Source of the DNA: Deltaproteobacteria bacterium
Lineage (GTDB): Bacteria; Desulfobacterota; B13-G15; RBG-16-54-18
DNA length: 33,415 nucleotides
Assembly (NCBI GenBank): GCA_019308925.1
Contig: JAFDHG010000015.1
Coordinates: 1-33,415 of the forward strand
Reading direction: 5' to 3'
Shown in pieces: positions 1 to 33,415 of the stretch. The position numbers were made by a program, and so were the translations under genes. The notes below the pieces were generated by a model. The model saw only the letters and a list, made by a program, of their open reading frames with translations, had not been told where the DNA came from and did no database searches. Each line of letters opens with the position of its first letter. The stretch's first letter is position 1.

Positions 1-1343
1 TTTGCCGCAAAGGAGATAGCTCCTGCCATCAGAAGATACCCTGTTGCCTTGGGGATAGTATCTGCGTAAGGTACTATGCCTACACGCCTTGTGACAAAGT
101 ACGCATTGAGAATATTTACCAGGGCAATAACGAAACCTGTGGCCAGGGCCGCACCTGCTATGGAGAAAAGGGGGATCAGTAAGGCGTTCAGAAGCACATT
201 TAAAATGGCTGAGAAGGTAGCTATATAGGTCAAGATCTTCTGGAATCCAGTCATGGCGAGGATATAACCCACGGAACCTGCACCAGCATTTACCACCTGT
301 CCAAGAGAGAGAAATAGGAGGGGGATGTAGCTAATAACGAATTCATGGCCGAACAAGGAGAGGATCTCCTTCCCAAAGAGCACAAAGGCCATCGTTACTG
401 TAACCGAAAAGATGAGGTTCCACCGGGCCGTTCGGCGGGCAAGAGATTCAAGCTCTAGCTTTTCTCCTCTTTCATAGAGTTGAGCAGCCAACGGAGGCAT
501 GATGTAGTTTACAGCAGTAAGGAGAAAAGCCACAAAGACCGCCGTTTTTGCCGCAGCGGTATAAAGGCCAACCTCTTGTGAGGTTTTAAATATTCCCAGC
601 ATCAGCGTATCTGTCCAGGAAGTCAAAAGGGCCATGATGTATGCAAGATAGAGGGGAATTGATACGCTGAAGATCTCACGGGCATCAAGAGCACGTCCGG
701 AATTATATGCACCCTGTAGGAGTACCTTTCTGAACAAAGACAAAAAGGCCGCAACCGATAGGACAGTAGCCAGAAGGATGGAGATTAGAGGTGAACTCAA
801 CCTCAAACCCATCCCGAAAAGGACCACCAGAAGCAGGAGGTGAACCGTCGGGAAGAGGAGGTGCTGGACCGCCACAAGCGAGCCGATCCTCTTGAAAGCC
901 TTTAAGGCCTCAATAGAGAAAAGGAAGAGGGAGTAAAAGGGAATGGTAGCAGCTATGAAGAGGAGCACCAGTTTGAGATCAGGATCGGCAAAAACGTGCA
1001 GGGAAAGCATATTTCTGGAGATGTAAGTCACGGCTGCTATCCCCAGGCTTGCACCGAGGATGCATTTTACAGAGAAAAGGAGGATCCTTTTTGCATATTC
1101 GTAATCTTCCTCCAGGAGCCGAATGCTGAGAAATTTTAAGATGCCACTTCCCAGACCCACCTGGCAAAAGACAGAAAGCACGCTAAGTATCGCAAACCCA
1201 AGGAAAAAGGACCCCATCAGCTTGAGGCCGAGGACCCTGGCGATGATGAGGGCAGTTAGGTATTGAAGAGCAAGCGCGTATAACCTACTCCAAAAGGCCA
1301 CCGAAGAGCTCTTTGCTACCAGCTTAAGATCAGAGGTAACCAA
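1..1343 (-). CDS. Oligosaccharide flippase (Wzx/MATE-like), 3' end outside window
   Basis: Open frame of about 447 codons without a stop, running off the left edge, so the C-terminus is missing. The translation is strongly hydrophobic with many predicted membrane helices, and carries TDTLMLGIF followed by VGLYTAAAKTA, a pattern typical of polysaccharide flippases of the MVF/Wzx superfamily, which move lipid-linked sugar units across the inner membrane. The start is read as TTG at 1343: AAGGAGG lies 10 nt upstream, and the TTG falls inside the last codons of the preceding CysH-like gene, giving a 14-nt overlap in another frame. The pair is therefore probably translationally coupled. Family assignment is firm; the exact polymer (O-antigen, capsule or exopolysaccharide) cannot be told from the sequence. 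Confidence 0.85.
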   Translation of the reverse strand, partial: MVTSDLKLVAKSSSVAFWSRLYALALQYLTALIIARVLGLKLMGSFFLGFAILSVLSVFCQVGLGSGILKFLSIRLLEEDYEYAKRILLFSVKCILGASLGIAAVTYISRNMLSLHVFADPDLKLVLLFIAATIPFYSLFLFSIEALKAFKRIGSLVAVQHLLFPTVHLLLLVVLFGMGLRLSSPLISILLATVLSVAAFLSLFRKVLLQGAYNSGRALDAREIFSVSIPLYLAYIMALLTSWTDTLMLGIFKTSQEVGLYTAAAKTAVFVAFLLTAVNYIMPPLAAQLYERGEKLELESLARRTARWNLIFSVTVTMAFVLFGKEILSLFGHEFVISYIPLLFLSLGQVVNAGAGSVGYILAMTGFQKILTYIATFSAILNVLLNALLIPLFSIAGAALATGFVIALVNILNAYFVTRRVGIVPYADTIPKATGYLLMAGAISFAA

Positions 1344-1908
1344 GGGATTTAAGCCTCCTTGAAACTTCTTCTTCGTCTTCTTCTTTGCTAGTCTCAGACT
1401 TTGAACAGGGTTCACAACCGACGTCTTTATATCCCTTGGTATAGAGCCAGCAATAGGGCAGATTATGGTCCTTTATGAGCTGCCAGATTTCGAGCTCTGA
1501 AAATCCGGAGAGGGGGTGGACTTCCTTAACCTTGTCATTCTTCACTACTGCCTTTTCAACTTTCATCGGCTCGATCAAGGTAAAAATCTCCTCCTTCTTC
1601 AAGTAGGGCACAACTACCTTCTCCTTTAGTAACTTATAGCACTCCTCCTTCCCGAAAGCAGTACTTTCCTCTACAACCTTCTCATCCTTGAGGACAATGG
1701 CGTTAAATCCCCAGTGCTCTTCTGCCAATTTGAGGTAATGATAAAGCTCTTCGGAATAAAGCCCTGTATCGACAAATATGATTGGAATATCTAGACCCTT
1801 TCTGAGTTCAAGGAGGAGGGTCGATTCTTTATCTCCTGTGAAGAACAAAGCAGAGTTCGCCGCACATTCCTTCATAAGCCTTGAAGCCCTCTGCCATTTT
1901 CTCTCCAT
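1330..1908 (-). CDS. CysH-like PAPS reductase-family PP-loop protein, degenerate
   Basis: 192 aa, related to the phosphoadenosine/adenosine phosphosulfate reductase family. Seen: a PP-loop-like segment TGDKEST (residues 24-30) where SGGKDS is usual, VDTG (47-50), the HPLSGFSELEIWQLI block (131-145), and GCEPC (164-168). Assimilatory APS reductases carry a CC pair before the RK..PL segment and a further Cys pair for a 4Fe-4S cluster; here only C90 sits at the first position and the tail is short and acidic without the C-terminal CGLH-type motif. A classical sulfonucleotide reductase activity is therefore doubtful. The start ATG at 1908 has an in-frame TAA just upstream and GGGGGAAAG as a weak ribosome site. 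It overlaps the flippase, suggesting a role tied to a surface polysaccharide cluster (inference). Confidence 0.75.
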   Translation of the reverse strand: MERKWQRASRLMKECAANSALFFTGDKESTLLLELRKGLDIPIIFVDTGLYSEELYHYLKLAEEHWGFNAIVLKDEKVVEESTAFGKEECYKLLKEKVVVPYLKKEEIFTLIEPMKVEKAVVKNDKVKEVHPLSGFSELEIWQLIKDHNLPYCWLYTKGYKDVGCEPCSKSETSKEEDEEEVSRRLKSLGYL

Positions 1909-2126
1909 TTTAATTTACTTTCCCCCAGCGATTTTTTCTCCGGCAGCCGTATGGCCTCCTATCTCCAGCCTCTAACTCTGGTTTTCTTGACGCATTATTG
2001 GGTGTAATTTTCTATCTATTAGATCATAAATCAGCCAGAGAGGAAGTTTTCTTTTTTTACGGTCTGCAATTATTTGACATGCTCAAGGTATGTCTCTAGT
2101 TCCTTGATGTATCTTGCCGCTTCTCT

Positions 2127-2565
2127 TTATCTACCATATAAAGTATCTTTGGTATATTTTTCTATATAGGGTTTAAAGTTCAGGTATCTCATCACTGCTT
2201 TAACTTCATAGTCAAGGCGCTTCTTTTCGTCAGATGAAAAGATGACCTCTCCCTCTTTTATAATACGATGCTCAAGGAGAGGATAGGCATCATTTAAAAT
2301 TACAACATCAATATCATCCCTTTTTAAGAGGACCGAAAGTTCATCCATAATTTTGAGCTTCTTATTAAATCTTTCTGTCCCTGACAATCTCTCATCAAGA
2401 TAACAGCAACATCCAAATCGCTCAATCTTCCAACACCTCCTTTGGCCTGGGAACCGAAGAGATAAGCAGAGAACACACCATATTCGGGAAAATCTCCTTT
2501 ATTTGAGAACCATATTTCCCCAGCAGTTGTACTAATAACTCTCTTTGTTCACCCCTTTGGGTCAT
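2127..2565 (-). pseudogene. MNT-type nucleotidyltransferase, broken by two frameshifts
   Basis: Three reading frames must be joined to recover one minimal nucleotidyltransferase domain protein. The N-terminus starts at ATG 2565 (MTQRGEQRELL), shifts frame near 2480 into AYLFGSQAKGG followed by SDLDVAVIL, the hallmark GSxAxG...SDxDxxV active site, and shifts again near 2395 into DERLSGTERFNKKL and onward to a TAA at 2127. Past that stop the same frame still reads AARYIKELETYLEHVK before the next stop, so the TAA may also be a lesion. Intact relatives are often antitoxins paired with HEPN proteins (MNT/HEPN, known for the family). No HEPN partner is seen. It starts 3 nt after the protease gene stop. 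Sequencing indels would give the same picture. Confidence 0.7.
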
Positions 2566-2568
2566 TAT

Positions 2569-2919
2569 CTAAACCAATAACATCCTCATCGGTTGAAGGG
2601 TCCTGTTAAATGGATTAAATACCAGACCGAGGATCTCCAGGGTGACTACACCAAGCAGGGCCTCATCCCCCTTCTCCCCCAACACCATCGGTGTATGGCT
2701 CTCTCCTTGGGGGAGCAGAATGTAACATTCGGACACGTCCCTCTCTACAGCGGTGCCGTCAGCCAGGGTAAAGGTAAATTTCCTTTTCGGTTTCAATCCG
2801 ATTGCCTTCCACACAACTTCAGGAAGTGCGGAGTAAGTAGCTCCACTATCAACCAAAAACCTTACCGTTTCTTCCCCCTTTGGTCCAACAACTTTACCAT
2901 CTATATATGTGACCCCCAT
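2569..2919 (-). CDS. Retropepsin-like aspartic protease (clan AA)
   Basis: 116 aa. FLVDSGATYSALP (residues 22-34) holds the DSGA catalytic signature of single-domain, homodimeric retropepsin-like proteases. A second conserved segment, ALLGVVTLEILGLVFNP (87-103), corresponds to the flap-distal hydrophobic-glycine strand that follows in the family. No signal peptide or membrane segment is visible, so it is probably cytoplasmic. AGAGGG lies 8 nt before ATG 2919. It stands 3 nt upstream of the broken MNT nucleotidyltransferase and probably formed an operon with it. Substrate unknown. Confidence 0.8.
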   Translation of the reverse strand: MGVTYIDGKVVGPKGEETVRFLVDSGATYSALPEVVWKAIGLKPKRKFTFTLADGTAVERDVSECYILLPQGESHTPMVLGEKGDEALLGVVTLEILGLVFNPFNRTLQPMRMLLV

Positions 2920-2962
2920 TTGATCAGCCCTCTTTTTCCATAAACCTTTCGATATAATTCCT

Positions 2963-3445
2963 TTATTCCCTTTCTATGATACCCATGGATCCCTCAAAGC
3001 GTGCTCGGCGTTCCTCCTCACTCAACTGCTCCCCCATGGAGCGCAGAAAGAGCTCCTTTTTTTCTTCCTCAGACATCTTCTCCAAACGATCCGCCTTCAT
3101 CGAGCTCTTAAAGTGCTCCTCTTTGCTCATGTCAGGGGGAACATTGGCCCTCATCTCCTCTTCAAACAGCCTCTTTTTCTCCTCTGGGCTGAGTTCCTTA
3201 GTTTTCTCAAAAGGCCCTTCCTTACCTGATTGTTGTACCTTTATCTTTGAGCCGGTTCTCTTTCGAATCTCCACCTTCGCTTTTTTCTTGGCATCCTTCT
3301 CCTGGTGGGGCGATTTCTGTACCACGTTAGCCTTTTTCGGATGCGTTTCTCTGTGTGACGGGGCCTTGACCACTGCCCGATAAAGAAGAAAGGAAAGTAC
3401 CCCTGCTGAGACGAAGAAGACAATCAAAAGCTTGTTCTCCCTCAT
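2963..3445 (-). CDS. Membrane-anchored charged repeat protein, unknown function
   Basis: 160 aa, family not recognised. Residues about 6-24 form a single N-terminal hydrophobic helix (LLIVFFVSAGVLSFLLYR), likely a signal anchor. A very Lys-rich stretch follows (about 30-75). The C-terminal half holds four imperfect repeats of the type LSPEEKKRLFEEEMR, MSKEEHFKSSMK, MSEEEKKELFLRSMG and LSEEERRARFEGSMG, spaced 18-25 residues and likely helical. The start ATG overlaps the stop of the upstream TPR lipoprotein as ATGA, so the two are translationally coupled and probably act together at the cell envelope (inference). Confidence 0.65.
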   Translation of the reverse strand: MRENKLLIVFFVSAGVLSFLLYRAVVKAPSHRETHPKKANVVQKSPHQEKDAKKKAKVEIRKRTGSKIKVQQSGKEGPFEKTKELSPEEKKRLFEEEMRANVPPDMSKEEHFKSSMKADRLEKMSEEEKKELFLRSMGEQLSEEERRARFEGSMGIIERE

Positions 3446-4158
3446 TTTTTCTTCTCCTTCCCTTCTTGCAGCATCTCCTCGGCCATCTTTGCCTCAAAAC
3501 TCTTGGGTGCAACCTCCTTTACCTTCTGAAGATACTTCCTGGCCTTCTTCTCATCCCCTGCCCTTCGATACATCGCCCCCAGGGAGAGGAGATACTGTGC
3601 CTTTTGTGGGTGGACCTTTACAAGATATCCCAGGTCCTCGATGGCCTTTTTATAGTCTTTTGTGGCATCATAGATCATTACACGAAAGAGCCGGTACTTC
3701 TCGTTTTCGGGATCTGATTTAATGAGGACCTCCGACTCCGCCAGGGCCTCCTTGTTGCGCCCAGAGGTGAAATACCAGGAGGCCAAAAGATAGCGGGCCT
3801 CAGCCAGCTCAGGATCAACCTTTACCGCCTCCTGAAGCTCCTTCTCGTAGAGGCCCATCCTGCGTTGTTTGCCGTATGCCTTGGCCATCTGCAGATGGGC
3901 CTTGGCCAGAGAGGGGTCCTTCTCCAGGGCGTTTTGATAATGGATAACTGCACCCATCACCTCACCCCTGGCCAGGTGGTGGTCCCCCTGCTTAAGCTCC
4001 TCTTCAGCTGTCAGGGGCTTCTTAGCCTTTACCTGGTGCTCCCCCTTCCTGGCCTTACCTCTCTTCCTTGGAGATTCAGCCTCAGGTGAGGTGTGGGCAC
4101 ACGAGATAAGAAAGATGAGAGCAAACAACAAAAACCATCCTTTTCCGTTCCTTCCCAT
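3442..4158 (-). CDS. TPR-repeat lipoprotein
   Basis: 238 aa from ATG 4158. A lipoprotein signal peptide ends in the lipobox LISC (residues 17-20), placing acylated Cys20 at the mature N-terminus. A basic linker follows, then about five tetratricopeptide repeats from about residue 55 to the end (for example GAVIHYQNALEKDPSLAKAH). TPR lipoproteins scaffold protein complexes in the outer-membrane periplasmic face (family knowledge). The frame is open back to 4203, but AAGGAGG sits 5 nt before ATG 4158 and the signal peptide begins there, so the shorter start is chosen. It overlaps the next gene by 4 nt. Confidence 0.8.
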   Translation of the reverse strand: MGRNGKGWFLLFALIFLISCAHTSPEAESPRKRGKARKGEHQVKAKKPLTAEEELKQGDHHLARGEVMGAVIHYQNALEKDPSLAKAHLQMAKAYGKQRRMGLYEKELQEAVKVDPELAEARYLLASWYFTSGRNKEALAESEVLIKSDPENEKYRLFRVMIYDATKDYKKAIEDLGYLVKVHPQKAQYLLSLGAMYRRAGDEKKARKYLQKVKEVAPKSFEAKMAEEMLQEGKEKKK

Positions 4159-4289
4159 ACATACCTCCTTGGCTGGCCGTAACATATATTCCCTGCCATG
4201 CACGCCGTTATCTACTATACTATATAAAACATGTTACCACTAAAATCAATACTATTTTCCCCTTCTTCACAGCAACAATCAGAACAAAG

Positions 4290-4404
4290 ACCTTCAAGAA
4301 AGAGGGTGCCATCTACGACCTATAACTCTGATACCGGCTGGGACCTGGACACCCCATCCTACTATCCTGGCTCAGACTGGGCAGTGGATCTGGAGGTGAG
4401 GTAA
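4290..4404 (+). pseudogene. Decayed 3' end of a paralogue of the downstream repeat protein
   Basis: Lies inside the 464-base stretch (4205-4668) that holds no intact gene. 4290-4404 closely matches the last repeat of the protein ending at 6696: KKEGAIY, then after a one-frame shift YNSDTGWDLDTPSYYPG, SDWAVDLEVR and TAA. The bases around the stop (tggaggtgaggtaag) are identical in both copies, and a G-run/C-run terminator follows each. This is the residue of a tandem duplication or a recombined gene copy whose 5' part is gone. Nothing coding is visible in 4205-4289 or 4446-4530; a possible promoter lies at 4535-4563. Confidence 0.75.
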
Positions 4405-4414
4405 GACCTTAATG

Positions 4415-4445
4415 GGGGGAGGGCCTAAAATCCCTCCCCCTCTTT
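4415..4445 (+). terminator. Rho-independent-like terminator after the decayed copy
   Basis: Perfect 9-bp stem, GGGGGAGGG (4415-4423) with CCCTCCCCC (4432-4440), 8-nt loop, followed by tcttt. It occupies the same place after the remnant stop codon as the terminator at 6706 does after the intact gene. Confidence 0.65.
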
Positions 4446-4534
4446 GCCTTGACTTAAAAAACCACCCATAATTTCTCACAGCTTTCATCAGCTATCTTTA
4501 CCCACTAACTCTATATCGCCTCTCACCTTTTAGC

Positions 4535-4563
4535 TTGATATTTTTATAAGACCTTGCTATTAA
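4535..4563 (+). promoter_or_regulatory. Possible sigma-70 promoter for the beta-helix protein
   Basis: TTGATA (4535-4540), 17-nt spacer, TATTAA (4558-4563). The elements are imperfect but well spaced, about 100 nt before the start codon. The 11-mer CTATTAAATCC occurs at 4557 and again 50 bp later at 4607. Weak prediction. Confidence 0.3.
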
Positions 4564-4668
4564 ATCCTTAAGACCCAAAACCTATCCTTTGATGTAGAAG
4601 GCGGGTCTATTAAATCCATTGAGGTTAAAGGACTTTTTATTAAAGGTAAAAAAGAGGAGGTAATTATC

Positions 4669-6696
4669 ATGAAAAAGCTTTTCTCTGTTCTATGCCTTTT
4701 GATCTTTTTGACATTGCCTGCAATAGGGGCGCAGGCAGATACCTGGTATGTGGATGGTGATGTGTCAAGTTCAGGGGATGGCACAAGCTGGGCTGAGGCC
4801 TTTAAGACCATCCAGGAGGGAATAGATGCTGCGGCCACCAGTGGCGATGAGATCTGGGTAAAGCAGGGGACCTATGACATCTCTTCTGCTCAGATCGATG
4901 TCAACAAGGCCGTCGGCATTTATGGAGGGTTTGATGGTACAGAGACCCTGAGGGATGAGCGGGACTGGAAAAACAACGTCACCACGGTGGATGGATGGAA
5001 TTCGATCTATCACTGCTTCTATGTCACTGCCAACGCCACCATAGACGGCTTTACCATCACCCGAGGCATTGCCAATGGCAGTAGCCATCCAGATGATAAG
5101 GGCGGCGGGATCTATCTCTCCTCTTCTTCTATCACCATCGCAAACTGCACTATCTACAATAATCGTGCAGATTACGGTGGTGGTGGAATCTACAGCTATC
5201 TCTATTATCCTACCATCACCAACTGTACCTTCTCCGATAATACCGCATCCGAAGATGGCGGCGGGATCTATAACAGTAGCTCCTCCCCTACCATCACCAA
5301 CTGTACCTTCTCCGATAATATCGCATACTCCTATGGCGGCGGGATTTACAACCACTACTCCCACCCAACCACCACCAACTGCACCTTCTCCGAAAATAGA
5401 GGATTCCACGGTGGCGGAATCTACAACGAAAGCGCCGACCCCACCATCACCAACTGCTCGTTCAAAAAAAATGAGACAACCGCCGCCAACGGTGGCGGGA
5501 TCTACAACGAGAGCGCTGACCCCACCATCACCAACTGCACCTTCTCGGGAAACACCGCTGACCAATACGGTGGCGCAATATACAATGACTCCAGCTCTGG
5601 CCCCACCATCACCAACTGTATCCTTTGGGGCGATACGGCGGCAACCTCTGGCCCTGAAATTTATGATGCAACTGGGTCTTCTCCCATTGTCACGTACTGC
5701 GATGTGGAGGGGGGTTATACTGGCACGGGCAATATAGACGAAGACCCCCTCTTTGTAGATGTCACTGATCCTGATCCGGCAAACTGGGACCTGCACCTGC
5801 AGTCCACCTCCCCCTGCATAGATGTCGGGGACAACAGCGCGCCGTGGATGCCCGATGAGGACTTTGAGGGGGATCTGAGAAAGATTGATGGAGATGGTGA
5901 TTGGGACCCGGTAGTGGATATGGGTGTGGATGAGTATTTCGCTGCTATGGAGATCCTCCATAAAGATGGGGCAATCGTGAGTAATAATACGGGGTGGGAC
6001 CTGACTACCCCGCCCTACTATGCAGCCAGCAACTATGCCGTGGACCTGGAGTTTGACTCTGATGGCACAATGGTGATACTGCACAGGCAAGGGGCCTTGT
6101 GGTGGAGTGATACAGGTTGGGTCCTGGACACGCCTCCCTATTATCCTGGTAACGACTATGCCAGGGCACTGGAGACGATGTTGTGGATGACGAGTGAATA
6201 CTATGTCATCCTTCACAAGGATGGTGCCATCTATAGCTCTGAATCTGGCTGGAATCTCGATACCCCTCCTTACTATTCCGGTACTGAATACGCCAGGGAT
6301 ATTGAGATAACAATATCAGCGATGCAGCCATTTCATCCGGTAAATAATATCCTGCACAAGGATGGAGCGATCTGGAATTCTGATAATGGATGGAATCTTG
6401 CAACACCTCCCTATTATCCGGGGACAGACTATGCGGTGGATCTGGAGTTTAAGACAGGTGGATATGCCATCCTGCACCGGGAGGGAGCCATCTGGTACTC
6501 TGATACTGGCTGGGTGCTCGATACCCCACCCTACTATCCTGGCACTGACTATGCCGTTGACCTGGAGCTTTTGGGGGACGGATATACAATCCTTCACAAA
6601 GAGGGTGCGATATACGACTCCGTTGACGGCTGGATACTCAGCACCCCATCCTACTATCCTGGCTCAGAGTGGGCAGTAGATCTGGAGGTGAGGTAA
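4669..6696 (+). CDS. Secreted parallel beta-helix protein with six C-terminal repeats
   Basis: 675 aa. The signal peptide (1-23) ends GAQA before DTWYVDG. Residues about 24-120 resemble the start of right-handed beta-helix proteins (GTSWAEAFKTIQEGIDAA). Residues about 140-330 hold seven or eight turns of the type GGGIYNSSSSPTITNCTF, the polymorphic-outer-membrane-protein-like beta-helix pattern. A separate C-terminal region (about 425-675) has six repeats of 38-45 residues: ILHKDGAIW, GWNLDTPPYYPG, TDYAVDLE. Six blades would suit a beta-propeller (inference). Likely exported to the surface; adhesion or polysaccharide binding are guesses. AGGAGG precedes ATG 4669. It is monocistronic with a strong terminator. 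Confidence 0.85.
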   Translation: MKKLFSVLCLLIFLTLPAIGAQADTWYVDGDVSSSGDGTSWAEAFKTIQEGIDAAATSGDEIWVKQGTYDISSAQIDVNKAVGIYGGFDGTETLRDERDWKNNVTTVDGWNSIYHCFYVTANATIDGFTITRGIANGSSHPDDKGGGIYLSSSSITIANCTIYNNRADYGGGGIYSYLYYPTITNCTFSDNTASEDGGGIYNSSSSPTITNCTFSDNIAYSYGGGIYNHYSHPTTTNCTFSENRGFHGGGIYNESADPTITNCSFKKNETTAANGGGIYNESADPTITNCTFSGNTADQYGGAIYNDSSSGPTITNCILWGDTAATSGPEIYDATGSSPIVTYCDVEGGYTGTGNIDEDPLFVDVTDPDPANWDLHLQSTSPCIDVGDNSAPWMPDEDFEGDLRKIDGDGDWDPVVDMGVDEYFAAMEILHKDGAIVSNNTGWDLTTPPYYAASNYAVDLEFDSDGTMVILHRQGALWWSDTGWVLDTPPYYPGNDYARALETMLWMTSEYYVILHKDGAIYSSESGWNLDTPPYYSGTEYARDIEITISAMQPFHPVNNILHKDGAIWNSDNGWNLATPPYYPGTDYAVDLEFKTGGYAILHREGAIWYSDTGWVLDTPPYYPGTDYAVDLELLGDGYTILHKEGAIYDSVDGWILSTPSYYPGSEWAVDLEVR

Positions 6697-6705
6697 GATC
6701 TCAAA

Positions 6706-6733
6706 GGGGGTGGGTTCTTACCCACCCCCTTTT
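6706..6733 (+). terminator. Rho-independent terminator
   Basis: Perfect 9-bp stem, GGGGGTGGG (6706-6714) with CCCACCCCC (6721-6729), 6-nt loop, followed by TTTT, 10 nt after the beta-helix protein stop. Confidence 0.85.
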
Positions 6734-6906
6734 CATTTGATACTTAAGGTGCCCTTAGCTTAGCTTCCAAAGGTATTCTTATACCCCCTTGGAGGCGTTT
6801 GTATTTTTTTCCTTTTTGGAACTCCAGTGGTCACATCGACCATTACACTCCTCCCTTGCAAAGAGAGGGCTTCCAGGGTACGATTGTTACAGAAATGAGA
6901 GGTATG

Positions 6907-7641
6907 ATGAAGTTCTGGATCTATGGGGTAAACCCCGTATATGAGGCCCTGAGATCAGCCCGCTGTCAGATCAAAGAGGTCTGGGTGGCGGGTGGGAGGA
7001 GTCCCAAGGGGTTAGAAAGAACCATCAGGGCAGCGGAGTCAAAGGGGGTCCCCATCAGGAAGGTGGAGCGTTCCCAGCTGGACTCCTTCACCAAGAGCGC
7101 CTCCCACCAAGGGGTGGTGGGTCTTGTCGATCGATTCAACTATGCCGATCTGGACGAGGTCCTCCAAGGGGGTGAGGGCAAGCCCCTTCTCTTGGTCCTC
7201 GATGGGATTGAGGACCCCAGAAATTTAGGGGCCCTCATGAGGACCGCCGATGCCTGCGGGGTCTGGGGGGTGATCATCCCCAAGGACAGGGCAGCCGGGA
7301 TCACCCCTGTTGTGGCCAAGAGCTCTGCAGGGGCGGTCTTTCATGTCCCGGTAGTACGTATCACCAATATCCCCAGCGCCCTGAGGAAGATCAAAGATAG
7401 GGGGATCTGGGTGGTTGGCGCCACCGCAGAGGCGGAAACAGAGTTCTATCACCAGGATCTGAAGCTCCCTTTGGCCTGGGTCATCGGGGGTGAGGGGAAA
7501 GGAATGAGGCCCTTGATTAAAAGGGAATGCGATCTCCTCGTATCGATCCCCATGAAGGGAAAGGTCAACTCCCTCAATGCCTCTGTGGCCGGGGCCCTTG
7601 TCCTCTACGAAGTCCTGCGGCAAAGGGGGAAAACCCCCTAA
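6907..7641 (+). CDS. rlmB: 23S rRNA 2'-O-methyltransferase RlmB (TrmH/SpoU family)
   Basis: About 244 aa. The N-terminal substrate-binding part begins WIYGVNPVYEALRS. The SPOUT domain shows motif 1 as NLGALMRTADACG (about residues 105-118), motif 2 as VIGGEGKGMRPL and motif 3 as SLNASVAGALVLYE (about 220), the knotted SAM site. The family methylates the ribose of G2251 in the peptidyl-transferase loop of 23S rRNA. The frame is open back to 6799, but the family begins at the WIYG segment; ATGs at 6895, 6904 and 6907 compete, and GAGAGG lies 4 nt before 6907. A GGGGG-AAAA-CCCCC hairpin (7625-7638) lies over the last codons and has no T-run. Confidence 0.9.
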   Translation: MKFWIYGVNPVYEALRSARCQIKEVWVAGGRSPKGLERTIRAAESKGVPIRKVERSQLDSFTKSASHQGVVGLVDRFNYADLDEVLQGGEGKPLLLVLDGIEDPRNLGALMRTADACGVWGVIIPKDRAAGITPVVAKSSAGAVFHVPVVRITNIPSALRKIKDRGIWVVGATAEAETEFYHQDLKLPLAWVIGGEGKGMRPLIKRECDLLVSIPMKGKVNSLNASVAGALVLYEVLRQRGKTP

Positions 7642-7719
7642 CCACGAAGGATCATCAGGGGTAATGCCTCACTTGTCAGGGGAGTAGGACCCCTTATCCC
7701 CTCGCTTCAGAGCTTTCTC

Positions 7720-7768
7720 GGTGACCCTTTCGGGGTTCGCAGGCGGGGCTTTCCCCTTTCTGCTCACC
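7720..7768. other. Candidate structured element (three-way junction)
   Basis: In the 280-base gap between rlmB and the DapA-like gene. GGTGA (7720-7724) pairs with TCACC (7764-7768) and encloses two hairpins: CCC-tttc-GGG (7725-7734) and GCAG (7739-7742) with CTGC (7760-7763), the latter with an inner GGGG/CCCC helix. Further G/C-run hairpins lie on the left (AGGGG...CCCCT near 7678-7694). An opposite-strand ORF across it has no convincing protein features. It could be a small RNA, a leader for the next gene, or a repeat-family copy; no known class recognised. Confidence 0.35.
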
Positions 7769-7921
7769 CTTCCCAGCAACTTCGCTCGGGGACAAGAGGC
7801 CCTTTGAGGCCCATCCCCCAAGACTGAGGGATGACCCATGAGAGATCTTCCAAGCTTGACTTTTCCCATCCTTTCCTCTAACTTTTAGAGATCTCAAAGG
7901 ATATATAAAGGGAGAGAGATT

Positions 7922-8947
7922 ATGGCATTGGAAAGATTTGAGGGATGCTGGACAGCTATGGTTACCCCTTTTACAGAGAGGGGTGAGTTGGACCTGGAGG
8001 GCCTTCGCAAGAACGTGACCTTTCAGATAGAGGGGGGAGCCAAACCGGTCCCCACTGGCACAACAGGGGAATCCCCCACCCTGGAGTGGAAGGAGCACAA
8101 CCAGATCATCGAAGAGGCGGTGAATCTGGCCAAGGGCAGGACCTTCGTGATGGCAGGCACCGGGAGCAACTCCACCCAAGAGGCCCTCAGGGGGACAAAA
8201 TGTGCTGTAGAGGCGGGGGCAGAGGCGGTCCTGCTGGTGGACTGCTACTATAACGGACCCTCCTCCCTGGAGCTCAGAACGGAGTATTATGAGGTGATTG
8301 CTAAAGAGTTCCCGCAGGCTTTCGTCACCCCCTATGTTATCCCGGGCAGGACAGGAACCCAATTGGAAGTGGAGGACCTAGCCATCTTGCACAGGAATTA
8401 CAAAAACGTCCGGGCCATCAAGGAGGCCACCGGGGACCTAGAGCGGATGGCCAAGACCAGGATGTTGCTCGGGGACGACTTCGACATCCTCTCCGGAGAT
8501 GACGATATGACCTTTGAGATGATGACTAGGGAGGACATCAAGGCACAAGGGGTTGTCTCGGTCATCTCCAATGTGGTCCCTGGGGCCGTGGCCGAGATGA
8601 CCGCATCCCTCAACCAGGGGGACATGGTGAGGGGGAGGGGGCTCTACGATGCCCTGAACCCCCTCTTTAAGATCGTCACCGTCAAGACCGTGGAGGAATA
8701 CGAGGGGTTTAAGGTCCCCTGTAAGTTCAGAAACCCCTCTGCCATCAAGACCCTGATGAAGGGGTTGGGGATGCCCGCCGGTCCCTGCCGCCCTCCCTTG
8801 GGGCGGATGACCCCTCAGGCCACAGCGGTGGTGAGGGAGGCAATAAAGACCGTCTACGAGAGAAACAGGGAAATCTTGATCCCCCTGCAGGATTTTTATA
8901 GAATAGATCTAGAGGAGAGGATCTATCAGGATGAGCACTGGCTCTAA
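7922..8947 (+). CDS. DapA/NanA-family Schiff-base aldolase with C-terminal extension
   Basis: 341 aa, class I aldolase of the dihydrodipicolinate synthase family. Seen: GTTGESPTL (residues 46-54, the pyruvate carboxylate-binding TTGE), Tyr138 in PYVIPGRTG, and the Schiff-base Lys167 in AIKEATGD. These positions match the catalytic Tyr and Lys of DapA, which condenses pyruvate with aspartate semialdehyde for lysine and diaminopimelate synthesis. Typical DapA is about 290-300 residues; this one has some 35-40 extra residues at the C-terminus. It could be the true DapA or a relative with another aldehyde substrate. The ATG is preceded by gggagagagatt. The end overlaps the next start by 17 nt, so the two are coupled. 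Confidence 0.85.
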   Translation: MALERFEGCWTAMVTPFTERGELDLEGLRKNVTFQIEGGAKPVPTGTTGESPTLEWKEHNQIIEEAVNLAKGRTFVMAGTGSNSTQEALRGTKCAVEAGAEAVLLVDCYYNGPSSLELRTEYYEVIAKEFPQAFVTPYVIPGRTGTQLEVEDLAILHRNYKNVRAIKEATGDLERMAKTRMLLGDDFDILSGDDDMTFEMMTREDIKAQGVVSVISNVVPGAVAEMTASLNQGDMVRGRGLYDALNPLFKIVTVKTVEEYEGFKVPCKFRNPSAIKTLMKGLGMPAGPCRPPLGRMTPQATAVVREAIKTVYERNREILIPLQDFYRIDLEERIYQDEHWL

Positions 8948-10175
8948 GATAAAGTTGCAAGGGAATCTAGAGGCGAGGCTCCCCATTTCTGTTTTCGATC
9001 TCCCTGTCCAAGAGATCAGAAGGGGGTATCGCTCCGACGTCTATTTCTGGCGGGAAAAGCTGATCTTGGAACGAGATCGCCACAATCCCATCGTCACCAT
9101 GCAGGTCTTCCAAAAGAAACATGCGGTCCTGTGCGGTGTAGATGAGGCCATCGCCATCCTCCAGGTGGGAACAGGCCATTACACCGATCTGAAAAGGGCC
9201 CATAAATTGTTCGATAGGCTGATGAACATAAAGATGGATCTGCGCAGGTGCAGGTACACCGATAAGGAACTCTTCCTCTCCTTGATCGCGGAGAGGTTGG
9301 AGGTGGAGGGTGAGCTGGATTCCATCTGGGTGAACGAGTTCGACCAACTGAAGATAACGGCCTTGAGGGATGGGGACGAGATAGAACCCTATGAAACTGT
9401 GATGAACATAGAGGGACCGGCAGCGAGCTTTGCCCACCTGGAGACCGTCTACCTGGGGGTCATGGCCCGCAGGACCAAGATAGCCACCAATGTGCGAAAG
9501 TGCGTCCAAGCGGCCCAGGGGAAACCGGTGATCTTCTTCGGTGCCCGGTTCGACCACTTCAGCGTCCAGGGTGGGGATGGATATGCCGCCAGCATTGGCG
9601 GGGCTGAGGCCGTCTCTACCGATGCCGGGGCCGAATGGTGGGGATCACGCGGGATAGGGACCATCCCCCATGCCCTGATCGCCTGTTATCGGGGAGACAC
9701 AGCCCTGGCCACCTATAAGTTTTACGAGCACATCGCCAAAGGAAGCGATATCAAGGTCATCGCCCTTGTCGATTACCATAACGACAGTGTGGGGACTTCC
9801 CTCGAAGTGGCCAGGAAGCTGAAGGATATCCTCTGGGCCATAAGATTGGACACCTCCAATACGATGGTGGACAGGTGTCTCTGGGAGGAGATGATGCAGT
9901 TCGACCCCCGGGGGGTAAACGCCCGTTTAGTGGAGAAGGTGAGGGAGGCTTTAGATCGGGAGGGGTTTTCACATGTAAAGATCATCGTCTCCGGCGGATT
10001 TAACCCCGACAAAATCGCCCTCTTCGAGAAAAAGGAGGCACCCGTGGATATCTACGCAGTGGGGAGCTCCCTCTTTGAGGGAAAATACGACTTCACCGCC
10101 GACGTCGTAATGGTTGACGGGGAAAGGGAGGCCAAAACTGGGAGAGAGTACCGGCCCGTCAGGCCCAGGGAATAG
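8931..10175 (+). CDS. Nicotinate phosphoribosyltransferase-like protein
   Basis: 414 aa of the type II phosphoribosyltransferase (NAPRTase/QPRTase) fold. Seen: FGARFDHFSVQGGDGYAASI where family members have a GxRR..HP.......A segment, then GIGTIPHALIACYRGD, ALVDYHNDSVG, IRLDTS (the QPRTase-barrel acidic strand) and VSGGFNPDKIALF. The reaction is nicotinate plus PRPP giving nicotinate mononucleotide in NAD salvage. AGGAGAGG lies upstream of ATG 8931, inside the 3' end of the DapA-like gene. The overlap suggests coupled expression, though no direct pathway link between the two is known. nadD, which acts on the product, lies further downstream in this window. Confidence 0.85.
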   Translation: MSTGSKIKLQGNLEARLPISVFDLPVQEIRRGYRSDVYFWREKLILERDRHNPIVTMQVFQKKHAVLCGVDEAIAILQVGTGHYTDLKRAHKLFDRLMNIKMDLRRCRYTDKELFLSLIAERLEVEGELDSIWVNEFDQLKITALRDGDEIEPYETVMNIEGPAASFAHLETVYLGVMARRTKIATNVRKCVQAAQGKPVIFFGARFDHFSVQGGDGYAASIGGAEAVSTDAGAEWWGSRGIGTIPHALIACYRGDTALATYKFYEHIAKGSDIKVIALVDYHNDSVGTSLEVARKLKDILWAIRLDTSNTMVDRCLWEEMMQFDPRGVNARLVEKVREALDREGFSHVKIIVSGGFNPDKIALFEKKEAPVDIYAVGSSLFEGKYDFTADVVMVDGEREAKTGREYRPVRPRE

Positions 10176-10285
10176 GCCATTGAGAAAAGGAGTTGACTTG
10201 GGAGGAAGGGTGTGCTACAAATTCCTCTTCCGCCCGGCAAAGGGGCCTTTGGATTTTGCCACCCCAGAGAGAAGATAAGAGGAAG

Positions 10286-10495
10286 GTGATCGTACAGATC
10301 GCCTCTTATAGCACCCTCGGCCTAGAGATGGGGTTGGCGGTGGCCGTAGGGGTCGGTATTGGCTATTACCTCGACAAATGGTTGGGGACAGGACCGTGGT
10401 TCCTCATCATCTTTCTCTTTTTTGGGATCGTCGCAGGCTTCCGGAGTCTGTATCGGGCGCTGAAGCGTCTGGAAAGGGAGGACAAAGGGGATTAA
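10286..10495 (+). CDS. atpZ: AtpZ/AtpI-family F0 assembly protein
   Basis: About 69 aa from GTG 10286; the frame is open back to a TTG at 10193. Two membrane helices: LGLEMGLAVAVGVGIGYYL and the PWFLIIFLFFGIVAGF segment, joined by DKWLGTGPW, the conserved signature of the AtpZ/AtpQ family that precedes F0 genes. The family is implicated in c-ring assembly and in Mg2+ or Ca2+ handling. The GTG is chosen because AGAGGAAG lies just upstream and the family has a short N-terminus, while the 10193 TTG is too close to its AAAGGAG. The start is uncertain. The last base overlaps the start of atpI. Confidence 0.75.
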   Translation: MIVQIASYSTLGLEMGLAVAVGVGIGYYLDKWLGTGPWFLIIFLFFGIVAGFRSLYRALKRLEREDKGD

Positions 10496-10890
10496 TGGCT
10501 AAAGAGATGAGGTTGGCCTCTCTGGAGAGGACCCAATGGGTCATACTCTCCCTTCTTACCCTCGGGAGTCTGGCCTTCTGGGATTGGAGGATTACCCTAG
10601 GTGTGATCATGGGGGGTGTCATCGTCATCTTGAACTTCAAGGCCTTGAGGAGGATCGTCGAAGGGGGGTTCTCTGAAGGAGGGATATCCAAGTCCTTCTT
10701 CCTTAAATACGCCATAAAATTCCTCTTGCTGCTTGCCGCAGTAGCGGGGGGCGCCTTCCTGCTGCGGGGTGTGATAAACCTGGTGGCCTTCCTGGTGGGG
10801 CTGCTCACCATCTTTCTAGCCATCCTGGCCGAGGGGATAAGGGGATATCGATATAGCAACGAAGATAGGGAGAAGGCCGATGGGACATGA
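10495..10890 (+). CDS. atpI: ATP synthase subunit I-like protein
   Basis: 131 aa with four hydrophobic helices (about 15-32, 35-50, 68-90, 93-113), the layout of the AtpI/UncI family that aids assembly of the c-ring. The start ATG shares its A with the TAA of atpZ. The 3' end overlaps atpB by 11 nt. Sequence is poorly conserved in this family, so the call rests on topology and position between atpZ and atpB. Confidence 0.75.
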   Translation: MAKEMRLASLERTQWVILSLLTLGSLAFWDWRITLGVIMGGVIVILNFKALRRIVEGGFSEGGISKSFFLKYAIKFLLLLAAVAGGAFLLRGVINLVAFLVGLLTIFLAILAEGIRGYRYSNEDREKADGT

Positions 10891-11587
10891 GCACTTCAGC
10901 GTTTGCAATATGATCCCCTTTTTGAACCAGCTTCCTCCCCATGTCGCCAATGCGATTGTGGTGATCGTCTTCCTTTTGGTCATCGCCCACCTGGGGACCA
11001 GGGGGTTGCGCAAGGAGCCCAAAAAATACTTTGTCCCCGAGAAAAAGCTGACTTTCCGCACTGCGGTGGAGATGATCGTAGAGGGGATCCTCAAGATCGT
11101 TAAGGACAATATGGGTCCCCGGGGGCCAGAGTTCATGATGATCATCGGGACCTTGGCCCTCTTCATCTTTGTGTCAAACGTCCTGGGCCTGGTACCGGGT
11201 TTTCACTCCCCCACCGAGACCTTAAACACCACAGGGGCTTGTGCCATCACCGTTTTTTCCCTCACCCACTATTACGGCTTTAGGGAACATGGTATAAAGT
11301 ACATCAAACATTTTACCGGGCCGGTCATCTGGCTGGCCCCCCTGATGGTCCCCATCGAACTTATCGGACACCTTGTCCGCCCTGTATCCCTCTCCGTGCG
11401 TCTGTTTGGGAATATATTCGGGGATCATTATATTTGCGCCATCGTCTTTGGGCTGGTCCCCTTCCTGGTCCCCTTGCCCATGATGCTATTGGGGATATTC
11501 GTGGCCCTCGTTCAAACCCTGGTCTTCATCCTCCTCTCCATGGCCTACTTTTCCGGGGCCATAGAGGAGCTTGAGCATGAAGGATAA
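10880..11587 (+). CDS. atpB: F0F1 ATP synthase subunit a
   Basis: 235 aa integral membrane stator subunit forming the proton (or ion) half-channels. Seen: the FIFVSNVLGLVPGF helix, LIGHLVRPVSLSVRLFGNIF with the essential Arg174 (equivalent to E. coli aArg210), and a C-terminal helix with VALVQTLVFILLSMAYFSGA. Length is typical for short bacterial a subunits. ATG 10880 lies within the end of atpI. Confidence 0.95.
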   Translation: MGHEHFSVCNMIPFLNQLPPHVANAIVVIVFLLVIAHLGTRGLRKEPKKYFVPEKKLTFRTAVEMIVEGILKIVKDNMGPRGPEFMMIIGTLALFIFVSNVLGLVPGFHSPTETLNTTGACAITVFSLTHYYGFREHGIKYIKHFTGPVIWLAPLMVPIELIGHLVRPVSLSVRLFGNIFGDHYICAIVFGLVPFLVPLPMMLLGIFVALVQTLVFILLSMAYFSGAIEELEHEG

Positions 11588-11657
11588 AAATATATCCTTT
11601 GCTTATCAAGAATTATGATGAGGTTGTTGAATAGTGTCAAAGAAAGGAGGTGAGAGG

Positions 11658-11987
11658 GTGCTCAAAAAGATCGTATTCCTCATTTTGGTGTCCGCCTTTG
11701 CCTTGGGAGCGGCTGGTGTGGCCTTGGCCGCGGAGGCGGCGGCGGAAGGGCTACCACCCAATGTGAAGATGGCCATCGCCATTGGGGCAGGCTTTGGTAT
11801 CGCCATCGCTGCCTTTGGTGGGGCCCTGGGGCAAAGCCGGGGTATCGCCTCGGCCCTGGATGGGATCGCCAGAAATCCAGCGGCCTCGGGGAAGATAGTC
11901 ACCCCAATGATCATCGGTCTGGCCATGATCGAGTCGCTGGTCATCTACTCCCTACTGGTATCCCTCTTGTTGGTGTTCAAGCTCTAA
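11658..11987 (+). CDS. atpE: F0F1 ATP synthase subunit c with signal-like N-terminus
   Basis: 109 aa from GTG 11658, which has AGGAGG 7 nt upstream; the frame reaches a GTG at 11634 but that start would place the ribosome site inside the gene. Residues 1-25 look like a signal peptide (VFLILVSAFALGAAGVALAA), giving three hydrophobic segments; such longer c subunits occur in several phyla. The helical hairpin carries ARNP in the polar loop and the ion-carrying Glu92 in GLAMIESLVIY, with Gln59, Ser93 and Tyr97 around it. No b or F1 genes follow; a terminator closes the cluster. Confidence 0.95.
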   Translation: MLKKIVFLILVSAFALGAAGVALAAEAAAEGLPPNVKMAIAIGAGFGIAIAAFGGALGQSRGIASALDGIARNPAASGKIVTPMIIGLAMIESLVIYSLLVSLLLVFKL

Positions 11988-12029
11988 TAAGGCCGAAATA
12001 TCTTCGGCCCATGCGGTGTGGTGAGTGTT

Positions 12030-12059
12030 GGGCAGGTCCAAACGGCCTGCCCTTTATTT
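12030..12059 (+). terminator. Rho-independent terminator after atpE
   Basis: GGGCAGG (12030-12036) pairs with CCTGCCC (12046-12052), 9-nt loop, followed by TTTATTT. A second hairpin, GGCCGAA (11991-11997) with TTCGGCC (12003-12009), sits directly after the atpE stop and lacks a T-run; it may protect the transcript end. Confidence 0.8.
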
Positions 12060-12060
12060 C

Positions 12061-12089
12061 TTGACAACTTCTCAATATTGTTTTAAATT
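12061..12089 (+). promoter_or_regulatory. Sigma-70 type promoter of the rplU operon
   Basis: Consensus TTGACA (12061-12066), 17-nt spacer, TAAATT (12084-12089), about 50 nt before rplU and directly after the atpE terminator. Confidence 0.65.
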
Positions 12090-12137
12090 TACAAATCCTC
12101 TACTTTCTGTTAGAATTGGAAAGGAGGAAGAGAAATT

Positions 12138-12449
12138 ATGTACGCTGTAGTGGAAACAGGGGGAAAGCAATACAAGGTAACCAAAGGGGACCGCATCAGG
12201 GTGGAGCGGATAGAGGGGGAGGTGGGGAAAAGGGTCGAATTAGACAAGGTCCTCTTGATCAAGGGAGAGGATGGGATAAAATTGGGAACCCCCACCTTGG
12301 CAGGGGCGAAGGTAGTGGGAAAGATAAAATTACAGGGTAGGGGGAAAAAGATCGTCATTTTCAAATATAAAAGGAGAAAAAACTATCGTCGGAAACAAGG
12401 ACATCGACAACACTATACCTGGATAGAAGTCGAGGAAATTATCAGCTAA
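12138..12449 (+). CDS. rplU: 50S ribosomal protein L21
   Basis: 103 aa, standard length. Starts [14 protein letters not shown], the family signature, and has the basic [16 protein letters not shown] stretch that binds 23S rRNA. AAAGGAGG precedes the ATG. First gene of the rplU-rpmA-obgE run. Confidence 0.97.
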
Positions 12450-12460
12450 AGGAGGGAGAG

Positions 12461-12739
12461 GTGGCCCATAAAAAGGCAGGAGGAAGCTCCAGAAACGGCA
12501 GGGATACTGTAGGCCGAAGGTTAGGGGTAAAGAGGTTTGGCGGCCAGACGGTCACGGCGGGGAGCATCTTGGTGAGACAAAGGGGGACCAAGATCTTCCC
12601 TGGCGCGAACGTGGGGCTCGGCCGCGACTATACCCTCTTTGCCAAGATCGACGGTATCGTGAATTTTGAATCCAAGGGCAAAGATAGGAAGAAGGTAAGC
12701 GTATACCCCATAGAGACAGCGGCATCAGCCGCTTCCTAA
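12461..12739 (+). CDS. rpmA: 50S ribosomal protein L27
   Basis: 92 aa from GTG, with AAAGGAGGG upstream. Begins [14 protein letters not shown], whose N-terminal tail reaches the peptidyl-transferase centre, then [16 protein letters not shown]. No cleavable Firmicutes-type N-terminal extension. Confidence 0.97.
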
Positions 12740-14945
<2,206 letters not shown>

Positions 14946-14954
14946 GAGGCCGTG

Positions 14955-16214
14955 ATGGATATTGAGAAAGAGATCAAAAGGATTGCCCAAAGGGCCAGAG
15001 AGGCCTCATTACAGGTGGCCAGGCTCCCCTCGGAGGTGAAGGATAGGGCATTGTTGATGATGTCAGAGGATCTGATGGAGAAGAAGGAATTTTTGCTGCT
15101 GGAAAACCGAAAGGACCTGGAATATGCCGAGGGCAAGGGCCTCTCCAAGGCCATGCTGGACAGGTTGGCCATCACCGAGGGGGGGATCGAGGAGATAGCT
15201 GAGGGGTTGCGCCAGATATCTCTACTACCAGACCCCGTGGGGGAGGTGGTGAAGATGTGGCGTAGACCCAACGGGCTCTGGGTGGGAAAGATGAGGATAC
15301 CTTTGGGGGTAATCGGAGTCATCTACGAGGCAAGACCTAACGTCACCGCCGATGCAGCGGGATTGTGCCTCAAAGGGGGCAATGCCGTGATCCTGCGCGG
15401 AGGGTCTGAGGCGATCCACTCCAATCGGGCCCTGGGGCGCATCCTCCAAGAGGCCATGGAGAAGGCGGGTGTCCCCCCTGAGGCTGTACAGGTGGTCCCC
15501 AATACCGAGAGGAAGACTGTAGAGGAGATGTTGAAGTTAGAGGAATTCATCGATGTCATCATCCCCCGAGGAGGAGAAGGTCTGATCCGTTTCGTGGTAG
15601 AACACTCCCGGATCCCGGTGATAAAGCATTATAAGGGGGTGTGTCACATATTTATCGATGCCTCGGCGGATATGGAGATGGCACTGGAGATCTGCTACAA
15701 TGCCAAGGTCCAAAGGCCGGGGGTGTGTAATGCCATGGAGACCCTGCTGGTCCATCGGGACATAGCACCCCGTTTCCTCCCTCCGATGGCAGAAAGGCTA
15801 CAGGGGGCAGGGGTGAAGATAAGGGGGTGTGGCCGGACGCGTCAAATCCTCCCGGGGGTGAAGGAGGTAAGGGAAGAAGATTGGTATGCTGAATACCTGG
15901 ACCTGATCCTGGCTGTAAGGGTAATAGATAATATTGAGGAGGCAATTCGGCATATCGAACAATATGGCTCCAGGCACACCGAGGCCATCATCACTTCGGA
16001 CTACGGTAACGCCCAACGATTCCTGAGGGAGGTCGATTCCTCTACCGTCTTGGTCAACGCCTCCACCAGGTTCAGCGATGGGTATCAGCTAGGGTTGGGG
16101 GCGGAGATAGGGATCAGCACCACCAAGCTGCATGCCTTCGGCCCCATGGGGGTTGAAGACCTCACCACCACCAAGTTCATCATCTATGGGAATGGACAGA
16201 TCAGGACCTCTTAG
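14955..16214 (+). CDS. proA: Gamma-glutamyl phosphate reductase
   Basis: About 419 aa, ALDH-fold enzyme reducing gamma-glutamyl phosphate to glutamate semialdehyde with NADPH. Seen: [20 protein letters not shown], and the catalytic Cys in [13 protein letters not shown] (residue 258 from ATG 14955), followed by [18 protein letters not shown] near the end. A GTG immediately before (14952) is also possible; TAGGAGG is better spaced for the ATG. Partner of proB. Confidence 0.96.
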
Positions 16215-16860
16215 GAGGGGAAAGAAGAGGATAGGACTTTTTGGTGGAACCTTTGACCCAATACATGTGGGGCACCTTCGTTGTGCCCAAGAGGTATGTG
16301 AGGCCTTTAGCCTCAGCCAGGTGATCTTTGTCCTGGCCGCCACCCCTCCCCATAAGCTGGATCGCCCCAGCATCTCCACCAGGCACCGCTGGGAGATGGT
16401 AAAAGTGGCCATTGCCGATACCCCCTGCTTCGCCCTTTCTGACGTAGAGATAAAGCGGGAGGGAAAGTCATATTCCATAGAGACCATCTCTTACTATCAC
16501 CGCAACCTTGGAGAGGGGGAAAGGCTCTTTTTTATCTTGGGCGCCGACGCCTTCTGTGAGATAGAGACCTGGAGGGATTACCCGCAACTGTTCACCTTGT
16601 GCGACTTTATCGTAATCTCCCGTCCAAACTTTGATCCCTTGAGGGCAAGGGTGTTAAAATCCGAAGGTTTCCGGAAGGAGCCTAAAGAAGACTGCTTCCT
16701 CCACCCATCAGGCCACTCCCTCTATCTGCATGGGGTGACCCCCATCGGAATCTCCTCCACAGAGATCAGGAGGATTATCAAGGAGGGGAGATCCATCACG
16801 TACCTGGTCCCCAAAGAGGTGGAGGAGTATATAGAAAAACACGGACTTTATCAGGGATGA
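16192..16860 (+). CDS. nadD: Nicotinate-nucleotide adenylyltransferase
   Basis: About 222 aa. [12 protein letters not shown] holds the nucleotidyltransferase HxGH motif, and [14 protein letters not shown] the second (SSTxIR) motif. It adenylates nicotinate mononucleotide to deamido-NAD. The start is unclear: ATGs at 16186 and 16192 lie inside the proA 3' end without a good ribosome site, while AGGAGGGG at 16213-16220 is followed 10 nt later only by an in-frame ATA. ATG 16192 is used here. Confidence 0.92.
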
Positions 16861-16902
16861 AATATATCCCTTTAACTTTCAATCTTCCTTTGCTATAGTA
16901 TT

Positions 16903-17126
16903 TACCGTGAAAATAATTCACGGTAGATATTGAGGTCAAAAGCAATGTCGGGACTTTAGGTTTTTCAAACTTAACTTCAGGGCCGATGCATCGGCCCTGA
17001 AACCCCCGAAAAGGAATTTGCTCTTTCGGGGGAGTTTGAGGGGGCAGCCCCCTCAACGGAGAGCCAAAGGAAGGACCGGGGCATTTTCATGGACGGGGGT
17101 GAGGACAAACCCTCATTAGGGTTTGT
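16903..17126. repeat. Cluster of five palindromes between nadD and rsfS
   Basis: Consecutive inverted repeats fill the gap: TACCGTGAA/TTCACGGTA (16903-16925, 5-nt loop); a perfect 26-bp palindrome centred at 16988 (16976-17001); CCCCCGAAA/TTTCGGGGG (17003-17032); TTGAGGGGGC/GCCCCCTCAA around a single A (17036-17056); ACAAACCCT/AGGGTTTGT (17105-17126), whose right arm abuts the rsfS ATG. None has a T-run. It may be a mobile REP/MITE-type insertion or a structured leader. Confidence 0.75.
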
Positions 17127-17495
17127 ATGAAAGAGGTTTTTAAAGACTCCAAGGAAAAAACGATTTTCTGCGCAAAGGTTGCCCTGGAGAGGAAGGCCTT
17201 TGATATAACCATCTTGGAACTCAAAAAGATCTCCTCCCTCACCGATTATTTCCTCATCTGCAGCGGTCGTTCTGACAGGCAGGTCCAGGCCATCGCCCAG
17301 TCTATCGAAGAGAAGGTGAGGGAGAAAGGGGTTCGCCCCCTGGGGACGGAAGGGATGAGGGAGGGGAGATGGGTCCTCATGGATTATGAAGACTTGGTCA
17401 TTCACATCTTTTACGAATCAGTTCGGCTTTACTACGATCTAGAAGGCCTCTGGATAGAGGCCCCGAGGATAAATCCACCAGAGGAAAAGGGTTGA
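17127..17495 (+). CDS. rsfS: Ribosome silencing factor RsfS
   Basis: 122 aa, DUF143 family. Seen: ITILELKKISSLTDYFLICSG, then GRWVLMDYEDLVIHIF, the conserved core. It binds ribosomal protein L14 and blocks subunit joining in starvation. No ribosome site is seen before ATG 17127; instead a hairpin ends at the base before the start. The stop overlaps the rlmH start (TTGA). Confidence 0.95.
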   Translation: MKEVFKDSKEKTIFCAKVALERKAFDITILELKKISSLTDYFLICSGRSDRQVQAIAQSIEEKVREKGVRPLGTEGMREGRWVLMDYEDLVIHIFYESVRLYYDLEGLWIEAPRINPPEEKG

Positions 17496-17923
17496 AGTTC
17501 AAATTCTTCTTTAGGGGGAGGGAGAGAGCAGATCTATTCCAAGAGGGAATAGAGGATTATGTGGCCAGGATAAATAGATCCTTCCCTGTCGCGGTACTCT
17601 ACGGGAAAAAGGATGGGGAGATCTCTAAATTCCTCAACCATCTATCCCGGGGAAGCTATATCATCGGCCTAGAGGAGGGAGGAAAAGGCCTTAACTCGCC
17701 AGAATTCGCCCAATTTCTCCACGGGCTCATGGGGCGGGGGATAAAGGAGGCCGTCTTTCTGGTAGGGGGGGCTGATGGCTTTGGTTCTGGTTGGAGGGAG
17801 AAATGCAACACCATCCTCTCCCTCTCCCCCATGACCTTCAGCCACCAGTTGGCCAGACTCATCCTCCTGGAACAGGTATATCGGGCCCTATCTATCATCC
17901 AAAATAGGCCCTATCACAGATAA
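17492..17923 (+). CDS. rlmH: 23S rRNA pseudouridine-1915 N3-methyltransferase
   Basis: 143 aa, slightly short of the usual 155. The SPOUT knot has FLVGGADGFGSGW and the C-terminal SLSPMTFSHQLARLILLEQ, with YRALSIIQNRPYHR closing the protein. It starts at TTG 17492, overlapping rsfS; GAGGAAAAGG lies upstream. It modifies helix 69 of 23S rRNA. Confidence 0.95.
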   Translation: MKFKFFFRGRERADLFQEGIEDYVARINRSFPVAVLYGKKDGEISKFLNHLSRGSYIIGLEEGGKGLNSPEFAQFLHGLMGRGIKEAVFLVGGADGFGSGWREKCNTILSLSPMTFSHQLARLILLEQVYRALSIIQNRPYHR

Positions 17924-17936
17924 AGGGGGAAGATCT

Positions 17937-19283
17937 ATGTTTATCAGGCTCTTTTTTCTTTTTGTCACCATTTTTGCGGGACTATTTATCTACATCTCTT
18001 ACCTAAACCCTTTGAGTGTCAAATTTCAATATCTCAAGGGGAGCTATCTGGATACCTCCCTCTCCATCTTGCTCATAAGCTCCTTCTTTGTGGGGACCTT
18101 GATAACCTTCCTCATCTATCTGGCCAAGGACGTCAGGAGGAGCTTTAAAGAGCGCAAAGATAAAAAGGAGAGGGAACAACTATGGCAGAGGTTTTACCTG
18201 GCCACAGACGCCCTGTTTAAAGGTAACTTGCCCAAGGCCGAGAAACAGATCTTGGCGTACCTGAAGAAGAGGCCTGATGACCCCGAGGCCTACCTAAAAC
18301 TTGCCGAGATCCATCAAAAAGGGGCAAGGCCCCAGGAGGCCATTGAAACCCTAAAAAAGGCCAAGGACTTAAAGAAGGACCAACTTGAGATCCTCTTCAA
18401 GGAGGCCCAGATCTACAAGGAGACTCAGGAATCCCCTGGGGCCATCAAGGCCCTCCAAGAGATCATCACCCTTTATCCTTCCAACCTGGAGGCGATGCGG
18501 GAGTTGAGGGACATCTATATCGATGAAAGGGAATGGGACCTGGCATTGGAACTAGAGAGAAAGATCATCAAGATGAGCCCAGAGGAGGAGATCGAACGGG
18601 AAAGGAAGCTTCAACATGGTCTGAGATATGAGCACGCCAGGCTTATGGCGGAAAGGGGGGAGGAAGATAAGGGGATAAAGGAGTTGAAGGAGATCATCAA
18701 GGAGGATCATTCCTTTAGCCCACCCCAGGTCCTGCTAGGAGAATTACTGCGCCGCACCGGGGAGATCAAAGAGGCTATCAAGGTCTGGCAAAAGGGGTTT
18801 GAATGGAGCCGTGAGATCATCTTTTTGAACAAATTGGAGGACCTCTACCTCTCCCAAGAAGACCCCCGGGGGATTATCCACCTCTATCTGGAGGCCATGG
18901 AGAAGAACCCCGATAACATCGTCATCCCCTTCTTCTACGCCCGGCTCTGCCTGCGACTGGAGATGATCGATGAGGCCCTGGGGAGGTTAAAGGAGATGGG
19001 GGCAACCCTCTCCGATCACCCCTCTTATCACTATTTGTTGGCCGAGGTATATTCCCATCGAGCCGACTATGAACAGGCGGCAGAAGAATATCGGAAGGGG
19101 CTTGAACTGGAGGGGGGAGTCCATATCCCCTACCGCTGTACTAGTTGCCAGAAGGAGGTCAATGACTGGCTCCCCTCCTGCCCGAAGTGCGGCCAGTGGG
19201 GTACTTTTGTCGTATGCACCCAAGAGGAGATCAAGGTGCCCCTTTCTCCCCTCTCCTCTCAGTTGATGGCCTGGGATTTTTAA
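17937..19283 (+). CDS. LapA-LapB fusion: envelope TPR protein with rubredoxin-like end
   Basis: 448 aa. N-terminal LapA-like (DUF1049) part: two membrane helices (about 1-20 and 43-63) joined by SYLNPLSVKFQYLKGS, then a basic stretch. TPR repeats span about 85-390. The C-terminus has YRCTSC...SCPKCGQWG (from about residue 399), the rubredoxin-like metal knuckle of LapB (YciM). In E. coli LapA and LapB are separate inner-membrane proteins that adapt FtsH to degrade LpxC and so control LPS synthesis. Here both are in one chain, implying a Gram-negative envelope with LPS regulation. comF starts directly after the TAA. Confidence 0.88.
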   Translation: MFIRLFFLFVTIFAGLFIYISYLNPLSVKFQYLKGSYLDTSLSILLISSFFVGTLITFLIYLAKDVRRSFKERKDKKEREQLWQRFYLATDALFKGNLPKAEKQILAYLKKRPDDPEAYLKLAEIHQKGARPQEAIETLKKAKDLKKDQLEILFKEAQIYKETQESPGAIKALQEIITLYPSNLEAMRELRDIYIDEREWDLALELERKIIKMSPEEEIERERKLQHGLRYEHARLMAERGEEDKGIKELKEIIKEDHSFSPPQVLLGELLRRTGEIKEAIKVWQKGFEWSREIIFLNKLEDLYLSQEDPRGIIHLYLEAMEKNPDNIVIPFFYARLCLRLEMIDEALGRLKEMGATLSDHPSYHYLLAEVYSHRADYEQAAEEYRKGLELEGGVHIPYRCTSCQKEVNDWLPSCPKCGQWGTFVVCTQEEIKVPLSPLSSQLMAWDF

Positions 19284-20015
19284 GTGGGGCTCTATCCAAC
19301 CCTTCAGTGGCTTTTGAACCTCATCTTTCCACCAGTTTGACCCATCTGCCAAATCCCCCTCGGCGGAAAGGGGGAAGACCTCCTCATATGCCCAGATTGT
19401 CAAAAGGACATAAGGCCCATATACCCCCCCTATTGCCCCCGCTGTGGCCTCCCCTTCTCCTTGAAGGATGAGGAGGTCCACCTCTGCAGCCGCTGCCTTA
19501 GGGGGAGATGGCATTTCGAGGTCCATCGCTCCTGCGGCCTCTATGAAGGGGCGTTAAAGGAGGCAATACATAGGTTCAAATATCTGCATGAATTCCCCCT
19601 CTTGAGGGTCTTTGGGGACTTACTGTACCCAACCCTCCAAACCCTCTCCCGGGATTACCCGGTGGATTTGATCGTCCCCGTACCCCTCCATATCCAGAGG
19701 TTGAGGGAAAGGGGGTTCAACCAGGCACTCCTCCTGGCCAGGGAACTGAGCAAAAGGACGGGGATCCCTTATCCGGAAAGGGCACTGAAAAAGATCAAAA
19801 ATACCCCCTTTCAGACCACCCTCAAGGGTAAGGAGAGGAGAAAAAACGTAAAGGGGGCCTTTCATGTGGACAAAAATGAAGAAATAGAGGGGAAATCCAT
19901 CTTGCTGGTGGACGATGTCTACACCACAGGGGCCACAGTCAACGAGTGCGCCCGCACCCTGCTGGATGGGGGGGCCAAGAGTGTGGCTGTTTTGACCGTG
20001 GCCAGGGCGATATGA
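19284..20015 (+). CDS. comF: ComF-family phosphoribosyltransferase with an in-frame TGA
   Basis: The frame begins at GTG 19284, right after the TAA of the previous gene, reads LQWLLNLIFPPV, meets TGA at 19338-19340, and goes on without another stop to 20015. After the TGA come PIC, ICPDC, YCPRCG and LCSRC, so the family's four-knuckle zinc ribbon is complete except that its first Cys is the TGA. The PRTase domain follows with VDLIVPVPLH, RERGFNQALLLA and the PRPP loop ILLVDDVYTTGAT. ComF proteins act in DNA uptake and recombination. Either this is selenocysteine, a nonsense mutation or read error, or translation restarts (for example TTG 19461), giving a 184-residue protein without most of the ribbon. 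Confidence 0.8.
19354..19375 (+). promoter_or_regulatory. Hairpin after the comF TGA, possible bacterial SECIS
   Basis: UCCCCCU (19354-19360) pairs with AGGGGGA (19369-19375), 8-nt loop cggcggaa beginning 21 nt after the TGA, with a G in its second position. Distance and G agree with what is known of bacterial SECIS elements, but there is no bulged U in the stem, and G/C runs are common in this genome. Confidence 0.25.
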
Positions 20016-20052
20016 GACTGCAGGTCTCCAGTGTAACAAAGGAAGGGAGGAA

Positions 20053-20946
20053 ATGAAGGAGAATAGGATAGCCATTGTAGGGGCAGGGGTGGTAGGTACG
20101 GCCTTGGCCTATCTCTTGAAGGAAAAGGGGTATTCTATAGTAGGTATAGCCAGCAGGAGACAGGAATCCGCCCAAAGGGCGGCTTCCCTCCTGGAAAGTG
20201 GTGTCCGGGCCACCACTACCCCAGAGGAGATCGTACCGGATGCAGACATGGTCTTTATCACCACCTCGGACAGCGCCATCCAGGAGGTCTGCGAGGGGAT
20301 CGCCAGCAAGGAGGGTTTCCGCCCCGAGCAGATAGTGGTCCATACCAGTGGGGCCCTCCCCTCTACCATCCTACGTAGGGCCAAAGAGAGAGGGGCCCTG
20401 ATCGCATCAGTTCATCCCCTGCAGAGCTTCGCCGATGTCGAAGAGGCGGTGAAGATCATCCCCTCCTCAATCTTTTGCCTGGAGGGGGATAGAGAGGCCA
20501 TCCCTCCACTCATGGAGTTGGTAAAGACGTTGGGGGGAAGACCCTTGTCCATCGACACCCGGCATAAGCCCCTTTACCATGCGGCGGCTGTGGTGGCCTC
20601 CAACTTCCTGGTCACCCTTGCCTACTTAAGTTACAAATTTTTTGAGGCCATTGGTATTTCTCAAGATGACGCCTCCCATGCCCTGCTCCCCTTGATCAAA
20701 GGGACGGTAAATAACATAGAGAAGTTAGGGCCGGTCAAGGCCCTGACTGGGCCCATCGCTAGGGGGGATACAAACGTGGTAAGAGGACACCTGGAGGCCT
20801 TGAAGGGATTGGATCCCAAGTTCATTGATATATACTGCAGTATCTCCCGCCTTACCGTTGAGGTAGGGCTCAAAAAGGGTACCCTCTCACCCGAAAGGGG
20901 GGAGGAGATCTTGCGGATATTGAAAGGACATCTTATACCGCGATGA
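20053..20946 (+). CDS. Rossmann-like/DUF2520 oxidoreductase
   Basis: 297 aa. The N-terminal NAD(P)-binding Rossmann motif IAIVGAGVVGTALAYLL (6-22) is followed by a mostly helical DUF2520 domain from about 130, with HPLQSFAD and KPLYHAAAVVASNF. The family is related to pyrroline-5-carboxylate reductase and ketopantoate reductase folds; the substrate is unknown. proA and proB lie nearby, but no proC is seen in the window, so a role in that pathway is conceivable though unproved. AAGGAAGGGAGG precedes the ATG. The 3' end overlaps the convergent glycerate kinase gene by 14 nt. Confidence 0.85.
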   Translation: MKENRIAIVGAGVVGTALAYLLKEKGYSIVGIASRRQESAQRAASLLESGVRATTTPEEIVPDADMVFITTSDSAIQEVCEGIASKEGFRPEQIVVHTSGALPSTILRRAKERGALIASVHPLQSFADVEEAVKIIPSSIFCLEGDREAIPPLMELVKTLGGRPLSIDTRHKPLYHAAAVVASNFLVTLAYLSYKFFEAIGISQDDASHALLPLIKGTVNNIEKLGPVKALTGPIARGDTNVVRGHLEALKGLDPKFIDIYCSISRLTVEVGLKKGTLSPERGEEILRILKGHLIPR

Positions 20947-22246
20947 GTATCCTTATGTCCATCACATTGGTGTTGGTCGGGCCTGTGATGATGAGGTCAC
21001 CGAGCCTCTCAAAGAATGGATAGGAGTCATTTTCCTTGAGATGGGCACCGGGATCGAGGTCCATCTCTAGGGCCCTGCCCACCGTTCTCCAATCGGCAAA
21101 GGCCCCGGCGGCATCGGTGGGGCCATCGGTGCCATCGGTGCCGGCGCTGAATACGGCTGCTCCCTCCCATCCCGCGATCTCCATGCCACAGGCGAGGGCG
21201 AATTCTTGGTTCCTCCCCCCCTTTCCCCTTCCCCGGATAGTCACCGTTGTCTCCCCCCCGGATATGAGGCAGGCTGGAGTGGTAAGGGGCCTGCCAGAAC
21301 GAAGGACCTCCTTGAGGATGGCCCCGTGTACCTTGGCCGCCTCCCTGGTCTCTCCCTCGATGAAGGAGGAAAGGACAAGGGTCTGATAACCTAACTGCTG
21401 CGCCTTGCGCGCCGCTGCCTCCAGACAGTGGATGTTGCTGCCCACAATTAGATTAAAGGTCTCGCATAAGACGGGATCATCAGGCTTAGGGGTCTCCTCC
21501 ACCCTGCCAGCAGCCCCCTTTTGTAGATGACCCCATACCGCAGGAGGGATCCGGGAAGCCAGGTGGTATTTCTCGACCACCCTAATACAGTCGGCAAAGG
21601 TGCTCATGTCGCCCACCGTGGGCCCGGAGGCGATGACATCGAGGTCATCCCCAACAACATCGGACAGGACAAGGGAGACGATGGTGGCAGGATAGGCGAA
21701 TTTGGCCAACCCTCCCCCTTTGATGCGGGAGAGGTGTTTCCTGATGGCGTTGATCTCATGGATGTCGGCGCCACACTCCAGCAGTAGCTTAGTGGTCTCC
21801 TGCTTCTCGGCAAGGCTCACCCCCTCCACCGGCAAGGGGAGCAACGCCGACCCCCCTCCAGAGAGCAGACAGAAGACCAGATCCCCATCACCCAACCCTT
21901 TGACCATCTCCACCAGCGACCTAGTCCCTCGTCGGCCCGCTTCATCGGGTATGGGGTGGCCTGCTTCTACGATCTTGATCCTCTCCAGATCGGCGAGGTA
22001 TCCATATTTGACAATAACTATCCCCTCCTCCACCCTCTCTCCCAAGACCTCCTCTATGGCCTGCGCCATGGGGGCCCCGGCCTTTCCCGCCCCAACAACC
22101 CAAATGTGCCTAAAATCACCCAGGCGATACCTGCGTTCACCCACCCAAAGTTCATCTCCGGAGAGACGAAGGACCCCCTTCACGGCCTCATAAGGGTCCA
22201 CCGCCTTAAGACCTGCCTGAAAGATGGACATACAGACGTCTTTCAA
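20933..22246 (-). CDS. gckA: Glycerate 2-kinase, MOFRL family
   Basis: 437 aa. The N-terminal DUF4147 domain has VVGAGKAGAPMAQAIEEVL and LLSGGGSALLPLP, the C-terminal MOFRL domain SAGTDGTDGPTDAAGA. The enzyme phosphorylates D-glycerate to 2-phosphoglycerate; homologues are sometimes misnamed hydroxypyruvate reductase. TTG 22246 overlaps the rsmA stop (TTGA) with AAGG upstream; ATG 22231 is an alternative start. Last gene of the tsaD-rsmA-gckA unit. Confidence 0.92.
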   Translation of the reverse strand: MKDVCMSIFQAGLKAVDPYEAVKGVLRLSGDELWVGERRYRLGDFRHIWVVGAGKAGAPMAQAIEEVLGERVEEGIVIVKYGYLADLERIKIVEAGHPIPDEAGRRGTRSLVEMVKGLGDGDLVFCLLSGGGSALLPLPVEGVSLAEKQETTKLLLECGADIHEINAIRKHLSRIKGGGLAKFAYPATIVSLVLSDVVGDDLDVIASGPTVGDMSTFADCIRVVEKYHLASRIPPAVWGHLQKGAAGRVEETPKPDDPVLCETFNLIVGSNIHCLEAAARKAQQLGYQTLVLSSFIEGETREAAKVHGAILKEVLRSGRPLTTPACLISGGETTVTIRGRGKGGRNQEFALACGMEIAGWEGAAVFSAGTDGTDGPTDAAGAFADWRTVGRALEMDLDPGAHLKENDSYPFFERLGDLIITGPTNTNVMDIRILIAV

Positions 22247-23136
22247 GTCAACCTTGTTCCCACTATCTTTCTGCTGAGGCTAGAATCATCGTCTTGATTC
22301 AACTCCCTCAGGGCCTCAGCAAGGCGTTTAAACTCTACCAGATCCAAGGTCTCCGCTCGGCGACGGGGGTCAATCCCGACGGCCTCCAAACCCTCCTTGA
22401 TCTCCTCACTGGAACCCAGGGCCAAGGGGTAGTTTTTCAAAGAGTTCAGAATGGTCTTCCTCCTCTGGGCGAAGGAGGCCCGCACCACCCCTTGGAAGAA
22501 CCCCATATCCCCTATCTCCACCCTGGGGTGCTCCAAGATCTCAAATCCCACCAGCGCGGATTCTACCTTGGGCTGGGGGTAAAAGGCGTGAGGGGAGACC
22601 CGCATCAGTATCTTGGGGGATGTATAAAGCTGGACAAAAATCGACAGGGGACCATAGTCCCTGCTACCCGGGGGGGAAGTGATCCTCTGCGCCACCTCTT
22701 GCTGGAGCATAAGGGTGAGGTAGGTCAAGGCCTCCCTGCACTCCAAGAGCCGGAAGATGATGGGGTTGGATATGTTATAAGGGAGGTTGGCAACCACCTT
22801 TAACTTCCTGCCCGCCTCCTGGGCAAGACCCAGGAAATCAAATTGTAGGGCATCACGATACACGACGACCAAAGAGGTGATCCCTTCCCCCTTATCCCTG
22901 AGGTAATCCACCATCTTCCGGTCCAATTCCACGGCCACCACCTTCTTTACCCGCTGGAGCATGGGGAAGGTCAAGACACCCAGCCCTGGCCCTATCTCCA
23001 CCACTATATCCTCAGGATTCAAAGGGGCCAAGTGGACTATCCTCTGGGCTACCTCCCTATCTATGAGGAAGTTTTGACCAAGACTCTTCTTGGGGAAGAT
23101 CCCCGCCTCTTTCAGTTCCCGTACCAATGAGGTCAC
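22243..23136 (-). CDS. rsmA: 16S rRNA adenine dimethyltransferase RsmA (KsgA)
   Basis: 297 aa. KKSLGQNFLID (16-26) and VVEIGPGLGVLT form the SAM site; catalytic NLPY is at 117-120. It dimethylates A1518 and A1519 of 16S rRNA. GTG 23136 has GGAGGG about 9 nt upstream. It starts 4 nt after the tsaD stop. Confidence 0.96.
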   Translation of the reverse strand: MTSLVRELKEAGIFPKKSLGQNFLIDREVAQRIVHLAPLNPEDIVVEIGPGLGVLTFPMLQRVKKVVAVELDRKMVDYLRDKGEGITSLVVVYRDALQFDFLGLAQEAGRKLKVVANLPYNISNPIIFRLLECREALTYLTLMLQQEVAQRITSPPGSRDYGPLSIFVQLYTSPKILMRVSPHAFYPQPKVESALVGFEILEHPRVEIGDMGFFQGVVRASFAQRRKTILNSLKNYPLALGSSEEIKEGLEAVGIDPRRRAETLDLVEFKRLAEALRELNQDDDSSLSRKIVGTRLT

Positions 23137-23140
23137 GGAT

Positions 23141-24142
23141 CTATTCCCTCCCTAAGGGCCAGCGGGAAAGGGCGCTCATATCCAGGCCATCCCTTCTGTG
23201 TGCCTTGAGCAGGTGATACCCTGCTACCCCGATCATGGCAGCATTATCACTGCAGAGGTGAGGTGAAGGAAAGTACGGTCTTATACCAAACTCTTTGCCT
23301 TCTTGCTCCAATCTCTCCCTCAGGCGGCCATTGGAGGCCACTCCTCCGGACACCACCGCCCTGTCTATCTTATATCGCTGCGCTGCCCAGATAATCTTAT
23401 TCACCAGCACATCCACCACAGCCTCTTGAAAGGAGGCAGCAATATCGGCCATCCCATCATCGGAAGGGAGATGGAAGCGGACATAGTTCACCACTGCCGT
23501 CTTTATCCCACTGAAGCTGAAGTCCAGGGAATCCTTGGCGATGTAAGCCCGCGGGAAGGATATGGCCCGTGGATCTCCACGGCGGGCCAACCTTTCGATG
23601 ATCGTCCCGCCTGGATACCCCAACCCCAGATACTTGGCCACCTTGTCAAAGGCCTCCCCGGCTGCATCGTCTCTGGTCCCCCCCAAAAAACGAAAGGCAG
23701 TAAACCCCTCGGCCACATAGAGAGTGGTGTGCCCCCCTGAGGCCACCATACCGATAAAGGGGAAGGGGACCTCTTCCTCCAAAAAGATGGCCAGAAGGTG
23801 CCCCATGAGGTGGTTCACCCCCACCAAGGGGATATCCTTGGCATATGAGATGGACTTGGCGGCCATGATCCCCACCAAGAGGGAACCCACCAGGCCCGGC
23901 CCCCGAGTCACCCCTACTGCATCAACCTCATCCAATGACTTATGGGCCTCTTCCAAGGCCCCCTTTATCACTGGCACGATGTTCTCCAGGTGGCGTCTTG
24001 AGGCCAACTCCGGCACCACACCCCCATATTTCCTGTGGACCTCATCCTGAGACGAGACTATGTTGGAGAGGGGCCTTCTGCCCTCCTCTATCAGGGCAGC
24101 CCCGGTATCATCGCATGAACTCTCGATGGCAAGGATAATCAT
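23141..24142 (-). CDS. tsaD: tRNA N6-threonylcarbamoyladenosine transferase TsaD
   Basis: 333 aa. Seen: ILAIESSCDDTGAAL, the metal-binding HLMGH (His111, His115), VASGGHTTLY and VVSGGVASNGRLR, with DNAAMIG near the end. It makes the t6A37 modification in ANN-decoding tRNAs together with TsaB, C and E, which are not in the window. First gene of the minus-strand unit. Confidence 0.97.
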   Translation of the reverse strand: MIILAIESSCDDTGAALIEEGRRPLSNIVSSQDEVHRKYGGVVPELASRRHLENIVPVIKGALEEAHKSLDEVDAVGVTRGPGLVGSLLVGIMAAKSISYAKDIPLVGVNHLMGHLLAIFLEEEVPFPFIGMVASGGHTTLYVAEGFTAFRFLGGTRDDAAGEAFDKVAKYLGLGYPGGTIIERLARRGDPRAISFPRAYIAKDSLDFSFSGIKTAVVNYVRFHLPSDDGMADIAASFQEAVVDVLVNKIIWAAQRYKIDRAVVSGGVASNGRLRERLEQEGKEFGIRPYFPSPHLCSDNAAMIGVAGYHLLKAHRRDGLDMSALSRWPLGRE

Positions 24143-24479
24143 TTATGACTCAATTTCTTTGAATCGTTTTTCTGCAAAAAGTTGCTAAAAAGGATCCAAA
24201 AAATCATCATGAGGATTCCAGGGACCGAGGGGTCCAGGGTTCTAGTAAGAGACAACTCCCTTGAATCCTAAGACCATGCCCGAAGGTTGGCACCATGAAT
24301 CCTCTCAATTCCGCCAATTCAACGAGAGGAGATCCAGAATTTTAACTCTGAAATTACGCTATATTACCACACCGAGCCCTTGGGCTCAACCTTTGAACCC
24401 TTTGACATCAAATAGGATCTATTTTAGAATTATGCGTTCTCTCTAAAGATTTACTTGCTCAGGGGTGAGACAGAGGAGT
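24143..24479. other. Divergent intergenic region between tsaD and MBL gene
   Basis: 337 bases without a supported gene. It holds the promoter at 24402-24430, a small palindrome GAGCCC-tt-GGGCTC (24374-24387), and the partial direct repeat gggaccgaggggtccaggg near 24221. No tRNA, and no clear promoter for tsaD. Confidence 0.5.
24402..24430 (+). promoter_or_regulatory. Sigma-70 type promoter for the MBL-ribD unit
   Basis: TTGACA (24402-24407), 17-nt spacer, TAGAAT (24425-24430). Near consensus, 50 nt before ATG 24480. Confidence 0.7.
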
Positions 24480-25112
24480 ATGATCATCAGACAACTTGAG
24501 GTGGGGGACTACATGGTCTTCAGTTACATCATCGGGGATGAGGAGACAGGGGAGGCCCTGGTCATCGATCCCGCAGACGACGTCCAGAGGTTAATCGACT
24601 TCGCCCATCAGCACGAGATGGAGATCATCTCTATCCTTAACACCCACGCCCATATAGACCACACCATGGGGAATGCGGAGATGGTGCGGCGCACTGGAGC
24701 CAAGATCACCATCCATGAAGCCGAAAGTTACCCCTTGAGCCACCCTTCACTCGACCTCCTCTCCCTCTTTCAGGCAGAGCCCTCCCCCGCAGCGGACATT
24801 GTGGTGAAGGATGGCGACACCATCTGGGTGGGGGAGTTGAGTCTGAAGGTTATCCACACCCCCGGGCATTCCCCGGGCAGTATCTCCCTCTATCTGGAGG
24901 ATATGATCTTCACCGGTGACACCCTCTTTGTGGGCTCTGTAGGCAGGACCGATCTCCCAGGAGGATCATGGGAGACCTTGGAGGCCTCCATCCGCCATCG
25001 GCTCTTCACCCTCCCCGATGACACCGTGGTGCTGCCAGGTCACAATTATGGCCCTGCCCCTACCTCCATCATCCGCCAGGAAAAGCTCACTAACCCCTAC
25101 CTGAGGTTATAA
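24480..25112 (+). CDS. MBL-fold hydrolase, glyoxalase II-like
   Basis: 210 aa. The dinuclear metal motif THAHIDH (55-61) is followed by HTPGHSPGS, the metal-bridging Asp in FTGDTLF, and the last His in VLPGHNYG. This is the short YcbL/GloB2 type of the glyoxalase II family, acting on thioesters such as S-lactoylglutathione or persulfide-type substrates; the exact substrate is unknown. GTG 24465 is in frame, but the family begins MIIRQLEVG at ATG 24480, with GAGGAG very close upstream. ribD starts 1 nt after the stop. Confidence 0.9.
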   Translation: MIIRQLEVGDYMVFSYIIGDEETGEALVIDPADDVQRLIDFAHQHEMEIISILNTHAHIDHTMGNAEMVRRTGAKITIHEAESYPLSHPSLDLLSLFQAEPSPAADIVVKDGDTIWVGELSLKVIHTPGHSPGSISLYLEDMIFTGDTLFVGSVGRTDLPGGSWETLEASIRHRLFTLPDDTVVLPGHNYGPAPTSIIRQEKLTNPYLRL

Positions 25113-25113
25113 G

Positions 25114-26202
25114 ATGGCCCTTTCACCAAAAGATAGGCAGTATATGAGAAGGGCCTTGATACTGGCCCGCAAGGGGATGCGAAAAGTGAGTCCCAATCCC
25201 ATGGTAGGGGCAGTGATCGTCCGGGCACAAGAGGTCATCGCCGAGGGATATCACCGGAGGTTTGGGGCCGATCATGCCGAGATAGACGCCATCAAGAGGG
25301 CAATGGGGGGGATAAAAGGGGCCACCATCTATGTCAATTTGGAGCCCTGCTGCCACTGGGGGAAGACTCCCCCCTGCGCAGATGTCTTGATAAAGGAAGG
25401 GATCAGAAGGGTAGTGATAGGAACCCTCGACCCCAACCCATTGGTAAACGGGAAGGGGGCGGAGATCCTGAGGGAACATGGTGTAGAGGTAGAGGTGGGG
25501 ATCTTGGAGAAAGAGGCGCGCAGACTAAATGAGGTCTATTTTAAGTACATCCGTACAGGCCTCCCCTTTGTCACGATAAAATATGCCCAGTCCCTCGACG
25601 GCAGGATCGCCACCTCCCAGGGTGACTCCCGCTGGATCAGCTCGGAGAGGTCCAGGAGGTTTGCCCACCGCTTGCGGGCCCAGCACGATGCGGTCATGGT
25701 CGGGATAGGGACTGCGCTGGCGGACGACCCCCTGCTCACCGTGAGATGGACCAAGGGGAAAAACCCCCTGCGCATTGTCCTCGACAGCCAACTGCGCATC
25801 CCCCTGAACGCCCAAGTGCTCCGCGAGGGCGGAGATACCCTCATCGTCACCACTGACCGGCACAATAAAGAGAAATGTAAAAAGATCAAAAAAATGGGGA
25901 AAGAGGTCCTAGTAACTCAAAGGGGCGAAGACGGGTGGGTGGAGTTGAAATCCCTGCTGAAGGCATTGGCTGCTAGGGGTATACCTTCGATCCTGGTAGA
26001 GGGGGGAAGGAAGGTCATTACCTCCCTTTTGAAAGAAGGGTTGGCCGACAGGATGGTGATCATCACCGCCCCCCTTATCCTGGGGAAAGGGGTGGAGGGG
26101 ATCAACGACCTAGGGATCAACGACCTAAAAAAGGCCATCAGACCATCCTCCTATAAGGTGAGACGCATGGGGGCGGATATGGTCTTTGACCTGAGATTAT
26201 AG
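25114..26202 (+). CDS. ribD: Bifunctional riboflavin deaminase-reductase RibD
   Basis: 362 aa. The N-terminal deaminase has zinc ligands in HAE (His54, Glu56) and PCCHWGKTPPC (Cys79, Cys88). The C-terminal reductase has VTIKYAQSLDGRIAT, DSRWISS, HDAVMVGIGTALADDPLLT and LVEGGRKVITSLL. It carries out steps two and three of riboflavin synthesis from GTP. No other rib gene follows here; the next 185 bases (26203-26387) hold nothing recognisable. Confidence 0.96.
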   Translation: MALSPKDRQYMRRALILARKGMRKVSPNPMVGAVIVRAQEVIAEGYHRRFGADHAEIDAIKRAMGGIKGATIYVNLEPCCHWGKTPPCADVLIKEGIRRVVIGTLDPNPLVNGKGAEILREHGVEVEVGILEKEARRLNEVYFKYIRTGLPFVTIKYAQSLDGRIATSQGDSRWISSERSRRFAHRLRAQHDAVMVGIGTALADDPLLTVRWTKGKNPLRIVLDSQLRIPLNAQVLREGGDTLIVTTDRHNKEKCKKIKKMGKEVLVTQRGEDGWVELKSLLKALAARGIPSILVEGGRKVITSLLKEGLADRMVIITAPLILGKGVEGINDLGINDLKKAIRPSSYKVRRMGADMVFDLRL

Positions 26203-26387
26203 GGGTACAGCAATTTTTGGCACATGGCAAAGGCAGATTAGCGATCAAGAAAATTGGGGAAATGAACCAATTGTGAAATTTTCCTCCAAAAGAATGGGCA
26301 AAATTTCCCAGAGGCCAAAAATTTCGGCTACCTTGAAGTCTGTGGATGGCAAGCGGCAAATACGATGCCTGAAGGCTAGCTGAAAGG

Positions 26388-26912
26388 CTACTTTATCTCG
26401 TCGCAGGTGGGGAGTGGATAGAAGTGCAGATTGGGATAGTCCTGGAAGACCGCGGGCTTGTACACCTTTTGAGAAGGCTCCTCCTTGCCAAGACCTTTAT
26501 AACTGCCTGTGTATTCGTAAAGATGCCATTCGTTATTGTCGGACCCAGATTTTCGCCCATAAAAAAGTATTTCATACTTCCCATCATTATTCACATCTAT
26601 CAAGCGGGGGTATGTCCTGCTCTGAATGCCAACATCGGATCGGCCCTGAGAAATATAATGCCATTCTCCAGAATCCCATTCCATCTTACCTCTAACACCG
26701 TCAATTACTACGATGTGGTAGTTGGAGGGCCCCTCATTCCAGAAGAAGACGACTTCTTTTGCTGCATCAGCATCTGTATTTTCACATCCAATAAAGTAAG
26801 TTGCTTCATCAGTATGCCAACTCTCCCTGTATTGGGCATATAGGGTATTAGTACCCAATACCAGCCCAACTATCCCTCCCAGAACTAGGGAGTAAAGCAA
26901 TCTCTTAAACAT
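26388..26912 (-). CDS. Secreted protein with FG-GAP/EF-like repeat
   Basis: 174 aa from ATG 26912, preceded by GAAAGGAGGTG; the frame is open to 26942. The signal peptide (about 1-26) ends TLYAQ. The mature part has two alternating segments of the type KEVVFFWNEG and LIDVNNDGKYEILFYG; DVNNDGKYE is the DxNxDG calcium loop seen in FG-GAP/VCBS repeats. The function is unknown. The start is 37 nt past the attC1 core box, so this is probably also a cassette gene and the edge of the array; no second attC is seen on its left. Confidence 0.65.
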   Translation of the reverse strand: MFKRLLYSLVLGGIVGLVLGTNTLYAQYRESWHTDEATYFIGCENTDADAAKEVVFFWNEGPSNYHIVVIDGVRGKMEWDSGEWHYISQGRSDVGIQSRTYPRLIDVNNDGKYEILFYGRKSGSDNNEWHLYEYTGSYKGLGKEEPSQKVYKPAVFQDYPNLHFYPLPTCDEIK

Positions 26913-26948
26913 GGCACCTCCTTTCGTTAAATCAGCGGTCAAGCTTTC

Positions 26949-27030
26949 GCCTAATGTTTTGCGGATAAAAAAGTCCCGACTTGTCGGGATTTGGGGAAAT
27001 CTTTAATTTCCCTTTTATCCGCTGTTATGT
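26949..27030 (-). repeat. attC1, imperfect palindrome after lgt
   Basis: Read on the minus strand: ACATAAC box, arm GCGGATAAAA (26961-26970) matching TTTTATCCGC (27013-27022), two inner hairpins (TCCCGAC/GTCGGGA and GGGAAAT/ATTTCCC), and a closing ATTAGGC instead of GTTAGGC. The lgt TAA (27025-27027) lies in the first box. Confidence 0.65.
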
Positions 27031-27861
27031 CCTGTACGACCTTTTAATCAGTATAATAGAAATACCTCCCAATATCATACCAACACAAAGAATCTGCCCC
27101 ATGGTAAAAGGCCCTAATATAAATCCTAACTGAGGATCGGGTTCTCTCACAAACTCAATAAAAAACCGTACCAATCCATAGCCAATAAGATATAAAGAAA
27201 AGAGAAAACCGTCAAAACATTTCGTTTTCCTCAAACTCCAAAGAATTATGAAAAGGAATATCCCCTCAAAAAAGGCCTCATAAAGTTGAGAGGGATGTCG
27301 TAATTGATGCATTGGGTCTAAAGGGAAATACATTCCCCAGGGTACAGAGGTAACTCGACCATATAGTTCTCCATTGATAAAATTGCCTATTCTGCCAAAT
27401 GTATATCCCAAAGGAATTGCAGGACAAAGAAGATCGGCAAAATTCCAGAGATTTATTCTATTTTTATGACAAAAGAAAATAGAAATTAAAATAACTGCAA
27501 TGACTCCACCATGATAAGACATTCCAGAAATGCCAATGTAGTGGAGCCCCTTTGAAAAATTAAAAGGACAGACTATCCTTAATGGATTGACTGCAAAATA
27601 TTTTAAATCGTAGAATAATACGTATCCTAACCTCCCGCCAATTATAACTCCCAGAATAGCCCACACAAAATAACTTTGTATAATTCCTTTAGGATATTCG
27701 TACCTTTCATTATTTAATCTATACAAAACAAGCAAATATACAATAGCAAAGGCAACAACATACATTAAACCATAATAACGTAGTTGAAATGAACCAATTT
27801 TAACAATATCGGGGTTGATATATTCTGGTATATGATTCCACCAGTCCAAAAAGTGCCCCAT
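27025..27861 (-). CDS. lgt: Prolipoprotein diacylglyceryl transferase
   Basis: 278 aa inner-membrane enzyme that moves diacylglyceryl from phosphatidylglycerol onto the lipobox Cys. Seven hydrophobic helices; the Lgt signature GRIGNFINGELYGR (156-169), SYHGGV with the conserved His117, GGRLGYVLFY (75-84), and LVRFFIEFVREPD near the end. AGAGGAGG lies before ATG 27861. The codon use looks much more AT-rich than in tsaD or ribD. It is flanked by attC-like palindromes, its stop is in an attC box, and its start is 40 nt past another, so it sits in a cassette. Confidence 0.95.
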   Translation of the reverse strand: MGHFLDWWNHIPEYINPDIVKIGSFQLRYYGLMYVVAFAIVYLLVLYRLNNERYEYPKGIIQSYFVWAILGVIIGGRLGYVLFYDLKYFAVNPLRIVCPFNFSKGLHYIGISGMSYHGGVIAVILISIFFCHKNRINLWNFADLLCPAIPLGYTFGRIGNFINGELYGRVTSVPWGMYFPLDPMHQLRHPSQLYEAFFEGIFLFIILWSLRKTKCFDGFLFSLYLIGYGLVRFFIEFVREPDPQLGFILGPFTMGQILCVGMILGGISIILIKRSYRT

Positions 27862-27902
27862 GCTTAAGACCTCCTCTTAAATAGTTTAAGCCCGCATTTC
27901 AT

Positions 27903-28032
27903 ATAACGGGGTGGCGGGTGAGCGAATTTGGGTGATCTGCATTGTCGATGAAGATGTGGAAAAAGTAAAGGAGGCCAAAATCAAAGGATATCTTTGCCTC
28001 TTGACAGGGTCGCTCTCAATGGATGTTAGGCG
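27903..28032 (-). repeat. attC2, degenerate
   Basis: On the minus strand it begins with GCCTAAC (28025-28031) and ends with GTTATAT (27902-27908 region). Near the left end it carries gggtgagcgaatttgggtga, a motif shared with attC4 and attC5. The arms match poorly, so folding is uncertain. Confidence 0.45.
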
Positions 28033-28175
28033 CTGTGCGTGCCGGCCTTTTGTTTTTGCAAGTTGCCGTATTTTTCTTTGAGTTCACGAAGAAATGCCTC
28101 ACGATCGGAGGAATACTTTTCGCTCAACTCTTCGCGAACCTTTCGCTGAAATTTTACAGCATCAAATTTCTTCAT
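28026..28175 (-). CDS. Small charged protein, possible partner of the PIN gene
   Basis: 49 aa, starts MKKFDAVKFQRKVREEL and is rich in Lys and Glu, likely helical. It overlaps the end of the PIN-domain frame by 14 nt. Small proteins of this kind often accompany PIN genes and may be antitoxins (inference). The TAA (28026-28028) lies inside the GCCTAAC core box of attC2, a usual arrangement in integron cassettes. Confidence 0.6.
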   Translation of the reverse strand: MKKFDAVKFQRKVREELSEKYSSDREAFLRELKEKYGNLQKQKAGTHSA

Positions 28176-28622
28176 GGATGACCTCCCTTGGGCTCCTAAT
28201 CTCTAGTATAGTATAACCCAACTTTAAGTTCACAGAATTAAAAGCACGGATGCGATCAAGATTCACGATCTGCTGGAAGTTCCAGCTAACCAGTACATCT
28301 ACTCGTTCCACCGATGCAATCGCTATATGCTGGGCATCTGCTATATGTCTGACACTTACGACTCCTTCATCAATATAATTCTGGGCCAGGATTTCTGCCT
28401 CCTCTGTGAGAAAAACATTCTCCACATTAGTATCTGGAAGATATAACAATACCTTTTTCACACCTTCTGGAGCTCCTTCAATCTCTCGTCGAGTAATGTC
28501 GGATATAACAGCAATCCTTAAGCCTTGTCGAAACTCCTCGAAAGTTGAATAGACCACTTAGAGAATTCTTCATCCTCGCATCCACCAATGACAGACATAT
28601 CGATATAAATCCGTTGCATCAT
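28162..28622 (-). pseudogene. PIN-domain (VapC-like) gene, one frameshift
   Basis: The N-terminus starts at ATG 28622 or 28619 after AGGAGTAGGATAA and reads MQRIYIDMSVIGGCEDEEF. Near 28540 it shifts frame into FEEFRQGLRIAVISDITRREIEG and continues to 28162. The core IADAQHIAIASVERVDVLVSWNFQQI (in two parts, residues about 75-100 of the second frame) matches PIN nuclease domains, with acidic metal ligands at YID, E and AD. The usual DTSV reads DMSV. Either it is inactivated or an indel error is present. From GTG 28557 a 131-residue protein lacking the first Asp could still be made. Confidence 0.7.
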
Positions 28623-28661
28623 TTTATCCTACTCCTGCGTTCATCAAAGACACGCATTTCA

Positions 28662-28729
28662 GATAACGTCTTCGGCACAAACGAAGTTGCGAAGCAATTT
28701 GGGCAATAGCTGTTTGTACTGTGTTACCG
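28662..28729 (-). repeat. attC3
   Basis: GATAACG (28662-28668) and GTTACCG (28723-28729) flank an imperfect stem, cacaaac near 28676 with gtttgta near 28712. It contains gcgaagcaatttgggcaat, a variant of the motif in attC2, 4 and 5. The PIN gene starts 40 nt to the left. Confidence 0.55.
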
Positions 28730-28768
28730 GAAGGGACCGCAACTATCCTTTTTAACAAGTCAATCTGA

Positions 28769-28805
28769 AATTCCCATTGACCCAATATGGGAATTATATT
28801 ATACT
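28769..28805 (+). promoter_or_regulatory. Promoter and operator of the toxin-antitoxin pair
   Basis: TTGACC (28777-28782), 17-nt spacer, TATACT (28800-28805). A perfect 9-bp inverted repeat AATTCCCAT (28769-28777)/ATGGGAATT (28787-28795) overlaps the -35 region, well placed for autorepression by the antitoxin or the complex. Confidence 0.65.
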
Positions 28806-28834
28806 GATTTTAATATAGCAAGGGGGTGGTCAAT

Positions 28835-29113
28835 ATGCAAAATAATATTAAAATTAGTGATAATTTCCAAGAGATTGGCACAAAAACAATGGATGACCGA
28901 AACCGACTCACTCTTGGTAAAATCTTCAAGGGCTATAAAAGGATTCGATTATATAAAAATGACCGGGGGGAGGTCCTTTTACAGCCAATTGTTGAGATTC
29001 CAGCCTCAGAACTTTGGCTTTTCCAAAACAATGAGGCTCTTGAAAGTGTTCAAAAGGGGTTAAAGGATGCATCTGAAGGTAAAATAACAAAACTTAACCT
29101 CGATGAACTTTAG
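28835..29113 (+). CDS. Antitoxin of a type II toxin-antitoxin pair
   Basis: 92 aa from ATG 28835, AGGGGG 8 nt upstream; GTG 28826 is in frame. Residues about 14-55 (TMDDRNRLTLGKIFKG, then YKNDRGEVLLQP) resemble an AbrB/SpoVT-like swapped-hairpin DNA-binding fold; the C-terminal tail ALESVQKGLKDASEGKI is a typical toxin-binding helix. It lies 9 nt before the toxin, with its own promoter, opposite to the other cassette genes. Confidence 0.75.
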   Translation: MQNNIKISDNFQEIGTKTMDDRNRLTLGKIFKGYKRIRLYKNDRGEVLLQPIVEIPASELWLFQNNEALESVQKGLKDASEGKITKLNLDEL

Positions 29114-29122
29114 GATTGTCAA

Positions 29123-29416
29123 TTGTTTGAAATCTTCCTCACTAATGAAGCAAAAGATCAACTAAATAGGTTTAAGGCTAATAAGGGTCTTGAAAAAAGA
29201 TACAAAGCAGTCAAAAAGGCCATAAGCTTTCTTTCTTCAAATCCAAGACATAAGAGCCTTAAAACCCATGAATTCAGCAGCTTGAAAGGACCGAATGGAG
29301 AGAAAGTATTTGAGGCCTACGCTGAACAATCAACTCCTGCAGCATACAGAATTTTTTGGTATTATGGCCCTGATAAAAATCAAATCACTGTTGTCGCAAT
29401 AACCCCTCATCCGTAA
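29123..29416 (+). CDS. RelE/ParE-superfamily toxin
   Basis: 97 aa from TTG 29123, AGGA upstream. Begins FEIFLTNEAKDQLNRFK and ends AYRIFWYYGPDKNQITVVAITPHP (two segments of the RelE/ParE beta-sheet core with the Arg in YRIFW). Such proteins either cut mRNA at the ribosome or poison gyrase; which one cannot be told here. Stop and attC4 are 54 nt apart. Confidence 0.8.
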   Translation: MFEIFLTNEAKDQLNRFKANKGLEKRYKAVKKAISFLSSNPRHKSLKTHEFSSLKGPNGEKVFEAYAEQSTPAAYRIFWYYGPDKNQITVVAITPHP

Positions 29417-29469
29417 ACCAAGGAGGCATTGCGTGTCTTTCACCCGTTTATAAGTTTGCGGTCATTTCC

Positions 29470-29545
29470 GATAACGTGATGCGTGTTTGCGAAGTGCCGA
29501 AGACATTTGGGTGAGCGTAGCGAACCGCAAACACGCTGTTAGGCG
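29470..29545 (-). repeat. attC4
   Basis: GATAACG (29470-29476) and GTTAGGC (29538-29544) bracket a perfect 11-bp stem GCGTGTTTGCG (29481-29491)/CGCAAACACGC (29526-29536). The inner part has atttgggtgagcgtagcgaa. The clearest attC of the array. Confidence 0.8.
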
Positions 29546-29611
29546 CTGTTGTTTATTCTGAGAAAACCTCGACATCTTGATTCCACTGATGAGTATTAAC
29601 CAGCAGAAAAA

Positions 29612-30034
29612 TCAACTGTCACTTCGGTAGGGAACGAACAAGTCCCTGAGACGAACCTCATCGCTTATCAAGGTGAACACGAGGTAAAGAATCGTGAAAG
29701 CCGAGTCAATAATGCCAGTAAACCAGAACGTGCTTGGAAAATCGTTGACGCAGAGCATATAGGCATACAACAGAACGATGTAGAAGACTCTTCCGATAAT
29801 CAGACAACCTACGTTGAGGAGATAACGTCTGATGTTAAAAGCGGACAGGAATTGTAAGTAAGCAAAGCACAAAAAGAACGAACCCAGGAAGATAGCGTAG
29901 AAGGGATGCGTCGGTGGGTTGTCGATGCTCCGACCCGTTCCAATAGCAAATATGAAGAGAAATCCTGCGACGGTGTCCCAAAGACCACTGGCAGCAAATG
30001 TCCATGCAAGGTAATTTAACGCATTCTTTTTCAT
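29612..30034 (-). CDS. Small four-helix membrane protein, unknown function
   Basis: 140 aa, no family recognised. Four hydrophobic helices (about 9-30, 44-66, 72-94, 104-124), with charged ends (RRY, RLRDLF), giving a likely N-in topology. The gene starts 18 nt after the nitroreductase-like gene and both share one cassette. The attC4 stem begins 66 nt after the stop. Confidence 0.65.
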   Translation of the reverse strand: MKKNALNYLAWTFAASGLWDTVAGFLFIFAIGTGRSIDNPPTHPFYAIFLGSFFLCFAYLQFLSAFNIRRYLLNVGCLIIGRVFYIVLLYAYMLCVNDFPSTFWFTGIIDSAFTILYLVFTLISDEVRLRDLFVPYRSDS

Positions 30035-30052
30035 CGAGCAGTACTCCTTGAT

Positions 30053-31090
30053 TTATCCTTCAATCAAAACGGCATCGAGTGGACGCCGTGGCATGGCACG
30101 TCTTTGCGGCTCGGCGTAACCGATACGAAATAAGAGTTGAGGCCAATCCGCAAGCCCCAAAATTGCCTGCAGTCTTGCCCTCTGATCCCGCACTTCCACC
30201 GGCTGATTCAAGAAGGCATACTGCAGACCCATTGAAGTAGCTGTCAGGACAAAGCGCTCGAACATTTCTCCAACTTCCAGCAGGCTTTCTTTGGTGTCCT
30301 CGCCATGCACAATGATAAGCGCGATAGCCTCTTTAGCGAATTGATAGTCCTTTTTCGCCTGAGGTTTCCCCAGGTTGAAAGTTCGCATAAACCAAGGTCC
30401 CATCCATGAGATGATTCCCGGAATTCCAAAACCGTACGCTGCAATACCATCACCTCGCCGTGTCCAATTGGAACGAACCCAAGACGCCAATTCCTGGCGA
30501 AATGCTGGATCAGACAACTGAATGCGATCGCCTTGGGAGACCAGTTCCGCAATGCTGGTTTGTATCGTTTTGTCTGTAATGATACGAATGGCAGCTTTTT
30601 GACCGGTAGTGAGCTTCTGAAGTCTTTCCAGTTCGCCTTCGGCTAAAGATCGCACTTCGTACTCAATGCGGTTGGTCCGTCGTTGAACGATAGCAGGAAA
30701 AAGCTTTTTCAGCTCAGGGTCAGTTTGACTACTTTTGGATAACCTGGCAGACGCCAACAATTCTGGTGTATTCGCTTTCGGCTGATACTGCACATCACAG
30801 GCATAGCCGAAATGCGCTGCAGCGACCCGTAGATTCATAATCGCTGCACCGATACTGATGACCAGTTCGCGGTCGTCAGGGTCCACAACAGGGAGACGTC
30901 TGGTGTAATCCGCGTAAATGAACACACCATCAGGCAAAAGCTTAAATTTCCAGGGCTGGGTATTGTGTCCCGAAGGGGCGAGGATCGCATACCTGAGCAA
31001 GAATTTGAACTTCTCCTCTAAGGCACCATCCTTTGGGAAATCCTGCTCTGCCACCTGCCAGGGTGTAACCTTGGGATCATATTTCTTCAT
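30053..31090 (-). CDS. Acg-type nitroreductase-family protein
   Basis: 345 aa, two nitroreductase-like halves. Seen: YAILAPSGHNTQPWKF (33-48), the FMN-phosphate-binding start of the fold, with VDPDDRELVISIGAAIMNL, then a second half with FVLTATSMGLQYAFLNQPVE and LLFRIGYAE. It resembles Acg/Rv2032-like proteins, which bind or sequester flavin and often lack dimer-partner residues; the substrate is unknown. GAAAGGAGG is 9 nt before ATG. Its start lies about 35 nt past the GTTAGGC box of attC5, typical spacing for a cassette gene. Confidence 0.85.
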   Translation of the reverse strand: MKKYDPKVTPWQVAEQDFPKDGALEEKFKFLLRYAILAPSGHNTQPWKFKLLPDGVFIYADYTRRLPVVDPDDRELVISIGAAIMNLRVAAAHFGYACDVQYQPKANTPELLASARLSKSSQTDPELKKLFPAIVQRRTNRIEYEVRSLAEGELERLQKLTTGQKAAIRIITDKTIQTSIAELVSQGDRIQLSDPAFRQELASWVRSNWTRRGDGIAAYGFGIPGIISWMGPWFMRTFNLGKPQAKKDYQFAKEAIALIIVHGEDTKESLLEVGEMFERFVLTATSMGLQYAFLNQPVEVRDQRARLQAILGLADWPQLLFRIGYAEPQRRAMPRRPLDAVLIEG

Positions 31091-31125
31091 CTTTTCAACC
31101 TCCTTTCATTTTTCTGTTCAATTGC

Positions 31126-31295
31126 GCCTAACGTGCTGGCGGGTAAGCGAATTTGGGTGAGCGAAGCGAACCGCTTACCTGCCTGATAGGCGAAGTGGCG
31201 CTGGCCCCAGCGATAGCTGGGGTAAGGCCGGAGGCCTTAAGCGACACGAAGCCTCATCAGGCTTTCGCTTACCCGCCAGGATGATAACGTTGGCC
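31126..31295 (-). repeat. attC5, long compound palindrome
   Basis: GCCTAAC (31126-31132) at one end and GATAACGTTGG (31283-31293) at the other. A perfect 16-bp outer stem, CTGGCGGGTAAGCGAA (31136-31151) with TTCGCTTACCCGCCAG (31264-31279). Inner hairpins: CCCCAGC/GCTGGGG and AAGGCC/GGCCTT. The left arm can also pair with the inner CGCTTACCTGCC near 31169-31180. Confidence 0.8.
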
Positions 31296-31347
31296 TTATC
31301 GTCTCGACACAAGTCAACACCAGCATATCGCTAGTGCCGTTGGCTCA

Positions 31348-31695
31348 CTAGTGGAATCGCCCAAAGAGCATTAGATTGGCCCTGAGACTGTCGGGCGCAG
31401 TAGTATCCTTACACTCTTCGTCTACCTCCTCGTAGGCTTCTTCTTCCTCTTTGACGGCCTCGGCGCGGCGGTCTGCTACCCATTTGATGCCTACGCCTTC
31501 CACAATAGTGCCCAGTGTGGTGAGCGCCGCTGGTAACCAGTCTTGCCGAAGGAAAAAAAGCACGGCAAGAACGAGAAAGACCACCACGGCTGCACCAAAG
31601 GCGAAGAGCAAGATGGTCCACAGGTTTCGCCACAGCGCAGCATCTCGGTGTCTCTTCAGTGCTGTTTTGCATGCAATGCTGATTTCATTTGTCAT
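31348..31695 (-). CDS. Two-helix membrane protein, unknown function
   Basis: 115 aa, not recognised. Two hydrophobic helices (about 26-48 and 53-70) separated by RQDW, followed by an acidic, probably coiled tail (VKEEEEAYEEVDEE). AAGGAG precedes ATG 31695, which lies about 35 nt past the GTTAGGC box of attC6. One cassette of its own. Confidence 0.6.
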   Translation of the reverse strand: MTNEISIACKTALKRHRDAALWRNLWTILLFAFGAAVVVFLVLAVLFFLRQDWLPAALTTLGTIVEGVGIKWVADRRAEAVKEEEEAYEEVDEECKDTTAPDSLRANLMLFGRFH

Positions 31696-31727
31696 TTCTT
31701 GACTCCTTATCTATTGTGGCCAATGTC

Positions 31728-31822
31728 GCCTAACGTTCCGGGGATATACGACGTTGCGACCGAAGGGAGCAATGTCCCGAAGGGCAAGGGCGTTAGCCCG
31801 AAGTGTATATGCTGTGTTAGAT
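31728..31822 (-). repeat. attC6
   Basis: GCCTAAC (31728-31734) and GTTAGAT (31816-31822) flank an imperfect stem (gatatac near 31743, gtatatgc near 31804). Inner repeats: cgaaggg occurs in several copies and cccgaagggc near 31773. Confidence 0.7.
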
Positions 31823-31844
31823 GTTGTAAATTTTAGGGATTTTG

Positions 31845-32171
31845 CTATTCCTTTTTATCGCCTATCCGTGTTTTCAAAGTTTCTATTATTCGTTCTGGAT
31901 TTTGTGTTCCTATAAGATAATCTCCTTCTCGCGTCTTCAGTTTTACAGCTTTGCCTTCTATGCCCAATAAAAAATCCTTCAAATCGATAACTACATAAGG
32001 GACTATCCTATGTTTACCATAGCGAAATCTAAAAATATCTGGGATATCATAACTTACAACCTCAAAAGAGATTATATCAATGAGCTTTATCTTCTTCTTG
32101 GTTAAACCTAACAAACGCCTAATGATTATATAAGTATCATCTATGGATGTCTGTATCCTAAATAGATACAA
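31845..32171 (-). CDS. PH-like domain part of a split membrane protein
   Basis: 108 aa. The segment VEVVSYD-like DIISFEVVSYDIPD, then VVIDLKDFLLG and GDYLIGTQNPERIIETLK, resembles the bacterial PH-like domains that end in a GTQ.PE..... helix. Its frame overlaps the membrane-helix ORF before it by 14 nt; reading GIPLVILYLFRIQ at the junction would make one protein of about 165 aa. Probably one gene with a frameshift, or two coupled ones. Confidence 0.55.
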   Translation of the reverse strand: MYLFRIQTSIDDTYIIIRRLLGLTKKKIKLIDIISFEVVSYDIPDIFRFRYGKHRIVPYVVIDLKDFLLGIEGKAVKLKTREGDYLIGTQNPERIIETLKTRIGDKKE

Positions 32172-32364
32172 AATTACAAGCGGAATACCTAATCATATGA
32201 ATGCAGAAATAAATTAAGATACGCATTGGTATGGATATTCCAAAAGTCAGTACAATACAACCTCCAATTAGTGGAATTCCAATCCATCCTGCAAGTAACG
32301 CGATAATAAACCATTTTGCATATTGTGTCTCTTGATAAATTTCTTTTATCATTTTGATTGCCAC
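32158..32364 (-). CDS. Membrane-helix part of the same split protein
   Basis: 68 aa with two hydrophobic helices (about 17-40 and 44-60: FIIALLAGWIGIPLIGG). Its last ten residues look unrelated to a protein end, and the next frame continues a helix, which points to a frameshift near 32180. It starts 9 nt after the RDD gene. Confidence 0.5.
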   Translation of the reverse strand: MAIKMIKEIYQETQYAKWFIIALLAGWIGIPLIGGCIVLTFGISIPMRILIYFCIHMIRYSACNFVSI

Positions 32365-32373
32365 GTTTTTTGA

Positions 32374-32826
32374 TTAAAGTCTTACAACAATGGTTTTAGC
32401 AACTATATCTCCAATACGCTGTCTCTTTTTACTAACCATAATTGAAATCATACCTAGTATATAAGGAGCTGGTCCCAATACATCAATAAATCTAAATAAA
32501 TTTCTCAGCAGAACTTTTAGCCACCCTGCTTTTTCTCCATTGACTTTTACTACCATTATTTTAGTTATTTTCTTTCCTATTGTTTGTCCCAGGATTCCTT
32601 CTTGTAATACAAAATAAACTAACCAGAGGAGAATCATAATCATTATAGCTAAAATATTAAATCCCTCTGGACCAACTTCCTGGTTAAAATAGGCAAGATA
32701 AGTAGGGTTGAAAAGTAAGGGACTTAAAATTAGTAATTCTATTACACATAAAATTGCTGTATCAATAATTGCTGCGGTTGCTCTTAAGCCCAAGCTTGCT
32801 AATTTTAATGTTTGTTTCCCTTCCAT
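32374..32826 (-). CDS. RDD-family membrane protein
   Basis: 150 aa. LGLRATAAIIDTAIL (residues 12-26) carries the Arg and Asp of the RDD pattern, and GQTIGKKITKIMVV (84-97) with LLRNLFRFID the conserved second half. Three to four membrane helices. RDD proteins are of poorly known function, some linked to ion transport. No strong ribosome site. Part of a four-ORF minus-strand run within one cassette. Confidence 0.8.
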   Translation of the reverse strand: MEGKQTLKLASLGLRATAAIIDTAILCVIELLILSPLLFNPTYLAYFNQEVGPEGFNILAIMIMILLWLVYFVLQEGILGQTIGKKITKIMVVKVNGEKAGWLKVLLRNLFRFIDVLGPAPYILGMISIMVSKKRQRIGDIVAKTIVVRL

Positions 32827-32848
32827 AATTAAACCTATTTATTAAACC

Positions 32849-33061
32849 CTACAACAAAATGAGACATATTATCCCAAGGATTATAAAAATTATCCCAACA
32901 ATAAGATAATACAATTGGAAAACTCTTTCATCAAATTTAGAGACAAAATTATATGTTTTACTTCCCCAGCGTTTATATCCAAAACAAAAAATAATTCCTA
33001 GCAATAAGATGGCCGTTTTCATTAAAATGACCAGTCCTTCCATAATTTGTAGAATTTTCAT
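32849..33061 (-). CDS. Small two-helix membrane protein
   Basis: 70 aa, not recognised. Two hydrophobic helices (about 8-28 and 51-70) flank a charged loop. It is the first ORF after attC7 on the minus strand, 75 nt from its core box. Confidence 0.5.
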   Translation of the reverse strand: MKILQIMEGLVILMKTAILLLGIIFCFGYKRWGSKTYNFVSKFDERVFQLYYLIVGIIFIILGIICLILL

Positions 33062-33135
33062 ATTATATGTAAATTATGTCTAAGAGTATATAAAACTGTG
33101 GTTGTATTGCAAAATCCCATTAAAAAATTTATTGC

Positions 33136-33217
33136 ATCTAACGTTATCGGGATATCTGAACTCCAAAGGAGTTAGGCAAAAGGCCGAAGGCCTGAAGCCA
33201 GATATCCCGTGTTAGCC
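33136..33217 (-). repeat. attC7
   Basis: ATCTAAC (33136-33142) and GTTAGCC (33211-33217) bracket a perfect 11-bp stem CGGGATATCTG (33148-33158)/CAGATATCCCG (33199-33209). Inner hairpin ggccgaaggcc near 33182. Confidence 0.8.
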
Positions 33218-33415
33218 GACGTTTTGCAATATAGAAGGCACAACAAAAAAAGTAAGCAGGATGAGAAAACACACTATAGGCGCAAACAACGAAAAATAAT
33301 ACAATATTGATTCTACTGCAAAAACCCCTTAATTTGATAGAAATAATTTTTAAAATAGCGAGAAAGTTCAGTAAAAACATTGACTTTTAGAGGGTCTTAG
33401 GATAACATAACATCT

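Follow-up and report, generated by a model that had tools for sequence, protein, structure and literature searches.

A predicted selenoprotein form of ComF with selenocysteine at the first zinc-ribbon position

Does a TGA codon inside the zinc-ribbon region of a comF-like gene act as a stop, reflect a fault in the sequence, or specify selenocysteine (Sec)? The question arises from the window, by which we mean the whole stretch of 33,415 nucleotides analysed here, contig 15 of a deltaproteobacterial genome (G000; 2.40 Mb, 99% complete). The locus was compared across a family sample of eight species, one per genus (G000-G007, with G000 being the window's own genome), and the named close relatives are the Deltaproteobacteria MAGs bin116 (CP070817.1, G005) and RBG_16_54_18 (G002).

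The comF-like gene and its product

The gene occupies positions 19284..20015 of the forward strand, starts with GTG and stops with TGA, and its product of 243 amino acids, one predicted Sec included, combines a ribbon region with a phosphoribosyltransferase (PRTase). The frame reads VGLYPTLQWLLNLIFPPV-TGA-PICQIPLGGKGEDLLICPDC and continues up to the TGA stop at 20013-20015, and the internal TGA, the predicted Sec codon, specifies residue 19 (19338..19340, forward strand). An earlier note, made from the letters of this DNA, had placed an in-frame TGA at the first zinc-ribbon Cys of ComF, with the frame open on both sides and the other ribbon cysteines intact. It was right on each point, as the TGA falls in that alignment column, the frame runs from the GTG at 19284 through the final stop, and all seven other ribbon Cys codons (22, 36, 39, 51, 54, 68 and 71; 19347..19496, forward strand) are present. 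In the readthrough product, Pfam recognized a double zinc ribbon (DZR_2; residues 10-72, E = 1.8e-14) and, further on, a phosphoribosyltransferase domain (Pribosyltran; residues 178-241), and the C-terminal PRTase carries the DDVYTTGAT motif of the PRPP loop. With N-terminal zinc ribbons and a C-terminal PRTase bearing this loop, the gene belongs to the ComF architecture. The AlphaFold model of the product (mean pLDDT 92.9) found its best PDB match in H. pylori ComF (7p0h, E = 1.3e-6) in a fold search; a sequence search against the PDB with the same product did not recover ComFC and matched PRTases instead. Homologues returned by a tblastn search of plasmids with comF were all below 60% identity.

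Directly upstream lies a gene for a LapB-like TPR protein carrying a Cys4 ribbon at its C-terminus (17937..19283, forward strand), and the TAA stop of this gene adjoins the comF GTG (19281-19286). This abutment is retained in most family members, which suggests that translation of the two genes may be coupled. A codon-score scan of the window for more genes with an in-frame TGA gave nothing convincing, and since the scan missed comF itself as well, its silence means little.

Conservation of the TGA codon, selection and decoding machinery

Within the family, codon 19 was TGA in four genera (G000, G003, G005 and G007), TGT in G006, and TGC in G001, G002 and G004; TGC was also present in G009 and G039, two genomes outside the eight. 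The three other TGA copies shared 80, 77 and 70% protein identity with the window ComF. When TGA was taken as Cys, all eight ribbon positions (19, 22, 36, 39, 51, 54, 68 and 71) were invariant across 45 aligned homologues, with the first ribbon ligand encoded by TGA rather than a Cys codon in the four genomes and the remaining seven ligands being Cys. Neither a second in-frame stop nor a frameshift was detected in any of the four TGA copies, and a profile search of 395 genomes of the phylum showed internal stops in the same four genomes only, among the matches listed (the stronger ones, fewer than half). No further TGA at codon 19 was observed among 80 named loci of other species, a set that includes G005 again as L036, together with loci of other families; nearly all of the loci from other species and families had Cys at this codon, and some distant N-termini were aligned too short to read. 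The alignment of comF from relatives, which the earlier note had proposed as a check, thus returned a TGA common to three other genera and not a uniform TGC or TGT. Such a putative exchange of Sec and Cys at codon 19 is the pattern by which selenoproteins are predicted, and the retention of TGA in four genera, which far exceeds chance, bears the main weight of the evidence when set against the hairpin alone.

In trees of the flanking genes, the four TGA genomes formed one clade (99/100) and probably represent one evolutionary event. A single Cys-to-Sec change would be the simplest account, because more distant ComF proteins carry Cys; as the ComF tree places no firm root among the TGA copies, an alternative in which Sec was present at the family base and was reversed once is possible.

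The earlier note had named the sel genes as a further check, and the window's genome was found to encode SelA (E = 1.5e-164), SelB (399.7 bits, cut-off 242.25 bits), tRNA-Sec with anticodon UCA (79.4 bits) and SelD. Two selD genes were identified in G000 (G000:C22:130-1053 and G000:C3:63912-64748), both with an in-frame TGA; such a selD also occurs in G003, in G007 and in four further family genomes, the TGA being located at GAGU, the classical, known Sec site of selD. Two molybdopterin-oxidoreductase genes with an in-frame TGA, presumably formate dehydrogenases, were present in each of G000 and G003, and these genes and selD serve as positive controls. Another molybdopterin-oxidoreductase match in G000 (G000:C22:4624-6036) contains an internal TAA, not TGA, and is either a pseudogene or an assembly error. 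Both tRNA-Sec(UCA) and SelA were also present in G003 and G007. G005 (CP070817.1), a single contig of 1.09 Mb, has selA along with the TGA-bearing comF; a search of this assembly for tRNA-Sec and selD found neither, and because it was scored as only 80% complete, we tentatively read the two as missing sequence.

Were the TGA a true stop, an 18-codon leader would be followed by a downstream restart giving a shorter ComF without the first ribbon. An in-frame TTG is available at 19461, and a product reduced to the second ribbon and the PRTase would look like H. pylori ComFC, which is shorter and has a single finger (PMC9005727). This reading, however, is at odds with the selection acting on the frame: pN/pS over the 18 codons 5′ of the TGA was 0.50 in the four TGA copies and 0.33 in the Cys copies, over the 52 codons 3′ of the TGA it was 0.34 in the TGA copies compared to 0.37 in the Cys relatives with their intact frame, and over the rest of comF it was 0.26 and 0.23, respectively. 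The similarity of these values suggests that the first ribbon is maintained as protein in both groups, with amino-acid selection acting on codons 1-18 as well as on the 52 codons 3′ of the TGA, Cys22, Cys36 and Cys39 among them, which counts against a true stop with restart and leaves it highly improbable. Slighter still is the chance that a near-cognate or suppressor tRNA reads UGA as Cys or Trp without Sec. UGA is followed by C in all four copies, which is a leaky context, but tRNA-Sec is the sole tRNA with a UCA anticodon among the tRNAs found in G000 (this anticodon is absent from the other 41, tRNA-Cys having GCA and tRNA-Trp having CCA), and a suppressor tRNA or code change was rejected on this ground; moreover, the homologues have Cys at codon 19, for which Sec is the usual substitute, and the same gene ends normally at TGA. 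A one-base nonsense mutation, recent and leaving a pseudogene, or a sequencing error, which the earlier note had held to be simpler, is scarcely credible even though TGA is one base from TGC and TGT and the genomes are mostly metagenome assemblies, since the identical codon in four separately assembled genera (the window's and three others), with no other stop or frameshift, makes a read error untenable, and the sequence 3′ of the TGA is under purifying selection.

We thus regard it as very probable, on sequence comparison, that the product of the comF-like gene is a ComF selenoprotein with Sec at residue 19. The suggestion of the earlier note that the TGA fits a selenocysteine codon gains support from its conservation, the sel genes, selection and the Cys/TGA exchange.

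Candidate SECIS elements downstream of the UGA

A UCCCCCU/AGGGGGA hairpin with its loop 21 nt after the TGA had also been described in the earlier note, and it is indeed there as a candidate SECIS (S1; UCCCCCU-CGGCGGAA-AGGGGGA; 19354..19375, forward strand), with 20 nt between the TGA and the loop and the loop starting at the 21st nt. In G000, S1 consists of 7 bp closing an 8-nt loop, CGGCGGAA. The bSECIS model specifies a loop of 3-9 nt, a stem of 4-16 bp and a spacing of 16-37 nt, together with a G in the first two loop bases and an energy of at most -7.5 kcal/mol (PMC13188914). These constraints were satisfied by S1 of G000 (-11.9 kcal/mol), G005 (-10.0 kcal/mol) and G007 (-11.4 kcal/mol), in which the distance from UGA to loop was always 20 nt and GG lay close to the loop start, while S1 of G003 had 5 bp and -6.7 kcal/mol and missed the energy cut-off. 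Within the window, a hairpin passing the model followed 286 of 5907 codons (~4.8%), and at a chance pass rate of about 5% per codon the hairpin by itself is weak evidence. An identical 20-nt UGA-to-loop spacing, with a GGA loop, is seen in the selD hairpins of these genomes, and this common spacing favours S1 as the SECIS.

A competing fold (S2; CCC/GGG plus UCUGCC/GGCGGA; 19341..19372, forward strand) starts right after the UGA and was preferred by RNAalifold as the consensus of the four TGA copies. Paired cells amounted to 95.5% for S2 versus 85.7% for S1 in these four sequences, which are too few to decide between the folds, and in the same four S2 had one pair altered on both sides compared to zero compensatory changes in S1. 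The loop spacing of S2 is 10-12 nt, under the published 16-37 nt, and a fold of lower energy than S1 exists in G000, G003 and G005. Conservation of the hairpin, on which the earlier note had set weight, therefore holds in part: S1 was found in all four TGA copies, but it is short in G003 and S2 matches or surpasses it in conservation, so that the SECIS would be S1 or S2, with the exact element only partly supported.

The comF gene of G006 (G006:C50:124655-125377, L009, minus strand) has TGT at codon 19 and yet carries an S1-type hairpin 20 nt downstream, with an energy of -9.0 to -10.3 kcal/mol. This hairpin is either a precursor that made it possible for Cys at this codon to be replaced by Sec, or a remnant of a Sec since lost, and remnants of the latter kind have been reported from FdhA and from a HesB-like protein (PMC1794560).

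Predicted role of the Sec residue and comparison with known systems

We infer Sec insertion, the choice of SECIS fold and the role of selenium along the following lines. When a ribosome encounters the UGA at codon 19 of the comF mRNA, the hairpin just 3′ of it would recruit SelB and Sec-tRNA-Sec(UCA), Sec would be inserted at the UGA, and translation would run on to the normal stop. The residue would then replace the first zinc-ribbon Cys (U-P-I-C...C-P-D-C), where Sec19 would most likely either bind the zinc of the first ribbon or form a UxxC redox couple with Cys22 able to release that zinc; Sec19 and Cys22 could form a selenenylsulfide. It is a tentative and rather doubtful proposal that Sec, as a Zn ligand paired with Cys22, might turn the first ribbon into a redox switch that depends on selenium and controls DNA uptake, and just as tentatively, Sec would in such a switch be used for the structure and control of a metal site instead of catalysis. 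A zinc-ligand position is atypical for Sec, an unusual placement that speaks against Sec-ComF. ComEC was present in all eight family genomes, which makes a role of the predicted Sec-ComF in DNA uptake or handling possible.

H. pylori ComFC (7P0H) resembles the window ComF in its zinc finger and PRTase fold, but it has one finger, in which four Cys (C3, C6, C15 and C18) bind zinc and which the protein needs to import DNA and to associate with the membrane (PMC9005727), whereas the window ComF has two ribbons with the predicted Sec in the first; the other ComF proteins compared have Cys at that position. Judging by the distance to the following strand, the H. pylori finger would correspond to the second ribbon of the window ComF, and the first ribbon (predicted Sec19, Cys22, Cys36 and Cys39) is without a solved counterpart in the compared structure. 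UxxC selenoproteins such as thioredoxin, glutaredoxin and GrdB are similar in having UGA in place of a Cys codon, Cys homologues, a downstream hairpin and the UxxC spacing (PMC13188914), but they belong to the thiol oxidoreductases or to related groups of redox proteins, whereas ComF is a zinc-ribbon PRTase with no redox activity known. SelD shares with Sec-ComF the host genomes, the decoding machinery and the 20-nt distance from UGA to loop, and differs in its catalytic Sec within an enzyme, its longer SECIS stem and its GGA loop. FmdB is a small zinc-ribbon family. The catalogue of 119 families lists a putative regulatory selenoprotein of the FmdB family (TIGR02605), predicted with a UxxU motif (PMC13188914), which provides a precedent for Sec in a ribbon; unlike the window ComF, it is an unrelated small protein with two Sec and no PRTase domain.

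ComF is absent from the text of the 2026 review with that catalogue of prokaryotic selenoprotein families (PMC13188914), and no ComF selenoprotein was found in the deep-Sep paper or in other open literature on prokaryotic selenium use; within the open literature examined, Sec-ComF would be a previously unreported selenoprotein family. If true, this family, represented by a zinc-ribbon protein of DNA uptake, would stand apart from most selenoproteins, which are thioredoxin-like proteins or redox enzymes, and would offer a natural test of whether Sec can bind zinc in place of Cys. Since gene-finding programs would cut comF off at the TGA or open a new frame there, further Sec-ComF genes may be hidden. 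The closely related Sec and Cys versions of ComF, with and without the hairpin, would also lend themselves to work on how Sec codons arise from Cys codons.
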